Source: Natronococcus sp. AD-5 (GTDB lineage: Archaea > Halobacteriota > Halobacteria > Halobacteriales > Natrialbaceae). Taken from it: 64,000 nucleotides of DNA. The stretch covers positions 434,001 through 498,000 of the forward strand of contig NZ_CP132294.1 in NCBI RefSeq assembly GCF_030734285.1, given 5' to 3'. This document shows positions 1-64,000 of the stretch, piece after piece; the first letter of the stretch is position 1, and every line of letters begins with the position of its first letter. The notes beneath the pieces are model-generated. The model was not told where the DNA came from and did no database searches. It saw only the letters and a list, made by a program, of their open reading frames with translations. A program made the translations under genes and the position numbers.

Positions 1-782
1 ACCATGATCGTGAAGTCGGCGAAGACGGGCGTGTACGCCGCGCCGGCGATGCAGGGGCCGTAGAGCACACAGATCTGAGGGACGCGCCCCGAGAGCATCG
101 AGTGGTTGTAGTAGTACTTCCCGATCCCCTCGCGATTGGCGAAGAAGCCGGTCTGCTGGTCGATCCGACCGCCGGAGGAGTCCATCAGGTAGAACACCGG
201 CCGGCCGGTCTTCAGCGCCCGCTGTTGCATCCGGAGGAACTTCTCGACGCCCTTGGCGGCCATGCTCCCGCGCTTGACGGTGTAGTCGTTGGCCATGAAG
301 TGGACGTCCCGCCCCTCGAACTCGGCCGCGCCCGTGATGAGCCCGTCCGCCGGCAGCCGGTCGTCGGTGTCCTCGTCCGCGTTGGCCCCCTTCGGGTGCC
401 AGTCGTCGAAGGCCGCGAACTTGCCGTCCTCGAAGAGGAGAGCGTCGTTCTCGCCGCCGAACCAGAGGTCGAGTCGATCGCGGACGAATAGCTTTCCTTC
501 CTCCGGCAGCTGCTCTTTGTACTTCTGTGGGCCGCCCTCGAGAATGTCCTCGATCTCCTCCCGCAGCAACGCCTCGCGTTCGGTCGGCCCGAGCGCCTCG
601 CTCCCGTCGTCATCGCGTGCCGAGGGCGCGTCCTCCGGCGCGGGGTCGGCCTCGTGCGTCGCGGTCGGTTCGTCGGCGTCGCCGACGTACACTTCGACGG
701 CAGCACCGACGTGTTCGGCCAGCGCGGCCGCGATCGCCGATGCCTCGTCGTCGGACGCCGCTGCAGCGATACGAACTTTCAT
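1..782 (-). CDS. Acyl-CoA carboxylase carboxyltransferase subunit (propionyl-CoA carboxylase-like), 3' part outside window
   Basis: The gene runs off the left edge; 260 codons are visible from the ATG at 782. It should transfer CO2 from carboxybiotin to propionyl- or acetyl-CoA, as in the haloarchaeal methylmalonyl-CoA route. The body matches the biotin-dependent carboxyltransferase fold: the FMANDYTVKRGSM region, DSSGGRI, and the GPCIAGAAYTP oxyanion/CoA segment near the edge. Unusually, about 60 residues precede the domain, beginning MKVRIAAAASDDEA. They resemble the small epsilon/PccX-type subunit of actinobacterial and haloarchaeal acyl-CoA carboxylases, so the protein may be an epsilon-beta fusion. 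An acidic linker at about residues 39-62 separates the two parts. The family is clear; the substrate is not. Confidence 0.88.
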   Translation of the reverse strand, partial: MKVRIAAAASDDEASAIAAALAEHVGAAVEVYVGDADEPTATHEADPAPEDAPSARDDDGSEALGPTEREALLREEIEDILEGGPQKYKEQLPEEGKLFVRDRLDLWFGGENDALLFEDGKFAAFDDWHPKGANADEDTDDRLPADGLITGAAEFEGRDVHFMANDYTVKRGSMAAKGVEKFLRMQQRALKTGRPVFYLMDSSGGRIDQQTGFFANREGIGKYYYNHSMLSGRVPQICVLYGPCIAGAAYTPVFADFTIM

Positions 783-804
783 GACAAATGTTGCGATGGG
801 GGGC

Positions 805-813
805 GCTAAAATC
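805..813 (-). promoter_or_regulatory. TATA box of the carboxyltransferase gene
   Basis: On the minus strand this reads GATTTTAGC, centred about 27 bp before the ATG at 782. That is the spacing expected for a leaderless or nearly leaderless haloarchaeal transcript. No Shine-Dalgarno sequence is seen between box and start. Confidence 0.5.
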
Positions 814-1033
814 GTTTTCCCTCGCCGTCGGCGGATTCGGGACGACGGGTCGTCACGCTCACCGGTCGTTTCGGCCGCCGTGCTCGGGAGCGAGCAGCAC
901 CTGCAGGCACAACTGGTATCCTCAAATTCGGCTAGTTTTGCAGTAGCAACCGACTCTCCGGGTGTACGTGAAGATTAGCTATGACGGCCCGGAGGGAACG
1001 CCGAACGAGAGCTGCCCCACCAGTCTCGCAGAT

Positions 1034-2203
1034 ATGCCTGGAGTGAAGACAGAACGTCTCGTCCACCGTCTCGCAACGATTCGCGACCGGTTGGACGGTG
1101 AGATGGACCGTCGCGAATTCGTTCGTACCCTCGTCACCGGCGGGTACGCAGTCGGGATGGCCCACCTGCTCGGCGTCGACGACTTCCTCGCGGCCGACGA
1201 CGGCGAGGTTCCCGTCGTCACCGCGCTGGTCCGGTCGGATCCGGACGACCCCTGGTCGCTCGAGGAGCGAACGCGGTCCGTTCCCGCCGAATGGTACGCC
1301 GCGGTCGAGAAGGCGGTCGAACTGAACGACCGCCTCTCCCGGGCCGCGTTTACGGGGTACCTCGGCAGCGCGGTCGTCCCCGGTACGTACGACTCCGGGA
1401 GTGCAACGGTCTCGGTCGGCGTCTCGCGGGACGTGGGCTCGGTTCGAGACGCGATCGGCGACCTCGCGGAGGGGGTCTCGCTGGACGTGCAAACGATCGT
1501 CGACGTCGAGGAGGTCGAGGACGGCGCCGACTTCTACCAGCCGCGGATGGTCGAGTCGCTCTCCGACGATCGGATCCCGGCCGGGGTCGCCTGCGAGACC
1601 CCCACGAGTCTGGCGACGCTCGGTCCCGCGTTGTTCCACCCGGACGACCGACAGCAGTACTTCGTGACGGCCGAACACGCCTTCGAGGACGGGACCGACG
1701 CCGACGCCCCGCTCTCGCTGCCGCTCTCGATGGACAATCCCGTCGAACTGGGAGCGGTTGCGTATAATCATCCGATCGAGGACATCGTCGCCGTCCAGCC
1801 CGACGGGGACCTCGTCCCGTCGACGTGGATAGACGCGCCGGAACCGGTTCGGGTTCGCGGCCAGTTCACCCGCTGGGGACTCGCCGACCTCATCGCTCGG
1901 GACGAGCGACTCGAGAAGGTCGGTGCCCTGACCGGCCACACGACCGGCCGGGTCCAGGGCTTCGACGCGGTGACCTGCTTCACCGACGAGTTCTGTCGCC
2001 GCGGGCAGATCCGCTGGGGCGGCGAGATGGACCTGACCGACGGCGACAGCGGCTCGGTGAGCTATCACCCCGATCCGGAGGGTGACGACCGAGACGTGCT
2101 CGTCGCGGGGTTCAACAACGCCCGTACGTGGTGGCCGGGACAGAGCTACGTCTGGGGCGTCGCCGCCTACCGGATCACCGATCAGTACGGGTACCACTTC
2201 TGA
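1034..2203 (+). CDS. Exported trypsin-like (S1 fold) serine protease homologue
   Basis: A 389-residue protein if it starts at the ATG at 1034; an in-frame ATG at 962 and one at 1103 (MDRREFVRTLVTGGYAVG) are alternatives. The segment DRREFVRTLVTGG followed by a hydrophobic stretch looks like a weak twin-arginine signal or N-terminal anchor. A chymotrypsin-like triad is readable: His215 in VTAEHAF, Asp250 in HPIEDIVAV and Ser339 in DGDSGS, in the right order and spacing for family S1. The N-terminal half (about residues 60-180) has no recognised domain. No neighbour suggests a substrate. The fold assignment rests on these motifs, so activity is inferred. Confidence 0.7.
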   Translation: MPGVKTERLVHRLATIRDRLDGEMDRREFVRTLVTGGYAVGMAHLLGVDDFLAADDGEVPVVTALVRSDPDDPWSLEERTRSVPAEWYAAVEKAVELNDRLSRAAFTGYLGSAVVPGTYDSGSATVSVGVSRDVGSVRDAIGDLAEGVSLDVQTIVDVEEVEDGADFYQPRMVESLSDDRIPAGVACETPTSLATLGPALFHPDDRQQYFVTAEHAFEDGTDADAPLSLPLSMDNPVELGAVAYNHPIEDIVAVQPDGDLVPSTWIDAPEPVRVRGQFTRWGLADLIARDERLEKVGALTGHTTGRVQGFDAVTCFTDEFCRRGQIRWGGEMDLTDGDSGSVSYHPDPEGDDRDVLVAGFNNARTWWPGQSYVWGVAAYRITDQYGYHF

Positions 2204-2254
2204 GCGCGAACGAACCGGAAACCAGCCACGACGAACACAGACCACCGATATCCG

Positions 2255-2497
2255 ATGTCCGACGATCACTCCCCTCGGTCGACTCGCACCGCCGCCAGCC
2301 CCGCCGCCCTCGTGAGCGCCGGCGGCCGCCTTCTCGTCGATATTCTCGTCATCACTCTCTGGGTCCTGTTTCTGACGCTGCTGTTTCTTTCGACCAGCTG
2401 GCCCCGGTGGGCGTTCTACGCCCTGTTACTGGCCGGCGCCGGGCTCTACGTACAGTTCACCGCCGGCTGGTTGAGATCGTCCGAGACGGAATCCTGA
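2255..2497 (+). CDS. Small two-helix membrane protein
   Basis: An 80-residue protein, 51 bp after the protease-like gene. The N-terminal 25 residues are polar (MSDDHSPRSTRT). Two hydrophobic segments follow, at about 28-48 (LVDILVITLWVLFLTLLFLS) and 52-70 (WAFYALLLAGAGLYVQFTA). The C-terminus is short and charged. Codon use is typical of the window. It looks like one of the small conserved haloarchaeal membrane proteins of unknown function. I cannot assign a role. Confidence 0.65.
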   Translation: MSDDHSPRSTRTAASPAALVSAGGRLLVDILVITLWVLFLTLLFLSTSWPRWAFYALLLAGAGLYVQFTAGWLRSSETES

Positions 2498-2537
2498 TCG
2501 AGACGGCGGAGAATATTGATCGAGGCGACGGAGGGAG

Positions 2538-3419
2538 TTAGTCGCCGGACTCGAGCGTCGACTCGAGGCGGTCGATCAGTTCGGCGTTGCCGACGTAGAC
2601 GGGCGTTCGCTGGTGGAGTTCGTCGGCCTCGACCGACAGTAGCGACCGCTCGCCGTCGGAGGATCGGCCGCCGGCTCGCTCGACGACGTACCCGATCGGG
2701 TTCCCCTCGAACTGGAGGCGGAGCTTCCCCTCCGGGCGGGACTCGAGGCCGGGGTAGCCGAAGATCCCGCCGTAGGCGAGCACCTGATTGACGTCGCCGA
2801 TCATCGCGCCGCCGTACCGGAGTTTGAGCTCGTCCTCGATCTCGCGGGCGTACCCGCGGAAGTCGTCGGGCCAGTCGGGGACGCGACCGCCGAAGCCGTA
2901 GACGGTCGGCTCGACGGGGAACGCGAGGTCGCGCTCGACGACGGTCCGCTCGCCGCCCGTGAGTTCGTACTCCGTGACGGTCTCCTCGGTCGCGACGACC
3001 ATCGTCGTGATCGGACCGTAGAGGACGTAGCCGGCGGCGACGAGCGTCTCGCCGCGAGCCGGCAGCGCGGCGTCGTAGACCCCGAAGATCGTCCCCATCG
3101 CGTTGTTCGACTGCAGGTTCGACGAGCCGTCGAGCGGGTCGACCGCGACGGCGTAGCTACTCGAGTCCGTCCCGGGATCGGCGCCGCAGCCGAGCGGTTC
3201 CGCCCGCTCCTCGCTCGCGTACTGGCCGATCCCGTCGATCGACGAGAGCCGCTCCGCGAGCAGGTCGTCGGCCCAGACGTCGGCTTCCGCCTGGGTCTCC
3301 CCGCTCGGGTTCTCTCCGTCCGCCGCGCCGCGGCGACCGACGAGCCCCCGTCTGATCTCCGTCGCCGAGCGGCCGACCGTCGCGACGACCGCCTCGACGA
3401 CTGGATCGGACACCGTCAT
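2538..3419 (-). CDS. fbp: Class I fructose-1,6-bisphosphatase
   Basis: A 293-residue enzyme that hydrolyses fructose 1,6-bisphosphate to fructose 6-phosphate, the committing step of gluconeogenesis. The FBPase/inositol-phosphatase signature DPLDGSS lies at residues 94-100 and the metal-binding ASEE at 68-71. KLRYGGAMIGDVNQVL and the C-terminal EADELHQRTPVYVG fit FBPase rather than a generic monophosphatase. The start codon overlaps the stop of the upstream aldolase gene by 4 bp (ATGA, 3416-3419), so the two are co-transcribed and probably translationally coupled. Together they convert triose phosphates to fructose 6-phosphate. Confidence 0.93.
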   Translation of the reverse strand: MTVSDPVVEAVVATVGRSATEIRRGLVGRRGAADGENPSGETQAEADVWADDLLAERLSSIDGIGQYASEERAEPLGCGADPGTDSSSYAVAVDPLDGSSNLQSNNAMGTIFGVYDAALPARGETLVAAGYVLYGPITTMVVATEETVTEYELTGGERTVVERDLAFPVEPTVYGFGGRVPDWPDDFRGYAREIEDELKLRYGGAMIGDVNQVLAYGGIFGYPGLESRPEGKLRLQFEGNPIGYVVERAGGRSSDGERSLLSVEADELHQRTPVYVGNAELIDRLESTLESGD

Positions 3420-4204
3420 TCCTCGAGTGCGGCGTCTGCGGTCTCCTCTTCGTAGATGACCCTCTCGAGCGCGTCGAGGATTCGGGTCGGGTCCTCGCGC
3501 TGCCAGACGTTGCGCCCGACGGCGAGCCCCTTGCAGCCGGCGGTGACGGCGGCCTCGACCGTCGAGAGGAACTCGTAGTCCGATTTCTTCGAGCCGCCGC
3601 TCATGACGACCTTCATGTCGCCGGCGGCCTTGCAGGCGTGTTCCATCGCCTCGGGGCTGCCGGGATACTTGACCTTCGCGATGTCTGCACCGGCCTCGAG
3701 GGCGACCCGCGTCGCGTAGGAGATCGTGCCGGGCTTGGTGTCGTTCTTGAGGCCCTGGCCGCGCGGGTACGACCACATGACGACGGGGAGGTCGTACTCG
3801 CGGGCCTTCTCCTGGACGTCGCGGAACTCCTCGAACATCTCGACCTCGTGGTTCGAGCCGCTGTAGACGGTAAAGCCGACCGCGTCGGCGCCGAGTTCGG
3901 CGGCGTAGTCGACCGAGCAGTTGACCGCCGAATCCGGCTCGCCCATCCACATGTTCGACGTGCCGTTGAGCTTCAGCAGAAGATTGACGTCGTCCTCGTA
4001 GCTCGGGTAGTACCCCTCGGCGATCCCCTTCTGGACGGCCATCGTGGTGACGGCGTCGTGGGCCGCCGTCTCGAAGACGGTCGACGGGTCGAGTTTCTCC
4101 GGTACCTCCTCGAAGTCGACCGGACCGTGTTCCAGGCCGTGGTCCATCGCGAGAATCAGTGACTTGCCATCGCGCACGATCGGAGAGTCGTCGATCGGGA
4201 GCAT
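3416..4204 (-). CDS. Class I (archaeal-type) fructose-bisphosphate aldolase
   Basis: A 262-residue Schiff-base aldolase condensing dihydroxyacetone phosphate with glyceraldehyde 3-phosphate. Diagnostic segments are LAMDHGLEHGP at residues 18-28, SYPRG at 145-149, AKVKYPG at 176-182 (contains the Schiff-base lysine), and MSGGSKK followed by GLAVGRNVWQ for phosphate binding. The start at 4204 (MLPIDDSPIV) matches the family N-terminus; an upstream in-frame ATG at 4249 would put the start inside or before the promoter. It heads an operon with fructose-1,6-bisphosphatase. The related ADH synthase family (shikimate pathway) is the alternative, but the fbp partner and the MDHGLEHGP motif favour aldolase. 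Confidence 0.9.
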   Translation of the reverse strand: MLPIDDSPIVRDGKSLILAMDHGLEHGPVDFEEVPEKLDPSTVFETAAHDAVTTMAVQKGIAEGYYPSYEDDVNLLLKLNGTSNMWMGEPDSAVNCSVDYAAELGADAVGFTVYSGSNHEVEMFEEFRDVQEKAREYDLPVVMWSYPRGQGLKNDTKPGTISYATRVALEAGADIAKVKYPGSPEAMEHACKAAGDMKVVMSGGSKKSDYEFLSTVEAAVTAGCKGLAVGRNVWQREDPTRILDALERVIYEEETADAALEE

Positions 4205-4227
4205 CTGACAGAAGGTCCAACAGGCCA

Positions 4228-4235
4228 GTATAAAT
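4228..4235 (-). promoter_or_regulatory. Proximal TATA box of the aldolase-FBPase operon
   Basis: Reads ATTTATAC on the minus strand, 24-31 bp before the ATG at 4204, the expected position for a leaderless transcript. A near copy lies 24 bp further upstream. Confidence 0.65.
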
Positions 4236-4251
4236 CTCTGGTGGTCCACCC

Positions 4252-4260
4252 GGTATAAAT
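4252..4260 (-). promoter_or_regulatory. Distal TATA-like box of the aldolase-FBPase operon
   Basis: Reads ATTTATACC on the minus strand, 48-56 bp before the start codon. It repeats the proximal box ATTTATAC. It may be a second promoter giving a leader of about 24 nt, or a site through which a regulator blocks the first promoter. Confidence 0.45.
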
Positions 4261-4370
4261 TACTTACAGCCGTAGTAATACACGGTCGAACACGACGATC
4301 GTTCGGCGCCGCAGTAAAGTATGAAATAGTTTGAAATTAACCCGGCACCGCCCCGAGAACGCGAACCGAA

Positions 4371-5054
4371 CTACTCGACGAGTTCACGCGCGTTGTAGCG
4401 CCAGGTCCGAACGTGCAACACGTCCAAGTCGAGCAGATTCGCGACCGTCGCGGCGTCGATCGTCGCCAGGCGTTCGGCCGAGACGATCCCGGCGTCGGCC
4501 AGCGCGGCGGCGTCGGCGGCGCTGACGCCGGTGACCGCGGTGATTGGCGTCGGTTTCGGCCACGGCCGCTCGTCGGGACCGTCGTTTCCCACCGCGAGCT
4601 GGTCGGCGTGGTCGTACTCGAACGCCTGCCAGTCCTCGTTCCCGCTCTTGGCGATCCACTCGCGTTCGGCGTCGCCGAGTCCGCGGACCTCGCCCGAGCG
4701 CCGGTCCAGATCGCCGTCGCTCTCGAACGACCAGGGCAGCGAGAACCGACGGCGAAGCGCCGCCGCGACGTCCTCGTCCACGCCCGAATCCAGCAGCATA
4801 CGGTACGAGTACTCCTTGTCCGCGACCGCGTCGGGATCGATCTGGGCCGATCCGAGCGCGACCCGTTCGTCGGCGTCGATCCGCGAATCCGTGTTCGACT
4901 CGATCGACGCTCCGGTCGCACCGCTGAACAGCGATTCGAGCGCGGCCTCGAGCCGCGACTGATCGTCCGTCTCGACGGCGATGCGTTGCTCTGCACCCTC
5001 TGCAGCGTCCGTTTCCAGTTCGGTGACGACGCACTCGTTGCTCACACGATTCAC
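4371..5054 (-). CDS. Helix-hairpin-helix domain protein
   Basis: A 227-residue acidic protein conserved in haloarchaea; no enzyme activity can be read from it. The C-terminal 55 residues (about 172-220) form a helix-hairpin-helix-like unit: ITAVTGVSAADAAALADAG and LLDLDVLHVRTWRYNARELVE. Such units bind DNA without sequence specificity or mediate oligomerisation. The middle contains a shorter RMLLDSGVDEDVAAALRRRF segment, which looks like a second helical-hairpin element. The start is either the ATG at 5054 or the GTG three codons later. It is transcribed away from the hydroxyacyl-CoA dehydrogenase gene and shares no operon with it. Confidence 0.75.
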   Translation of the reverse strand: MNRVSNECVVTELETDAAEGAEQRIAVETDDQSRLEAALESLFSGATGASIESNTDSRIDADERVALGSAQIDPDAVADKEYSYRMLLDSGVDEDVAAALRRRFSLPWSFESDGDLDRRSGEVRGLGDAEREWIAKSGNEDWQAFEYDHADQLAVGNDGPDERPWPKPTPITAVTGVSAADAAALADAGIVSAERLATIDAATVANLLDLDVLHVRTWRYNARELVE

Positions 5055-5191
5055 CGGCTACCCGTATCTCACACGCGCCCATCTTGAATATTGTCACTCG
5101 TTGAGAGGACGGAAAAGATTCTTCAGGACGACCCGTCCGGAGACGAACGCTCACCGGCACGTTTACGGCGGCGATCGGAGAACTCGCCCGT

Positions 5192-6046
5192 ATGGTACGG
5201 GACCAGATCGATCGAATCGGCGTCGTCGGCGCGGGGACGATGGGCAGCGGCATCGCGCAGGTCGCCGCCACCAACGGCTACGACGTCGTGCTCCGCGACA
5301 TCGAAGACGAGTTCCTCGAGAACGGGTTCGATACCATCGACGACAGCCTCGGACGGCTCGACGACCGCGACGCGCTCGAGGAGGACCCCGAGAGGATCCG
5401 CGGCCGGATCGAGGGGACGACGGCCGTCGACGATCTCAAGGACTGCGATCTCGTCGTCGAAGCCGCGCTCGAGGAGATGGACGTCAAACGGGACGTCTTC
5501 GCGGACCTGGAGGACGTCTGCGACGAGGACGTGGTGCTCGCGACCAACACGAGCACGCTCTCGATCACCTCGATCGCCTCGGTCCTCGAGCACCCCGAGC
5601 GCGTGATCGGCCTGCACTTCATGAACCCCGTGCCGATCATGGAGGGCGTCGAGGTCGTCGTCGGCGAGAAGACGACCGACGACGTGACGGACCTGGCCCA
5701 CGAGATCGCCGAGGACCTCGGCAAGACGACCTGGGAGTCCGACGACAAGCCCGGCTTCGTCACGAACCGTATCCTGATGCCCTGGATCAACGAGGGGATC
5801 CGCGCCTACGACGAGGGCGTCGCGACGAAAGGGGACATCGACGCGGGGATGGAACTCGGGACGAACGCGCCGATGGGCCCCCTCACCCTGGCGGATCACA
5901 TCGGCCTCGACATCTGTCTGCACGCCTCCGAGACGCTGCACGAGGAGCTGGGCGACCGCTACAAACCCGCCTACCTCCTCAAGCGCAAGGTCGAGGCGGG
6001 CGACCTCGGCAAGAAGACCGGCGAGGGGTTCTACGAGTACGACTGA
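5192..6046 (+). CDS. 3-hydroxyacyl-CoA (3-hydroxybutyryl-CoA) dehydrogenase
   Basis: A 284-residue NAD-dependent enzyme that oxidises L-3-hydroxyacyl-CoA to 3-oxoacyl-CoA in beta-oxidation. The Rossmann loop is GAGTMGSG at residues 13-20. NTSTLSI at 119-125 and the catalytic-histidine segment LHFMNPVP (His142) are both present. The C-terminal helical dimer domain starts near DKPGFVTNRILMPWINE. It has the usual length for the single-domain form, with no fused enoyl-CoA hydratase. The ATG at 5192 is the only start that keeps the family N-terminus. No fatty-acid genes adjoin it; an acyl-CoA dehydrogenase lies 3 kb downstream. Confidence 0.92.
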   Translation: MVRDQIDRIGVVGAGTMGSGIAQVAATNGYDVVLRDIEDEFLENGFDTIDDSLGRLDDRDALEEDPERIRGRIEGTTAVDDLKDCDLVVEAALEEMDVKRDVFADLEDVCDEDVVLATNTSTLSITSIASVLEHPERVIGLHFMNPVPIMEGVEVVVGEKTTDDVTDLAHEIAEDLGKTTWESDDKPGFVTNRILMPWINEGIRAYDEGVATKGDIDAGMELGTNAPMGPLTLADHIGLDICLHASETLHEELGDRYKPAYLLKRKVEAGDLGKKTGEGFYEYD

Positions 6047-6106
6047 GTTCGGTCCCTCGAAATTGTTGGAATAGTGTTATTTCTCGGCAGTACGAGTGTT
6101 CGCGGT

Positions 6107-7300
6107 ATGCGCCCGCCGCACGCGACCCTCGTCACCTGTTGCTGCATCCTCGCCGCTATCGCCCTTCTCGGCGGCGTCGTCGTCTCCCCGGCCGCCGGCG
6201 GCCATCCGCCGCTGTCGGTCTGTGGCGTCTGCGGCTCGCTCGACGGCGCGACCGACGCCGGGACGCTCGACGTTCACGTCGACGAGAACGGCGACTCCCG
6301 CTGGATCGCTCGGGTCCCGGTCGACGCCGCCGCCGCCGAAACGTACCGGACCGATCCCGACGCGCTCGAGGCGGCCGTCGACGACGGCTGGTACCGATTC
6401 GACGTCGCCGACGACGACGCCCGTGACGTCGACGCGTCGGTCGACGGGCGGACCGTCCGCGTTGCTTACACGGTCCCGAACGTCGCCAGCCCGGGCGTCG
6501 GCGACGCGCGCGTCTTCGACTACTTCTACCTCGGCGGAACGCAACACCGGTACGACCTTCGGGCCGACCGCGTGACGATCCACCTGCCCGGGGACACTCG
6601 TGCGGCGACGGAACCGCTGAACGCCGACGTCGACGACGGAACGGTGACGTGGACGAACGGTGATTCCGGCGGAGACGGCGACATCGCCCAGAAAACGTAC
6701 GTACCGTACGGGCCGGCCGGCGTCACCGGCACCCTCGCGTCGTGGGCGTCGACTGCCGTCGTGTTCGGACCGCTCGTGCTCGAGCACGCCGCTCTCGCCG
6801 GTATCGCTCCCGTCGCCGTCCTCGGTCTCGCGACGGTCGCGGCGGGGCGCCTCGGTGCCGGACGGTTCGGGACCGGCGCCGGTATCGGCCGAGACGTAGG
6901 TGAGGGAGGAAAAGCCGCTCTCGAGTATCTCTGTGGCCGATTCGACCGGTCGCTCGGAAGACGTACGCTCGTTGCCCTCGCTGCGGGATCGATGGTTGCG
7001 GTCGGCGTGGCCGGCTGGCTCGCGTTCGACCTGTCCCTGTCGATCCTCCTCGTCTCGTTCTGGCTCGCCGCAGCGGCGTTCCTTCCGCTGGGCTACGCAC
7101 TCGAACGCGGCGACGCCTGGCGGCACTTCGGAGCACTTGCGACGCTTGCACCCCTCGCGTCGGTCACCGCGCTCGCGCCGTACTACGTCTTCGGTTTCGG
7201 CCCGTGGGCGGCGGGGGCGCTCTTCCTGCCGTGGGCGCTCGGAGCCGGCGTCGTCGGCTACTCCCTCTCGCTGGTCGGCAGGCGCGTCGCCGTTGCCTGA
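6107..7300 (+). CDS. Exported multi-pass membrane protein with extracytoplasmic beta domain
   Basis: A 397-residue protein from the ATG at 6107 (an in-frame ATG at 6074 would add 11 unlikely residues). Residues 1-30 form a signal-type hydrophobic stretch (TLVTCCCILAAIALLGGVVV). Then comes CGVCG and a predicted extracytoplasmic acidic region up to about residue 200, rich in V, D and aromatic residues. The C-terminal half holds about six or seven hydrophobic helices, for example VVFGPLVLEHAALAGIAPVA and SILLVSFWLAAAAFLPLGY. I do not recognise a family. The layout (folded outer domain plus helical bundle) would fit a sensor or an assembly factor, but that is a guess. Confidence 0.7.
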   Translation: MRPPHATLVTCCCILAAIALLGGVVVSPAAGGHPPLSVCGVCGSLDGATDAGTLDVHVDENGDSRWIARVPVDAAAAETYRTDPDALEAAVDDGWYRFDVADDDARDVDASVDGRTVRVAYTVPNVASPGVGDARVFDYFYLGGTQHRYDLRADRVTIHLPGDTRAATEPLNADVDDGTVTWTNGDSGGDGDIAQKTYVPYGPAGVTGTLASWASTAVVFGPLVLEHAALAGIAPVAVLGLATVAAGRLGAGRFGTGAGIGRDVGEGGKAALEYLCGRFDRSLGRRTLVALAAGSMVAVGVAGWLAFDLSLSILLVSFWLAAAAFLPLGYALERGDAWRHFGALATLAPLASVTALAPYYVFGFGPWAAGALFLPWALGAGVVGYSLSLVGRRVAVA

Positions 7301-7396
7301 CGACATCGGAGAGAAGGCCGTGCGGGAGCCTCCGAGAACGACCGAGCGTTCGTCGCGCTCGGCACTTTTATCTCAGCGGGCGTGAACGTACGGTCG

Positions 7397-7849
7397 ATGC
7401 CCTCCAGATACAGCCGCCGCCGGCTCGCCGGTGCGGCTTTCGGCGGCGCGAGCGCCTTCCTCGCGGGTGGGTACGCGTGGAACCAGTACGCGACGCGACG
7501 GCACCTCCGGTTCCGCCCGCTCGAGGCCGTCAACGAGTCGGCCGATCCCGTCACGCTCGAGGTCACCGTCGAGCGCGAGGGGTTCGAATCGCCGCGAACG
7601 GTCTTGCTGGAAGCCGCCGGTGACGACGAGAGCGGGGACAGGAGCCACTTGCCGGGGCAGTGGATGAAACGCGCGAGGGAGTGGTCGATCCGGGCCGAGC
7701 ACGGCGATCAGCGACTGGAACTCGAGGCCGCGACGATCACCGGTCGACTCGAGGGAGCGGGGTGGGGCCCCGACTGCGCGCACGTCGCGATCGTCGTGAC
7801 GGCGGCCGGCGATCTCGAGGGGCGGGTCGAACCCTCGGAAACGTGTTGA
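7397..7849 (+). CDS. Small exported or anchored protein
   Basis: A 150-residue protein starting at the ATG at 7397. The N-terminus SRRRLAGAAFGGASAFLAGG is a twin-arginine-like signal or N-terminal anchor. The rest is a likely beta-sandwich: alternating valines and charged residues in PVTLEVTVEREGFESPRTVL, and a C-terminal AHVAIVVTAAGDLEGRV. One cysteine lies within WGPDCAHV and another is penultimate to the end. It follows the membrane protein above by 96 bp on the same strand. The family is not recognised; codon use supports coding. Confidence 0.65.
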   Translation: MPSRYSRRRLAGAAFGGASAFLAGGYAWNQYATRRHLRFRPLEAVNESADPVTLEVTVEREGFESPRTVLLEAAGDDESGDRSHLPGQWMKRAREWSIRAEHGDQRLELEAATITGRLEGAGWGPDCAHVAIVVTAAGDLEGRVEPSETC

Positions 7850-7861
7850 GGCCGCGCGGCG

Positions 7862-8908
7862 TCAGTGGTGCAGCGGCTTTTCGGACATCTCGCGGCGGAG
7901 GTCGCTCAGGTGCGACCGGGAGACGTCGTCCTCGAACTGCTGGATGACGGCGTACACCTCCGCCCGAGAGATCTTCACGTCGCCCTCTCGAACGACGTCC
8001 TCGGGTCGCTCGCGGAGTTCGCGCATCGTCCCGACGGCGAGCAAGTACGGGATCGCCCACGCCGAGAGGCGGTTGCCGTGGCGTTCCGGGACGACCTCGA
8101 GGTAGCGCTGGGCGTCGTCGAGGTAGTTCTCCGCGCGAGCGGTGACGCGCCGGATGACGTTGGTGACGCCGCCGCGGTTGTCCGCCGCGGTCACGGCCTC
8201 GACGTCGACGTCCTCTTCGGCGAGCCACTCCGCGGGCAGGTAGACGTTGTTCTCCTCGTGGTAGTCGTTCTCGACGTCTTTGGCGATGTTGACCAGCTGC
8301 AAGAGGAGGGCGAACGAGCGGGCGTTCTGGCGCATCTCCTCGGCCCGGTCCGGAGATGCGCTGCGGGCGACCAGCCCCGTGATGAGCGTCCCGACGGTAC
8401 CGGCGGCGTACCAGCAGTACTCCTCGAGCTCCTCGAGCGTCTGAAGGCGCAGCCCGCCTTTGTCGGCGTAGCGATCGGTGAACATCGCCATCCCGTCGAC
8501 GAGTTCGCGGACGGGATCGCGCATGATCTCCCGCGGTGCCTCCTCGAGGGACTCGAAGGTCCGCAGGATGCGCGGCGTCTCCGCGACGACCGTCCAGTCC
8601 TCGTTCGGATCGGCGGGAATCCAGGGCTCGACGTCGTCCATGAACGTTTCGACCGTGAGCGGATCCTCCGGATCGAGGAGCCGATCGTACGCGGTCAACA
8701 GCTCGGTCTGCGCGTCCGGCGGAACGTGGCCCGCATCCTCGATCGTGTCCGCGACCCGACAGAGGAGATAGCCGAGACAGATGTGTCTCGCCATCGGTTC
8801 CTCGAGGCGATCGATAGTGATCGAGAAGGTCCGCGAGACCCCGTGAACCGCCTCGTAGCACCACTCGAGGTCGGCGTCGATGTCGGATTCGGGCTGGCCC
8901 GTTGTCAT
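7862..8908 (-). CDS. Squalene synthase-type farnesyl-diphosphate farnesyltransferase
   Basis: A 348-residue trans-isoprenyl synthase that joins two prenyl diphosphates head to head. SRTFS is at residues 25-29, the first aspartate-rich motif DTIED at 54-58, YCWYAAGTVG at 164-173, and the second aspartate motif DVEND at 211-215 within LVNIAKDVENDYHEENNVYLP. DTIED, the following helix and the length favour squalene synthase over phytoene synthase (CrtB), although both families share these motifs. Squalene and its reduced forms are abundant haloarchaeal membrane lipids. It is transcribed divergently from the acyl-CoA dehydrogenase gene and stands alone. Confidence 0.85.
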   Translation of the reverse strand: MTTGQPESDIDADLEWCYEAVHGVSRTFSITIDRLEEPMARHICLGYLLCRVADTIEDAGHVPPDAQTELLTAYDRLLDPEDPLTVETFMDDVEPWIPADPNEDWTVVAETPRILRTFESLEEAPREIMRDPVRELVDGMAMFTDRYADKGGLRLQTLEELEEYCWYAAGTVGTLITGLVARSASPDRAEEMRQNARSFALLLQLVNIAKDVENDYHEENNVYLPAEWLAEEDVDVEAVTAADNRGGVTNVIRRVTARAENYLDDAQRYLEVVPERHGNRLSAWAIPYLLAVGTMRELRERPEDVVREGDVKISRAEVYAVIQQFEDDVSRSHLSDLRREMSEKPLHH

Positions 8909-9208
8909 CTACTCGATATCGTTTCGTCCCCATACCGGAAAAACGCCGCGGTCGCGGCGCGTTATTCCGTTGCAGACCGAGCTATCGAGTCGAATGCAGA
9001 GTCTCCGTCCCTGACCTCTCCGGTCTCGACACTTCGAGGGAATCTAACTATTCCGTCGCCGGCGAATCTACGACGTGGCGCTACCGACGACTGGCTTCGT
9101 CGCGAGCGGGTCGTCGAACTGGAAACCGTGAAACTGTAGTAAACCGAACCAGGGTGGACGGCCGGCGGAGAGACAACAATAAAGAATCGACCCCGCGATA
9201 GCCCGCGT
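8909..9208. other. Divergent intergenic region, squalene synthase / acyl-CoA dehydrogenase
   Basis: 300 bp without a convincing gene. It must hold both divergent promoters. The right-hand one has a TATA box at 9177-9184; nothing equally clear is seen for the left-hand gene. No repeat or long palindrome was found. Confidence 0.6.
9177..9184 (+). promoter_or_regulatory. TATA box of the acyl-CoA dehydrogenase gene
   Basis: CAATAAAG centred about 28 bp before the ATG at 9209, the usual distance for a leaderless haloarchaeal gene. Confidence 0.55.
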
Positions 9209-10354
9209 ATGGACTTCGCACTCTCAGCCGAACAACAGCAGATTCGGGATATGGTCTCCGAGTTCGTCGACGAGGAGGTCGTTCCCGTCGCCGGCGAGAT
9301 CGACCACGACGACGAGTTCCCGCGCGACCTCGTCGGCGAGATGGCCGACCTGGGCCTGATGGGGATGCCGTTCCCCGAGGAGTACGGCGGCGCGGGGCTG
9401 GACTACCACTCCTACGCGATCGGTCTCGAGGAGATCTCGCGCGGCTCGGGCGGACTCGGAACGATCGTCGCCGCCCACACCTCGCTGGCGGGCAACATGC
9501 TCTACGAGTTCGGCGACGAGGAGCAAAAGGAGGAGTACCTGACGCCGCTGGCGGAAGGCAGCGACGTCGGCGCGTTCGCCCTCTCGGAGGCCGGCGCCGG
9601 CAGCGACGTCCCGTCGATGGAGACGACCGCCGAGAAGGACGGCGACGAGTACGTACTCGACGGCGGCAAGCTCTGGATCTCGAACGGCTCGGTCGCGGAG
9701 ACCGTCACCGTCTTCGCGAAGACCGACCCCGAAGCGGGTAACAAGGGCATCTCCTCGTTCGTCGTCCGGCCCGAGGAAGACGACGGCTTCTACGTCGAGG
9801 GTACCGAAGAGAAACTCGGCGACAAGGGCTGTCCGACGGCCGAACTCCGCTTCGACGACCTCCGCGTGCCCGAGGATCGCCTGCTCGGCGAGGAGGGCGG
9901 GGGGTTCGTCCACGCGCTGAAGACGCTGAACGGCGGCCGCATCACCATCGCGGCCCGCGGCGTCGGGATCGCTCGCGCCGCCTTCGAGGAGGCCCGCGAC
10001 TACGCGAACGAGCGCGAGCAGTTCGGCCAGCCCATCGGCGAGTTCCAGTCGATCAAGCACAAGCTCGCGGACATGGACACCAAGATTCAAGCCGCCAAGC
10101 TGCTGATGCACAGGGCCGCGGACAAGAAGATCCGCGGCGAGAACTACATCAAGGAGTCCGCCCAGGCCAAGCTCTACGCCTCCGAGGTGAGCCGCGAGGT
10201 CGCAAACGAGGGCATCCAGATCCACGGCGGCTACGGCTACACCAAGGACTTCCCCGCCGAGCGCTTCTACCGCGACGCCAAGCTCAACGAGATCTACGAG
10301 GGGACGAGCGAAGTGCTCCGGAACACGATCGGCGACCAGGTGCTCGAGGGGTAG
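9209..10354 (+). CDS. Acyl-CoA dehydrogenase
   Basis: A 381-residue FAD enzyme that introduces the alpha-beta double bond in acyl-CoA and passes electrons to electron-transfer flavoprotein. The helical N-domain has PEEYGGAGLDY. The FAD/substrate segment is FALSEAGAGSDVPSM, followed by GGKLWISNG. The C-domain carries REQFGQPIGEFQ and the conserved QIHGGYGYTKDFPAERFYRDA. The catalytic base is Glu364 in YEGTSEV, the short-chain/medium-chain position. Chain-length preference cannot be read. Together with the 3-hydroxyacyl-CoA dehydrogenase at 5.2 kb it suggests an active beta-oxidation pathway. Confidence 0.94.
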   Translation: MDFALSAEQQQIRDMVSEFVDEEVVPVAGEIDHDDEFPRDLVGEMADLGLMGMPFPEEYGGAGLDYHSYAIGLEEISRGSGGLGTIVAAHTSLAGNMLYEFGDEEQKEEYLTPLAEGSDVGAFALSEAGAGSDVPSMETTAEKDGDEYVLDGGKLWISNGSVAETVTVFAKTDPEAGNKGISSFVVRPEEDDGFYVEGTEEKLGDKGCPTAELRFDDLRVPEDRLLGEEGGGFVHALKTLNGGRITIAARGVGIARAAFEEARDYANEREQFGQPIGEFQSIKHKLADMDTKIQAAKLLMHRAADKKIRGENYIKESAQAKLYASEVSREVANEGIQIHGGYGYTKDFPAERFYRDAKLNEIYEGTSEVLRNTIGDQVLEG

Positions 10355-10366
10355 GCCGACGGTCGG

Positions 10367-10568
10367 CTACTCGCCGTTCGCTTCGCTCGCAGCGTTCGCG
10401 TTCAGCGCCGCCATCGCGTACGGTCCCACCAGCACCGCCAGGATACCGGTCGCGAGCACCGATACGAGAATCGCTTCCGTCCCGAAGGACGCCGCGAGAC
10501 CGAACACGCCGCCCGCGAGCACCACGAGGAGCCAGCCGATCCGTTCGGTTGTCGCCGCAGTCGGACAT
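10367..10568 (-). pseudogene. Small two-helix membrane protein, frameshifted after its start codon
   Basis: One frame encodes a convincing small membrane protein ending in VGPYAMAALNANAASEANGE, preceded by TERIGWLLVVLAGGVFGLA and a second hydrophobic helix (EAILVSVLATGILAVL). That frame has no ATG, GTG or TTG in a suitable place. The only good start, ATG at 10566-10568, 27 nt after the PadR stop, is in another frame and would give MSDCGDNRTDR and then nonsense. Adding one base just after the ATG would join the two into about 67 residues. So the gene is frameshifted, mis-sequenced, or starts at a non-canonical codon. The function is unknown. Confidence 0.5.
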
Positions 10569-10595
10569 CGTTCGTACTGACTTACCCGTTTGCGC

Positions 10596-10883
10596 TCACT
10601 CGCCCATCCCCTCGAGACACTCCCCTACCCACGTCCCGTGCTCGCGCACCCGCCGTTCTCCGGCCTTCGTGAGGGCGTACACGTCGTGCAGTCCCTCCGT
10701 TCGTTTCTCGACGAATCCCGCGTCGACGAGCGACGAGAGCGAGCCGTAGAACGACTTCGGCTCGAGACGGTCGTCGTAGTGGGACTCGAGGCGGGACTTG
10801 AGTTGCTGGCCGCGCACCTCTTCCTCGGCCGCGAGCAGGAAACAGATATCCCGGCGACGGCCGCTCCGGAGCCACTTGGTCAT
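10596..10883 (-). CDS. PadR-type winged-helix transcriptional regulator
   Basis: A 95-residue DNA-binding protein starting MTKWLRSGRRRDICFLLAAE at 10883. The winged helix covers nearly the whole protein: the helices RRRDICFLLAAEEEVRGQQLKSRLE, the recognition segment EPKSFYGSLSSLVDAGFVEKR, and the wing ending in YALTKAGERRVREH. There is no C-terminal dimer helix, so it is the minimal archaeal form. An in-frame extension to 11078 would run into the promoter region of the divergent CNNM gene and is rejected. The small membrane gene just downstream may be its target, but no operator is obvious. Confidence 0.8.
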   Translation of the reverse strand: MTKWLRSGRRRDICFLLAAEEEVRGQQLKSRLESHYDDRLEPKSFYGSLSSLVDAGFVEKRTEGLHDVYALTKAGERRVREHGTWVGECLEGMGE

Positions 10884-11084
10884 ACGGCGGTACTCGTTCG
10901 GCGGTCGCTCGAACGTTACGGTTCGAGTCGCGTTCCACTCCGAAGACAGGTAAAACGCGCCGATAGCGGTCGCCGCTCGGTTCGTGCTCCGCACAGGTAA
11001 CGCGCGTAACAAGATCAATCGCGTGTGGAATATCGTCCCGCTATTCCCCTCATCCTTGCCATTGTGCACCGCAGTCATTTGGAG

Positions 11085-12161
11085 ATGCCGAAGCTAGTAT
11101 CGACAATGACGCCGCTCGAAATCAGCGGGCGAGTGATCGCCGGGATCCTTCTCATTTTGATCAACGCCTATTTCGTCGCGATCGAATTCGGGCTGACCCG
11201 CGCCCGACAGTACCCCGAATCGGAGTTCGATACCCCGGGGCTCCGCCGAGCGTGGGAGATGACCGACGATCTCGAGTTGTACCTGACGACCTGTCAAATC
11301 TGGATCTCCGGGACCAGTATTGCGCTGGGAATTATCGCCGAGCCGGGGTTGGCGGCCCTCTTTGAACCGCTCGTTCAAAATTCGTTCCTGGCATCGATCG
11401 GTGCCGGGTCACTCCTCGCCTTCTTCATCATCAACATGATCCACCTCACGCACGGCGAGCAGACGCCCACGTACCTCGGCGTCGAGCGCTCGAAGCAAGT
11501 CTGTCGGTACGGCGCGAGACCGCTGTACGTGTTCGCGTGGCTGATCAGCCCACTGATCCGCTTCGGTGACTGGGTGGCAAAGGCGACGCTTCGCCTGTTC
11601 GGAGTCGAGATGACCGGCGCGTGGCTGGAAACCGAAGAGGACGTGATCGAGTCGCGAGCCGATCTCCGGCACCGTCTCGGCTCCATCCTCGAACGGGGAG
11701 ACCTCTCGGAGGAACGCCGCGAAGAGGTAATGAACGCCTTTCTAGTGGGTGAACGACCGGTACGCGAAGTCATGGTTCCCGCAGACGATGTCGTCGCGCT
11801 CTCGACGACGGTCGATTTCGAGGAAAACGCTCGACGGATGGAAGAATATCCGCAGACGCGATACCCGCTCGTCGGAGCGGAGTTGAAGGATTTCAAGGGA
11901 ATTGTGTACTTCCCACTCCTGGCCCAACACCGCGAGGAACTGGCGAACGAGAGCGTCGACTTTTCCGAGCTGGCGGCCCCGCCGATGACGCTCTCTCCCG
12001 ATACGGACGTCAGTGACGCGATCGATCAGTTTCAGACGGCAAATCAGGAACTCGCGTTGGTGATCGAGAACGGTGAGGTCGTGGGACTCGTGACCGTGAC
12101 CGATCTGTTAGAGTCGATCGCAGGAGAGATCGAAGATCCGATCGATCGATCGGTGCGCTGA
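11085..12161 (+). CDS. CNNM (DUF21) membrane protein with CBS pair
   Basis: A 358-residue HlyC/CorC-like protein; relatives are linked to Mg2+ (or Na+) efflux and homeostasis. The transmembrane DUF21 part has about four helices (for example IAGILLILINAYFVAIEFGL and SLLAFFIINMIHLTHGE), with GEQTPTYLGVERS in the place of the family GE-x-x-PK motif. A tandem CBS module follows from about residue 225: VREVMVPADDVVALSTT, then VSDAIDQFQ with LVIENGEVVGLVTVTDLLESIAGEI. No C-terminal CorC_HlyC transporter-associated domain is present. The start is either 11085 (MPKLV) or 11106 (MTPLEIS). GC is lower than in the flanking metabolic genes. Confidence 0.82.
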   Translation: MPKLVSTMTPLEISGRVIAGILLILINAYFVAIEFGLTRARQYPESEFDTPGLRRAWEMTDDLELYLTTCQIWISGTSIALGIIAEPGLAALFEPLVQNSFLASIGAGSLLAFFIINMIHLTHGEQTPTYLGVERSKQVCRYGARPLYVFAWLISPLIRFGDWVAKATLRLFGVEMTGAWLETEEDVIESRADLRHRLGSILERGDLSEERREEVMNAFLVGERPVREVMVPADDVVALSTTVDFEENARRMEEYPQTRYPLVGAELKDFKGIVYFPLLAQHREELANESVDFSELAAPPMTLSPDTDVSDAIDQFQTANQELALVIENGEVVGLVTVTDLLESIAGEIEDPIDRSVR

Positions 12162-12285
12162 ATACGAGTATAAGCTCAGGTCGGCAGATGCGTCTACCGA
12201 CCTGTGAGTAACGGGTGCGAATCGATACTCGCATACGATGAACGACGAGGTAGTATCTGCGGTAATGTAGAGGTGATACGCAAAC

Positions 12286-12459
12286 TCACTCCGAGATTAC
12301 TTCAAACTCCGAGGCTCCACATCGACAGCCGTCCTTTCGCCCGATCGGTTGAACCGTGTCGTCGGAGAAAATCCACGCCGAATAGACTGCACCGCACTCG
12401 TAACATCTCGCAGCCGCCTTTATCCTACCGTTCTCGTTGTTCCTACTATCTCCTTTCAT
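12286..12459 (-). CDS. 57-residue zinc-ribbon-like protein
   Basis: Translation of 12459 down to 12286 gives 57 residues beginning MKGDSRNNENGRIKAAARCY and ending GASEFEVISE. Two cysteine pairs, CYEC (residues 19-22) and CRC (45-47), sit about 23 residues apart, separated by a beta-like stretch (VYSAWIFSDD). That layout suggests a single-zinc rubredoxin/ribbon fold, like the many small haloarchaeal zinc-finger proteins. An AAAGG motif lies just before the ATG. It is transcribed towards the CNNM gene and away from the HTH regulator. There is no enzymatic motif; a role in regulation or protein binding is inference only. Confidence 0.65.
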   Translation of the reverse strand: MKGDSRNNENGRIKAAARCYECGAVYSAWIFSDDTVQPIGRKDGCRCGASEFEVISE

Positions 12460-12582
12460 AATCCTTTAATTTCTCCGTGTGGCTGATTAGACGCCGTTAT
12501 GAGCGTATCTATAGGCGATTGGGAAAGAAACGCAAGGTTGTATATACTACGTCGTTGGTAGTGATACCGACATTTTAACGCG

Positions 12583-13245
12583 CTAGTTATCGTCCGGATG
12601 GGTGAACGTCAAGGTGCTCGTGATGAGATTTTTGTGTGCTGCGTGAAATCGCTTCGAAAGCGCCTGTTGAGAGATGCCCATTCGTTCCGCTAGCTCGTTC
12701 ATCGTAACCGATTGCGGAATCTCGTAGTAGCCCGCTTCGAGCGCAGTTATCAGCGTCTCGCGTTGCTTGGACGTGAGATCGTACTGGGCGCTCGCCATCG
12801 GTTGCTTCTCTTCTCGGAACTGATTGAGTTCGTAAGAGATGTCGTTCTCTCTGCAGTAGTCTCTGAACTGGGAGAGACTACCCTGATCATCGAATCGCAT
12901 CCGGAGTTCCCAGTTTCGATCTCTCCCGACCGCTTCCAGGATCGTCGCTCCGAGTTCGACGTACGCGTAGACGATCGCTTCGACGTTATCCGTCCATTCA
13001 GCGCGATACAGTATCGCCTCCTTCACTTCGTCGATGCGAGCGATGTCTCTCACGGATTCGTCGTCGTCGAGTGCCTCCCTGAACTCCGTCTTGTCACCAC
13101 CACTCACCCAGAAATACGGCATAGCCTCGTCTTCCATCGTCGCTACAACTCGTTCGATCTCGACGACCATGTCAGGGGCCGCCGTAAGCGCATTATTCAG
13201 CGCAAAGTCGTCCGATTTGACGGAAAACTCCGCAACGATGCTCAT
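12583..13245 (-). CDS. Bacterio-opsin-activator-type HTH-10 transcriptional regulator
   Basis: A 220-residue regulator of the haloarchaeal bat-related family. Residues 1-150 form an alpha/beta sensor-like region: SVKSDDFALNNALTAAPDMV, followed by a GAF-like fold ending in FRDYCRENDISYEL. Residues about 158-215 are the HTH_10 domain: LTSKQRETLITALEAGYYEIP, then the recognition helices MNELAERMGISQQALSKRFH. There is no PAS or receiver domain. A TATA-like TTTATTC lies about 27 bp upstream (13271-13277, minus strand). GC at third positions is lower than in most of the window, suggesting recent acquisition. No target gene can be named. Confidence 0.88.
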   Translation of the reverse strand: MSIVAEFSVKSDDFALNNALTAAPDMVVEIERVVATMEDEAMPYFWVSGGDKTEFREALDDDESVRDIARIDEVKEAILYRAEWTDNVEAIVYAYVELGATILEAVGRDRNWELRMRFDDQGSLSQFRDYCRENDISYELNQFREEKQPMASAQYDLTSKQRETLITALEAGYYEIPQSVTMNELAERMGISQQALSKRFHAAHKNLITSTLTFTHPDDN

Positions 13246-13487
13246 ACGATTAGTTCGCGCTCACCGAGAATAAACTCGTAGCCTGAACGACACAATACAT
13301 ACACTTTTCAAACTAGATCATCCCGAATCTACTAGGTTCTGCGCTGGGCAGTCCTACCGGCGGTTGATCCGCTCCTCAGCGACGTACGCGCTGTGTAGTC
13401 AGTGCGGCCCTGCCAACGCGCCGGTAGCTGATAGAAGACAAAGCGTCAGGTTCGCACTCCGCACGCAACGGCCGCCTCAAACGACTG

Positions 13488-14384
13488 CTAAACGGAGCGC
13501 CACGCCGCCGCGAGGAGTGTCCACGCGACGCCGCCGGCGAGCGCGATCGCGCCGAGGAACCGGCCGCCGATCTCGAGGACGGCTCCGTCTGCGCGGAGCT
13601 CGTGCCGGAAGAGGGTCCAGCCGTTGGGTTCGACGACGAGACTTCCGCTCCCGAACGCGAGCGACTGAAAGACCAGCCCGACCAGGACCGTGGTGCTCAC
13701 CGCGAGCGTGCCGACGGTACCGGCGGCGGTCGTCGCGAGGATGGCGGCGCCCGGTAGTCGCTCGACGGTCGCTCCCGTCGGACTGTAGATGGCGAACCCC
13801 TGCGCGCCCGATCGCGGATGCCCGCTGACGCGGACGTCGGCGGGGTACTGACAGAGGACGCCCGCCATCCAGAGATCCCCGACCGAGCCGGCGGCGTTGG
13901 CCGCGAGCGGGACGATCAGTACCGGGGACGGATAGATCGCCATCGCGAGGAGCCCTGCGGCGGTGATGATCGTGACGGGGGCCAGGAGCGCGACGAGCAG
14001 CTGGTTCCGGGTGTAGCTCGCGTTTCGCGTCCGGGCGTAGGCGTACGGCAGTACGAAGTGAGAGACGCCGACGCCGTAGGACGGCGCATCGCCGTAGCGC
14101 GCCATGAACGCGCCGTGGAGGAGTTCGTGCGGGATAACCACGAGGACGAGCGACCCCATCGCGACGAGCAGCCAGCGCCCGCCGTTCGGCAGCGCCGTAC
14201 CCGTGACGACGATCGGCTCGAGCGACGTCCCGCGAATCACGGCGAGGACGAACGCGAAGCAGTAGGCGAACGCGAAGAACCCGACGACCGAGGCGAGCAC
14301 CCACTGGATCGCGATCGACCGCGTGAGTCGAACCGTCGCGACCGCTCCCGCGGAATCGGGCGTATCTGGCGCCGAGGCTGGCAC
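13488..14384 (-). CDS. DUF3267 membrane zinc-metalloprotease-like protein
   Basis: A 298-residue integral membrane protein with about six hydrophobic helices. The motif PHELLHG (His86, Glu87, His90) lies in the second or third helix, as in site-2-protease-like and DUF3267 proteins; the family is predicted, not proven, to bind zinc in the membrane. Downstream, GVGVSHFVLPYAYARTRN and NAAGSVGDLWMAGVL match the conserved core, the latter aspartate being a candidate third ligand. The C-terminal helices fall after residue 220. It is transcribed divergently from the small acidic protein at 14489. No substrate is indicated. Confidence 0.82.
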   Translation of the reverse strand: MPASAPDTPDSAGAVATVRLTRSIAIQWVLASVVGFFAFAYCFAFVLAVIRGTSLEPIVVTGTALPNGGRWLLVAMGSLVLVVIPHELLHGAFMARYGDAPSYGVGVSHFVLPYAYARTRNASYTRNQLLVALLAPVTIITAAGLLAMAIYPSPVLIVPLAANAAGSVGDLWMAGVLCQYPADVRVSGHPRSGAQGFAIYSPTGATVERLPGAAILATTAAGTVGTLAVSTTVLVGLVFQSLAFGSGSLVVEPNGWTLFRHELRADGAVLEIGGRFLGAIALAGGVAWTLLAAAWRSV

Positions 14385-14488
14385 GGCCTCTACTTCCGAG
14401 GGTACCGAAAAAGGGATGTCGATGTTCGCCGACGCCGGCGACGGCGGAAATCGACAGCTTCCCGGTGGTCGATTCCACAGTGTCGAGC

Positions 14489-14794
14489 ATGACCGACGGC
14501 GATCGAACTGACGAAGCGAACGGGATCAGGGCCAGCTACGACGAAACCGAGACGGAGCGCCGCCTCGCGTTCGAGGTGATCGACGGGAGCGCCGGCGGGC
14601 GAACCGGCGAAACCGCCGCCATCGCCCAGAACCGGGAGGGGTACGCGATGTTGAAAGTCCGTCCGACGGCCGATGGTGACGAACTCGAGCGCTACTACGG
14701 CTTCGACATGGCGCTCGATCACGCCGGAGAACTGCTCGGCGTTTCCCCCCACGACCTGCCGATCCCGGAAGCGGCCGCAGACATGGGAATGTAA
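14489..14794 (+). CDS. Small conserved haloarchaeal protein of unknown function
   Basis: A 101-residue acidic protein from the ATG at 14489 (an in-frame ATG at 14465 is less likely). It looks like a compact alpha/beta protein: RRLAFEVIDGSAGGRTG, EGYAMLKVRPTADGDELERY and a C-terminal helix DMALDHAGELLGVSPHDLPI. The C-terminal motif HDLPIPEAAADMGM is typical of a conserved haloarchaeal hypothetical family (I believe DUF7111, from memory). It has no signal peptide, membrane helix or cysteine. The role is unknown. Confidence 0.7.
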   Translation: MTDGDRTDEANGIRASYDETETERRLAFEVIDGSAGGRTGETAAIAQNREGYAMLKVRPTADGDELERYYGFDMALDHAGELLGVSPHDLPIPEAAADMGM

Positions 14795-14828
14795 CCGGCT
14801 GGTAGCGGCCGCTGACGAGCGCGTCCGG

Positions 14829-15158
14829 TCAGGTGACGAACGCGTAGAGAAAGAGCATCGCGAAGTAGACCAGAACGAGCGTCCCGAGGGCGTAGAGTCG
14901 GAACCGCCGGATTTCCGCACCCTCCTCGAGGTAGGCGCGCTCGAAGGCGGCTCGCTCGCGGTCGGAGAGGCGATCCGGGTGCTCGAGCCCGCAGTGCAGC
15001 GTCCGCAGCCGCCGGTCGTGAAACGGCCGTCCGCAGTACGGGCAGCGGACGCTCGGATCGCCGCTGCGAACCGCTACGGTCGGCGAACCGACGGAGCCGT
15101 CCGTCTCGGCGCTCTCGATCGTTTCGCCGCGCGAGCCGTCGGTGTCTGGTGGCGCCAC
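14829..15158 (-). CDS. Membrane-anchored C2H2 zinc-finger protein
   Basis: About 109 residues if it starts at the GTG at 15158 (VAPPDTDGSRG). An ATG at 15299 is in frame but would overlap the start of the divergent heme synthase. One zinc finger is readable: CPYCGRPF...HCGLEH, spacing C-x2-C-x12-H-x4-H. A charged helical segment (RLSDRERAAFERAYLEEGAE) and one C-terminal transmembrane helix (LYALGTLVLVYFAMLFLYAF) follow. A zinc finger facing the cytoplasm on a tail anchor fits a haloarchaeal family found beside cytochrome-oxidase assembly genes, and the neighbour here is heme O/A synthase. The function is not known. Confidence 0.65.
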   Translation of the reverse strand: MAPPDTDGSRGETIESAETDGSVGSPTVAVRSGDPSVRCPYCGRPFHDRRLRTLHCGLEHPDRLSDRERAAFERAYLEEGAEIRRFRLYALGTLVLVYFAMLFLYAFVT

Positions 15159-15253
15159 GGTGAGCGGACCTACGCCCTCCTGGACAGTAGATGTTCGGCT
15201 CCGTCGATCGTCCGCCCCCCGACGGGGGCGAGCGGGCGGCAAAAGCGGGAACC

Positions 15254-15260
15254 CTAAATA
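15254..15260 (+). promoter_or_regulatory. TATA box of the heme O/A synthase gene
   Basis: CTAAATA within accctaaata. It lies 15-21 bp before the GTG at 15275 and 33-39 bp before the GTG at 15293. The ATG at 15191 lies upstream of this box, which argues against that start. Confidence 0.45.
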
Positions 15261-15274
15261 CGCAGAGTCGAACG

Positions 15275-16726
15275 GTGAAGACGAGAATAGCCGTGGCAAC
15301 CGAGTCGTTTCCCCGTCCGATCGGTACGCGACGTCGTTTCACCGCACTGCTCGCAGCGACCGCGCTCGGCGTCTACCTCCTGTTGATCGTCGGCGCGACG
15401 ACCTCGATCACCGACGCGGCCACGGCGTGTTCGACGTGGCCGACCTGTCACGCACCGGTCGATCCCCTGAGCCAGACGGACCTGGCGATCGCCTGGGGCC
15501 ACCGGATCGCCGCCGTCCTCGTCGGCCTGGTCGTGGCGGCGACCGCGGTGGCCGCGACGCTCGGCGACGCCTCGAGTCGCGTCCGGGTCGCCCTGCTCGC
15601 CGGAGCCGCGCTGTACGTCGTCCAGATCGGCGTGGGCGCCGCAACCGCCACGCTCGGCCCCGCCGCGATCGTCCCCGGACTTCACCTCACGCTCGGCCTC
15701 GTGATCTTCACGGCCGTCGTCCTCGCGCTCGCCTGGGACCTCGAACTCGCGACCGGAAGCGAGAACGACGTCATCGGGACGCCGGAACCGTTCGAGCCGG
15801 AACCCGCCGCCGGAAGCGGGCGATCGCTCCCCTCGAGTCGGCTCGCTCGCGCCCGCCTCACCGCGTTCGCGTACTTCAAGATGATGAAACCGCGGCTGAT
15901 GTGGCTGCTCTGTCTCGTCGCCGCCGCGGGGATGGCCCTCGCCGCCGGCCCGACGCTCGACCGGTACACGATCGTCGCCACGCTCGGCGGCGGCGTCCTC
16001 GCGATCGGCGCCTCGGGGACGTTCAACCACGTCTTAGAGCGCGACGTCGATCAGCGGATGTCCCGGACGGCCGACCGGCCGCTGGCGACGGAGCTGATCC
16101 CGGTCCGGAACGCGCTGCTCTTCGGCTTCTTCCTGTCGGGAGCGTCCATGGCCGTCTTCCTGACGATCAACGCGCTCGCGGCCGCGCTCGGGCTCGCCGC
16201 GATCCTGTTCTACAGCGTCGTCTACACGCTGTTGCTCAAACCCAACACCGTCCAGAACACGGTCATCGGCGGATTCGCGGGCGCGCTGCCGGCGCTGATC
16301 GGCTGGGCGGCCGTCACAAACGAGATCGGCCTTCCCGCCCTCGCGCTCGCAGGTGTCATCTTCCTCTGGACGCCGGCGCACTTTTACAACCTCGCGCTCG
16401 CGTACAAAGACGACTACGCCCGCGGCGGCTTCCCGATGATGCCCGTCGTCCGCGGCGAGACGACGACGCGAAAGCACATCCTCTACTACCTCGCCGCGAC
16501 CCTCGTCGGGACGGTCGCGCTCGCCTGGATCAGCGACCTCGGCGCGCTCTACGCGGCGACGGTCGTCGTCTTCGGCGGAATCTTCCTCTGGACCGCCGTC
16601 GTCCTCCACTTCGAGCAGACCGAAGCCGCGGCGTTCCGCTCGTTCCACGCCTCGAACGCGTTCCTCGGCGCCGTGCTCGTCGCGATTCTCGTCGACGCGC
16701 TCGTGCTCACCACGCCGCTGTTCTGA
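15275..16726 (+). CDS. ctaB: Fused heme A synthase-like / protoheme IX farnesyltransferase (heme O synthase)
   Basis: About 483 residues from the GTG at 15275 (the GTG at 15293 is equally possible; an in-frame ATG at 15191 precedes the TATA box). The first 160 residues are half of a heme A synthase (CtaA/Cox15): four helices with CSTWPTCHAPVD, a conserved HRIAA helix and HLTLGL. After a linker comes a complete UbiA-type prenyltransferase with the prenyl-diphosphate motif NHVLERDVDQRMSRTADRPL and WTPAHFYNLALAYKDDYARG. The fused protein would farnesylate heme B, and may take part in oxidising heme O to heme A, for an aa3-type oxidase. It is clearly membrane bound with about 12 helices. Confidence 0.88.
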   Translation: MKTRIAVATESFPRPIGTRRRFTALLAATALGVYLLLIVGATTSITDAATACSTWPTCHAPVDPLSQTDLAIAWGHRIAAVLVGLVVAATAVAATLGDASSRVRVALLAGAALYVVQIGVGAATATLGPAAIVPGLHLTLGLVIFTAVVLALAWDLELATGSENDVIGTPEPFEPEPAAGSGRSLPSSRLARARLTAFAYFKMMKPRLMWLLCLVAAAGMALAAGPTLDRYTIVATLGGGVLAIGASGTFNHVLERDVDQRMSRTADRPLATELIPVRNALLFGFFLSGASMAVFLTINALAAALGLAAILFYSVVYTLLLKPNTVQNTVIGGFAGALPALIGWAAVTNEIGLPALALAGVIFLWTPAHFYNLALAYKDDYARGGFPMMPVVRGETTTRKHILYYLAATLVGTVALAWISDLGALYAATVVVFGGIFLWTAVVLHFEQTEAAAFRSFHASNAFLGAVLVAILVDALVLTTPLF

Positions 16727-16943
16727 TCCGTCGTTCTCGGCCTCGTGGCGGGATTACTCGAGACCTCGTCCCGGTCGGCGGTGGAGTGCTCTTCCGCGCC
16801 GTGGCCCTCGAGATCGTCGGGGTACTCGTCTGATCGGCCCCGTCCCGGATCGCGTCGATCATCTGCCGCGGAATCGACGCTCCGCGCTGCCGAGCGCGCG
16901 GAAACGGTATCCATAACAGTCTCCTCCCCCTATCGACTGCCGA

Positions 16944-17591
16944 ATGAACCGCCGTTCGTTTCTTACGCTGGTTGCCGGAGTCGGCACGTCGTCGGCGCTC
17001 GCAGGCTGTGCGGCGCTGTTCGACGCCTCGATTCCCGGCGAACTCGAGGACGTCGAGCCCGACGCCGACCAGCTCCCGACGCCGACGGTCGGCGGGGGCG
17101 ACGTCGCTATCGACGTCTACGAGGACTTCGCCTGTCCCTCCTGTCAGGAGTTCGAGGCCGACGCGTTCCCCGAACTCGAGCAGCGGCTCCTCGAACCGGG
17201 CGAGGCGACGTATCGACACTACGACTTCCCGCTGCCGGTCGAAGACGAGTCGGTTCCGATGGCGAACGCCGCTCGAACGGTCCAGGCCGCGACGGGTACC
17301 GACGACGAGCCGAGCGGCCGGTTTTTCAAATACAAGCGGGCGGTGATGAACGCGGACGACTGGAGCGACGAGCGTCTGGCGGACATCGGGGAAGCCGAGA
17401 TCGGCATCGACCGGAACATCGTCCTCGACGGGCTCGAGGAGGGAACCTACTATCCGACGCTCGCCGCCGACTGGAACCGGGGCGACGAGCACGGCGTCGA
17501 CCGCACGCCGACCGTGCTGGTCGACGGCGAGGAAGTCGACGATCCCCTCGACGTCGACGAGATCGTCTCGGCCGTCGAAAACGCCGCGTAA
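16944..17591 (+). CDS. DsbA-like thioredoxin-fold lipoprotein
   Basis: A 215-residue exported oxidoreductase. The N-terminus has NRRSFLTLVAGVG, a twin-arginine signal, ending in the lipobox LAGC (Cys22), so the protein should be membrane-tethered outside the cell. The thioredoxin domain carries the active site CPSC at residues 64-67 within YEDFACPSCQEFEADAFP. The helical insertion typical of DsbA is present, and RTPTVLVDG supplies the cis-proline loop. It probably makes, reduces or isomerises disulfides in exported proteins, perhaps copper-site proteins of the oxidase given the upstream heme synthase. The substrate is an inference. Confidence 0.85.
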   Translation: MNRRSFLTLVAGVGTSSALAGCAALFDASIPGELEDVEPDADQLPTPTVGGGDVAIDVYEDFACPSCQEFEADAFPELEQRLLEPGEATYRHYDFPLPVEDESVPMANAARTVQAATGTDDEPSGRFFKYKRAVMNADDWSDERLADIGEAEIGIDRNIVLDGLEEGTYYPTLAADWNRGDEHGVDRTPTVLVDGEEVDDPLDVDEIVSAVENAA

Positions 17592-17651
17592 CGCTACTTC
17601 GAGAGCGGCGTCAGTTACTCCGGCCCGCACGCCGACTCCACCCTCAGTTCG

Positions 17652-18653
17652 TCACTCGCCGTCTCCGCGAGCCGAGTCGATCCGCTCGAACTGCTCGTCG
17701 CTGAGGTCGAGTTCGACGGCGCCGACGTTCTCCTCGAGCTGGTCGGTCGTTCGCGCGCCGACGATCGGCACGCAGGTAAAGCGGTCTTGGTCCATGAGCC
17801 AGCGGAGGGACACCTGCGCCGGCGACGCGTCGACCTCGTCGGCGACGGACTCGACCGCCTCGAGGACGTCCCAGGCCCTGTCGGTCGCGTACCGATCCTC
17901 GAACACGTCGTCGAAGTCGCCCCGTGAACCGTCCGGCGCCTCGACCGACCCGTCCTCGGCGCGGTCGTACTTGCCGGTCAGGAAGCCCCCGGCCAGCGGC
18001 GAGTACGGACAGACGGCGAGGTCCTGGTCGGCGCAGACGTCGAGGTAGTCGCCGACGGCGTCGTAGTGGGCGGCGTTGACCATCGGCTGGGTGACGTCGA
18101 ACCGCTCGAGTCCCTCGACGTCGCTGGTCCAGAGCGCCTTGGTGAGCTTCCAGGCGGCCATCGTGGAGGCGCCGAGGTAGTGGACTTTCCCCTCGCGGAC
18201 GAGGTCGGTCAGGACCGACATGGTCTCCTCGATCGGGGTATCGTCGTCCCAGCGGTGGATGTAGTACAGGTCGAGGTAGTCGGTGCCGAGTCGCTCGAGG
18301 GTGCCTTCGATCTGGGCGCGGATGTGCTTCCGTCCGAGTCCCGAATCGTTCGGTCCGGGCTCGCCCCAGCCGTCGAAGGGGAAGTAGACCTTCGAGGCGA
18401 TGACGAAGTCCTCGCGGTCGTGGTCTTCGAGCCACTCGCCGATCCACTCCTCGCTGGTGCCGTCGGGGTTGCCGTAGACGTTGGCGGTGTCGATGAAGTT
18501 GATGCCGCGGTCCCGGCAGGCGTCGAGCAGTTCGTGGGCCTCCTCGCGGTCGGTCTCGTTCTCGAGGTCGCCGGTCTCGCGTCCGAATCGCCAGGTGCCG
18601 AAACAGAGCTTCGAAACCGTCGTGCCGGTGTTTCCGAGCGTGGTGTACTCCAT
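17652..18653 (-). CDS. Aldo/keto reductase
   Basis: A 333-residue NADP-dependent (beta/alpha)8 oxidoreductase starting MEYTTLGNTG at 18653. The catalytic tetrad is readable: Asp55, Tyr60, Lys88 and His133, in FIDTANVYG, IASKVYFP and LYYIHRWD. The cofactor segment near the C-terminus includes VPIVGARTTDQLEENVGAV. It belongs to the AKR group related to YajO/Tas and potassium-channel beta subunits. The substrate cannot be read from sequence. It is a single gene, followed on the same strand by no obvious partner. Confidence 0.9.
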   Translation of the reverse strand: MEYTTLGNTGTTVSKLCFGTWRFGRETGDLENETDREEAHELLDACRDRGINFIDTANVYGNPDGTSEEWIGEWLEDHDREDFVIASKVYFPFDGWGEPGPNDSGLGRKHIRAQIEGTLERLGTDYLDLYYIHRWDDDTPIEETMSVLTDLVREGKVHYLGASTMAAWKLTKALWTSDVEGLERFDVTQPMVNAAHYDAVGDYLDVCADQDLAVCPYSPLAGGFLTGKYDRAEDGSVEAPDGSRGDFDDVFEDRYATDRAWDVLEAVESVADEVDASPAQVSLRWLMDQDRFTCVPIVGARTTDQLEENVGAVELDLSDEQFERIDSARGDGE

Positions 18654-18788
18654 GCTCGGAGGTTTACCCGCGAGCGACAAAACGGATTGGGCTGCGGCGA
18701 ACGACTCGAGGTGCGTCGCGGTCACAGATCGGGCGGCCGGTCCGAATCAACCGCTTCCGACCGCGCCACGAGGGCTCGTTCGGAACGG

Positions 18789-19748
18789 TTATCGATCGAA
18801 CGACGGCAGCACTTCCTCCTCGTAGAACTCGATCGCCGCATCCTGCTCGGGGCCGATCTGGTGGACGTAGACGTGATCGTGTCCGGCGTCGAGGGCCTGT
18901 TCGATGCTGTCGATGTGGTCCTGCGGATCCGGACTGGTCGTGGTGCCGGACTCCGCGATGTCCTCCTTTTCGACCATCTGGGCGGCCTGCTCGAAGTGTG
19001 CCGGCGTCGGGAGCTCCTGGCCGAGTTCGCCGGGAATCGAGCCGTTGGGCCAGTACTCGTGGATCGTGTCGATCGCCTCCTCCTCGCTGTCGGCGTAGCA
19101 GAGGTGGAGCTGAGTGTACTTCGGGCCCTCGCCGCCGGCGTCCTCGTAGGCCTCGACCGGCTTCTCCTTCGGCCCGGAACACCAGAGCCCGTCGGCGTTT
19201 TCGGCGGTCCACTCGGCCGTCTGCGGGCCGAAGGCGCTCGCGATCGTCGTGGGCTGCTCGTCGGGGACGGTGTAGAGTCGCGCGTTCTCGACCGTGTAGT
19301 GCTCGCCGCGGTGACTCGTCGTCTGGCCGGTCCAGAGCTTCCGCATGACGTCCATCGCTTCGTCCAGCATCTCGAGGCGAACGTCGTGTTCTGGCCAGCG
19401 CTCGCCGGTGACGTGTTCGTTTAAGTTCTCGCCGGTGCCGACGCCGAAGGTGAACCGGTCGCCGAACATCTCGTCGACCGTCGCGACGGCGTGGGCGACG
19501 TTGACCGGGTGGATTCGGATCGTCGGACAGGTGACGCCGACGCCGACCTCGATCTCGTCGGTCGCGTTAGCGATGCCGCCGAGCGTCGACCAGACGAACG
19601 GCGACTCTCCCTGCTGGGAGACCCACGGGTGGAAGTGGTCCGAGATCGAGAGAAAGTCGAAGCCCGCCTCCTCCGCTCGCTCGGCGATGGCGACGAGTTC
19701 GTTCGGTCCGTGCTCCTCGCTCGAGAGCGTGTATCCGAGTTGTGCCAT
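18789..19748 (-). CDS. F420-dependent LLM-class oxidoreductase (G6PDH-related, TIGR03557 type)
   Basis: A 319-residue luciferase-like monooxygenase-fold protein. MAQLGYTLSSEEHGP, ISDHFHPWV, GVGVTCPTIRIHP and FGVGTGENLNEHVTG match the archaeal/actinobacterial F420-dependent glucose-6-phosphate dehydrogenase-related subfamily. Haloarchaea make coenzyme F420, so F420 rather than FMN is the likely cofactor. The C-terminus DHVYVHQIGP is also conserved. The true substrate is unknown; the subfamily name should not be taken as glucose-6-phosphate activity. It is a single gene. Confidence 0.87.
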   Translation of the reverse strand: MAQLGYTLSSEEHGPNELVAIAERAEEAGFDFLSISDHFHPWVSQQGESPFVWSTLGGIANATDEIEVGVGVTCPTIRIHPVNVAHAVATVDEMFGDRFTFGVGTGENLNEHVTGERWPEHDVRLEMLDEAMDVMRKLWTGQTTSHRGEHYTVENARLYTVPDEQPTTIASAFGPQTAEWTAENADGLWCSGPKEKPVEAYEDAGGEGPKYTQLHLCYADSEEEAIDTIHEYWPNGSIPGELGQELPTPAHFEQAAQMVEKEDIAESGTTTSPDPQDHIDSIEQALDAGHDHVYVHQIGPEQDAAIEFYEEEVLPSFDR

Positions 19749-19933
19749 TGCCGCGGTGCTACCACAAACGGCCGTCTAACGGTTGGCCCTGCGAGAGCAA
19801 GAGAACGCCCGCGGACTCGGCGTTCGATCCCGCCGAAGGAGAGGTCGCTCTCGCTCGCCGTCGTCGTGCGCACCGAACGACCGGCGGCCGCGAAATCGAA
19901 CGGCTTACGCCGGCCGCGCCGATAGCGGCCCGT

Positions 19934-20875
19934 ATGGATACCCCGGTCGTCGCTGAGGGGCTGGAAAAGCGCTACGGCGAGACGGTCGCGCTCTCGGGCG
20001 TGACGCTGTCGATCGAGCGGGGCGAGGTCTTCGCGCTCATCGGCCCGAACGGCGCGGGCAAGACGACGCTCGTGCGCGCGCTCACCGGCACGACGGAGCC
20101 CGACGCCGGCACCGCACGCGTCCTCGAGGAAGCGCCGACGGCCGTCGATCGCGATCGCCTCGGCGTCCTTCCGCAGGCGTTCTCGCCGCCGGGTCGACTC
20201 GCGGCCCGCGAACTGCTCGCGTACTACGCCGGCCTCTACGCCGAACACCGCGATCCCGAGAACGTGTTGGCCGACGTCGGCCTCGCGGACGCTGGCGAGA
20301 CGTGGTACGAGGACCTCTCGGGCGGCCAGCAGCGCCGGGTCTGCGTCGGAACGACGCTGGTGAACGACCCCGACGTGCTCTTTCTCGACGAGCCGACCAC
20401 CGGCATCGACCCCGCCGGCCGCCGGACCGTCTGGGGCCTGATCGAGGACCTCGCCGACGCCGGGACGACCGTCTTCCTCACGACCCACGACATGGCCGAG
20501 GCCGAGCGCCTCGCCGACCGCGTCGGCTTGCTCGCGGACGGCGACCTCGTCGCTCGAGGGACGCCCGCCGATCTCGTCGCCGAACACGCCGGCTCGAGCC
20601 GACTCGCGATCGAGACGGCCGCCGAGCCGGACGCGTTCGAAGACCTGTCCTTCCCGGTCACCGCTCGAGGAGGCGAGATCGTCGTCCGCAACGTGTCCCC
20701 CGCCGACATCGGGGTCGTCGTCGACTACCTCGATGATCGGGGTCTCGAGTACTCGGGGCTCGCCTGGTCCGAACCCGACCTCGAGGACGTCTACCTCGCG
20801 CTGGCCGACGAGACCGAACTCGAGCGCACCGACCGATTCGGCGAGGCGCTCGCCCGCGCGGGTGAGACCGCGTGA
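19934..20875 (+). CDS. ABC transporter ATP-binding protein
   Basis: A 313-residue ATPase of an ABC-2-type exporter, starting MDTPVVAEGLEKRYGE at 19934. Walker A is GPNGAGKT at residues 37-44, the signature LSGGQQRRVC, Walker B FLDEPTTGIDP, and the H-loop TTHDMAEAE. A C-terminal regulatory extension of about 90 residues follows the ATPase, as in DrrA/NatA-like proteins. The downstream permease gene overlaps by four bases (GTGA, 20872-20875), so both are made from one mRNA. The substrate is unknown; drug, lipid or polysaccharide export are the family options. Confidence 0.92.
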   Translation: MDTPVVAEGLEKRYGETVALSGVTLSIERGEVFALIGPNGAGKTTLVRALTGTTEPDAGTARVLEEAPTAVDRDRLGVLPQAFSPPGRLAARELLAYYAGLYAEHRDPENVLADVGLADAGETWYEDLSGGQQRRVCVGTTLVNDPDVLFLDEPTTGIDPAGRRTVWGLIEDLADAGTTVFLTTHDMAEAERLADRVGLLADGDLVARGTPADLVAEHAGSSRLAIETAAEPDAFEDLSFPVTARGGEIVVRNVSPADIGVVVDYLDDRGLEYSGLAWSEPDLEDVYLALADETELERTDRFGEALARAGETA

Positions 20876-21645
20876 GCCGGGTCGGACGCGTCCGGGCCGA
20901 AACCGGCGCCGGCTGGCGGTCGTTCGTCCGCCGGCGGACGGCAGTCTTCTTCACCTTCTTCTTCCCGGTGATCCTGATCGTCATCTTCGGCGCGCTGGTA
21001 CGGACGGACCCCACGGGCGAGGGACTGTTCACGGAGCCGCCGGCGTACTACGTGCCGGGCTACCTCGCGGTCGTCGTCCTCTTCACGCCGCTGTCGCGGA
21101 TGGGAAGCGAGGTGGCCCGCCACCGCGAGGGCAACCGGTTCGAGAAACTCGCGACGACGCCGCTGACCCGCAGCGAATGGCTGCTCGCCCAGACCGCGGT
21201 CAACGCCGTCATCATCGGACTGGCGAGCCTGCTGATCCTCGCGCTCGTGGTCGCCCTCACGGGCGCCGAGATCGCCTTCTCGCCGCTTCTGGTGCCGTAC
21301 GTGCTCGTCGGCGTCGTCTGCTTCTGCGGGATCGGCGCGATGCTCGGCAGCTACACCGATTCCCAGGACGGGGCGGTCGCCGCAAGTAACGCCATCGGTC
21401 TCCCGTTGCTCTTCCTCTCCGAGACGTTCATCTCGCTCGAGCAGCTTCCGGGCTGGTTCGAACCGCTCGTGAACCTCTCGCCGCTGACGTACTTCGCCCG
21501 CGGCGTGCGGGCCGCCACGTCCCCAGAGGCGGGAACGCCGGCCGTCGCCGGGATCGACCCCGCGTTGGCGAACCTGGTGATTCTCGCGGCGCTCGCCGCG
21601 CTTTTCTTCGCGCTCGGAGCCCGGTCTATTCCGCGAACGGATTAG
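20872..21645 (+). CDS. ABC-2 type transporter permease
   Basis: A 257-residue membrane protein starting at GTG inside the stop of the ATPase gene. It has six hydrophobic helices: an N-terminal FFTFFFPVILIVIFGALV, a large extracytoplasmic loop of only about 30 residues, and a C-terminal helix ending ALGARSIPRTD. The conserved coupling segment NRFEKLATTPLTRSEWLLAQ and NLSPLTYFARGVR are typical of ABC-2 permeases (NodJ/DrrB type). It forms a homodimer with the ATPase dimer in the family model. The gene ends a two-gene operon. Confidence 0.9.
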   Translation: MSRVGRVRAETGAGWRSFVRRRTAVFFTFFFPVILIVIFGALVRTDPTGEGLFTEPPAYYVPGYLAVVVLFTPLSRMGSEVARHREGNRFEKLATTPLTRSEWLLAQTAVNAVIIGLASLLILALVVALTGAEIAFSPLLVPYVLVGVVCFCGIGAMLGSYTDSQDGAVAASNAIGLPLLFLSETFISLEQLPGWFEPLVNLSPLTYFARGVRAATSPEAGTPAVAGIDPALANLVILAALAALFFALGARSIPRTD

Positions 21646-21699
21646 TCGAAGCCGCCGCTTCTCCTTCGCCAACACGTTTCAGGGTGTACAAATAACTAG

Positions 21700-21704
21700 T
21701 TTTT
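21700..21704 (+). terminator. T-run after the ABC operon
   Basis: TTTTT, 55 bp after the permease stop, at the start of an AT-rich stretch. Archaeal termination commonly uses such U-tracts without a stem. Weak evidence. Confidence 0.35.
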
Positions 21705-21778
21705 ACTGTGAGTCGCTCATTCTTATAAATTATATATACATTCTGTTTCGTTCCAAGAATTTAAAATACCGATTGCAG

Positions 21779-21786
21779 TTTTATAG
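21779..21786 (+). promoter_or_regulatory. TATA box of the LVIVD-propeller gene
   Basis: TTTTATAG, 25-32 bp before the ATG at 21811, inside an unusually AT-rich 110-bp region (21690-21800) that also contains TATAAATTATATATAC at about 21724-21739. The start would be leaderless. Confidence 0.55.
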
Positions 21787-21810
21787 CGACTGTCGTAACA
21801 TTCTGCCGTT

Positions 21811-23070
21811 ATGTCTCGGAGACACGACTACGCGACTCGGCGAACGGTGTTGAAGGGATGTGCCGCGACCGCGGTCGGGGTCGGCGCGCTGAGCGGTACC
21901 GGCGCGGCTCGGGGGAGCCGCCCGCGGTTAGAACTCGTCGGTCATACCGCGTTGGGCGCTCCCGACGGCGACATTACGAACATGGACGTCCGCGAGGATT
22001 TAGGCCTCGCAGCGACGGGGTCGTTCGTCAACGCCGATACGGAAGTTCACATCGTCGACGTCTCCGACCGGCAGAATCCGGACCGCGTGACGACGACCTC
22101 GGTCGGCGTCGGCTACGTGAACGACGTGTTCTTCCACCCGGAGAAGCCGCGGCTCTTCACCGCCAACGATGGGGGCGAAGACGCGGGCTGGGCCATCCTC
22201 GACGTCGACGACCCCGAAGAGCCCGAACTGTACGGTCCGTTCACCGTCGACGACGGTGGTGGCGTGCACACGATCATCGCCTTCGACGAGGAGCACGTCG
22301 TCGTCTCGGGGACGGGCCGCGGGATCGTGATCTACGACGTCTCCGACCCCGAGAACCCGAGGGAAGTCGGCGAGTTCCAGGCGACGGATCACTCGGCAAC
22401 GGCACAGTCGCCCGAGGATCCGGGTCACACTCACCCCAGCGGGTACGTCCACGACACGCAGGTCCGCGGCGACTACGCGTACCTCGCCCACTGGGACCAC
22501 GGCCTGTACATCGTCGATCTGAGCGATCCGGCGAATCCGGTAGAAGCGGCTTCGTTCGACTACACGGAGGAGGAAGCGGACGTTCCGCTACGAAACGCTC
22601 ACCACGCGTTCCCTCATCCGGAGAACGACATCTGTCTCGTCGGCGAAGAGGTCGGGGCCGGCGAACCCGGTTACAAACACGTGATCGAGTTCGATCTCGA
22701 CGCGGGCGAGACCGAACGCCTCTCGTCGTTCCGTCCGCCGCAGGGGAACGCCCAGCAACCCACCGGCCAGCAGGGATTCTGGTGGACCGGCCACTTCTCC
22801 GACTGGGGCGTCGGCGACCAGCAGGACGTCCTGTTCAGCGGCGACTACAAGGCCGGCGTCCAGACGTTCGATCTCTCCAATCCCGCGAACCCGGAGCGGA
22901 TCGACCAGTACGCGACCACCGACGGAACCGCCGAGATCCGGGACGCGGATCCGGAGCGGGCGATCGACGCCATCCCGATGGTATGGGGCGCGAACACGAA
23001 AGACAGCGAGTACGTGTACGTCTCGGACGCCAACACGGGGCTGTTCGTGTTCACGCTCGAGGGATACTAA
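21811..23070 (+). CDS. Tat-exported LVIVD-repeat beta-propeller protein
   Basis: A 419-residue secreted protein. The twin-arginine signal ATRRTVLKGCAATAVGVGAL is at about residues 9-28. The rest is made of LVIVD-type propeller blades, seen as VHIVDVSDRQNPDRVT, AILDVDDPEEPELYG, IVIYDVSDPENPREVG, LYIVDLSDPANPVEAA and VQTFDLSNPANPERID. About six blades would close the propeller. Histidine-rich loops (GHTHPSGYVHD, NAHHAFPH) could bind metal. Such proteins are surface proteins of unknown ligand; there is no catalytic motif. Confidence 0.85.
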   Translation: MSRRHDYATRRTVLKGCAATAVGVGALSGTGAARGSRPRLELVGHTALGAPDGDITNMDVREDLGLAATGSFVNADTEVHIVDVSDRQNPDRVTTTSVGVGYVNDVFFHPEKPRLFTANDGGEDAGWAILDVDDPEEPELYGPFTVDDGGGVHTIIAFDEEHVVVSGTGRGIVIYDVSDPENPREVGEFQATDHSATAQSPEDPGHTHPSGYVHDTQVRGDYAYLAHWDHGLYIVDLSDPANPVEAASFDYTEEEADVPLRNAHHAFPHPENDICLVGEEVGAGEPGYKHVIEFDLDAGETERLSSFRPPQGNAQQPTGQQGFWWTGHFSDWGVGDQQDVLFSGDYKAGVQTFDLSNPANPERIDQYATTDGTAEIRDADPERAIDAIPMVWGANTKDSEYVYVSDANTGLFVFTLEGY

Positions 23071-23274
23071 TCCCACCGAGCGACCCACAACCGGATCGGT
23101 GGCGCGGACCGGCCCCGTCGACTTCGAAGGCTCGCCACTCGATCGTTCACATCCGCTCCGAGAAGTCCCAGCCGTAGACGGCGGCGGAATCGATCGTGAT
23201 CACCACGAACCTGCGTACCGAACGCGCTCCTCTCCGATACCAAACCGAGGCGTCGGCGCTCGTCGAATCGCCCG

Positions 23275-24297
23275 TCAGCGCGCCCGGTCGATCAGCGCCT
23301 GGACGTCGACCTGCCGCTCCTCCTCGTCAGCCCGGTAGGCCGCCTCCGTCAGCGCGGTCACCTGGAGCCCGACCGCTCCCGGGACGGCCGGTTCGGCGGT
23401 CCCCCTGATCGACTCGAGGAAGTTCCGGAGCTTCGCAGTCGTCAGCGTCGTGAAGTCGGTCTGGGCCTCGATCACGCTCTCGTAGACCGTCGCGCCGCGC
23501 TCGGCGAATCGAATCGTCTCGCCGTCGAAGGTGACCTGTCCGCTCGTTCCCCAGATAGCGTACCCTTCCGACGGCGTGAGTTCGACGCCGTTCCCGCTGA
23601 CCGTGACGCCGGCGAGGATCGGCCGATCGTCCCGCTCGAGTCGTATGGCGAGCGCGCTGTTGACGTCGATTCCCTCGGAGGCGTACGCTATCCTGGCCGA
23701 CACTTGCGCGGGTGTGCCGCCGGTGATCCAGCAGAGCGCATCGAGCAGGTGCGAGCCGGTGTCGTACAGCTGCCCGCCGCCCGAAAACGACGGGTCGACG
23801 CGCCAGCTCTCCTCGTGGAGCCCGATCCAGTCCTGACCGAGGTACGCGTTCGCGGCGTGGATCTCGCCGATCCTGCCGCTGTCGACGAGGCGCTTGACCT
23901 CGGTGAATCCGGGGTGGAAACGGCGCTGGTAGCCCACCTGTACGACGCGGTTCCGCTCGTCGGCCAGTTCGAGTAACTCGACGGCGTCCCCGACGTCGGT
24001 CACCATCGGCTTCTCGAGGTAGACGTGAGCGTCGGCCGCGAGACACGCCCGAGCCTGCTCGAAGTGGAGCGTGTGAGGGGTAACGATCAGTGCAACGTCG
24101 AGCTCGTCCCCGTGGGCGTCGAGCAGTTCGTCGTGGGTGGCGTAGGCCGGCGCGTCGAACTCGCGTTCGAAGACGTCCCGAGCCTCGGCGGAGACGTCGG
24201 CTCCCGCTAGCACCTCGACGCCCTCGAGACCGTCCAGGACCTCGATCTCGAGTTGGCCGAGCCCCCCGAGTCCGATCGCGGCTGCACCGAACTGCAT
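23275..24297 (-). CDS. Gfo/Idh/MocA-family oxidoreductase
   Basis: A 340-residue NAD(P)-dependent dehydrogenase starting MQFGAAAIGLGGLGQ at 24297. The Rossmann loop GLGGLG is at residues 9-14, and the EKP motif (95-97) carries the conserved lysine. GYQRRFHPGF and YDTGSHLLDAL supply the substrate-site tyrosine and the D-x-G-x-H motif of inositol-dehydrogenase-like members. Substrates of the family are sugars and cyclitols; none can be chosen here. A second member of the same superfamily, not closely similar, is at 53.7 kb. Confidence 0.88.
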   Translation of the reverse strand: MQFGAAAIGLGGLGQLEIEVLDGLEGVEVLAGADVSAEARDVFEREFDAPAYATHDELLDAHGDELDVALIVTPHTLHFEQARACLAADAHVYLEKPMVTDVGDAVELLELADERNRVVQVGYQRRFHPGFTEVKRLVDSGRIGEIHAANAYLGQDWIGLHEESWRVDPSFSGGGQLYDTGSHLLDALCWITGGTPAQVSARIAYASEGIDVNSALAIRLERDDRPILAGVTVSGNGVELTPSEGYAIWGTSGQVTFDGETIRFAERGATVYESVIEAQTDFTTLTTAKLRNFLESIRGTAEPAVPGAVGLQVTALTEAAYRADEEERQVDVQALIDRAR

Positions 24298-24445
24298 ATC
24301 CTTACTCCCCGCGGCCGAGACGAAAAGCGCTTGCCAACCCCTATCGCCGACGGACAATCGTGGGTTTCCGACAGTCTTTGTTGCCGATCGGTTAGCGCTG
24401 AGCCCTACCAGAAGCTACTCTCTCTTCGACAGCGTTCGGTCGGTT

Positions 24446-24598
24446 ATGCCCACGTGCCCCGGCTGCAAGCGACAGCTGTCCCACGAGGAGTGTATCGGCC
24501 ACCTGCGTTACTGCAAGTGGCTCTGGAGCAACCGCCCGGAGCGGGAGTCGCGATGGGGGGAACAGCTCGTCCAGCAACTCCGCGATCGAGAGCGGTGA
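24446..24598 (+). CDS. 50-residue zinc-finger-like protein
   Basis: ATG at 24446 to TGA at 24596-24598 gives 50 residues starting MPTCPGCKRQLSHEECIGHL. The arrangement C-x2-C ... H-x3-C (CPGC, then HLRYC) makes a CCHC or CCCH zinc site, followed by a basic/aromatic helix (WLWSNRPERESRWGEQ) ending LVQQLRDRER. It lies between the divergent oxidoreductase and the convergent DUF420 gene. Nucleic-acid or protein binding is plausible; nothing more can be said. Confidence 0.6.
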   Translation: MPTCPGCKRQLSHEECIGHLRYCKWLWSNRPERESRWGEQLVQQLRDRER

Positions 24599-24622
24599 GG
24601 CGACGACGAACGGACGCCGCGA

Positions 24623-25225
24623 TCAGAACGGCGGGACGAGCATCGATGAGAACTCGTACTCGTAGACGTGGTTGAGCATCAGGTAGGTGACGATCCCGAG
24701 AACGAGACTCAGGATCCACGACCCGGCGGCGATGCGCCCGACCCTGGCGTGGGCGGTCTCGCGCAGCTCCGTCGGCGTGTGGGTGAGGCCGAGGATCAGC
24801 GCGTAGAGGACGACGGGGACGGCGACGATCGAGAGGATGATGTGGACCGCCAGCATCGCGAGGTAGACGTTCCGCACCAGCTCCTGGCCGACGAACTCCT
24901 TCGTACCCCCGCCGCCGACCCTGATCAGGTAGACGACGAGAAACAGGATGATCGTCGCGAACGCACCCGTCATCGCGAGGCGGTGTTTTTCGACCTCGCC
25001 GGTTCGAATCCAGTACCAGCCCAACGCCAGCAGAACCGTCGTTACCGCGTTGATCCCCGCGATCGCGTGCGTAAACGCGTTCACCTGGGCGTTCGTGAGC
25101 TCGGGATAGATCGGAATGTCGGTGACGAACGTTCCGATAACCAGCGCGTAGCCGACGATCGTTAGCACGATCGTCACGCCGATCGGCCGCTCCCGGAGTC
25201 GCCGTCTCGCGTTCGCGGTTGCCAT
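24623..25225 (-). CDS. DUF420 membrane protein (YozB/CtaM-like)
   Basis: A 200-residue protein with five or six helices. Conserved polar residues inside the membrane include the histidine of FTHAIAGINAVTTVLL, the EKHR of TGEVEKHRLAMTGA and the histidines of LAVHIILSIVAVPVVL, as in DUF420. Bacterial relatives (CtaM) are needed for maturation of aa3-type oxidases that use heme A. The heme synthase fusion is 8 kb away on the other strand, so a role in oxidase assembly is plausible but inferred. The gene is monocistronic. Confidence 0.87.
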   Translation of the reverse strand: MATANARRRLRERPIGVTIVLTIVGYALVIGTFVTDIPIYPELTNAQVNAFTHAIAGINAVTTVLLALGWYWIRTGEVEKHRLAMTGAFATIILFLVVYLIRVGGGGTKEFVGQELVRNVYLAMLAVHIILSIVAVPVVLYALILGLTHTPTELRETAHARVGRIAAGSWILSLVLGIVTYLMLNHVYEYEFSSMLVPPF

Positions 25226-25306
25226 TACGTGGCGTTAGCAGACGCTCCGTATCTGTCTTGCTGTTCCGGAACGCACACGGGTCGTTCTCGCACTCGTCGC
25301 CGGGGG

Positions 25307-25585
25307 CTACTCGAGCGCGACCGACCCGCGGTGATCGACCGTCACGCGATAGCCACTGAACCGAAACGAAACCTCGCCTTCGGACCGCGGGGTACCGCCG
25401 GCCGTCGACACGAAGAGTTCGTCGAGCGCCTCCGGATCGACGGCCGAGTGCAGCGATTCGTACTCCGGCGGACGCAGGTGCTCCGGTCGAACTCCTTCCG
25501 CGTCGGCTACGGCTTCGACGATCGCCAGACTCGGCGCGGTCCGGCCCGCTTCGTCAGCACCGTCGCTCTCACCGTTCATCGTCAT
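25307..25585 (-). CDS. HalOD1 (halobacterial output domain) protein
   Basis: A 92-residue stand-alone HalOD1 domain. Recognisable parts are SLAIVEAVADAEGVRPEHL, the Pro-Pro-containing loop RPPEYESLHSAVDPEALDEL, and the final beta strands GEVSFRFSGYRVTVDHRGSVAL. HalOD1 occurs alone or at the end of receiver-domain proteins in haloarchaea and is thought to be a signalling output module. No sensor or receiver gene lies next to it. The ATG at 25579 is an alternative start. Confidence 0.8.
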   Translation of the reverse strand: MTMNGESDGADEAGRTAPSLAIVEAVADAEGVRPEHLRPPEYESLHSAVDPEALDELFVSTAGGTPRSEGEVSFRFSGYRVTVDHRGSVALE

Positions 25586-26007
25586 TCGTCTTTCGGACTC
25601 GATTGAATAAAACTGTCCTTCACGGACGACTTCGACCGCGTAGCGACCTTCGATATCGAAGGGGCTCGAGGTAGCTATCCGAAAAGAGAGTCGTTACCGA
25701 CGAACGAACGTCGGTATCGGCGCGTTCCGTCCGTTCGATCGTCGATTTACAGACGGCCAGTTCTCACGGCGGCATCCCGCGTCCTGAAACGCACAGCGGG
25801 AACGAAAACGATAGCGTCCGCGAACGCGATGAAGACGAACCGGCGGAAGGATCCCTCGAGCGCGTGCCCGACCGCGAGCACGCGGAGGACGACCGTCAGT
25901 AGTCATCCGAGCGCCGCGTTCCGGCGGGTCTCGTCGAGTTGCTCGCCGTGTCGGTCGTCTTCTATCGCCGGTTCCGAGATTCCGTCCCATAAACGGATCC
26001 CCTCCCG
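25586..26007. other. 422-bp gap with a possible decayed reading frame
   Basis: No intact gene. On the minus strand, directly downstream of the broken subtilase and in its frame, about 34 non-stop codons (REGIRLWDGISEPAIEDD...) end in TGA at about 25903. They are followed in the same frame by about 50 hydrophobic codons (LLTVVLRVLAVGHALEG..., FVFIAFADAIVFVPAV) ending in TAA. The composition looks protein-like and partly membrane-spanning, but there is no start codon and a stop in the middle. It may be a gene remnant or chance in GC-rich DNA. Confidence 0.3.
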
Positions 26008-28187
26008 TCAGGTTTCCTCGTCAACCACGGCGTTGTCGTCGGACTCTCCGAACGCGACCCAGTCGTCGTCGGTTTTGGCTGCGTTCGCCTCGGCCGGACC
26101 GAACGCGTACGTACCAGTCTCCGCCGGCGCCTCCGCGAAGTAGGTGAACGTGTGCGCCTCGTCCGGAACCGCGGTCCCGAAGTACACGTACTGAACGTCG
26201 CCCGCCTCCTCGACGCGCCCGACGTCGCCGTACGCTTCGTCGACCGACCACTCGGCGGGGACGACGTCGCGCACCGTCGCCTCGTGCGATAGCGATTCGA
26301 CGGTCGCGTCGACGCGGTTAGTCTGGCCGGCGGTGAACGCCGAGCCGTCGTCCTCACGGGAGCCCGTCACCTCGAGCGCCTCGGGCGTATCGGGATCGAC
26401 CAGCTCGACGTCGCCGTGGGTCGCGAAGTCGCCGGCCTCCGCTCGTCGCACCGCCGCCGCGGCGTCGACGAAGCCGGCGCCGGCGTTCCACGGGGTGTAA
26501 GCGGTGTGAACGTCTTCGGCCTCCGATTCGACCGTGTAGATGATCTCCGCGGGCGTCCAGTCGTGGCCGTTCTTGCGCGCGGCGTCGATCAGCAGGGAGC
26601 AGACGCCAGCCGCGGCCGGACAGGCCATGCTCGTCCCCGTCATCGGCGTGTAGTGTGGTTCCTCGTCGGGCTCGAGCGCGTCCAGCGGATCGGTCGGGCC
26701 GACGGTGCTCATCACGGAGTTGCCCGGCGTCGCGACGCCGGGACGGTAGAGGCCGACCGGACGGTACCGGTGGGGTTCGCCTACCCGTTCGAACGCCTCG
26801 AGGTCGATCTCGTAGGTGACCGCGACGTTGGTCGCGGGCTCGACCTCGATCCAGTAGGATTCTCCCCCCTCGACGTCGGTGGTCAGGGTCGTGTGCTGGT
26901 ACACCGGCTCCTCGCCGAGTTTGGCGATCTCCTCGCCGTCCTTCGAGCCGCGGCGGACGATCAGCGTGATCTGCTCGCCGTCGGGGGTCAGCGAGAGGTC
27001 GAGTTCGAGGACGTCGGCGTCGTTCGGGGCTCCCACTCGTAGTAATCGCTGCCGGTGCCGGTGGGGCCGAGTTCGCCCGCCCACCCCTCGACGTCGACGA
27101 CGTACCGGTCGTCGGTCATCGCGGCGTGGAACCGACCGAGGTTGTTCAGCGCTTTTCGGCGGTCGTAGTTGGTCTCGCGGTCCTCGTCGGGCGCGCGTCC
27201 GCGCGAGGAAAAGTCCGTGACGCGCTTGTCGTCGCGGGTGGCCGCCGCGCCGATGACGTGGGGCGCCTTCGCGAACCGCGAGAGCGTATCCGGGTCGGGG
27301 CCGTCGTTGCCCGCCGCGAAGACGGGAACGATACCGCGGCGGAACGCCTCCCAGGAGGCGACGTTGACGGGATCGTTCGGATTGTACCGCATGTCGCGGG
27401 CGACGCCGTAAGAGTTCGACACCACGTCGGGGTCGAACTCGTCGTCGGGATCGTCCGCACGGGCGAGCATGTGATCCCACGCGCCGACGACGAACGGGAG
27501 GTAGACGGCCTCGTTGGTCGAGTACACCGAAACGCGCGCCTCGAGTGCCATCCCGCGGTACCGTTCGTCGCTCGCCGACCCGTCGCCGGCGACGATGCCG
27601 GCGCAGTGGGTGCCGTGGCCGAGGTCGTCGGTGTCCCCGTCCGGGCCGAGGTCGATCCACGCCGGGTCGCGCTCGCCCAGCGGGTTGTCGACCCACTGCC
27701 AGTTCGACTCGAGTCGCCCGTCGAAGTCCGGATGCGGACCCGAGAAGCCCGAGTCGATGACGACCGCGTCGACTGACGACCCGTCGTATCCGAGGTCGGA
27801 CTGGACCGAGGAGACGCCCGTCGCCTCGCGGGAGTCGTCGTTGTAGAACTCGAGTGCGACGGCCTTGCGGACCCGTCGAACGGAGTCCCAGCCGGCGACC
27901 GTCGAGAGCTGGTCGCCGGTCAGTGCGGTGTAGGCCATCGGCAGCACCTCGTACTCGACGAGGCCCTCCCGCAGGTCGAGGTCGGTCAGTCGGTCGACCG
28001 ACTCGGCGGCGTCAAAGACGACGATCACTTCCTGGAGGTCGGCCGTCGAGGTGTCGAGTTGGTCGTCGAGCACCGACGTGTCCGCCGTCGCCGTTCCCGA
28101 GAACGGGAGCAGCGACGCCGCGCCGACGGCGCCGGCGGTCGAGAGTACTGCGCGTCGATCTACGCGTCGCGGGGTATCCTCTGTCAT
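26008..28187 (-). pseudogene. Tat-exported subtilase (S8) with a frameshift before the catalytic serine
   Basis: Two overlapping frames make one subtilisin-like protease of about 726 residues. The first (28187 to 26988) has a Tat signal DRRAVLSTAGAVG, Asp145 in AVVIDSGFSGPHPD and His191 in GHGTHCAGIVAG, plus the oxyanion asparagine region AAGNDGPD. The second contains APNDADVLELDL, the serine motif GTSMACPAAAG, and a C-terminal domain ending DDNAVVDEET. The frame change falls at about 27030-27035 after DYYEWE; one added base would restore continuity. As read, the first frame stops at 26988 without the serine, so no active protease results unless the base is a sequencing error. A 934-residue paralogue follows upstream. 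Confidence 0.82.
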
Positions 28188-28236
28188 CGTGGGTGTGAAT
28201 TTGTATCGTGGTAGCGCGCTTCGGTACGCGAGTCAC

Positions 28237-28261
28237 AAACTCGAGTTCGGGACCCGAGTTT
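28237..28261 (-). repeat. Inverted repeat between the two subtilase genes
   Basis: AAACTCG (28237-28243) and CGAGTTT (28255-28261) are perfect 7-bp arms around an 11-nt spacer. It lies 20-44 bp after the stop of the 934-residue subtilase and 50-74 bp before the start of the broken one. It could be a hairpin terminator or an operator. Confidence 0.4.
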
Positions 28262-28280
28262 CGGGCCGTCGAATCGCTTA

Positions 28281-31085
28281 CTAAGTGCTCTGGCCGACGA
28301 CGGCGTTGGAGTCGCTCGTTCCCGATATCGCGACCCATCCGTCGCCCGCGTTCACCTCGGCGGGACCGAAGGCGTACGTGTCGGTCATCGTCAGGCCGTC
28401 GGGCGCCTCCGCGAAGTACTCCACCGACGTCTCGGCGTCGGCGGCGGCCGTGCCGAAGTAGACGTACTGGACGCCCTCGCCCTCCTCGACGCGCTCGACG
28501 TCGTCGGAGTACTCGGTCAGCACGTCCCAGTCGTCCGGAACGACGTCGCGTAGTTCGGCGTCCTCGCTCGGGTTCGCGGTCAGCTCGACGTGGTTGGTCT
28601 GCCCGCCCGTGAAGACGCTGGCGTCGTCCTCGCGGGTGCCGTCGACGAAGAAGCCGTCCTCGACGTCGACCGAACAGTCGAGGTGTACCTGAACGTCGTC
28701 ACCGTTGACGCAGCCGGGTACGTTCACCAGCTTCGCGACGACGAACGCCGTCCGCTCGTCGCTGTCGCGGCCGAACGAGACGGACGTTTCGGCAGTGCCA
28801 TCGAGCCCCTGCGCCCGTCCGAGCACGTTCGGTTCGCCGTTGTCGGCGGGGTTCTCGGCGTCGTAGACGAACAGATCGACGTGAGGATCCCCTTTCGCCG
28901 CCCCCTTATCGCCGCCCGAGAGGTGGCTGACCTCGACGCTGGCGGCGACCGTTCCCGGACCCGCCTGCACGTGGCCCGCCGCGGCGCGCTCGTCCTCGGG
29001 GACGTTCAGACCGACGACCTCGCTCGAGGTGCCCGACAGTTCCCGCGTCACCGCGTCGATCGCCGTGCCCGGGTTCACTCGGCCGAAACCTTCGTAGGGG
29101 TCGCGGCCGCCGAAGTCGTAGCTGGGCGTCTTCGCGCGGTGGTGCGGTGCTGCGGTGAGCGCCGTCTCCGTCGCCGTGGCGAGCAGCACCTGCTTGAGGC
29201 GCATCACGTCGTCGAACGCCGTCTCCGCGGGTCCGGGGAGCGCGATGCTCGACGGCGCGTCCGCTTCCATCGCCTGCGCGACGAGGCCGGCGGTGCCGCA
29301 GGCGTACGGCGAGGCCATCGACGTGCCGGCCTTACCGGTGTAGTCCCGGATCGCGGGCTGTTCGTCCTCGGGTTCGTCCGCGACGCCGTTCTTCGCGGCG
29401 TTCGCGAGGTCGGAGACGTAGCCGCCCGGCGCGGTAACGTCGGGTTTCATGTACGTGTCGTCGTCCTCCTCGTCGACCCCGCCGATGCCGCCGCTCGAGT
29501 AGCCGGAGATGCCGTCGAGCGGTCCCGTCGCGACGACCGAGATCGCCTCGTCGGCCACGGCCGGCGAGCCGTTCCCGTTCGCCGGCGTCGCGGCGTTGCC
29601 TGCCGCCGCAACCGTCAATACGCCCGCATCGGCGATTTCCTTGATCCGGGCGGGGATGCGGTCGAGCGTGCCCGCGGCCGCGCCGAGCGGCAGGCCGCCG
29701 ACGTACCCCCACGACATGTTGACGGCGCGCATGTTGAACAGGTCGGCGAACTCCTCGGCGTGGCGACCCAGGTCCTCGGTCGGCCCCGAGAGTCCCTGAA
29801 GGCAGACGAGACTCGCGTTGGGCGCGATGCCCGAGTGGAAGCCGTCGGCCTCGCCGGTGCGGTCGGCCGCGGTCGCGTCGGGGTCGCGGAACGCCCCGAC
29901 GGCGACCGAGTCGACGTACGCGGACGTCGCCAGTTCGCCCTCGCCCGTCCGGACGTAGACCGTGTAGGTGCCCGAGTCCTCGGCCGGGGCCACCGCGGTC
30001 ACGTTGTCCTGAACGCCCTCGTCGGTGTCGAGCGTGGTGCGCTCGAGCGTGCGGCCGTCGGGTCCCTCGATCACGACCTCGATGAGTTCGCCGAACGCGG
30101 AGCCGAAGACCCCCGTGCCGGCGTCGGCCTCGACCTCGTAGGCGAGGTAGTTGCCGGTCACCGCCGACAGCGCGGTGCGAGGTTCGTCCGTCCGGACCGC
30201 GTCCGGGTCGAGGGCGCTCGCCCGGCCGCTCCCGCCCATGATGGAGGCGCAGTGGGTCCCGTGACCGTTCTCGTCGCGAGGCCGGTCGTAGAAGCCGTAG
30301 CGGGACCCGGCGTCGTACCAGCCGACCGTCTTAGGCGTGTCGGCCGTCGGGGTGCCGTCGGTCCCCTCGAAAACGACGCTCGCGTCGTAGGTCGTTCGCT
30401 CGCCCTCGTACGCGAAGTAGGTCCCCGAGATTTCGTACTCGCAAGTCGTGTTGATGTACGCCTCGATGACGAACCGGTACCGCCGGTCGGGCGCGACCGA
30501 TGCCCGGATCGTTTCGGGCATATCCGCCGAGGCTGCTCGGGCGGCGGTCTCCCACTGACCGTCGACGTACTCGTCCAGTCGGAGTTCGAGGTCGTTAGTG
30601 TTATCCACGTACGGCGACCACGAGAGCGAGGCGTCCAGTTCCTCCGCGTCGCTCGGCGTCGTGAACTCGTGGTACTTCTCCTCGCCGGTGGCGAACGTCC
30701 CCGGTCCCATCGTACCGGAGACGGACTCGGTATCGCCGGTTTCGACGCGCTCGAGGTCGTTCTCGTCGGGCTTGGTGAGTTTTACCTGGTCGTCCTCGAC
30801 GAACGCCCGTACTCCGTTCCACGGTCCGAGATCCGGGTGGCGGGAGTCCAGCCCCGAATCGGTCAGCGCGATCGTTCGATCGGATCTGCCCCGATACCCC
30901 CGGTCCCAGGCGTGGCGCGCCTCGAGCGCCCGCCAATTGAAGTATCGTCGGTCGACACCGTCGGCTGCTACGGCGGTGTTCGCTCCACCGAACAGGCCGG
31001 CTCCCAAGCCGACCCCGGTCGCTTTGACGAACGTTCGACGCGAGAAGCCGGTTCTCCCCTTCTGACTCCTATTATTCTCTGTCAT
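28281..31085 (-). CDS. Tat-exported multidomain subtilisin-like serine protease (S8)
   Basis: A 934-residue secreted protease. The Tat signal is SRRTFVKATGVG at residues 15-26. The catalytic residues are Asp76 (ALTDSGLD), His275 (NGHGTHCA) and Ser589 (AGTSMASP), with the oxyanion Asn497 in AAAGNAAT. About 190 residues are inserted between Asp and His (about 85-270) and about 90 between His and Asn (305-400). Both inserts have the beta pattern of pre-peptidase (PPC-like) domains. After the protease comes a beta domain (750-815) and a final 120-residue domain shared with the neighbouring broken subtilase (FTGGQTNHVEL ... VQYVYFGTA ... TYAFGPAEVNAG). The enzyme should act outside the cell in high salt. 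Confidence 0.92.
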   Translation of the reverse strand: MTENNRSQKGRTGFSRRTFVKATGVGLGAGLFGGANTAVAADGVDRRYFNWRALEARHAWDRGYRGRSDRTIALTDSGLDSRHPDLGPWNGVRAFVEDDQVKLTKPDENDLERVETGDTESVSGTMGPGTFATGEEKYHEFTTPSDAEELDASLSWSPYVDNTNDLELRLDEYVDGQWETAARAASADMPETIRASVAPDRRYRFVIEAYINTTCEYEISGTYFAYEGERTTYDASVVFEGTDGTPTADTPKTVGWYDAGSRYGFYDRPRDENGHGTHCASIMGGSGRASALDPDAVRTDEPRTALSAVTGNYLAYEVEADAGTGVFGSAFGELIEVVIEGPDGRTLERTTLDTDEGVQDNVTAVAPAEDSGTYTVYVRTGEGELATSAYVDSVAVGAFRDPDATAADRTGEADGFHSGIAPNASLVCLQGLSGPTEDLGRHAEEFADLFNMRAVNMSWGYVGGLPLGAAAGTLDRIPARIKEIADAGVLTVAAAGNAATPANGNGSPAVADEAISVVATGPLDGISGYSSGGIGGVDEEDDDTYMKPDVTAPGGYVSDLANAAKNGVADEPEDEQPAIRDYTGKAGTSMASPYACGTAGLVAQAMEADAPSSIALPGPAETAFDDVMRLKQVLLATATETALTAAPHHRAKTPSYDFGGRDPYEGFGRVNPGTAIDAVTRELSGTSSEVVGLNVPEDERAAAGHVQAGPGTVAASVEVSHLSGGDKGAAKGDPHVDLFVYDAENPADNGEPNVLGRAQGLDGTAETSVSFGRDSDERTAFVVAKLVNVPGCVNGDDVQVHLDCSVDVEDGFFVDGTREDDASVFTGGQTNHVELTANPSEDAELRDVVPDDWDVLTEYSDDVERVEEGEGVQYVYFGTAAADAETSVEYFAEAPDGLTMTDTYAFGPAEVNAGDGWVAISGTSDSNAVVGQST

Positions 31086-31125
31086 GAGACGCGGTCACGT
31101 ATTTCATCGGGACCAATACAATAAT

Positions 31126-31140
31126 GGATTGTGACAATCC
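31126..31140. promoter_or_regulatory. Perfect palindrome upstream of the large subtilase gene
   Basis: GGATTGT-G-ACAATCC, two 7-bp arms with a 1-nt centre, 41-55 bp before the start codon at 31085. That places it just upstream of where the BRE/TATA should be (about 31108-31118), a common position for an activator or repressor site. No regulator gene adjoins. Confidence 0.45.
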
Positions 31141-31282
31141 GGTGCAAACGACATTAAATATTTCACGATACTGTTACGACTGGTAACCGAGATCCGGACC
31201 GCGCACTCGCCACCGACGACGCCGTCGGCTGGGTATCGACCGGTGAGACGATCGAGGCCACACTGCGTCAGATACAATGAAA

Positions 31283-31534
31283 CTAAATCCGAACGGCTTT
31301 CATCAGGACGTCGAGATTTCGTCCGGTCGGCGACTCTCCGAAGGCATCGACGATTCCCGCCGGCGGGGCTGGCGTCGTAACTGAAGTCCGGCGGCACGAA
31401 CCACACCGTCCACTCAAACGAGACGGGGTCTCCGTCGGTGCCGATCCTTCAGCCCGATTTTCCGGCCGGTAGTCGTCCAACTCGAGTGCCTGTACACCTC
31501 CGCAGTGCATCATCACGTGCCACTCGAGCGTCAC
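31283..31534 (-). CDS. Small cysteine-containing protein of unknown function
   Basis: An 83-residue frame. It starts MTLEWHVMMHCGGVQALELD and contains a second cysteine pair in GRCGSCRRTS, so one zinc site from HC and CxxC is possible. The middle is polar and proline-rich; the end, IVDAFGESPTGRNLDVLMKAV, looks helical. Codon use is only moderately biased and the surrounding DNA is lower in GC. I do not recognise a family; it could be a chance frame. Confidence 0.45.
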   Translation of the reverse strand: MTLEWHVMMHCGGVQALELDDYRPENRAEGSAPTETPSRLSGRCGSCRRTSVTTPAPPAGIVDAFGESPTGRNLDVLMKAVRI

Positions 31535-31611
31535 ACGACGTGTACACGAGATACAGGTAACTGGACGTCGCGAGGAACTCGAGGATCTAGACCGACACGA
31601 AGTGAACGCTT

Positions 31612-31616
31612 AAAAA
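31612..31616 (-). terminator. T-run downstream of tRNA-Gln
   Basis: TTTTT on the minus strand, 29 nt after the tRNA 3' end. It is a plausible termination tract for the tRNA transcript. Confidence 0.4.
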
Positions 31617-31644
31617 CCGGATCAGACTGCTAGCTTCTGATTTA

Positions 31645-31747
31645 TAGTCCCGGGCGGATTCGAACCGCCGTCATGGGCTGTCTCCCGTGACGGAATAAAC
31701 CGAACACGTCCAAAGGCCCATATGATTGGCCACTACACCACGGGACT
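31645..31747 (-). tRNA. tRNA-Gln (anticodon UUG) with intron
   Basis: The 103-nt gene folds as a cloverleaf after removal of an intron. The acceptor stem pairs AGTCCCG with CGGGACT, with discriminator A. The T arm is GGCGG-TTCGAAT-CCGCC. The anticodon stem is TGGGC/GCCCA with loop CTTTGGA, giving anticodon TTG (reads CAA, and CAG by wobble). The 3' CCA is not encoded. The mature tRNA is 73 nt. A TTG anticodon with a short intron at 37/38 is known for tRNA-Gln in Haloferax volcanii. Confidence 0.93.
31680..31709 (-). other. Intron of tRNA-Gln (30 nt)
   Basis: The segment between anticodon-loop base 37 and base 38, beginning ACGTGTTCGG and ending GGGAGAC on the minus strand. Removing it restores the 7-nt loop. 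It should be cut by the archaeal splicing endonuclease at a bulge-helix-bulge formed with the anticodon stem. It is too short to encode anything. Confidence 0.85.
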
Positions 31748-31784
31748 TCTCACTCGCGAGGTAGACTCCCGTTACACAATAGTG

Positions 31785-32534
31785 TTACTTTTCGTGGTGA
31801 GGTATCACCGGTATCTCACCCGCTTCAGCACGTCGGTGACAGCTTCGACAGAGCGAGACCACGTTCTCCATCGTGTGCGCGTCCTCGGGTCGTTCGAACG
31901 ACCGGACGGGCCGTACGTGGTGAACATCCGGATTCCGTCCGAGTGCGCCGTTGTCGATTCCGCAGTGCTGACATTCGTACCCGTCCCGTTCGAGCGCCTG
32001 CCGCCGAATGCGCCACCATTTTCGACCGTATTCGATCGGTCCGCCCTCCTACTGGTGATGATCGGGGCCGACGACGTTCTCCGAGAGCCACGCGCCGTAA
32101 CACTCGAGCGTGCAGAAAAAGCCGCGTTTCTGGTCCTCGAGTTGCGCTTGACGAACCCGGAGATCCGTTCCGCACGACCGGCATTCTACGGTAACTCGCT
32201 CTTCTTTTTCGGGGTAGTTTTCGGGAAGGAGTCCCGCTGCAGCCTCCACGCAATCCGGACAGTAGACGCCTTCTTTCGAGGACGGGTAATACGAGAAGCT
32301 CGTTCCGCAGATCTTGCACGGCGCCGTTTCCTTCGCTCCCTTCCAGTTACCGTTGTTGGCGCCTGCGTTCGGATCGCACGAGTCGCAGTAGGATCGCCGA
32401 GCTTTCGGATCGTAGAACTCGCTCGAACAGCCCTTACACGTCCGATTCGGTAACGGTTCGCCGTGTACCTTCGTGTGGTGCTGGCGCATTCCCTGCTCGG
32501 TCGAAAACCGTCGGTCACACGTCGGACACTCTAT
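31785..32534 (-). pseudogene. HNH endonuclease-family protein with zinc fingers, inactivated (lost start codon and in-frame amber)
   Basis: One continuous frame encodes about 249 residues. It has an N-terminal C2H2 finger (ECPTCDRRFSTEQGMRQHH), two or three more zinc ribbons (CKGCSSEF...CDSC, CKICGTSF...CPDC, CRSCGTDL...C), then a C-terminal HNH domain (ECQHCGIDNGALGR, DVHHVRPVRSF, ENVVSLCRSCHRR). Two faults are visible. The codon where the start should be, at 32532-32534, is ATA. Codon 162 (32049-32051) is TAG where GPDHHQ-W-EGG is expected. Both are explained by G-to-A changes (ATG to ATA, TGG to TAG). The next ATG (32489) lies inside the first finger. The 3' end is 38 bp from tRNA-Gln. Confidence 0.8.
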
Positions 32535-32633
32535 CGGGTCGCCGAATTTGGACGCCTCTTGGAATATAAAATAACGGACGGAAACGGCGTCCGTCTCGAG
32601 AACGGCGATGCGTCAAAACCGGATTGAAGCCGA

Positions 32634-33782
32634 CTACAGGTAGCCTTCCTCGACCAGCCGCTCGATCCCCTCGCGGAGTCGCTCTTCGCTGGCCGCGTAA
32701 GAGATCCGCGCGTAGCCCGGCGTTCCGAAGGCGCTGCCCGGAACCGTCGCGACGTGGGCGTCCTCGAGCGCACCCTCACACCACTCCTGATCGTCCTCGT
32801 CGACGGGAAGCATCATGTAGAACGCGCCGTCCGGAACGGCGACGTCGACGTCGTGCTCGGAGAGGAGGTCGACGACCAGATCCCGCCGCTCGCGGAACGC
32901 CTGGACCATCTGATCGACGGCCGTATCGGTGTTCTCGAGCGCCTCGATGCCGGCGTGCTGGACGAAGTTCACAGCCGAAGAAACGGAGTGGCTGTGGAGC
33001 TTGCCGGTCTGATCGATCAGCTCCTCGGGGCCGGCGAAGTAGCCCAGCCGCCAGCCGGTCATCGAGTAGGCCTTCGAGAACCCGTTGACCGTGATCGTGC
33101 GGTCTTCCATCCCCTCGAGCGTGCCCAGGCTCGTCGGCTCGAGGCCGTAGGTGATCTCCTTGTAAATCTCGTCGGAGATCACCGTCACGTCGTGCTCGAC
33201 GGCGAGGTCGCGGACGCCCTCGAGCGCCGCGTCGGAGTAGACGGCGCCCGTCGGGTTCGACGGCGAGTTGACGATCAGCAGGTCGGTCTGGTCGGAGACC
33301 GCGGCCGCGAGGTCGTCGAGCGCGGGCTCGAGCCGGAAGTCGGAGTCGGAGAGGTCGACGCGGGTAAGATCGCCGCCGGCCATCTTGACCATCGCCTCGT
33401 AGGAGACCCACGCGGGATCGAGCAGGACGACCTCGTCGCCGTCCTGGATCAGTGCGCTGACGACTTCGTACAGCGCCTGTTTCGCGCCGGGCGTGACGAT
33501 GATCTCCTCGGGGTCGTGCTCGAGGCCGTCGTCGGCCAGTTTGTCGGCGATCGCCTCGCGCAGTTCGAGGATGCCGGCGGAGGTCGTGTAGCCGGTGTGG
33601 CCGGCGTCCATCGCGTCCTTGCCCGCCTGGATCACGTTCTCGGGCGTGGGAAAGTCGGGTTCGCCGACGCTTAAGTCGACGACGTCGACGCCCTCGTTCT
33701 CGAGTTCGGTCGCGAGCGCGGAGATGGCGAGCGTTGCGGACGGTTCGACTCGGGTTACGCGGTCGGTGAATTCCATCGTCAT
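32634..33782 (-). CDS. Class I PLP-dependent aminotransferase (aspartate aminotransferase-like)
   Basis: A 382-residue fold-type I aminotransferase. SVGEPDFPTPENV and the phosphate-binding PGAKQALYEV lie in the N-terminal half. VNSPSNPTG (171-179), SDEIYKEI with Asp204 and Tyr207, and the Schiff-base lysine Lys237 in GFSKAYSMTGWRLGY follow. An arginine in YARISYAASEERL near the C-terminus binds the substrate carboxylate. It belongs to the AspC/AAT-I-gamma group; aspartate, aromatic amino acids or both may be substrates. The start (MTMEF) overlaps the ribH stop by 4 bp (ATGA), so it is coupled to lumazine synthase, though no biochemical link is obvious. Confidence 0.92.
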   Translation of the reverse strand: MTMEFTDRVTRVEPSATLAISALATELENEGVDVVDLSVGEPDFPTPENVIQAGKDAMDAGHTGYTTSAGILELREAIADKLADDGLEHDPEEIIVTPGAKQALYEVVSALIQDGDEVVLLDPAWVSYEAMVKMAGGDLTRVDLSDSDFRLEPALDDLAAAVSDQTDLLIVNSPSNPTGAVYSDAALEGVRDLAVEHDVTVISDEIYKEITYGLEPTSLGTLEGMEDRTITVNGFSKAYSMTGWRLGYFAGPEELIDQTGKLHSHSVSSAVNFVQHAGIEALENTDTAVDQMVQAFRERRDLVVDLLSEHDVDVAVPDGAFYMMLPVDEDDQEWCEGALEDAHVATVPGSAFGTPGYARISYAASEERLREGIERLVEEGYL

Positions 33783-34204
33783 TGTTGATCAGCGCCTGGA
33801 TCGGGGAGTTCTTCGACGAGATCGAGCGCGCCGTCGACGGCTTTCGCCGCGTTCTCGACGCGTTCGCGCGCTTCGGCGGCGGACATTCCGGGGCCCGTCA
33901 CGCCGAGGGTTACGGGAGTATCACGCTCGAGACTGACGTCTGCGAGTCGCTGTGCGGTCGCGTCGGAGATCACCTGATCGTGGTTCGTGTCGCCGGTGAT
34001 GACGGTTCCGATCACGACGACGGCGTCGACCGCCTCGAGGCGGGCGAGCCGATCGGCCGCGAGCGGCGCGTCGTACGCGCCCGGGACGTGGACCGTCTCG
34101 TACACCTCGGCGCCGGTATCGTCGGCGGCCTCGAGGGCAACCTCCTCCATCTGCTCGGTGATCGGCCGATTGAACTCCGCGACCACCAGTCCGAGCGTGG
34201 TCAT
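33779..34204 (-). CDS. ribH: 6,7-dimethyl-8-ribityllumazine synthase
   Basis: A 141-residue enzyme for the penultimate step of riboflavin synthesis, joining 5-amino-6-ribitylaminouracil to 3,4-dihydroxy-2-butanone 4-phosphate. Starting at 34204 (MTTLGLVVAEFNRP) gives the family N-terminus. VAEFN, HVPGAYDAPLA and GTVITGDTNHDQVISD (with the catalytic histidine His75) are all in place. The length is at the short end for the family (usual 140-160). It forms an icosahedral or pentameric assembly in relatives. It is the first gene of a two-gene operon with the aminotransferase. Confidence 0.92.
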   Translation of the reverse strand: MTTLGLVVAEFNRPITEQMEEVALEAADDTGAEVYETVHVPGAYDAPLAADRLARLEAVDAVVVIGTVITGDTNHDQVISDATAQRLADVSLERDTPVTLGVTGPGMSAAEARERVENAAKAVDGALDLVEELPDPGADQQ

Positions 34205-34407
34205 ACACGAGCGGTGGCGTGGGGAGTTGAAAGAGGTACCGTTCTCGGCGAACGCGGCGACGGTGCGATTCGAGCCGACGAGATCCTCGAACGGCGCCCG
34301 ATCGGTCACTCGTTGCGCGGAAGCCGCGATTCGCCCGTCGCGGGTCCGTTCCGCAACGGTGGGCACAAACGTGTAGATATCGGTCGTTCCTAAACGAGGA
34401 AATCGGC

Positions 34408-34423
34408 AGTATTGAGCAATACT
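34408..34423. promoter_or_regulatory. Palindromic operator candidate in the purK promoter
   Basis: AGTATTG-AG-CAATACT: perfect 7-bp arms around 2 nt. Its right end overlaps the TATA-like TACTTAAG (34420-34427), 30 bp before the purK start. A protein bound here would cover the BRE/TATA and should repress. It is the cleanest operator-like element in the window. Confidence 0.55.
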
Positions 34424-34427
34424 TAAG
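34420..34427 (+). promoter_or_regulatory. TATA box of purK-purE
   Basis: TACTTAAG, centred about 29 bp before the ATG at 34453, giving a very short leader. Confidence 0.5.
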
Positions 34428-34452
34428 CGAGGGCGCGGACAAGCGCCAGGCG

Positions 34453-35667
34453 ATGACCACGCTACAGACGCCCGGACCGACCCTCGGCGTCGTCGGCGGG
34501 GGACAGCTGGGGCGGATGCTCGCCGAAGCGGCCGCGCCGCTCGGCGTCGAGGTCGTCGTGCTCGACCCGACGCCGGACTGTCCGGCCGCGCCCGTCGCTC
34601 GAGACCAGATCGTCGCCGACTTCGACGATGAGGCGGGGATCCGCGAACTCGCCGCGCGGGCCGACGCCCTCACGTTCGAGATCGAACTGGCGGATCAGAA
34701 CGTCTTAGAGCGCGTCAGCGAGGACTCGGGGACGCCGGTTCACCCCGAGCCGTCGACGCTCCAGACGATCCACGACAAACTCGTCCAGAAGCGGGCGCTC
34801 GAGGACGCCGGCGTCCCGGTACCGCCGTTTCGCGCGGTGGAGGACGCCGACGACGTCCGGGCGGCGATCGACGACTACGGCGCGCCGGTGATGCTCAAGG
34901 CACGCACCGGCGGCTACGACGGGCGCGGGAACGTCCCCGTCGAGTCGAAGGCGGACGCCGAGGAGGCCCTCGAGTCGGTCGCCGGCCCCGCGATGGTCGA
35001 ATCGTTCGTCGACTTCGAGCGGGAGGTGTCGGTGATCGCCGTCAAGGGCGACGACGAAATCGCGACGTTCCCCATCGGGGAGAACGTCCACGAGGACGAG
35101 ATCCTGCGGGAGACGATCGTCCCGGCGGGCTCGGACCCGGCCGTCGAGGAGCGCGCTCGCGAGGTTGCAGGCGACGTGCTCGAGGTGATGGACGGCCGGG
35201 GCGTCTACGGCATCGAGCTCTTCGAAACGAGCGAGACGCCACGCGCCTCGGAAGACTCGAGCGAGCGGAGCCCGCGAGAGGGCGACGGCGAGATCCTGCT
35301 CAACGAGATCGCACCGCGCCCGCACAACTCCGGCCACTGGACGATCGAGGGTGCGCAGAGTTCGCAGTTCGAACAGCACGTTCGAGCGGTGCTGGGGTGG
35401 CCGCTCGCCACGACCGACCTCCGCTCGCCGACGGTGTCGGTGAACCTGCTCGGCGACGTCGACGAGTCCCGGGACGCCGAACTTCGGGGCGTCGACCGTA
35501 TCCTCGAGACGCCCGCCGCACACCTCCACTGGTACGGGAAGCGGCAGGTGCGTCCCCTGCGGAAGATGGGGCACGTGACGCTGTCGGCGCGGGACGGCGA
35601 GACGACCGACGAGCTACTCGAGACCGCGCGCGAACTCGAGCGGTCCGTCACGTTCACGTCGGAGTGA
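34453..35667 (+). CDS. purK: 5-(carboxyamino)imidazole ribonucleotide synthase
   Basis: A 404-residue ATP-grasp enzyme that carboxylates AIR with bicarbonate and ATP in purine biosynthesis. The N-terminal GVVGGGQLGRMLAEAA is the PurK fold start. The ATP-grasp core includes MLKARTGGYDGRGN and FVDFEREVSVIAV, and the catalytic end is LLNEIAPRPHNSGHWTIEG. An acidic stretch at about residues 261-275 (SETPRASEDSSERS) is an insertion in an otherwise normal domain. purE follows after 15 bp on the same strand, and together they supply CAIR. Confidence 0.95.
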   Translation: MTTLQTPGPTLGVVGGGQLGRMLAEAAAPLGVEVVVLDPTPDCPAAPVARDQIVADFDDEAGIRELAARADALTFEIELADQNVLERVSEDSGTPVHPEPSTLQTIHDKLVQKRALEDAGVPVPPFRAVEDADDVRAAIDDYGAPVMLKARTGGYDGRGNVPVESKADAEEALESVAGPAMVESFVDFEREVSVIAVKGDDEIATFPIGENVHEDEILRETIVPAGSDPAVEERAREVAGDVLEVMDGRGVYGIELFETSETPRASEDSSERSPREGDGEILLNEIAPRPHNSGHWTIEGAQSSQFEQHVRAVLGWPLATTDLRSPTVSVNLLGDVDESRDAELRGVDRILETPAAHLHWYGKRQVRPLRKMGHVTLSARDGETTDELLETARELERSVTFTSE

Positions 35668-35682
35668 CCGAGAGTGAGTAGT

Positions 35683-36315
35683 ATGAGCGACAGCGTATCC
35701 GACCTGATCGATCGACTGCACCGCGAGGCCGAGCAGGACCGACCCGACGCCGAGACTCCCGACGTGGGGATCGTGATGGGCAGCGACTCGGATCTCGAGA
35801 CCATGTCCACCGGCGGTCGCCGCCGCGGCGCGTACGACGCGTTCGTCGACGAACTCGGCTTCGAGGAGCAGACCGACTACGGGGACCCGCCCGAGTCCCG
35901 GTTCACGTTCGAGACCTACGTCACTTCGGCCCACCGCACGCCGGAGCTGATGACGGCGTACGCCGAAATGGCGGAGGATCGGGGCCTCGAGGTGATCATC
36001 GCCGGCGCGGGCGGGAAGTCCGCCGACCTGCCGAACATGACGGCCTCGATCGCCTATCCGCTGCCGGTGATCGGCGTTCCCGTCCAGGAGAAATCCGTCG
36101 ACAGCGTCATTGGGATGCCGACCGGCGCGCCGCTGGTCGCCGTCGACGCGGGCAAATCGTTCAACGCGGCGCTCTCCGCGGCCCAGATCCTCGCCCGCCG
36201 GCACGAGACCGTCCGAGAGCGACTCGTCGAGTACCACGAGGGACTGCGGGAAGAGGTCGGGCACGTCTCTCGGGCGCTCCACGACCGGGGAACGGCGGAG
36301 TTCTCGAACGAGTGA
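35683..36315 (+). CDS. purE: N5-carboxyaminoimidazole ribonucleotide mutase
   Basis: A 210-residue PurE. It converts N5-CAIR from PurK to CAIR. The phosphate-binding GSDSD is at residues 33-37, SAHRTPE with the catalytic histidine at 82-88, and AGAGGKSADLPNM at 108-119. Compared with the usual 160-170 residues there is a 25-residue N-terminal extension and an insertion of about 25 residues between GSDSD and SAHRT (GRRRGAYDAFVDELGFEEQT), which I believe is typical of haloarchaeal PurE. The start is the ATG at 35683; a GTG three codons earlier is possible. Confidence 0.94.
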   Translation: MSDSVSDLIDRLHREAEQDRPDAETPDVGIVMGSDSDLETMSTGGRRRGAYDAFVDELGFEEQTDYGDPPESRFTFETYVTSAHRTPELMTAYAEMAEDRGLEVIIAGAGGKSADLPNMTASIAYPLPVIGVPVQEKSVDSVIGMPTGAPLVAVDAGKSFNAALSAAQILARRHETVRERLVEYHEGLREEVGHVSRALHDRGTAEFSNE

Positions 36316-36621
36316 GAAGCGAGGAGTGAACTGCTCCCCTCGGGCGCGAAGATGATACGGATCGTGAACGATCACTCGAGCGATCGATGGCTCGCTGTCA
36401 ATGAACCGTATCCCGATCACGGCCGTTCAGTCCCCGGGTTCGGACCGGAACGTAACTGACCGGTAACTCGTTCTTGACGAACAGATCGGCCGGCGACGAC
36501 CGTCCGCGATCATTCGGGGCGGATCTTCGGCTACGAAAACGGACGCTGATGCTCCTATCGCCCGAAACTCGAAGAATCAACCCTTATATGGGTGCGGTTT
36601 TAACCATCGAACGTTACGGAG
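36316..36621. other. Intergenic region purE / complex I operon
   Basis: 306 bp with no convincing gene on either strand. It must contain the purE end and the promoter of the nuo operon (TATA box at 36583-36590). No perfect palindrome or repeat was noticed. Confidence 0.6.
36583..36590 (+). promoter_or_regulatory. TATA box of the nuo (complex I) operon
   Basis: CTTATATG, 32-39 bp before the nuoA ATG at 36622. It would start the transcript with a leader of about 8-10 nt. A GGAG sits directly before the ATG, too close to act as a normal ribosome binding site. Confidence 0.55.
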
Positions 36622-37035
36622 ATGAATGATTGGATCGCTATCGGAGCGCTTGCGCTCGTGGGACTGTTGATACCGTTCGGGATGATGGCGGTATCGTACC
36701 TCCTGCGTCCGAGCGTACCCGAAATGAGTAAACGCGCCACCTACGAGAGTGGCGAGGTGCCGACCGGCGGAACGCGCATCCGGTTCAATATCCAGTACTA
36801 CATGGTTGCGCTTCTGTTCCTCGTCTTCGACATCGAGACCGTCCTGCTGTTTCCGTGGGCGGTCGTCTACCAGGATGCGCTCGCCGCGGAGGAGTACGGC
36901 CTGCTCCACGCGATCGGGCCGATGCTACTGTTCGTCGCCATCCTGCTGGTCGGACTCGCGTGGGCGTGGCGCAACGGTGCAGTAGAGTGGGCACAGACGC
37001 CGCGGCAGGTCGACTCCGGAGCTGATCGACCATGA
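36622..37035 (+). CDS. nuoA: Complex I subunit A
   Basis: A 137-residue membrane subunit (Nqo7/ND3) with three helices: IGALALVGLLIPFGMMAVSY, YYMVALLFLVFDIETVLLFP and MLLFVAILLVGLAWAWRN. The conserved loop YESGEVPTGGTRIRFNIQY between helices 1 and 2 lines the quinone entry. The intramembrane FDIETV glutamate/aspartate pair is present. It is the first gene of the operon, and its stop overlaps nuoB by ATGA. Confidence 0.95.
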   Translation: MNDWIAIGALALVGLLIPFGMMAVSYLLRPSVPEMSKRATYESGEVPTGGTRIRFNIQYYMVALLFLVFDIETVLLFPWAVVYQDALAAEEYGLLHAIGPMLLFVAILLVGLAWAWRNGAVEWAQTPRQVDSGADRP

Positions 37036-37739
37036 GTAGTGACAAACCACGGCAAGACATCTACGAGAGTACCGCTCCGTCGACCGCCACCCGCGAGTCG
37101 CGGATGGGTGCCGGCCCCGACGATCGTTTCAACTCGAAGCTTCGCGAGGCGTTCGGCTCGTCGCCGTTCATCCTCACGAAGTTCGACAAGTTCATGAACT
37201 GGGTGCGGGGGAACTCGATGTTCATGCTGCAGTTCGGGATCGCCTGCTGCAGCATCGAGATGATCCACACCTACGCGATCAAACACGACCTGGACCGCTT
37301 CGGCGCGGGCGTCCCCCGCGCGTCGCCGCGGCAGGCCGACGTGATGATCGTTCCCGGAACGATCGTCTCGAAGTTCGGGCCCCGCATGAAGCGCGTCTAC
37401 GACCAGATGCCCGAACCCAAGTTCGTCGTCGGGATGGGATCCTGTACGATCTCCGGCGGCCCGTTCCAGGAGGGCTACAACGTCGTCAAGGGCGCCGAGG
37501 AGATCATCCCGATCGACATCCACGTCCCCGGCTGTCCGCCGCGACCGGAGGCGCTCATCTACGGCGTCGCCAAACTGCAAGAGCGGATCCGTAACGGCGA
37601 GACCTCGCCCGTCGTGGTCAAGCCCTACGAACTCGAGCAGTTCGGCGACCTCCCGAAGGACGAACTCGTACAGAAACTCGCGGACGAGATCGACGAGGAC
37701 GACCTCGTCATGCGTTACAACTGGGCTGATTCACCATGA
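37032..37739 (+). CDS. nuoB: Complex I subunit B (N2 cluster)
   Basis: A 235-residue peripheral subunit (Nqo6/PSST) that carries the terminal 4Fe-4S cluster N2 and reduces the quinone. The ligands are the adjacent cysteines in IACCSIEM, the cysteine of [10 protein letters not shown] and that of [25 protein letters not shown] and [13 protein letters not shown] are conserved. An N-terminal extension of about 35 residues precedes the core. Four-base overlaps link it to nuoA and nuoCD. Confidence 0.96.
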
Positions 37740-39394
37740 GCATGGAGCTCGAACGGCAGGTTCCACACGTCGAGGTCACGGAGGACGAACTCGAGGCGCT
37801 GATCGGCGATCGGGCGCTCGCGCGCGACGATCACCTCAACGCCCCGGGCTTCGTCATCCGGCCGGACGACGTACAGGACGTCCTCTTCGACCTGCGAGAC
37901 GAGGCGGGGTTCGACCACCTCTCCTGTCTCACCGCACAGCAGTACGAGGACCGCTACGAGTCGATCTATCACCTGAAGAAGTACAACGACCCGACGCAGG
38001 AGGTCTCGATCGTCGTCCCGACGCCGACCGACGATCCCGTCAGCCAGACGGCCGAGCCGGTGTTCCGGACGGCCGACTGGCACGAGCGCGAAGCGTTCGA
38101 CCTCGTCGGGATCGACTACGAGGGTCACCCCGATCCGCGACGGATCCTGCTGCCCGAAACGTGGCAGGGCCACCCGCTCTCGCTCGACTACGACCAGGAG
38201 AAACCGCAGCTCGTCACGCTTTCGGAGCACGCCAACCCGGTTCAGCCCGACCACCACGACCAGGAGTCGGACACGATGTTCCTGAACGTCGGGCCCCACC
38301 ACCCGGCGACCCACGGCGTGCTCCACGTCGAGACCGTGCTGGACGGCGAGACAGTGGTCGACGTCGACCCCGACATCGGCTACCTCCACCGCTGCGAGGA
38401 GCAGATGTGCCAGCAGGGCACCTACCGACACCAGATCATGCCCTACCCGGACCGCTGGGACTACGTCTCGGCCGGCCTGCTGAACGAGTGGGCCTACGCC
38501 CGCGCGGCCGAGGACCTCGCGGACATCGAGGTTCCCGAGTACGCCCAGATCGTCCGGACGATGGGCGCCGAACTGTGTCGGATCGCCTCCCACATGCTCG
38601 CGCTCGGGACGTTCTGTCTCGACGTCTACGGCGACTTCACCGCCGTCTTCCAGTACGCGTTCCGCGACCGCGAGGTCGTCCAGGACATCTTAGAGGACCT
38701 CACGGGCCAGCGGCTGATGTTCAACTACTTCCGGCTGGGCGGGGTCGCCTGGGACCTGCCGGAACCCCGCGAGGAGTTCATCGAGAAGACGCGGGACTTC
38801 CTCGACGAACTGCCCGCCAAGATCGACGAGTACAACGATCTCGTCACCAGCAACGAGATCTTCCAGGTGCGCTGTCTCGACACCGGCGTTCTGGAACCCG
38901 AGGAAGCCAAATCCTACGGCTGTACGGGGCCGGTCGCCCGCGGTTCGGGGGTCGACTACGATCTCCGCCGCGACGATCCGTACGGCTACTATCCGAACCT
39001 CGAGTGGGACGTCGTCACCGAGAACGGCTGCGACAACTACTCGCGCGTCCTCGTTCGCATGCGAGAGGTCGAGGAGTCCGCGAAGATCATCGAGCAGTGT
39101 CTCGACCTGCTCGAGGAGTGGCCCGAGGACGAGCGGAACATCCAGGCCAACGTCCCGCGGACGCTCAAGCCGGACGCCGACACCGAGACCTACCGCGCCG
39201 TCGAAGCCGCGAAGGGCGAACTCGGGATCTACATCCGGTCGGACGGCACCGACGAACCCGGCCGGTTCAAGATCCGCAGCCCGTGTTACCACAATCTCTC
39301 GGCGCTCGAGGTGATGACCGAAGGCGAGTACATCCCTGACCTCATCGCCTCGCTGGGCAGCTTGGACATCGTGCTCGGGGAGGTGGATCGATGA
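37736..39394 (+). CDS. nuoCD: Complex I fused subunits C and D
   Basis: A 552-residue fusion. Residues 1-160 are NuoC (30-kDa; [43 protein letters not shown]). From about 178 the 49-kDa NuoD follows, starting [14 protein letters not shown], with [12 protein letters not shown] and the C-terminal [14 protein letters not shown] that lines the quinone cavity. The quinone-site histidines of GPHHPATHG are intact. The fusion occurs in haloarchaea and some bacteria. The start may be 37736 or the second ATG at 37742. Confidence 0.96.
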
Positions 39395-40473
39395 TCGAGG
39401 CGCCGCTACAGACCAGCGACGCCGTCTTGCTCCCCGAGCGGATCGGCGACCTGACCGGCCTGGATCAGTTCGGGTTCGCCGGCGAACTGTTCGCGACGTT
39501 TCTCGCCGCGTTCGTCGTCGGGAACCTGATGCTGGCGATGACCGGCGTCGCCGGCCCGTGGGCGAAACGGAAGATCACCGCCGCGTTCACGGACCGGATC
39601 GCGGTCAACCGGCTCGGGCCGGCCGGATTGCTGATCATCGTCGCCGACTCGGTTCGACTGCTGTCCAAGGAGATGATCGTTCCCGAGAACGCCGACCGAC
39701 CGGCCTACGACCTCGCGCCGATCGTCGTGGCGTCGTCCGCGCTGCTCGGCTTCGCCGTCATCCCGATGGGCAGCGGGATCCACCTCGCCGATCCCGAAGT
39801 CGGGCTGGCGTTCGTCTTCGCCGTCGCCGGGATCGCGAGCATCGGCCTGGTGATGGCCGGCTACGCCTCGGCGAACAAGTACTCGATGCTCGGCGGCCTG
39901 CGGGCGGTCGCACAGAACGTCGCCTACGAGATCCCGCTCGTCATCACGGGGATGTCGGTCGTCATCTTCGCCGGCTCCCTGCGGATGAGCGAGATCGTCG
40001 CCGTGCAGAACCAGCCGCTTATCGACCTCGGACTGTTCGCGATTCCGGCCTGGTTCGCGATCGTCAACCCGTTCGCGTTCGTGCTGTTCCTGCTGGCGAA
40101 CTTCGCGGAGGTCGGGCGGAACCCGTTCGACACGCCCGAGGCGCCGACCGAGATCATCGCGGGATACCAGACCGAGTACTCGAGCGTCTACTTCGTGCTG
40201 ATCTACCTCGGCGAGTTCCTGCACATCTTCCTCGGCGGGGCGATCATCGCGACGATCTTCCTCGGCGGTCCGGCCGGACCGGGCCCCGAGTCGATCGGCA
40301 TCGTCTGGTTCCTCGTCAAGATCTGGGGCGTGTTCCTGCTGACCCAGTGGCTCCGCTCGGCGGTGCCGCGGGTCCGCATCGACCAGCTGATCGAGATCGG
40401 CTGGAAGGGACTGCTCGTCCTTGCGTTCGCGAATTTCATCCTGACCGCGGTAATCGTGGGGGTAATAGCATGA
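39391..40473 (+). CDS. nuoH: Complex I subunit H
   Basis: A 360-residue subunit (Nqo8/ND1) with about eight or nine helices that forms the membrane side of the quinone tunnel. The acidic loop [20 protein letters not shown] and [16 protein letters not shown] (quinone-entry segment) are conserved. The protein begins [15 protein letters not shown]. The start overlaps the nuoCD stop and the end overlaps the nuoI start (ATGA at 40470-40473). Confidence 0.95.
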
Positions 40474-40931
40474 TCGGCCTACTCAAATCGATGGCAACGA
40501 CGATGAAGCACGCGCTGGACGGCTCGACGTTCACCGTCGAGTATCCGGAGACCGCACCCGACGTCTCGCCGCGGTTCCGGGGCGTCCACAAGTTCAGCCA
40601 GGAGCGGTGTATCTGGTGTCGCCAGTGCGAGAACGTCTGTCCGAACGACACGATCCAGATCGTGATGGACGACAAGCGCAACGGCGAACAGTACAACCTC
40701 CACATCGGACAGTGCGTTTACTGCCGACTCTGCGAGGAGGTCTGTCCCGTCGACGCCATCCTGCTCACCCAGAACTTCGAGTTCACGGGCGACACCAAAC
40801 ACGATCTGGTGTACAACAAAGAGCAGCTGAAGGCGGTACCGTGGTACAAGGACATCGACCCGCTCGAGTCGCGCGAACCCGACCGAGGCGCGTGGATCGG
40901 CGAGGGAGAGGGGGAGGTCGATTACCAGTAA
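40470..40931 (+). CDS. nuoI: Complex I subunit I (two 4Fe-4S clusters)
   Basis: A 153-residue ferredoxin-like subunit (Nqo9/TYKY). Two complete cluster motifs are present, CIWCRQCENVCP and CVYCRLCEEVCP, for N6a and N6b. In a complex without NuoEFG this subunit is the likely entry point for electrons from an unknown reduced donor. The N-terminal amphipathic helix (LLKSMATTMKHALDG) attaches it to the arm. A 41-bp gap follows before nuoJ1, one of only two places in the operon without overlap. Confidence 0.95.
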   Translation: MIGLLKSMATTMKHALDGSTFTVEYPETAPDVSPRFRGVHKFSQERCIWCRQCENVCPNDTIQIVMDDKRNGEQYNLHIGQCVYCRLCEEVCPVDAILLTQNFEFTGDTKHDLVYNKEQLKAVPWYKDIDPLESREPDRGAWIGEGEGEVDYQ

Positions 40932-40972
40932 CCGGGTCGCCCGTCCCCGAGAACGGGCAGTTTACCAAACCA

Positions 40973-41245
40973 ATGATATACGAGCTGATCGCGTTCGCGC
41001 TGTTTGCGTTCGTCACGCTCACCAGTGCGCTCGGCGTCGTGCTCCTTGCCGACCCGTGGCACTCGGCGCTGATGCTTGGCATCACGCTGGTCAGCGTCGC
41101 GGTCTACTACGTGATGCTGGCGGCCGAGTTCGTCGCCATGATGCAGATTCTCGTCTACGTGGGCGGGGTGCTCATCCTCATCACGTTCGCCGTGATGCTC
41201 ACGCAGCGCGACGACACCGAGACGAACGAGGTGGTACAGACATGA
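40973..41245 (+). CDS. Complex I subunit J, N-terminal part
   Basis: A 90-residue membrane protein (often called nuoJ1). It has three helices, including ELIAFALFAFVTLTSALGVV and the pi-bulge helix region EFVAMMQILVYVGGVLILIT of NuoJ/ND6. Normal NuoJ has five helices in about 165-185 residues; here helices 1-3 are one gene and the rest is the next. Ends DDTETNEVVQT. It overlaps the next gene by ATGA. Confidence 0.9.
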   Translation: MIYELIAFALFAFVTLTSALGVVLLADPWHSALMLGITLVSVAVYYVMLAAEFVAMMQILVYVGGVLILITFAVMLTQRDDTETNEVVQT

Positions 41246-41721
41246 CGACCGGCCCGCGGCTCCGACTCGGCGAATCGCTCCTACCCGGCGTGCTCGCCGT
41301 CGCGCTCTTCGGCGTGATGGCGCTGATCGTCCTGAACACGCCGTTTGCGCCGATGGCCGACGCCGGCTATCCCGGAGGGATTTCGATCACCTCCGAGATC
41401 GGGTACGCGATGTTCGATCTCTCGGCCCTGCAGTCGGCCGAGGGGAACGTCGGCGACACCGAACCGTTCCTGGCCGCGTTCCTCCTGATCGCGGTCGTGC
41501 TCGACGCCGCGCTCGACGCGTCGCTCGTGCTCGCGAAACGCGAGACGGAAGGCGAACCGGTCGCGGCGCTCTCGAGCGCCTCCCGTGAGAGCCCGAGCAA
41601 CGTCAGCAGCGGCCAGGTGGCCGCGACGGACGGCCGCGGCCTCGAGCGCGAAACATCGACTCGTTCGGAGTCGACCGCCGGCGACGATGGAGACGCGGAG
41701 ACGGAAGGTGAGGACCGATGA
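41242..41721 (+). CDS. Complex I subunit J, C-terminal part
   Basis: A 159-residue protein (often called nuoJ2) supplying the remaining two NuoJ helices: LLPGVLAVALFGVMALIVLN and FLAAFLLIAVVLDAALDASLVLAK. The conserved segment in between (GNVGDTEPFL) corresponds to the end of ND6-like subunits. An acidic, low-complexity tail of about 55 residues (residues 105-159) follows, probably cytoplasmic. It overlaps nuoK by ATGA. Confidence 0.87.
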   Translation: MTTGPRLRLGESLLPGVLAVALFGVMALIVLNTPFAPMADAGYPGGISITSEIGYAMFDLSALQSAEGNVGDTEPFLAAFLLIAVVLDAALDASLVLAKRETEGEPVAALSSASRESPSNVSSGQVAATDGRGLERETSTRSESTAGDDGDAETEGEDR

Positions 41722-42023
41722 CCGTCGCCGTCGACTACTACGTCCTGCTATCGATGGCGCTGTTCTGCATCGGCCTCTTCGGCATCCTGACGCGCCGAAA
41801 CGCACTGATGTTCCTGATGTCCGTCGAGATCATGCTGAACGCGGCGAACATCAACCTGATCGCGTTCGCGTTCTACCACGGCAACCTTACGGGACAGGTC
41901 TTCGCGCTGTTCACGATGGCGCTCGCCGCCGCCGAGGTCGCCGTCGGACTCGGGATCATCCTGGTGCTGTACCGCAACTTCCGTGACGTCGACGTCACGG
42001 TACCGACGACGATGAGGTGGTAA
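41718..42023 (+). CDS. nuoK: Complex I subunit K
   Basis: A 101-residue subunit (Nqo11/ND4L) with three helices. The conserved glutamates in helices 2 and 3 are in FLMSVEIMLNAANINLIAF and LFTMALAAAEVAVGLGIIL, which belong to the E-channel proton path. Length and spacing are normal. One base separates its stop from the nuoL ATG. Confidence 0.95.
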   Translation: MTVAVDYYVLLSMALFCIGLFGILTRRNALMFLMSVEIMLNAANINLIAFAFYHGNLTGQVFALFTMALAAAEVAVGLGIILVLYRNFRDVDVTVPTTMRW

Positions 42024-42024
42024 G

Positions 42025-44067
42025 ATGGAAGGGCTATTCGACTACGCTCCGGCGATCGCGTTGTTCCCGCTTGCGGCGTTCGTCATCGCCCTCGCCTTCG
42101 GCAACTATCTGCCGAAGAAGGGGGCGATCCCGGGCATCGTCGCGACGGGCGGCTCGCTGCTGCTCTCGCTCGCGATGCTCGCGGCCGTCGCAGGTGGTGA
42201 GGAAGGGTACTATCACGAGACGCTGTACACGTGGGCGGCCGGTAACGCCGCCAGCGAGGTCGGCCCCGAGGGGATCGAGTTCACGTTCGGGATCCTGATC
42301 GATCCGCTCGCGGCGCTGATGCTGGTGATCGTCTCGCTGATCGCGTTCCTCGTGCACGTCTTCAGTCTCGGCTACATGAACGCCGAAGGGGAGACCGGGC
42401 TGCCGCGGTACTACGCCGGCCTCGGCCTCTTTACCTTCAGCATGCTCGCGTTCGTCTACGCGGACAACCTGCTGATGGCGTTCATGTTCTTCGAGCTCGT
42501 GGGCCTGTGTTCGTTCCTGCTGATCGGCTTCTGGTTCCGCACTCGATCGGCACCCTCGGCCGCGAAGAAGGCGTTCCTCGTCACCCGCTTCGGTGACTAC
42601 TTCTTCCTGATCGGGGTCGTCGCCATCGCGGCGACGTTCGGCACGCTCCAGTTCGCGGGCGACGGCTCGTTCGTCGCGGCGGGCGAGGCGGCCATCGACG
42701 GTAACGAGCAACTGTTCGGCTTCGGCGCCCAGACCTGGGTGACGATCACCGGACTGCTGGTACTGGGCGGCGTCATCGGCAAGTCCGCGCAGTTCCCGCT
42801 GCACACCTGGCTGCCGGACGCCATGGAGGGTCCGACCACCGTCTCCGCGCTCATTCACGCGGCGACGATGGTCGCGGCCGGCGTCTACCTGGTCGCCCGG
42901 ATGTTCGGCTACTACGCGCTCAGCCCGACGGCGCTCGCGATCATCGCGTTCGTCGGCGGCTTTACGGCCCTGTTCGCGGCGACGATGGGCGTCGTCAAGG
43001 ACGACATCAAGCAGGTGCTGGCGTACTCGACGATCAGCCAGTACGGCTACATGATGCTCGGACTGGGCGTCGGCGGCTACGTCGCCGGGGTCTTCCACCT
43101 GATGAACCACGCCTTCTTCAAGGCGCTGCTGTTCCTCGGCGCCGGTGCCGTCATCATCCTGATGCACCACGAGCAGAACATGTGGAAGATGGGCGGCCTG
43201 AAGGAGAAGGCGCCGGTCACCTACTACACGTTCCTCGCCGGCGCGCTCGCGCTCGCGGGGATCGTCCCGTTCTCGGGCTTCTGGTCGAAAGACGAGGTCC
43301 TCTACGACGCGCTGATCGTCGGCCTCGAGCAACCGGTGATCCTCGCGGCCTACGCGATGGGGCTCGTCGCCGTCTTCTTCACCGGCTTCTACACGTTCCG
43401 GATGGTCTTCCTGACCTTCCACGGCGAACCGCGCACGGAGACGGCCGAGGATCCGCACCCGGTCGGGTGGTCGATCAAGGTGCCGCTGCTCGTCCTCGGC
43501 GTCCTCGCGACGGTGGCCGGCCTCGCGAACCTCGCCCCGGTCGCCAAACTCACCGGAGCCGAGATCGCGTTCCTCGAGTTCTGGCTCGACGGCGAGTACG
43601 GCGGCCTCGAGGGGCTGACCTACCACGACTACCACGAGACGGTTCCGTTCGAGGAGGGGTACGTCGGCTCCGATACGGCCACCATGCTGCTCGGCGCGGG
43701 GCTCTCGCTCGGACTGGCGCTCGCCGGCGCGTTCGCGGCGCACACGCTCTACAACGTGCCCGAACCCGAGCGCCACACCGAGAAACTCGGCGGCGCCTAC
43801 GACGTCCTGCGGAGCAACTACTACCAGGACGAGTACCAGGTCTGGCTCGCCGAGGGACTGACGCTGCCGCTGGCTCGAGCGGCCGACCGCTTCGACCAGA
43901 CGGTCATCGACGGCGCCGTCGACGGCGTGTCGACGGCCAGCCTGTTCGGTAGCGACCGGGTCAAGCGGATTCAGACGGGTATCGTAACCAACTACGCGGC
44001 GTTACTGGTGACCGGGTTCATCGCCTTACTGATCGTGTTCGGGATCCTCGGAGGCTGGTTCGTATGA
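42025..44067 (+). CDS. nuoL: Complex I subunit L (antiporter-like)
   Basis: A 680-residue antiporter-like subunit (Nqo12/ND5) with 15-16 helices. Key charged residues are readable: the glutamate in LLMAFMFFELVGLCSFLLIG, the lysine in GVIGKSAQFPLHTWLPDAMEGPT and the lysine in MGVVKDDIKQVLAYST. The C-terminal part (about residues 570-680) contains the lateral helix region and ends AALLVTGFIALLIVFGILGG. Proton translocation is the expected role. It overlaps nuoM by four bases. Confidence 0.95.
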   Translation: MEGLFDYAPAIALFPLAAFVIALAFGNYLPKKGAIPGIVATGGSLLLSLAMLAAVAGGEEGYYHETLYTWAAGNAASEVGPEGIEFTFGILIDPLAALMLVIVSLIAFLVHVFSLGYMNAEGETGLPRYYAGLGLFTFSMLAFVYADNLLMAFMFFELVGLCSFLLIGFWFRTRSAPSAAKKAFLVTRFGDYFFLIGVVAIAATFGTLQFAGDGSFVAAGEAAIDGNEQLFGFGAQTWVTITGLLVLGGVIGKSAQFPLHTWLPDAMEGPTTVSALIHAATMVAAGVYLVARMFGYYALSPTALAIIAFVGGFTALFAATMGVVKDDIKQVLAYSTISQYGYMMLGLGVGGYVAGVFHLMNHAFFKALLFLGAGAVIILMHHEQNMWKMGGLKEKAPVTYYTFLAGALALAGIVPFSGFWSKDEVLYDALIVGLEQPVILAAYAMGLVAVFFTGFYTFRMVFLTFHGEPRTETAEDPHPVGWSIKVPLLVLGVLATVAGLANLAPVAKLTGAEIAFLEFWLDGEYGGLEGLTYHDYHETVPFEEGYVGSDTATMLLGAGLSLGLALAGAFAAHTLYNVPEPERHTEKLGGAYDVLRSNYYQDEYQVWLAEGLTLPLARAADRFDQTVIDGAVDGVSTASLFGSDRVKRIQTGIVTNYAALLVTGFIALLIVFGILGGWFV

Positions 44068-45593
44068 TGATCGAAGCGCTACTCGCGGTCGCACTGGTGG
44101 GCGCGCTGGTGACGTTCCTCGCGCCGAATCGTATCGCCGGTAAACTGGCGTTCGCCATCAGCCTGATACCCGCGGCGATCAGCCTGTGGCTGTTCGCGGC
44201 GTTCGACGGCAGCGGGAACGCCTTGCTCGACGGCGAACTCGCCTTCGAGTCCCGGGCCGAGTGGATTCAACTCGGCGACTATACGATCTCGTGGTTCGTC
44301 GGTCTCGACGGGATCAGCCTCCCGCTGGTCGTCATGACCGCGGTGCTCACGACGCTCGCGATCATGAGTTCGTGGACGCCGATCGACGAGCGCGAGTCGC
44401 AGTTCTACGGCCTCCTGCTGTTCATCGAGGCGAACCTGATCGGCGTCTTCGCGGCGCTCGACTTCTTCGTCTGGTTCATCTTCTGGGAGGCCGTCCTGAT
44501 CCCGATGTACCTGCTGATCGGCGTCTGGGGCGGCCCGCGCCGGAAGTACGCGGCGATCAAGTTCTTCGTCTACACGAACGTGGCGTCGCTGCTGATGTTC
44601 GGTGCGTTCATCGCGCTCGTGTTCGGCCTCGGCGACGGCGTCACGAGCTTCGCGCTGCCCGAAATCGCGACGGCGATGACCGGGGGCGGACCCGAAGGCT
44701 TCGCGGGCGTCGGCGGCTCGACGCTCGCCTCGCTGGTCTTTATCGCGATGTTCCTCGGGTTCGCGGTGAAGGTTCCCGTGGTTCCGTTCCACACCTGGTT
44801 GCCCGACGCTCACGTCGAGGCGCCGACGCCGGCGTCGGTACTGCTGGCGGGCGTCCTGCTGAAGATGGGGACCTACGCCCTGCTCCGGTTTAACTTCACG
44901 ATGTTCCCGGAACAGGTCGCGACCTACGCGGTGCCGATCGCGGCGATCGCCGTCATCAGCGTCATCTACGGCGCGATGCTCGCGCTCGCCCAGACGGACC
45001 TGAAGCGGATCGTCGCCTACTCCTCCGTCTCGTCGATGGGCTACGTCATCCTCGGACTGATCGCCTACACCCAGTTCGGGGTCGGCGGCGCGACCTTCCA
45101 GATGGTCAGCCACGGGCTGATCTCCGGGCTGATGTTCATGGCCGTCGGCGTCATCTACAACGCGACGCACACCCGGATGGTGACGGACATGTCCGGGATA
45201 GCGGACCGGATGCCGGTCGCGGTCGGCATCCTCGTCGCCGGCGCGTTCGGCTACATGGGGCTGCCGCTGATGAGCGGGTTCTTCGGCGAGTTCACGATCT
45301 TTTTCGGATCCTTCGGCTCCGAACAGCTTCCGTACTCGCAGGTGTTCACCCCGCTGGCGATGTTCGGCATCGTCATCGTCGCCGGCTACCTGCTGTTCGC
45401 GCTCCAGCGCACCGTCTTCGGACCGTATCACCTGGAAACCGACTACGAAGTGGGCCGCGCGCCGCTGCACGACATCGCACCGATGTTCGTGCTGCTGGGA
45501 CTGATCATCCTCCTCGGCGTGGCGCCCGACCTGATCTTCGAGATGATTACCGACGCAGTCGATCCGATCCTGCGGAACGGAGGTGAACCGTAA
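44064..45593 (+). CDS. nuoM: Complex I subunit M (antiporter-like)
   Basis: A 509-residue subunit (Nqo13/ND4) with about 14 helices. Conserved parts are FVWFIFWEAVLIPMYLLIG (Glu in helix 5), FAVKVPVVPFHTWLPDAHVEAPT and LAQTDLKRIVAYSSVSSMGY. ATG at 44064 or 44067. Its TAA stop and the nuoN ATG share one base (TAATG at 45591-45595). Confidence 0.95.
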   Translation: MMIEALLAVALVGALVTFLAPNRIAGKLAFAISLIPAAISLWLFAAFDGSGNALLDGELAFESRAEWIQLGDYTISWFVGLDGISLPLVVMTAVLTTLAIMSSWTPIDERESQFYGLLLFIEANLIGVFAALDFFVWFIFWEAVLIPMYLLIGVWGGPRRKYAAIKFFVYTNVASLLMFGAFIALVFGLGDGVTSFALPEIATAMTGGGPEGFAGVGGSTLASLVFIAMFLGFAVKVPVVPFHTWLPDAHVEAPTPASVLLAGVLLKMGTYALLRFNFTMFPEQVATYAVPIAAIAVISVIYGAMLALAQTDLKRIVAYSSVSSMGYVILGLIAYTQFGVGGATFQMVSHGLISGLMFMAVGVIYNATHTRMVTDMSGIADRMPVAVGILVAGAFGYMGLPLMSGFFGEFTIFFGSFGSEQLPYSQVFTPLAMFGIVIVAGYLLFALQRTVFGPYHLETDYEVGRAPLHDIAPMFVLLGLIILLGVAPDLIFEMITDAVDPILRNGGEP

Positions 45594-47122
45594 TGGCGGT
45601 GTTCGAACTGCCCGAGTGGGCCGCGCTCGCGCCGGTGTTGATCCTCGTCGCGACGGCACTGGTGCTGTTCGTCTTCGACAGCATCACCCCGCGGACGACC
45701 AACCGGTCGCTGCTCGCCGGGACGTCGGCGATCGGTTCGCTGGCCGCCCTCGGCGTCGCCGTCTGGTTCATGCTGGCCGGCGTCGGCAGGCCGTCGATAA
45801 ACGGCGGCCGCGGCGTCGTCGAACTGTTCGGCGGCCAGTTCGTCGTCGACCAGATGGCGCTTTACTTCGTCATCGTCGTCGCCGTCGTCACCGCGCTCGT
45901 CGCGGTGGCGAGCTACGACTACATGGAGGATCACGCCTACCAGGCCGAGTACTACTCGCTGGTCATGCTCGCGGCGACGGGGATGGCCTCGATGGCCGCC
46001 GCCAATAGTTTGGTAACGATCTTCATCGCGCTCGAGCTGGCCAGCCTCCCCTCGTACGCGCTCGTCTCCATCCTGAAGGACAATCGCGGCAGCGTCGAGG
46101 CCGGCCTGAAGTACTTCCTGATCGGCGCGCTCTCGTCGGCGATCTTCGTCTACGGGGTCTCGCTGGTCTACGGCGCGACAGGCCACCTGCAACTCGACGC
46201 GATCGCCGAGAACCTCGAGGGCGCCGACGGTTACGGCGGCCTGCTCGGCCTCGGCATCCTGATGATGATCGGCGGCTTCGCGTTCAAGACCGCGAGCGTT
46301 CCGTTCCACTTCTGGGCGCCGGAGGCCTACGAGGGCGCGCCGGCGCCGATCTCGGCGTTCCTGTCGTCGGCCTCGAAGGCCGCCGGTTTCGTGATCACGT
46401 TCCGCGTGTTCACGACGGCGTTCCCGCTCGAGACGACGACGGCGCTGATCGGCGTCGACTGGACGCTCGCGTTCGTCATCCTCGCGATCGTCACGATGAC
46501 GCTCGGGAACTTCGCCGCGGCGACCCAGGACAACGTTAAGCGGATGCTGGCGTACTCGTCGATCGGCCACGCCGGCTACGCGCTGATCGGTCTCGCCGGG
46601 CTCTCCGCCGACGGCGGCGAGCTCGTGATGGGCGCGGCGATGATGCACCTGCTGGTCTACGGCTTCATGAATACGGGTGCGTTCATGTTCGTCGCGCTCG
46701 CGGAGTACTGGGGCGTCGGCCGAACGTTCGAGGACTACAACGGGCTCGCGAACCAGGCTCCGGTGGCCTGCGTCGCGCTCGGAATCTTCATGTTCAGTCT
46801 CGCCGGGATCCCGCCGCTCGGCGGCTTCTGGAGCAAGTTCTTCCTCTTTACCAGCGCGATCGAGGCGGCGTCGGCGAACGGCGCGATGCTCGTCGTCGCC
46901 GCGGCGCTCGTGGTCAACAGCGCGCTCTCGCTGTACTACTACGCCCGGCTGGTGAAAGCGGTCTGGATCGAGGATCCCGTCGCCGAGCGGGACGCGCTCG
47001 CACAGCCGACGGGACTCTACGCGGCGATCGTCTTCGCCGCCGTCCTGACCGTCGTCGCGCTGCCGGTCTTCGGCCCGATCGCCGACGCGGCCCTCGACGC
47101 GGCGGCCGTGGTCATCAACTGA
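45593..47122 (+). CDS. nuoN: Complex I subunit N (antiporter-like)
   Basis: A 509-residue subunit (Nqo14/ND2). Conserved charged segments are FIALELASLPSYALVSI, GFAFKTASVPFHFWAPEAYEGAPAP and TQDNVKRMLAYSSIGHAGYA. The C-terminus ends in a hydrophobic helix (ALPVFGPIADAALDAAAVVI). It is the last nuo gene. No nuoE, F or G lies before or after the operon in this window. Confidence 0.95.
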   Translation: MAVFELPEWAALAPVLILVATALVLFVFDSITPRTTNRSLLAGTSAIGSLAALGVAVWFMLAGVGRPSINGGRGVVELFGGQFVVDQMALYFVIVVAVVTALVAVASYDYMEDHAYQAEYYSLVMLAATGMASMAAANSLVTIFIALELASLPSYALVSILKDNRGSVEAGLKYFLIGALSSAIFVYGVSLVYGATGHLQLDAIAENLEGADGYGGLLGLGILMMIGGFAFKTASVPFHFWAPEAYEGAPAPISAFLSSASKAAGFVITFRVFTTAFPLETTTALIGVDWTLAFVILAIVTMTLGNFAAATQDNVKRMLAYSSIGHAGYALIGLAGLSADGGELVMGAAMMHLLVYGFMNTGAFMFVALAEYWGVGRTFEDYNGLANQAPVACVALGIFMFSLAGIPPLGGFWSKFFLFTSAIEAASANGAMLVVAAALVVNSALSLYYYARLVKAVWIEDPVAERDALAQPTGLYAAIVFAAVLTVVALPVFGPIADAALDAAAVVIN

Positions 47123-47252
47123 GACGGGCGATCGGAACCATTTCGGGGTTCAGACCGCTCGTTCGGTCGAAACCCCATCGTCGACTTCCGGTCGGTCGCG
47201 CGGGTCGGCCAAGCCGGTAGTTTTTACCCGTCGGGGTTGCAAGCCGCGGTAT

Positions 47253-48746
47253 ATGGTTTTCCGGCTCGTACTCGGGTGCGGAACCGTCGGCCGGCAGGTC
47301 GCCGAGCGGCTTCCCGAGTACGACGGGCGGCTGCTGGTCATCACGGAGAACGAGAACAACGTCGAGACGCTTCGCGACGAGAGCATCCCGGCTCGCCACT
47401 CGGATCCGACGGATCTCGCGGTGCTCGAGAACGTCGAGACGCCCGACGTCGTCCTCGTCGCCAGCGACCGAACCGACTGCAACCGACTCGCGCTCGAGCG
47501 CGCCCGAATACAGTTCCCGAACGCGTCGATCGTCGCGTATCTCGGCGGGAACCCGACGCCGGCCGATCGCGAGGCGTTCGACGAGCGCGCGGATCACGTC
47601 GTCGACGCCGAGCGGGCCATGATCGACGGCGTCCTCGCGGAGACGACGAGTTCGGCGGCGGAGTCCGCGCTCGAACTGCGACGACACCTACAGGGGATCG
47701 ACGGCCGGCTCGCGGTCGTGATGCACGACAACCCCGACCCCGACGCCATCGCGAGCGCCGTCGCCCTGACCGAGATCGCGGACTCGGTCGGCGTGCCGGC
47801 GGACGCCTGCTACTTCGGGGACATCTCACACCAGGAGAACCGGGCGATGGTTAACTTGCTCGACCTCGACCTGCGCAATCTCGACCCGACGGACTCGCTT
47901 TCGGAGTACGCGGCGTTCGCGCTGGTCGACCACTCCCGACCGGGGGTTAACGATCAGTTGTCCGAGGATCTCCGCGTCGATATCGTCATCGACCACCATC
48001 CGCCGCGCGGGCCGGTGGCGAGCGACTTCGTCGATCTGCGCGAACAGGCGGGGGCGACCAGTACCGTCCTCACCGAGTACGTCGACCAGTTCGAGTCCGC
48101 GTTCGACCGGGCGATCGCGACGGCGTTGCTGTACGGCATCCGGGTCGACACGAACGAGTTCACGCGGGAGGTCTCGGCGGCCGACTTCCGGGCCGCGTCG
48201 ACGCTCTGGCCGCACGTCGACACGGCCGTCCTCCGCCGGATCGAACAGCCGTCGCTCGAGGGCGACACCCTGGAGACGATCGCGCGAGCGATCAAGAACC
48301 GGGAACGGCGGGGTTCGGTCGCGGTCGCGAGCGTCGGCCAGATCGGCGACCGGGACGCCCTTCCGCAGGCGGCCGACCGCCTGCTCACGATGGACGGCGT
48401 CGAGACGACGCTCGTCTTCGGATTCATGGACGAGATGGTGTTCGTCTCCGCGCGCTCGCGGTCGAACGATATCGACCTCGGCGAGACGCTGCGGGACGCG
48501 TTCGACCAGATCGGGAGCGCGGGCGGCCACGCCGACATGGCGGGTGCACAGCTCGAGATCGGGATTCTCGGCAGCGCGGACGACGAGGAAGAGGTGGAGT
48601 CGATCGTCAGCGTCGTCGAGGAGGTGATCACGAACCGGTTCTTCGAGGCGATCGAGACGCAACCGGGAACGCCGGTCGGGACCTACACCCGGACCAGCGA
48701 GTGGCTGTTCACGCCGGACGGTACCGGTCCCGGCGAGCGTACCTGA
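47253..48746 (+). CDS. TrkA-N / DHH-DHHA1 phosphoesterase
   Basis: A 497-residue two-domain protein. Residues 1-120 are an RCK/TrkA-N Rossmann domain (LVLGCGTVGRQVAERLPEYD) that should bind NAD(H) or a nucleotide. From about 150 a DHH phosphoesterase follows, with the metal motifs MHDNPDPDAIAS, VDHSRPG and VIDHHPPRG. DHHA1 at the C-terminus has GSAGGHADMAGAQL. DHH-DHHA1 proteins cleave short RNA, pAp or cyclic dinucleotides; c-di-AMP is used in haloarchaea, so a nucleotide-regulated c-di-AMP phosphodiesterase is one option. The gene follows nuoN after 130 bp. Confidence 0.88.
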   Translation: MVFRLVLGCGTVGRQVAERLPEYDGRLLVITENENNVETLRDESIPARHSDPTDLAVLENVETPDVVLVASDRTDCNRLALERARIQFPNASIVAYLGGNPTPADREAFDERADHVVDAERAMIDGVLAETTSSAAESALELRRHLQGIDGRLAVVMHDNPDPDAIASAVALTEIADSVGVPADACYFGDISHQENRAMVNLLDLDLRNLDPTDSLSEYAAFALVDHSRPGVNDQLSEDLRVDIVIDHHPPRGPVASDFVDLREQAGATSTVLTEYVDQFESAFDRAIATALLYGIRVDTNEFTREVSAADFRAASTLWPHVDTAVLRRIEQPSLEGDTLETIARAIKNRERRGSVAVASVGQIGDRDALPQAADRLLTMDGVETTLVFGFMDEMVFVSARSRSNDIDLGETLRDAFDQIGSAGGHADMAGAQLEIGILGSADDEEEVESIVSVVEEVITNRFFEAIETQPGTPVGTYTRTSEWLFTPDGTGPGERT

Positions 48747-48796
48747 GGCGGTCGGCGGCGACAGCGCTTTTGCACTGGCGCGTCGTGTGGTTTCGT

Positions 48797-49603
48797 ATGG
48801 AGGTCGCGTCGGACAGGAGCAAACCCCAGGTCAAAGATTACATGACCCGCGACGTGGTGACGGTCTCGCCCGACACGATGGTCGGCGAGGTCGCGAGCCG
48901 AATCGCGGAGAGCGACAACCACAGCGGGTTTCCGGTCTGCGAGCGTCGCCGCGTGGAGGGGTTCATCAGCGCCCGCGATCTGCTGGTGGCCGACGACGAC
49001 GACCCGATCTTCAAGGTGATGACGACGGATCTGCTCGTCGCGCACCCGCAGATGAAGGTGACCGACGCCGCCCGCGTCATCCTGCGATCCGGCATCCAGA
49101 AGCTTCCCGTCGTCGACGACGCGGGGAACCTCGTCGGCATCATCTCGAACGCCGACGTGATCCGCAGCCAGATCGAACGCGCGACGCCCGAGAAGGTCGG
49201 CAAACTCGTTCGCACGCTCGAGCAGATCCACGACGTCGAGTTGCGCCAGGAGCGACGAACCGTCCCGCTTCGCGAGCTCACGCCGACCCAGGGTCGGGTC
49301 TACGCCGACGAACTCGAGGGCCGCCGGTACGAACTCGAGCACGGATTGGCCGAGCCGCTGGTCGTGATCGACAACGGCGGGGCGCTGTTGCTGGCCGACG
49401 GCCACCACCGCGTGCTCGCGGCCGACCGGCTGTCGATCGACGAGATGGACGCGTACGTGATCGTCATCGATCGCCCGATCGATCTCGGGATGGCCCGGAC
49501 GGCGGCGAAGGAGGGGTTAGCGCGGATCGACGACATCGAGGTCGTCGACTACGCGCGTCACCCGCTCGTCCAGACGACGAAGCGGCTGCAGTCCGAGAAG
49601 TGA
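48797..49603 (+). CDS. CBS-pair protein with ParB-like nuclease domain
   Basis: A 268-residue protein starting MEVASDRSKPQVKDYMTRDV at 48797. Two CBS motifs (about residues 10-65 and 75-130: VKDYMTRDVVTVSPDTMV; VMTTDLLVAHPQMKVTDA) should bind an adenine nucleotide. After a helix (PEKVGKLVRTLEQIHDVEL) the C-terminal half is a ParB/sulfiredoxin-like domain: VPLRELTPTQGRVYADEL and LLLADGHHRVLAADRL, where GHHR corresponds to the ParB GxxR box. The gene starts 50 bp after the DHH protein, probably in the same transcript, and both look nucleotide-responsive. Enzyme activity is unproven. Confidence 0.82.
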   Translation: MEVASDRSKPQVKDYMTRDVVTVSPDTMVGEVASRIAESDNHSGFPVCERRRVEGFISARDLLVADDDDPIFKVMTTDLLVAHPQMKVTDAARVILRSGIQKLPVVDDAGNLVGIISNADVIRSQIERATPEKVGKLVRTLEQIHDVELRQERRTVPLRELTPTQGRVYADELEGRRYELEHGLAEPLVVIDNGGALLLADGHHRVLAADRLSIDEMDAYVIVIDRPIDLGMARTAAKEGLARIDDIEVVDYARHPLVQTTKRLQSEK

Positions 49604-49755
49604 CGTCAGAGTAGCCGTCGAACGGCGGTGCCCGCCCGATCGCACAGCCGGCGTGCGGTCGGTGCGGAAACCGGTTCGGTCGTTACTGCGGAAGGGACGC
49701 TCCGTCCGGCTGACCACTGGTGAGCGTTTTCTACTTTCGGCGAGTACCCCGTTCG

Positions 49756-50493
49756 ATGACCGACGAGAGCCCAGCGCGCGTGCTCATCGCGGGAGCGAGC
49801 GGCGACACCGGGACGGAACTGCTGGCCGTGTTACGACCGACGGAGTTCACCGTCCGCGCGACGACGCGGTCGTACACGAACGTCGAACAGCTCCAGCGTC
49901 TCGGCGCCGACGAGGTCGTCGTCGCCGACTTCTTCAAATCCGGCGACTCGGTCGCGGCCGTCGAGGACTGCGATATCGTCTGCTGTGCGCTCGGCACGCC
50001 GCCGAGCTATCGTCACACCGTCGGCGGAAAGCTGGTGGACCGAACCGGCGTCAGCAACCTCCTGACGGCAGCGGTGAGCGAGGGCGTCTCGCACTTCGTC
50101 CACCAGAGCGCGATCGGCGTCGGCAGTTCGAAGGCGGGACTCCCGCTTCCGGCCAGACTCGTCATTCGGGGATCGTTGAAGGCGAAGCACGACGCCGAGA
50201 CCGCGATTCGCCGGTCGGAGATCGACTACACGATCGTTCGTCCCGGGAAACTCACGAACGAGCCCCCGAGCGGCGATATCGTCGTCGGCGAGGGCGGCGA
50301 CTCCGTCTCGGGATCGATCTCGCGAGCCGACGTCGCGCGGGTCATGGCCGCGGCTCCGTTTACCGGGGACGCGCGAAATCGGACGCTAGAGGTCGTGAAC
50401 CGCGGCGGTCTCTCCGGTCCGCCGAAGCGCGTCGTCGACGTCGACTGGGCGTTCGATCGCATCAACGCCGACCCGGATCGGATGCGCCTGTAA
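49756..50493 (+). CDS. Atypical SDR, NAD(P)H-binding protein
   Basis: A 245-residue protein starting MTDESPARVLIAGASGDTGT at 49756. The nucleotide-binding loop is GASGDTGTELL. CALGTPPSYRHTVGGKLVDR, FVHQSAIGVGSSK and TIVRPGKLTNEPP are typical of the NmrA/SDR-a5 group (YwnB, HSCARG-like). The usual SDR tyrosine-lysine pair is not conserved, so redox sensing or isomerase/epimerase-like chemistry is equally possible. It is a single gene before methylmalonyl-CoA mutase. Confidence 0.8.
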   Translation: MTDESPARVLIAGASGDTGTELLAVLRPTEFTVRATTRSYTNVEQLQRLGADEVVVADFFKSGDSVAAVEDCDIVCCALGTPPSYRHTVGGKLVDRTGVSNLLTAAVSEGVSHFVHQSAIGVGSSKAGLPLPARLVIRGSLKAKHDAETAIRRSEIDYTIVRPGKLTNEPPSGDIVVGEGGDSVSGSISRADVARVMAAAPFTGDARNRTLEVVNRGGLSGPPKRVVDVDWAFDRINADPDRMRL

Positions 50494-50505
50494 GCTCGCA
50501 CCCGG

Positions 50506-50520
50506 AATCCTTAATGGATT
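50506..50520 (+). promoter_or_regulatory. Promoter of the methylmalonyl-CoA mutase gene with inverted repeat
   Basis: AATCC-TTAAT-GGATT, 5-bp arms around 5 nt, is centred about 28 bp before the ATG at 50541, exactly where the TATA box should be. TTAAT is likely the box itself, so a dimeric protein bound to the arms would cover it. Confidence 0.45.
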
Positions 50521-50540
50521 GTCCGGCAAAAATTACGCTC

Positions 50541-52241
50541 ATGTACGACGACGAGGATCTCGAGTCCATTCGACAGGCCGGCGCGGAGTGGGAAGCAGAG
50601 ACGCTCGAACCGACGCTCGACGCACACGGCGAGCGCCGGGACCGGTTCGCGACGGTCTCGAACCTCGAGGTGGACCGCCTCTACACGCCCGACGACGTAA
50701 GCGATCTGGACTACCTCGAGGATCTCGGCTTTCCCGGCGAGGAGCCCTACACCCGCGGTCCGTACCCGACGATGTATCGCGGACGGACGTGGACGATGCG
50801 CCAGTTCGCCGGCTTCGGAACGGCGGAGGAGACCAACGAGCGCTTTCACTACCTGATCGACCAGGGCCAGACCGGCCTCTCGACGGCGTTCGACATGCCG
50901 ACGCTGATGGGACTCGACTCGGACGACCCGATGAGCGAGGGCGAGATCGGGAAGGAGGGCGTCGCCGTCGACACCCTCCGGGACATGGAGATCCTCTTCG
51001 ACGGGATCGACCTCGAGGAGATCTCGACGAGTTTCACGATCAACCCCTCCGCGCCGGTGATCTACGCGATGTACGTCGCGCTGGCGGATCAGCAGGGCGT
51101 TCCCCGCGAGAAGATCCGGGGCACCCTCCAGAACGACATGTTCAAGGAGTTCATCGCCCAGAAGGAGTGGGTGATCCCGCCGGAGCCCTCCCTCGAACTC
51201 GTCACCGACACGATCGAGTTCTCGACCGAACAGACGCCGAAGTTCCACCCCGTCTCGATCTCGGGCTATCACATCCGCGAGGCCGGCTCGACCGCGGTCC
51301 AGGAGCTCGCGTTCACCCTCGCGGACGGCTTCGGCTACGTCGAAGACGCGGTGGATCGCGGGCTCGACGTCGACGAGTTCGCGCCGCGACTCTCCTTTTT
51401 CTTCAACTGCCACAACTCCTTCTTCGAGGAGATCGCGAAGTACCGCGCGGCGCGGCGGATCTACGCCCGCGTGATGGACGACTGGTACGGTGCGGGGCGA
51501 GCCGAGTCGAAACGCCTGAAATTCCACACCCAGACGGCGGGCCAGTCCCTGACGGCCCAGCAGCCGCTGAACAACGTCGCTCGCGTGACGATCCAGGCGC
51601 TGGCCGGCGTCCTCGGCGGTACGCAGTCGCTGCACACCAACAGCTTCGACGAGGCGCTCGCGCTGCCGGGCGAGAAGGCCGTCCGCGTGGCGCTGCGGAC
51701 CCAGCAGATCATCGCCGAGGAGTCGGGCGCCGCGGACATCGTCGATCCGCTCGGCGGGAGCTTCGCCGTCGAGGCCCTCACCAACGAGACGGAGGAGCGC
51801 GCGATGCGCTACATCGAGGAGATCCGCGACATGGGCGACGGCTCGGTCCGCGACGGGATCCTCCAGGGGATCGACGAGGGCTACTTCCTCCGGGAGATCC
51901 AGGAGGCCTCCTACGAGTACCAGGAACGGGTCGAACGCGGCGAGGAGGTCGTCGTCGGCGTCAACGAGTACACGATCGAGGAGGACACCAGCCCCGACAT
52001 CCTCCAGGTCGACGAGACCACGGCCGATCGGCAGCTGCGTCGGCTCGAGGAGGTCAAGGCCGAACGCGACGACGCGGCCGTCGAGGAGGCGCTGTCGACC
52101 CTTCAGGACGCGATCGAGCGCGACGAGAACACGATGCCGTACATCATCGACGCGGTGAAGGCCTACGCGACGATGGGCGAGATCATGCAGGTGTTCGAGG
52201 CCGAACACGGCGCCTACAGCGAGCAGATCGGTCTCGCCTGA
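50541..52241 (+). CDS. Methylmalonyl-CoA mutase large (catalytic) subunit
   Basis: A 566-residue protein, the catalytic TIM-barrel half only. The substrate-barrel signatures YPTMYRGRTWTMRQFAGFGTA, STAFDMPTLMG and FTINPSAPVIYAM are followed by SISGYHIREAGSTAVQELAF. It ends near residue 566 with IMQVFEAEHGAYSEQ, so the cobalamin-binding domain is absent and must come from a separate small subunit, as usual in archaea. The reaction is (R)-methylmalonyl-CoA to succinyl-CoA. The start at 50541 gives the conserved N-terminus. The carboxyltransferase gene at 1 bp belongs to the same pathway but lies 50 kb away. Confidence 0.94.
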   Translation: MYDDEDLESIRQAGAEWEAETLEPTLDAHGERRDRFATVSNLEVDRLYTPDDVSDLDYLEDLGFPGEEPYTRGPYPTMYRGRTWTMRQFAGFGTAEETNERFHYLIDQGQTGLSTAFDMPTLMGLDSDDPMSEGEIGKEGVAVDTLRDMEILFDGIDLEEISTSFTINPSAPVIYAMYVALADQQGVPREKIRGTLQNDMFKEFIAQKEWVIPPEPSLELVTDTIEFSTEQTPKFHPVSISGYHIREAGSTAVQELAFTLADGFGYVEDAVDRGLDVDEFAPRLSFFFNCHNSFFEEIAKYRAARRIYARVMDDWYGAGRAESKRLKFHTQTAGQSLTAQQPLNNVARVTIQALAGVLGGTQSLHTNSFDEALALPGEKAVRVALRTQQIIAEESGAADIVDPLGGSFAVEALTNETEERAMRYIEEIRDMGDGSVRDGILQGIDEGYFLREIQEASYEYQERVERGEEVVVGVNEYTIEEDTSPDILQVDETTADRQLRRLEEVKAERDDAAVEEALSTLQDAIERDENTMPYIIDAVKAYATMGEIMQVFEAEHGAYSEQIGLA

Positions 52242-52262
52242 GCCGACGTCCGTCCGCCGAAC

Positions 52263-52547
52263 TCAGACCGCGTGCTCGTCGAATTCGGAGACGGCCCTCA
52301 CGACGAGCAACAGCGTCACCAGAAACGCGCCGACGGTCGCGCCGCCGTAGAGGGCGAACGTCGCCGGCGAGACGACGAACGCGACCCCGAAGACGGTCAC
52401 CTCCTCGAGACCGCTCAGGGCCGGGAGCGCGTAGCCGAGGAGCGCCCCGAAGGCGGCCGTCACGGCGACGAGCGCGAGGCCGAGGGCGAGGACGAGACGC
52501 TGGCCCTCGAGCGTTCGGCCGGCGGTTCGGTCGGCGTCGGTCGTCAC
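52263..52547 (-). CDS. Small membrane protein, two or three helices
   Basis: A 94-residue protein conserved in haloarchaea (I believe DUF7520, from memory). The N-terminus is MTTDADRTAGRTLEGQ, followed by LVLALGLALVAVTAAFGALLG, a central hydrophobic segment VFGVAFVVSPATFALYGGA and TVGAFLVTLLLVVRAV. It is transcribed towards the mutase gene. With the next three small genes it makes a cluster of tiny membrane proteins. The function is unknown. Confidence 0.72.
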   Translation of the reverse strand: MTTDADRTAGRTLEGQRLVLALGLALVAVTAAFGALLGYALPALSGLEEVTVFGVAFVVSPATFALYGGATVGAFLVTLLLVVRAVSEFDEHAV

Positions 52548-52605
52548 ACCCGCCGGTTCGGCGGCGTGACATAGACTTTTGTCGGTTTCTCGCGTCTACG
52601 TCCGT

Positions 52606-52692
52606 ATGGAGGAAAAGGAACTGTTCGGCCTGTTGCTCGTCGGGATCGTCCTCATGATGGCGCTGACCGGGTTCGTCCTCATCATCAATTGA
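52606..52692 (+). CDS. 28-residue single-helix membrane protein
   Basis: ATG at 52606 to TGA at 52690-52692. The peptide has a charged start (MEEKELF) and one helix (GLLLVGIVLMMALTGFVLII) ending in Asn. It lies between two divergent or convergent small membrane genes and has normal codon use. Peptides like this are often small subunits of respiratory oxidases or membrane complexes. The reading frame is short, so coding is likely but unproven. Confidence 0.5.
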   Translation: MEEKELFGLLLVGIVLMMALTGFVLIIN

Positions 52693-52715
52693 GGGGGTTC
52701 CGCGACTCCGGCGTC

Positions 52716-52949
52716 TCACCCCCTGGTGTGTTCGTCAGTCTCGATCACGCGCGCCGCGAAGTAGGTCGCGATCGCGATACCGCCGGCCATCGACAGCATG
52801 ATGGCGAACTGGGTCCCCGACCGGAGGGGATCGAACCCCCACGGATTGAACACGGCGAAGACCGCGACGAAGAAGAGCAGGATCGCTAACGGGATCAGGT
52901 TGACTGCGAGGTCGAGCGCGATCTCGGAGTCGAATGCACTTCTGCTCAT
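52716..52949 (-). CDS. Small two-helix membrane protein (DUF6684-like)
   Basis: A 77-residue protein starting MSRSAFDSEIALDLAVNLIP at 52949. The helices are LIPLAILLFFVAVFAVFNPW and FAIMLSMAGGIAIATYFAARV, joined by a Pro/Asp turn (GFDPLRSGTQ), with an acidic tail ETDEHTRG. The NPWGFDPL motif looks strongly conserved in a haloarchaeal family. It starts 20 bp after the stop of the next gene upstream, so both are likely co-transcribed. Confidence 0.72.
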   Translation of the reverse strand: MSRSAFDSEIALDLAVNLIPLAILLFFVAVFAVFNPWGFDPLRSGTQFAIMLSMAGGIAIATYFAARVIETDEHTRG

Positions 52950-52969
52950 GGTAAATCTGGACGTGGACG

Positions 52970-53353
52970 TCAGGCGTTTCGATACCGCAGGGCGACCGCA
53001 CCGACGACGGTGACGACGCCGGCGACGGCGATCGCGAGGCCGCGGCTCGCGAGACCGAACAGTCGCTCGCTGCCGGCGACGATCACCAGTTCGGTCCCGA
53101 GGGCGTACAGCAGCGTCCCCAGCGCGACGAAGACGAGCCCCAGACCGATCGCGAGCGGCCGCGGGCTCGAGACGTGTCCCGACTCGGCGACGAAGCCGGT
53201 GACGCTCGCCGCGAAGAGCACGATGCCGCCGACCGCGATCGGGAAGAGGTCGACGAACACCCCGACCTCGGAGAGGACGAGCCCCACGGCGACGAGGACG
53301 GGCCAGGGGCTCGAGGCGGTCGGCTGCTCGGTACCCGTCGAGTGGTCGGCCAT
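52970..53353 (-). CDS. Four-helix membrane protein of unknown function
   Basis: A 127-residue protein (I believe DUF7541, from memory). After a polar N-terminus (MADHSTGTEQPTASSP) there are four hydrophobic segments: VLVAVGLVLSEVGVFVDLFP, VGGIVLFAASVTGFVAESG, LAIGLGLVFVALGTLLYALG and GLAIAVAGVVTVVGAVAL. It heads the pair with the 77-residue protein. In other haloarchaea genes of this kind accompany cytochrome-oxidase genes; none is next to it here. Confidence 0.72.
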   Translation of the reverse strand: MADHSTGTEQPTASSPWPVLVAVGLVLSEVGVFVDLFPIAVGGIVLFAASVTGFVAESGHVSSPRPLAIGLGLVFVALGTLLYALGTELVIVAGSERLFGLASRGLAIAVAGVVTVVGAVALRYRNA

Positions 53354-53668
53354 ACCGGGCGTACGACCTCCGTAGTGTAGTACCTAACCCTACCGGTCCG
53401 ATAAGATGACTGTCTTCGAATCGAAGGGGATTGGGTAGCGGTCGCGGAACGGTCTGTGAATCGGCGACCGTATGCGGATCGGGTGCGCCGCCCGAGCGGG
53501 TACCCGCTTCGTCTATCTGGCGGTTACGCGGCGTTTGTCCGATCGAGCGGCCGAAAGGGTGGACCGCGGACTCCGAGCGCCTGGCCGTATGTCGGTCGCC
53601 GGTCCGGACGCGTCGCATCTGTATCCGACATGGTATGACTTTTGCGGGTCGAAACCGCTGTCGTGAGC
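53354..53668. other. Divergent intergenic region
   Basis: 315 bp between the membrane-protein pair and the Gfo/Idh/MocA gene. It has no convincing frame on either strand and no repeat. It should hold both promoters; no clear TATA box can be named. Confidence 0.55.
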
Positions 53669-54646
53669 ATGGAATTTGGCATTCTCGGTACGGCGGGGAT
53701 CGCGCGGAAATCGGTGGTACCCGCGATTCGAGCGAGCGAGCACCGCGTCGGCGCGATCGCGTCCCGCGACGCCGAGCGGGCCCGAACGGTCGCAGACGAG
53801 TTCGCTATCCCGCGGAGCTACGACGCGTACGACGACCTCCTGGACGATTCCCGGATCGCCGCGGTCTACGTCCCCGTCCCTAACGCGCTCCACGCCGAGT
53901 GGACGAAACGAGCGGCCGACGCCGGACTGGACGTCCTCTGTGAGAAACCGCTGGCGGTCGACGCGGACGAAGCGCGCGAGGTCGCCGCGTACTGCGATGA
54001 GCGAAACGTCACGCTCATGGAGGCGTTCATGTATCGCCACCACCCTCGCACCGAGCGCGCGGTCGAGCTCGCGCGCGAGGAACTCGACGACGTTCGCTCG
54101 GTAGCCGCGTCGTTCAAGTTCTCGCTGTACGACGATCCGGAGAACGTCCGGCTCGATCCCGACCTCGCCGGCGGATCGCTGATGGACGTCGGCTGTTACG
54201 CCGTTTCGGCCGCGCGCCAGTTCCTCGGGGAACCGGAGCGGGTCTACGCTCACGCGCACGACTCGCGGAGCGCGGGCGTCGACACCGAACTCGCTGGTAT
54301 TCTCGAGTACGCCGACGGGTCGTCGGCCCGGATCGCCTCCGGCTTCGATACACAGAAGGTTCAGCGATATCGCGTCGAGGGATCGAACGGCTGGATCGAG
54401 GTCGAAGACGCGTTCGACGCCCCGCTCGACGAACCGCTCGAGTTGGAGTACCGGATCGATGGCGAACACGCCATCGAGACGTTCGATCCCGCCGATCACT
54501 ATCGTCTGGAAGTCGAACACTTCGCCCGCTGCGTCGAGGCGGACGCCCGCCCCCGAACCGACGCCGCCGAGGCGATCGCGAACATGCGAGTGATCGACGC
54601 CCTGTACGAGAGCGCCGAGCGCGGGGAACCGGTCGCGACGACGTAG
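53669..54646 (+). CDS. Gfo/Idh/MocA oxidoreductase, D-xylose dehydrogenase-like
   Basis: A 325-residue NADP-type dehydrogenase starting MEFGILGTAGIARKSVVPAI. Unlike the usual GxGxxG, the loop is GTAGIA. EKP with the catalytic lysine is at 92-94 in LCEKPLAVDADEA, MYRHHPRTERA supplies the active-site histidines, and SLMDVGCYAVSAARQF matches the trans-acenaphthene-diol/D-xylose dehydrogenase subgroup (Gfo6 of haloarchaea). D-xylose or glucose oxidation to the lactone is the likely reaction. No other pentose-pathway gene adjoins it. Confidence 0.82.
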   Translation: MEFGILGTAGIARKSVVPAIRASEHRVGAIASRDAERARTVADEFAIPRSYDAYDDLLDDSRIAAVYVPVPNALHAEWTKRAADAGLDVLCEKPLAVDADEAREVAAYCDERNVTLMEAFMYRHHPRTERAVELAREELDDVRSVAASFKFSLYDDPENVRLDPDLAGGSLMDVGCYAVSAARQFLGEPERVYAHAHDSRSAGVDTELAGILEYADGSSARIASGFDTQKVQRYRVEGSNGWIEVEDAFDAPLDEPLELEYRIDGEHAIETFDPADHYRLEVEHFARCVEADARPRTDAAEAIANMRVIDALYESAERGEPVATT

Positions 54647-54657
54647 TTCCGCTCTCC

Positions 54658-55722
54658 TCAGACGTCGCGATCGATAACGAACTCGGTGAACTCCTCGAGC
54701 TTGCGCGCGGTTTCCGGATCGAACTCGAGTCCGTCGATCTCGTCGCGCGCCTCGGCGGCCAGCCCGAGCGCCCGGTCGCGGGCGTACTCGATGCTGCCGG
54801 CCTCCTCGAGGATCGAGAGCGCCTCGAGGATCTCCTCGTCGGTGTTCTCGTCGGCCTCGAGGATCTCCTCGAGCCGGCGGGTCGTCTCGGCGTCGCTCTC
54901 CCCGATGGCGTGGATCACGAGCAGCGTCTTCTTCCCCTCGCGGACGTCGTTGCCGAACTCCTTGCCGAACTCGCCGGCGCGGCCGAGCGAGTTCTCGACG
55001 TCCAGGATGTCGTCGCCGATCTGGAAGGCGACCGCGGTCAGTTCGGCGTAGCTGGCGACGGCTTCCTCGACGTCGGCCGGCCGGTCGGTGATGATCGCCG
55101 CCAGCCGCGCGACGATCCGCCCCAGACAGCCGGTCTTGCAGGCGCACATCTCGAGGTACTGCGCGGGCGTGACCCGGACCTCGCGTTCGTTGTGCCAGCA
55201 GATGTCCATCCCCTGGCCGAGGTGGGTTCGGTTGAGTTCGTCCATCAGCATCTCGTAGGCGGCCAGCCGTCGGTCCGCCGGGAAGTCGGCGTGTTCCTGC
55301 GTCAGGATCTTCAGCGGCAGGAAGTACATCGCGTTGCCGGCGTTCAGCACGACGTCTTCCTCGAAGACGTGGTGGAGCGCCGGCCCCCCGCGTCGCATCG
55401 ACGCCTCGTCCTCGACGTCGTCGACGATGATCGTTCCGTTGTGCAGAATCTCCGGAATACAGGCGTACCGCAGGTAGTCCGCCGGATCCTCTCCGAAGGC
55501 GTCGACGAAGACGAGAAAGAGCACCGCGCGCCAGCGTTTGCCGCCCCGATCGAGCAGTTCCCAGAGGGGATCCGAAAGCGCTCGCTGTATGCCCTCCGAA
55601 TCGTACTCGTAGGTCGGCTCGCCGAAGAATTCCTCGAGGTAGTCCTCGTCGACCTCGCGCGGAACGAGATCGGCGATCGCCTCGTCGATAGCCGGCCGCC
55701 ACTCGGCAAGCGTCTCCCGCAT
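54658..55722 (-). CDS. Polyprenyl (geranylgeranyl/geranylfarnesyl) diphosphate synthase
   Basis: A 354-residue trans-prenyltransferase that elongates allylic diphosphates with IPP for the archaeal lipid chains. GGKRWR is at residues 60-65, the first aspartate-rich motif DDVED at 101-105 in IIVDDVEDEASMRRG, and the second in FQIGDDILDVEN. Bulky residues before the first motif set product length, but reading C20 or C25 from them is not safe. The C-terminal third is rich in acidic residues. A TTTTTTAC box lies 23-30 bp upstream (55745-55752, minus). Confidence 0.9.
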   Translation of the reverse strand: MRETLAEWRPAIDEAIADLVPREVDEDYLEEFFGEPTYEYDSEGIQRALSDPLWELLDRGGKRWRAVLFLVFVDAFGEDPADYLRYACIPEILHNGTIIVDDVEDEASMRRGGPALHHVFEEDVVLNAGNAMYFLPLKILTQEHADFPADRRLAAYEMLMDELNRTHLGQGMDICWHNEREVRVTPAQYLEMCACKTGCLGRIVARLAAIITDRPADVEEAVASYAELTAVAFQIGDDILDVENSLGRAGEFGKEFGNDVREGKKTLLVIHAIGESDAETTRRLEEILEADENTDEEILEALSILEEAGSIEYARDRALGLAAEARDEIDGLEFDPETARKLEEFTEFVIDRDV

Positions 55723-55744
55723 ACCACCCTCGAGTGGGAGCGAG

Positions 55745-55752
55745 GTAAAAAA
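55745..55752 (-). promoter_or_regulatory. TATA box of the polyprenyl synthase gene
   Basis: TTTTTTAC on the minus strand, 23-30 bp before the ATG at 55722. Leaderless start expected. Confidence 0.5.
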
Positions 55753-55880
55753 GATTCAGTTCTTCCTGTGCCTCCGCGCGTCGGGAATGTCGTCCGATCG
55801 CTCACGCGTTTCGCCCGAAACCGGGATCGGGCGTCGACGAAGCCGATACCGTTACCCGGTGGTAGGTCCACGGTTCGCAC

Positions 55881-57191
55881 ATGTCCACGTGGATCGGTGA
55901 GTTGTTCACCAGTAACGTTGGCTGGAATCACCTCGAGCGATTGGTCGACATCGGCGACCGCATGGCCGGAAGCGACGGCGAGCGCGAGGCCGCGGCGGTA
56001 ACCCGCGACGCACTCGAGGACGCCGGCGCCCGGAACGCCCGGCTCGAGTCGTTCGAGATCCAGGGGTGGGCTCGCGGCGACAGTTCGATCCTCGTCGGCG
56101 AGACCGGACAGGACTGCATCGCGCTCCCGCGCAGTCCCGCCGATCGCGTCGAGGCGCCGCTGATCGACCTCGGCTACGGCCTCCCCGAAGACTTCGAGGA
56201 GACCGACGTCGAGGGCGCGATCGTCATGGTCCGCAGCGACATGCCGGACTACTACGATCGGTACGTCCACCGCCGGGAGAAGTACTACCACGCCGTCGAC
56301 AGCGGCGCCGTCGGCTTCGTCTACCGCAACCACGTCGAAGGCTGCCTCCCGCCGACCGGCAGCGTCGGGACGGCTGCAGATCCGATCGGCGAAATTCCGG
56401 CCGTCGGCGTCTCGAGCGAAGTCGGGGCGCGCCTGGCGCGGCGATTCGACGGCGAGGCCGTCACGGTCTCGGTCGAGGCGGACGTCCACCCGGCCGAGAG
56501 CCGGAACGTCCACGCCGAACTCGGACCCGACACCGACGAGCGCGTGCTCGTGACGAGCCACGTCGACGCCCACGACATCGCCGAGGGGGCGCTCGACAAC
56601 GGCGCGGGCACCGCGATGGTCGTCGAACTCGCGAACGCGCTCGCAACGCGCGAGGACGACTTAGAGACCCGCGTCGAGTTCGTCGCTTACGGCGCCGAGG
56701 AGGTCGGCCTGGTCGGTTCCAACTACCACGCCGACGAGACCGACCACGATTCGATCAAGGCGATCGTCAACAACGACGGCGTCGTCCGAGGTCGAACGCT
56801 CGAGTTCACGACGCACGGCTTCGACGACCTCGAGGACGCCGCCGAGGCGGTCGCGGCGCGGTACGACCATCCGGTCGAGACGGTTCCCCGGCTCGGGCCC
56901 CACAGCGACCACTGGCCGTTCGTCCAGTGGGGGGTCCCGGGATATCACGTCCTGTCCACGTCCGACGAGGTCGGCCGCGGCTGGGGTCACACCTTCGCCG
57001 ACACGCTCGACAAACTCGAGAAGCGCGACCTTCGCGAGCAGGCGATCCTCCTGACCGACCTCGTAGTCGCGCTCGCGAGCGAGGACACCGCCGTCGAACG
57101 CCGCTCGCCCGACGAGGTCGCCGACGACCTCGAGGCCCAGGACCTCGCGGAAGGGATGCGGATCACGGGCGACTGGCCGTACGACGATTGA
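55881..57191 (+). CDS. M28-family zinc aminopeptidase
   Basis: A 436-residue metallopeptidase with two zinc ions. Ligands are readable: His and Asp in LVTSHVDAHD, the aspartate of GALDNGAGTA, the Glu-Glu pair in YGAEEVGLVGS, and the final histidine in LGPHSDHWPF. A PA (protease-associated) domain is inserted between about residues 105 and 185. There is no signal peptide, so the enzyme is cytoplasmic, probably clearing peptides. Codon use is normal. Confidence 0.88.
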   Translation: MSTWIGELFTSNVGWNHLERLVDIGDRMAGSDGEREAAAVTRDALEDAGARNARLESFEIQGWARGDSSILVGETGQDCIALPRSPADRVEAPLIDLGYGLPEDFEETDVEGAIVMVRSDMPDYYDRYVHRREKYYHAVDSGAVGFVYRNHVEGCLPPTGSVGTAADPIGEIPAVGVSSEVGARLARRFDGEAVTVSVEADVHPAESRNVHAELGPDTDERVLVTSHVDAHDIAEGALDNGAGTAMVVELANALATREDDLETRVEFVAYGAEEVGLVGSNYHADETDHDSIKAIVNNDGVVRGRTLEFTTHGFDDLEDAAEAVAARYDHPVETVPRLGPHSDHWPFVQWGVPGYHVLSTSDEVGRGWGHTFADTLDKLEKRDLREQAILLTDLVVALASEDTAVERRSPDEVADDLEAQDLAEGMRITGDWPYDD

Positions 57192-57243
57192 GCGCTCCCG
57201 CCGAACGACTACCCTTTTGGGTCGGCCGCGCGAACCGGTGTGC

Positions 57244-58032
57244 ATGGTCGCCGCGTGGAGCCCGGACGACGAGAAGGCCGTCGTCGGCGTCGTCGATCGC
57301 GAGACGAGCGCGAGCGAGTCATCCGCCGACGTGGACGACTCGCTCGAGGCCGCGCTCGCGGACCGCGACGCGTCGGTCGTCAGCGGCTCGATCGAGGACG
57401 TCCTCGCCGTGGAGCCGACGCTGCTGGTCGCAGCGGGCGAGGCGGACCTCTCGGCGGTCGCTCGGAGCGAAACGGCCACCCCCGTCCTTCCCGTCGGCGA
57501 CGTCGCCGGACTCGAGTCGATCCCGACGGACCGACTTCCGGAGGCGTTCGAGGCCGCGCTCGCGGGGGAGGCGCGGACGCAGAGCCGCCCCGTTCTCGGC
57601 GTCGAACTCGAGGAAGAGTCCTATCGCGCCCTGTTCGACGCGACGCTGGTAACCGACGAGCCGGCCCGGATCTCGGAGTACAGCGTCCGCAGCGGCGGCG
57701 ACCTCGTCGCCTCGTTTCGCGCGGACGGCGTCGTCGTGGCGTCGCCCGCGGGAACGGAGGGCTACGCGAGCGCCGTCGGCGCACCGTCGCTCTCGGCGGC
57801 GGTCGACGCCGTCGCGGTCGCTCCGATCAGTCCCTTCGCTACCCGAATGCGTCGGTGGGTGCTCCCCGACGACGCGGTTACGCTCGCGGTCGAACGCGAC
57901 GAGGGCGACGTCGTCCTCGTCGTCGACGGCCGATCGGTCGCCGCGGTTCCGGTGCGTTCGACGGTCAGTATCGCCGTCGACGGGGCGCTCGAGACGCTGG
58001 TCGTTCCGTCGGCGTCGCTCGAAGACCGGTAG
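57244..58032 (+). CDS. NAD kinase-like protein lacking the GGDG motif
   Basis: A 262-residue protein. The C-terminal half matches the beta-sandwich of NAD kinases: VTDEPARISEYSVRSGGDLVASFRADGVVVASPAGTEGYASAVGAP resembles the kinase region in which PTGSTAY is normally found. The N-terminal half, which should hold the ATP site and GGDG, is instead an acidic stretch (ASESSADVDDSLEAALADRD) with no glycine-rich motif. It may bind NAD(P) without phosphorylating it, or regulate a true kinase elsewhere. No enzymatic claim can be made. Confidence 0.72.
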   Translation: MVAAWSPDDEKAVVGVVDRETSASESSADVDDSLEAALADRDASVVSGSIEDVLAVEPTLLVAAGEADLSAVARSETATPVLPVGDVAGLESIPTDRLPEAFEAALAGEARTQSRPVLGVELEEESYRALFDATLVTDEPARISEYSVRSGGDLVASFRADGVVVASPAGTEGYASAVGAPSLSAAVDAVAVAPISPFATRMRRWVLPDDAVTLAVERDEGDVVLVVDGRSVAAVPVRSTVSIAVDGALETLVVPSASLEDR

Positions 58033-58164
58033 GGCGCGCCGATCGCGGATGCCGCCGTTGGGTCGTCGTGCGGGTAGCGTACGAAAGAAGGAAAACGCAC
58101 TCGGGACCGGACCTCCCGATACGGGCGGGAGAGGGGCGGTCGTTCTCGGCCGTCGAACGTGTCG

Positions 58165-58410
58165 TTAGCTGTTGTAGGGCTCTTCGTCGCGGTGGTGGTC
58201 CGGGTTCGCGTTGCCGAGCGCGTCGTTCTCTCGTTCGTCCGACTGGTGTTCAATATCCTGGCGTCGCTGCTCTTCGTCCTGACGCTCCCGGGCTTTCTTT
58301 TCCTCTTCGGTCAACTCCTCTTCGTCCTCGTCGGCCTCGGTATCCTCGTGCGTCAGTTCGACGTCCCGCCCGTGCTCGTCTTTGCCGGTCTCGTCGCTGT
58401 TGTCGGACAT
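58165..58410 (-). CDS. Small highly acidic helical protein
   Basis: An 81-residue hydrophilic protein. About one third of its residues are Glu or Asp, with runs such as HEDTEADEDEEELTEEEKKA and a lysine/arginine/glutamate segment (RERQDEEQRRQDIEHQSDER) suited to a single long helix or coiled coil. No membrane helix or cysteine is present. It lies 82 bp before endonuclease III on the same strand. I do not know its function. Confidence 0.65.
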   Translation of the reverse strand: MSDNSDETGKDEHGRDVELTHEDTEADEDEEELTEEEKKARERQDEEQRRQDIEHQSDERENDALGNANPDHHRDEEPYNS

Positions 58411-58492
58411 AGTGATCCCGATTGGAGGTTCCGTCGGTCGCCGAAAAGACGTTCGGCTTGCAACGGACGGTCGCGCTCGCGACGTCGGGCGA

Positions 58493-59176
58493 CTACCAGG
58501 GCTCGCCGGAGGCGAGGTCGATCTCGCCGTCTCCCTTCTCCGAGGGACAGACGTCGGCGAGCACGCACTCGCTGCAGTCGGGGTTGCGGGCCGTACAGGT
58601 CGCCCGGCCGTGGTCGATACAGAGGTGGGTGAACTGCTGCCAGTACCCTTCGGGGACGATTTCCATCAGCTCCCGTTCGATCGCCTCGGGTCGCGTTTCT
58701 TCCGTAAGCCCCAGGCGCCGGGAGAGTCGCTGGACGTGCGTATCGACGACGATCCCTTCGACGACGTCGTGGCCGTGCTGGAGCACGACGTTGGCCGTCT
58801 TCCGGCCGACGCCCGAGAGCTCCGTCAGCTCGTCCATCGTGTCGGGGACCTCGCCGTCGTGCTCCTCGAGGATCGCCTCGCAGGAGCTCTTGATGTAGCC
58901 GGCCTTGCTGTTGTAGTAGGTGATCGAGCTCAGGTCCTCGGCGAGTTCCTCCTCCGGAACGGCCGCGTAGTCTTCGGGCCCGTCGTACTTCTCGAACAGG
59001 TGCTTCGTCTCCTCGTTGACGCGCTCGTCCGTACACTGCGCCGAGAGGATCACGGCGATCAGCAACTCGAGCCGGTTCGAGTACCGCAGCGAGATGGTCG
59101 AGTCGGGGTAGGCCTCCTCCAGGCGCTCGACGATCTCCTCGGCCTGTTCCTGCGTCGTCTCGCGTGGGGTTCCCAT
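58493..59176 (-). CDS. nth: Endonuclease III (DNA glycosylase/AP lyase)
   Basis: A 227-residue base-excision enzyme that removes oxidised pyrimidines. The helix-hairpin-helix LSGVGRKTANVV carries the catalytic Lys127; Asp145 lies in VVDTHVQRLSRRLG. The 4Fe-4S cluster is bound by CTARNPDCSECVLADVC (C-x6-C-x2-C-x5-C). The start is MGTPRETTQEQ at 59176; an upstream in-frame ATG at 59269 would overlap the divergent gene's promoter. Length is normal for archaeal Nth. Confidence 0.95.
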   Translation of the reverse strand: MGTPRETTQEQAEEIVERLEEAYPDSTISLRYSNRLELLIAVILSAQCTDERVNEETKHLFEKYDGPEDYAAVPEEELAEDLSSITYYNSKAGYIKSSCEAILEEHDGEVPDTMDELTELSGVGRKTANVVLQHGHDVVEGIVVDTHVQRLSRRLGLTEETRPEAIERELMEIVPEGYWQQFTHLCIDHGRATCTARNPDCSECVLADVCPSEKGDGEIDLASGEPW

Positions 59177-59309
59177 AGGGGTGTGTAGGAGGGGTGTCGT
59201 TTCAGCGTTCGGATTTACTCGAGGGGGTGTCCGCCGAAACGCCGCGTCCGCCGCCGGGATCGTCGTCACGGATCGCCACGCTTTGGCCGCTGGGGCGCGG
59301 AGTTCGCCT

Positions 59310-60185
59310 ATGCACGTCGCAGTTACGGGCGGCCGGGGCTCGTCGGGCCGCTGGATCGTCGATCGACTCGCCGACGAACACGCGGTTACGTGTCTCGACC
59401 GGGAACACCCCGGAGAGACGGGCCACCCCGACGTCGACTACCGGGCGTTGGACCTGACCGACTCCGGCGCGGTGTTCGACGCGCTCACGGCCGCGGAGCC
59501 CGACGCGGTCGTCCACTGGGCCGCGATCCCGGTCGCGGGTCGTCACCCGAGCGTGGACCTCTACCGGAACAACACCCTCGCGGCGCACGCTGTTCTGACG
59601 GCCGCCGGTCGCGTGGGGGCCAGAATCGTCCAGGCGTCGTCCGACGGCGCCTACGGCTTCTTCTTCGCCGAGGAGACGCCGGTTCCCGACGAACTCCCGG
59701 TCACCGAGGACCACGCCCTGCGGCCCGAGGATCCGTACGGGCTCTCGAAGGTCGTGACCGAGGAGATCGGCAGGACGGTCGCTCGGAGGGACGGCGTCCC
59801 GGTCTCGTCGGTGCGGCCATCGTGGATCCAGTTCCCCGGCGACTACCCCTGCCGGGACGACGAGTACGTCAGCGACCTCGCGGCCGGCGCCGGCAACTTC
59901 TGGTCGTACGTCGACGTCCGCGACGTCGTCGGTGTGGTCGAGGCCGCCCTGACCGCCGACTTCGCGGGCCACGAAGCGTTCAACTGCGTGGCTCCGGACA
60001 ACGCGCTCGGCCGCCCGCTGCGGGAGTTACTGCGCGAACACTACGGCCGGCTTCCTGAAGACTGCACCGTCGAAGGGGACGCGGCCGCGTACTCGACCGC
60101 GAAAGCGGCGGACGTCCTCGGCTGGGAACCCACCCGGTCGTGGCGCGAGGCGGCCGACGAATCCGTCCCCGAGCCGACGGTGTGA
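59310..60185 (+). CDS. NAD-dependent epimerase/dehydratase (extended SDR)
   Basis: A 291-residue SDR-e protein. VAVTGGRGSSGRWIV gives the nucleotide loop, VHWAAIPVAGRHP and QASSDGAYG the middle motif, and PYGLSKVVTEE the active-site Tyr-x-x-x-Lys. Homologues act on nucleotide sugars or as uronate dehydrogenase-like enzymes. HWAAIPVAGRHPSVDLYRNN differs from typical UDP-glucose epimerases, so the substrate is open. It is divergent from nth. Confidence 0.86.
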   Translation: MHVAVTGGRGSSGRWIVDRLADEHAVTCLDREHPGETGHPDVDYRALDLTDSGAVFDALTAAEPDAVVHWAAIPVAGRHPSVDLYRNNTLAAHAVLTAAGRVGARIVQASSDGAYGFFFAEETPVPDELPVTEDHALRPEDPYGLSKVVTEEIGRTVARRDGVPVSSVRPSWIQFPGDYPCRDDEYVSDLAAGAGNFWSYVDVRDVVGVVEAALTADFAGHEAFNCVAPDNALGRPLRELLREHYGRLPEDCTVEGDAAAYSTAKAADVLGWEPTRSWREAADESVPEPTV

Positions 60186-60260
60186 GGCGGCTCGGATCGA
60201 CGCGACCGGCGGTCGCGGGATGCCGTGAGCTTTAAGCGGCCCTCAACCACCTATCAGGAT

Positions 60261-61244
60261 ATGAAAGCGACCGCGATGGCCCACCCGATCCAGGGGCTGG
60301 TCAAGTACCACGGGATGCGCGACGACATTCGGCGTCTCCCCTACCACGACAGCATCAGCGTCTGTACGGCCCCGAGTCACACCCGAACGACCGTCGAGTT
60401 CTCGATGGAGTACGACGAGGATACCTTCGTCGTCGACGGCGAGGAACTCGAGGGACGAGCCGCCGAGCGCGTCGAGGCCGTCGTCGAGAAGGCCCGCGAC
60501 CGGTCCGACGCCGCGCACACGGTGTACCCGGTGCGCCTCGAGAGCGAGAACAGCTTCCCGACGAACGTCGGCCTGGGATCGTCGTCGTCGGGCTTCGCCG
60601 CCGCGGCGATGGCGCTCGCGGAGGCGGCCGAACTCGACGCCGACCGGGGAACGATCTCGACGATCGCCCGCGTCGGCTCGGCCTCGGCCGCCCGCGCGGT
60701 GACGGGCGCGTTCTCGCAGCTTCACACCGGACTGAACGACGAGGACTGCCGGTCGAAGCGGATTCCGAGCGACCTCCACGAGGACCTGAAGATCGTCATC
60801 GGACTCGTGCCGTACCACAAGGAGACCGAGGACGCTCACGACGAGGCCGCCGACAGCCACATGTTCCAGGCCCGCAACGCCCACATCCACGGCCAGCTCG
60901 CCGAGATGCGCGACGCCCTCCGGAACGACGACTTCGACCGGGCGTTCGAACTCGCCGAGCACGACTCGCTCTCGCTCGCCGCGACGACGATGACCGGCCC
61001 CGAAGGGTGGGTCTACTGGCAGCCGGCGACGCTCGCCGTCTTCAACACCGTTCGCGAACTCCGCGAGGAAGAGGATATTCCGGTCTACTTCTCGACCGAC
61101 ACCGGCGCCAGCGTCTACGTCAACACGACCGAGGAGCACGTCGACCGCGTCGAGGAGGCGGTCGCCGACTGCGGCGTCTCGACGACCGTCTGGGACGTCG
61201 GCGGCCCCGCGCGGCTGCTCGACGAGGACAAGCACCTGTTCTAG
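60261..61244 (+). CDS. mvaD: Phosphomevalonate/diphosphomevalonate decarboxylase
   Basis: A 327-residue GHMP-kinase-fold enzyme starting MKATAMAHPIQGLVKYHGMR. NVGLGSSSSGFAAAAMALAE is the ATP-binding loop. GSASAARAVTGAFSQLHTGL corresponds to the segment that holds the catalytic arginine and aspartate region. YFSTDTGASVYVN completes the fold. In Haloferax volcanii the equivalent enzyme (VanNice and co-workers) was shown to decarboxylate phosphomevalonate to isopentenyl phosphate, so that reaction is likely here. The alternative substrate is the diphosphate. It feeds the same lipid pathway as the prenyl synthase 5 kb away. Confidence 0.88.
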   Translation: MKATAMAHPIQGLVKYHGMRDDIRRLPYHDSISVCTAPSHTRTTVEFSMEYDEDTFVVDGEELEGRAAERVEAVVEKARDRSDAAHTVYPVRLESENSFPTNVGLGSSSSGFAAAAMALAEAAELDADRGTISTIARVGSASAARAVTGAFSQLHTGLNDEDCRSKRIPSDLHEDLKIVIGLVPYHKETEDAHDEAADSHMFQARNAHIHGQLAEMRDALRNDDFDRAFELAEHDSLSLAATTMTGPEGWVYWQPATLAVFNTVRELREEEDIPVYFSTDTGASVYVNTTEEHVDRVEEAVADCGVSTTVWDVGGPARLLDEDKHLF

Positions 61245-61396
61245 GCGGTCCCGACCGTCCGCGGGCCGCCCGCGCCTCGAGGTTCGCAGTGTGGCGACTA
61301 TCCGGTAGTTGCTCGTCGATCTGGGACGGATCGGCCGGTCGAAAAATGGGGTGAGCTACGCCGAATCGGATCGTCCGTGTCGGTTGCGTGTGACGG

Positions 61397-61711
61397 TTAC
61401 CAACGGGGGAGTGTGTGACTCATCGCTCGCAGGGCGGCGCCGACGACGATCAGTGCGATCACCGCCACCGCGAGCCACTGACCGGTGTGGGTCGCGAGCG
61501 CCTCCCCGATCATGCCGAGGAGGTCGACGCCGACTGCCTGCCCGACAGCGAACAGCACGACTGCGAGACCGACGAGTACGACGATCGTCTGAACCGCGGT
61601 CGAAGCCATCCACGCGCCGGGAGCGAACCGCCGACCGCGCGGTTCTTCGTCCGGCGGCCGGCCGCCGTTCGGCTCGGAACGGGACGTACCGCGTTCGTTC
61701 TGTTGGGACAT
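61397..61711 (-). CDS. Small two-helix membrane protein
   Basis: A 104-residue protein. A polar arginine/proline-rich N-terminus (NERGTSRSEPNGGRPPDEEP) precedes two helices, STAVQTIVVLVGLAVVLFAV and WLAVAVIALIVVGAALRAMS, separated by a short loop containing a further weakly hydrophobic stretch (LLGMIGEAL). Codon use fits the window. The family is not recognised. It is isolated, with 292 bp to the next gene upstream. Confidence 0.62.
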   Translation of the reverse strand: MSQQNERGTSRSEPNGGRPPDEEPRGRRFAPGAWMASTAVQTIVVLVGLAVVLFAVGQAVGVDLLGMIGEALATHTGQWLAVAVIALIVVGAALRAMSHTLPRW

Positions 61712-62003
61712 GGGCGATCACCCCGATCGCGGCTACCGTCGTGACACGGATTATTATGCCCCGGATAAGGAATTCTGCCGCTCGCCGACCGTCGGAGAGC
61801 GGACACGAAATCACGTACTAACTCAAAACTGATCTATCCCGGGTGACGCGCTGTGGGCCGACACGCCGCGGTAACGCGTCCGATCTCCGCTCGCTCGCCG
61901 TCCGCTCTTCGCGAATGTCCGATCGACTGTTTGTTTGTCGAAACAGTGTGTTCGGACCGCTGCCAGGAACGCGTCGAGCGACGGTCACGACCGCGATCGC
62001 GTC

Positions 62004-62981
62004 TCAGGTCCAGCGGTCCAGGCCGGTCTGGGTGACGCACTCTTCGATCCGCTCGAAGCTCCGTTCGACTTCGCCGGCGGCGACGCCCCACTCGTCGGTG
62101 ACGTACGCTCTCGCGGCCTCGAGATCCGGCTCGAGCGACGTCTCGAACGCGTAGTCGTCGCTCACGTCGGGATCGCGAAACAGCTGTCGGACCCGGTCGC
62201 CGTACTCGACCGCGTCCCCGCGGGCCTCGAGCACGCTCCAGAGGTCGCCGCGCTCGGTGATCTCGGCGATCGCCGTCTTCGGGCCGATGCCGGAGACGCC
62301 CTCGTTGAAGTCCGTCCCGATGAGGATCGCGGCGTCGATCAGCTGCTCGAGGGTGAGGTCGTGGCGGGCGAGCGTCGCCTCGAGGTCCATGAGTTCGGGA
62401 TCGCCCTTGCTCGTCAGCTGTCGCAGCGTCAGCGGTGCGCCGAAGAGCAGCGCGTCGTAGTCCTCCGAGCCGACGTAGTCGGCGTCGCCGCGCCTGACCA
62501 TGTGGGCGGCCTGGGCCTCGCCCTCGGCGGGGGCCTCGACGATCGGCACGTCGAGCAGCTCGAGCAGCTCCCGGCTCGTCTCCTGGATCGTCGGCGTCAG
62601 CCGCTGCGTGCGGGACTCGAGCCGGGCGATGGCGACCTCGTCGCCCTCCTCGCGGGCGGTCTCGAGCTGGTCCTCGTAGCTCCGGCGCTGTTCGCGACGG
62701 GACTCGATCTCGTCTTCTTTCAGCTGGGAGGGGCCGCCGTCGAAGACCATCACCGGCGTCACGTCGTGTTCGAAAAAGCGCGAAATTCCCTGGACGATCC
62801 CGATGAGGTTCGCGACTTCGGTGCCGTCGGCGGTCGTGTACTTGTCGCTGGCCGTCCACTTGACGGTCGTCGTCAGGTACCGGTAGAGCCAGTTGTGAGC
62901 GTCGACGGCGATGACGCCCTCGATCTCGTCGAACGGCACCTCCTCGATGACCGCGATGTCCCGCAGTGCAGCGTTACCCAT
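62004..62981 (-). CDS. fen: Flap endonuclease 1
   Basis: A 325-residue structure-specific nuclease for Okazaki-fragment and repair flaps. Starting [15 protein letters not shown] at 62981 gives the FEN N-terminus. Metal ligands lie in [11 protein letters not shown] (Asp27), [34 protein letters not shown] and [19 protein letters not shown], the last overlapping the helix-hairpin-helix. The C-terminal QTGLDRWT fits a PCNA-interacting (Q-x-x-L-x-x-aromatic) peptide. The family identity is firm. Confidence 0.94.
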
Positions 62982-63376
62982 TACCGGCCCTTCGTGGGTC
63001 TCGGATTTGAATCGTTGGCTTCTGCTTCCCGCTCGAGATTCTGACGCTAAACGAGGGGCCTCTTCGGTCGGGCCTCTTCGCGGCGGGACCACGCGCTCGG
63101 TCCGAGAGTATCACCGTGATCGCGGCTCTCGAGAACGGCGTCGTGATCACCGACTTCGAGAACGACGACTCGCACGAACGCACGGGATTCCACGCCCTCC
63201 CCAGCCGACTCGCTCGCGTTCGCGAACGCTCGCTCGTCCCTCGCGGTTCGAGTCGCGTCTCGCTGCCGCTCGCCGCGACACTGCGCGCCGGCGAGCCGAT
63301 CGAGCAGTCCGCCACGATCGAACGGTCCGCCGGTTCCTGCTCGCCGGTTCCGGTCCGCTGGATCCAGCCCGTCGTT
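62982..63376. other. Gap between FEN1 and the GNAT gene
   Basis: 395 bp without an assigned gene. A plus-strand GTG-started frame from 63116 (VIAALENGVVITDFENDD...) has GC-rich third positions for about 90 codons, but continues antisense through the acetyltransferase, so it is not accepted. On the minus strand no frame is convincing. FEN1's promoter should lie at the left side. Confidence 0.4.
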
Positions 63377-63949
63377 TCACCCGTCACGTGGCCGGTCGCT
63401 CGTCGCGCGATCCCGTTCCGGGGGTCCGCGGCCGACTCTCGACTCGAGGAATGCCACTTCCTCGCTCGAGAGGTCGCGGTCGCGAAACTCCTCGAGGCCG
63501 GCCCGGTAGCGGTCGCGTCTCGAGGAGTCGTCGCTCGACTCGTCGGCGGGTGTGGGGTACTCGAGGATCAGTTCGGCGATTCCGGTCGTCTCGCCGGTGT
63601 AGCCGAAGCCGGCCCGGTAGAGCGCCTCGTAGGCGAACGGGTTGTTGACCGCGATGCGGAGCCGGTCGTACCCCCGCTCGGCGGCCCGATCGCGGACGTG
63701 GCGGACGAGCTCCGGGCCGATTCCGTCGCCGCGACGGTCTCGAGCGACGGTGACGTAGCGCAGCCAGAGGGTCTTCTCGTCCGTCCGGTCCTCGTTGAAC
63801 GCGACGGCCGCGACGACCGTTCCGCGTTCGTCTCGAGCGACCGCCTTCCCCGTGTTCGTCATAACGAACTTCCCGGCGTAGCTGAACCGCTCGTGGTCGA
63901 GACGCAGTTTCGGTCCGTCGGGCGGCCACCCCAGCAGTTCGTACTCCAC
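63377..63949 (-). CDS. GNAT-family N-acetyltransferase
   Basis: A 190-residue acyltransferase. The acetyl-CoA motif A is VTVARDRRGDGIGPELVRHV (R-x-x-G-x-G-x pattern), followed by a helix (RDRAAERGYDRLRIAV) and the motif B segment NPFAYEALYRAGFGYTGETTG. The acidic C-terminal tail (about residues 135-190) is longer than usual and includes SSDDSSRRDRYRAGLEEF. The substrate may be an amino group of a protein or small molecule; it cannot be told from sequence. Confidence 0.85.
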   Translation of the reverse strand: MEYELLGWPPDGPKLRLDHERFSYAGKFVMTNTGKAVARDERGTVVAAVAFNEDRTDEKTLWLRYVTVARDRRGDGIGPELVRHVRDRAAERGYDRLRIAVNNPFAYEALYRAGFGYTGETTGIAELILEYPTPADESSDDSSRRDRYRAGLEEFRDRDLSSEEVAFLESRVGRGPPERDRATSDRPRDG

Positions 63950-64000
63950 ACTCGTCGTTCACGTTCCGGCTACTAAGAGCCACGTATCGGCACCGACCGT

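Follow-up and report, generated by a model that had tools for sequence, protein, structure and literature searches.

What does an NAD-kinase-like gene encode when its GGDG catalytic motif is missing? The question is raised by an open reading frame in a 64,000-nucleotide stretch of the Natronococcus sp. AD-5 genome (the window; contig NZ_CP132294.1, positions 434,001 to 498,000), which runs on the + strand from an ATG at 57244 to a TAG at 58032 and encodes 262 aa plus the stop. We refer to it as nadK2, as the positional orthologue of HVO_0837. The original prediction had described a NadK-like protein without GGDG, recognisable in its beta-sandwich half and altered in its ATP-site half, and had proposed an inactive paralogue acting as an NADP sensor, a regulator or an enzyme with changed chemistry. 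The first part of this description was borne out. In a Pfam search the sole match was PF20143 (NAD_kinase_C) over residues 133-244 (E 3.1e-16, 59.7 bits, cut-off 23.7), PF01513, the N-terminal domain, was not detected, and the beta-sandwich half is recognisable by this match and by the segment DGVVVASPAGTEGYASAVGAP, which is found in the protein. The PDB sequence matches listed were NAD kinases or putative kinases of the NADK family (best 1yt5, E 1.2e-10). In a pairwise alignment the GGDG of the solved enzyme lies opposite AAGEAD, the protein reading V-A-A-G-E-A-D-L here, and by alignment no GGDG-like residues were found at the right place, the motif place being occupied by GEAD (residues 65-68, 57436-57447, + strand; family consensus G-E-x-A). 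Frame error and pseudogene as origins of nadK2 were ruled out by orthologous open frames in 95 aligned sequences, and the loss of GGDG itself is neither chance nor a frame error because it is common to the 109 rows (107 distinct) of the family alignment.

The proposed comparison of a predicted structure with NadK returned a full NADK fold. An AlphaFold model built from an alignment of 95 family members (mean pLDDT 93.3) superposed on P. aeruginosa NADK (7qvs_A) over 244 residues, spanning residues 6-257, with a Z of 26.6 and an rmsd of 2.1 (VIA-align), and the top 50 structures listed by Foldseek were NADK structures. Since both the Foldseek listing and the Z-score against 7qvs point the same way, the fold of both halves appears to be kept, and the protein is predicted to be a complete two-domain NAD-kinase fold in which the motifs alone are changed. 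The ATP-site half is thus altered as described in that GGDG is absent, but in the model this N-terminal half keeps its fold.

Searched with the protein, 182 of 195 Halobacteriales genomes gave a match, the total taking in weak ones, part of which are to other NadKs. The family was sampled through 60 loci from other families and 20 more, plus the loci of the initial searches, and was aligned in 98 rows, or 109 with extra divergent rows. According to a review, Asp85, Asn159, Glu160, Thr200 and Tyr202 are vital in M. tuberculosis Ppnk, where Tyr202 stacks on the nicotinamide and Asp189 is supplied by the adjacent subunit (PMC8553519), and according to a second paper, in LmNADK1 stacking occurs on Tyr163 with hydrogen bonding to Asp150 (PMC7660225). 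Across haloarchaea the loss proved near family-wide, with a literal GGDG in 1 of 109 rows and the place of its Asp occupied by E in 72/109 and by D in 14/109. The Asn of the NE/D short motif (57634-57639, + strand) occurs in 0/109 rows, the next carboxylate in 109/109 (D 104, E 5). The region-II Thr equivalent to Ppnk Thr200 is found in 5/109 and is Glu172 in the window's protein, next to Gly173 and the nicotinamide-stacking Tyr174 (equivalent to Ppnk Tyr202; 57757-57765, + strand), which is kept in 108/109. Asp161 (57724-57726, + strand), the equivalent of Ppnk Asp189, LmNADK1 Asp150 and Afnk Asp145, is present in 109/109. Scored for five canonical catalytic or binding features, 12/12 canonical NADK rows keep all five, the nadK2 rows keep two (102 rows), three (6) or one (1). 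Because almost all family members have lost three of the five residues essential in Ppnk, we regard the loss of NAD-kinase catalysis, judged from the alignment, as well supported. What nadK2 appears to retain is the intersubunit nicotinamide site, given that the Tyr and the Asp189 equivalent are kept and have these roles according to PMC8553519, with most of the phosphoryl-transfer machinery lost.

Other positions have become fixed. Nine residues are invariant across the 95 aligned sequences, and of the 109 rows E139 is present in 97, S144 in 107, E145 in 105 and Arg218 (57895-57897, + strand) in 107, the last being found in 3/12 canonical rows. The first three lie in the family signature TDEPARISEY (residues 137-146, 57652-57681, + strand), which resembles the archaeal NadK segment TSxPAKI, and the window's protein fits the signature throughout: EPARISE[YF], RADG, PxxPF, W and R218, with GEAD in place of G-E-x-A. 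A GGDG hidden elsewhere in the family was discounted, as a literal search of the 109 rows returned only L087 (genome G026), where GGDG stands at the motif place but the NE Asn and the region-II Thr are missing; L088, from the same genus, is without the literal motif. Compared with canonical NadK/PpnK (Ppnk, LmNADK1, 7qvs), nadK2 shares the two-domain fold, PF20143, the trans Asp, the stacking Tyr, the NE carboxylate and the VDG Asp, but is without GGDG, the NE Asn, the region-II Thr and a detectable PF01513, and has EPARISE and R218 newly fixed.

The sequence relationships of nadK2 point away from nadK1. The nadK2 profile (A1) matched archaeal-type NadK from the phylum's other orders with E of about 1e-13 to 1e-43, and haloarchaeal nadK1 at only about 1e-13, in genomes where nadK2 was not found (e.g. 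G653). Similarly, in hhalign the nadK2 profile scored E 1.6e-28 against three archaeal NadK and 6e-18 against 50 nadK1, and the segments TSxPAKI, RADG, PLAPF and PWV are common to nadK2 and archaeal NadK. In a tree of 52 rows (ten having been removed from a 62-row alignment) nadK2 groups with archaeal-type NadK (98/98), apart from nadK1, in a topology with two divergent rows as long branches and a bootstrap that had not settled, and an AU test did not reject a nadK1+nadK2 clade (p 0.25). It is therefore likely, not firm, that nadK2 is a derived archaeal-type NadK and not a copy of nadK1, and of the "inactive paralogue" first proposed the inactivity is well supported, by the loss of three of five Ppnk-essential residues, but paralogue status carries this caveat. 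Probably nadK1 took over first and the ancestral archaeal NadK then lost catalysis. The canonical segment PxxP[HFY] is present in 96/98 nadK2 (looser pattern) and 0/50 nadK1 (stricter pattern), so the two proteins diverged from the canonical enzyme at different places; GGDG is intact in 50/50 nadK1 proteins read. The closest sequences to nadK2, the archaeal-type NadKs found in methanogen-group genomes and in families f9/f11 (L149-L156, L211, L212), differ in that those read retain GGDG and all catalytic residues. Families f9 and f11 are of the same order, and their archaeal-type GGDG NadK (L212, L211/L143) has scores intermediate between the haloarchaeal profiles; the G011 copy is part of an open frame of 413 residues.

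Directly upstream of nadK2 in the window lies an M28 peptidase gene (PF04389; 55881-57191, + strand), with 52 bases from its stop to the nadK2 ATG. Of 69 nadK2 loci compared (68 plus the window), 38 have such a gene next upstream on the same strand and 44 have a small three-TM (3TM) protein gene downstream on the same strand. In many loci small TM genes lie farther on, on the opposite strand, followed by petD/petB-like cytochrome b genes, giving the common order nadK2 - 3TM - two small TM genes - petD - petB. The window and its compared family members are without the 3TM/cytochrome part and have nth instead, M28 standing upstream in the window. The small membrane protein encoded between nadK2 and the cytochrome b genes is conserved in many haloarchaea (L084 etc.; L268, L269), and in the window a very acidic 81-residue ORF (58165-58410, - strand) lies between nadK2 and the nth-like gene. 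As petD/petB of Haloferax volcanii are HVO_0841/HVO_0842, according to PMC8305020, the nadK2 family is the positional match of HVO_0837 'nadK2', an identity drawn from gene order (the petD/petB vicinity) alone. In the same source HVO_0837 is called a probable NAD kinase with 25% identity to nadK1 and open questions on its function, and PMC3986227 counts nadK2 among polyphosphate kinases; the missing GGDG is not mentioned in the parts available of PMC8305020, PMC3986227, PMC13318637 and PMC6675116.

One set of 392 genomes was searched with both the nadK2 profile (A1) and the nadK1 profile (A2), with presence cut-offs of E <= 1e-37 and E <= 1e-50, respectively, chosen after the lists had been seen, and with nadK1, nadK2 and fusion tallies counted by eye from the listings. 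Both genes were present in 354 genomes and neither in 29, nadK2 alone was absent from 8 and nadK1 alone from 1 (G698, 80% complete). Among the 335 genomes at least 95% complete, 325 carried both, 10 neither, and none was discordant. Seven of the genomes in which nadK2 alone was absent are 78% complete or less (G013, G028, G081, G089, G139, G176, G185), and the eighth, G653, is 91% complete; those with nadK1 but not nadK2 include two f13 genomes (78% and 66% complete). Five of the 29 both-absent genomes belong to f9/f11, scored as lacking both because those read, G011 and G009, carry the GGDG archaeal type, with G025, G037 and G048 assigned by family only. Co-losses occurred inside genera g6, g43 and g40, where other members keep both (in g40 the loss is in a single genome, of 88% completeness), as well as in g65/g178 within f4 and g51 within f6, which amounts to about five independent events (sign test, p 0.06 two-sided); Fisher p-values for co-occurrence were 2e-19 and smaller with kinship ignored. 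Genomes with an unusual nadK1 also have an unusual nadK2 (G003; G134/G169). That nadK2 is lost together with nadK1, and that its catalytic motif is gone, suggests a non-catalytic partner or regulator of NadK1. Of the roles originally offered, that of a regulator is the one favoured by this close co-occurrence (335 genomes, 0 discordant), a reading drawn from genomes only.

A GGDG NadK fused to an inositol-monophosphatase (IMPase) domain, NadK first and IMPase second by Pfam in one example (L236), was detected through its NadK-domain match in 76 of 392 genomes. Of the 24 genomes outside f9/f11 that lack both genes, 22 have it, the exceptions being G032 (71% complete) and G579 (99%), and so do 54 of the 354 genomes with both nadK1 and nadK2. 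Because cells in which the fusion stands in for the pair presumably still make NADP with it, yet nadK2 goes, nadK2 would depend on NadK1 and not on NADP generally. In G579 neither nadK1, nadK2 nor the fusion was found at the cut-offs, and its NADP source may lie in an assembly gap. Two genomes of g51 (G099, G111) show an empty nadK2 site, with 3TM and the small TM genes coming next after M28. The matched M28 and 3TM stretches are about 160-170 bases apart there, and the earliest possible 3TM start lies 159 (L269) or 87 (L268) bases beyond the M28 stop, against an M28-to-3TM distance of 808-1430 bases in 20 intact loci. The other loss genomes had an M28 gene match in 13 of 15 searched, with the M28 neighbours not recognised within the 1.5 kb examined. 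Weak 'nadK2' matches in the M28 loci L262-L266 (E about 1e-7 to 1e-8) fall on the M28 match itself and were rejected as spurious.

The two genes also covary in rate. With distances corrected in a simple way, and with either one control gene or two, the partial correlation of nadK1 with nadK2 was 0.72 with M28 removed (32 genomes; 0 of 2000 permutations as high), and 0.63 (17 genomes) and 0.66 (15 genomes) with M28 and a second control gene removed. Partial correlations with control genes were -0.18 to 0.21 for nadK1 and 0.36-0.51 for nadK2; as nadK2 also covaries with controls, the signal is only partly specific, and its support for a partnership is suggestive only.

Pseudoenzyme subunits are dead-fold partners retained beside an active relative, and a nadK2-NadK1 pairing would work alike, although the literature searched contained no pseudoenzyme partner of NAD kinase. 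The reading we tentatively favour, with confidence slightly short of even, is that nadK2 is a catalytically dead NAD-kinase-fold protein and a dedicated partner of NadK1, most likely a non-catalytic or regulatory subunit. To judge from the genomes, the NadK1 and NadK2 proteins would bind each other, NadK2 may lend Asp161 to the nicotinamide pocket of NadK1 and/or tune NadK1 through NAD(P)(H) binding of its own, and lineages replacing NadK1 with the NadK-IMPase fusion would no longer have needed nadK2. As the region-II Thr, vital in Ppnk, is lost, nadK2 may not bind NAD at all. The co-losses are few, some genomes carry nadK1 only, the genes are unlinked in the window's own genome (nadK1 at C1:3959504, nadK2 at C1:491244, not adjacent) and G579 lacks the pair and shows no fusion, all of which counts against a partnership. 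A stronger form, possible though doubtful, is that haloarchaeal NAD kinase is itself a hetero-oligomer with dead nadK2 as an obligate subunit, the pair being discarded as one unit in favour of the fusion. Here a different NadK (nadK1) would have taken over catalysis from the ancestral archaeal NadK, which then lost its own catalytic centre, nadK2 would complete or control the NadK1 nicotinamide site through the invariant Asp161, and nadK1 and nadK2 would go together where the NadK-IMPase fusion, possibly also an NADP phosphatase, takes over.

The (almost) invariant Asp161 and Tyr174 would equally suit a stand-alone NAD(P)(H) sensor, a homodimer with a nicotinamide site regulating a target other than NadK1, e.g. 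the neighbouring peptidase or the respiratory cytochrome b genes, and the gene order with M28, 3TM and petD/petB-type genes is kept in many families. Such a sensor leaves unexplained why nadK2 is absent exactly where nadK1 is missing while M28 stays, and the cytochrome genes are not adjacent in the window's family, so we consider it unlikely. We rank slightly lower an enzyme with changed chemistry, e.g. an NADP(H) 2'-phosphatase or other nucleotide hydrolase balancing NadK1. It would account for the newly fixed polar residues E139, S144, E145 and R218, and what takes the place of nadK1+nadK2 is a NadK carrying an inositol-monophosphatase domain, a domain type for which NADPase activity is reported, in PMC8553519, for the methanogen enzyme MJ0917. 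A site formed by the new conserved residues is putative, and the fusion also occurs beside the intact pair in 54 of 354 genomes. Nor are hydrolases that have the NADK fold known to us, which counts against this chemistry.

That nadK2 is still an NAD kinase, as annotated, with a relaxed motif in which Glu replaces the GGDG Asp, is improbable. The place of the Asp does hold E or D in many rows, GGDG is literal in L087, and the E160-equivalent carboxylate is universal (109/109), but the GGDG Asp, the NE Asn (0/109) and Thr200 are each vital in Ppnk according to PMC8553519, and a canonical nadK1 accompanies nadK2 in almost all the same genomes, with GGDG in all 50 read. A decaying, functionless relic, which the loss of the catalytic motif might suggest, is already strongly disfavoured by open reading frames with nine invariant residues in 95 aligned sequences and by the retention of nadK2 in 355 of 392 genomes, its absences coming partly from incomplete assemblies.

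In a model haloarchaeon this gene bears the annotation of a second NAD kinase; should it prove to be a dead partner, the picture of NADP synthesis in the order would have to be corrected. NAD kinase, reviewed as homomultimeric in PMC8553519, would gain a hetero-oligomeric form, and nadK2 would clearly exemplify a core enzyme that was displaced yet kept in a non-catalytic role across a whole archaeal order. The window's own genome encodes further NadK-like proteins: a fusion-group NadK at C1:1688405-1689244 (- strand) in a 580-residue frame and, on the smaller contig, a second fusion-group copy whose frame a TAG interrupts (C2:455254-456096, + strand; L003, L004 for both), as well as another GGDG protein at C1:408372-409385 (L002, L046), which has a 436-residue frame and both NAD-kinase Pfam domains. 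Frames of about 355-460 residues with PF20143 were also found in genomes without nadK1 and nadK2.
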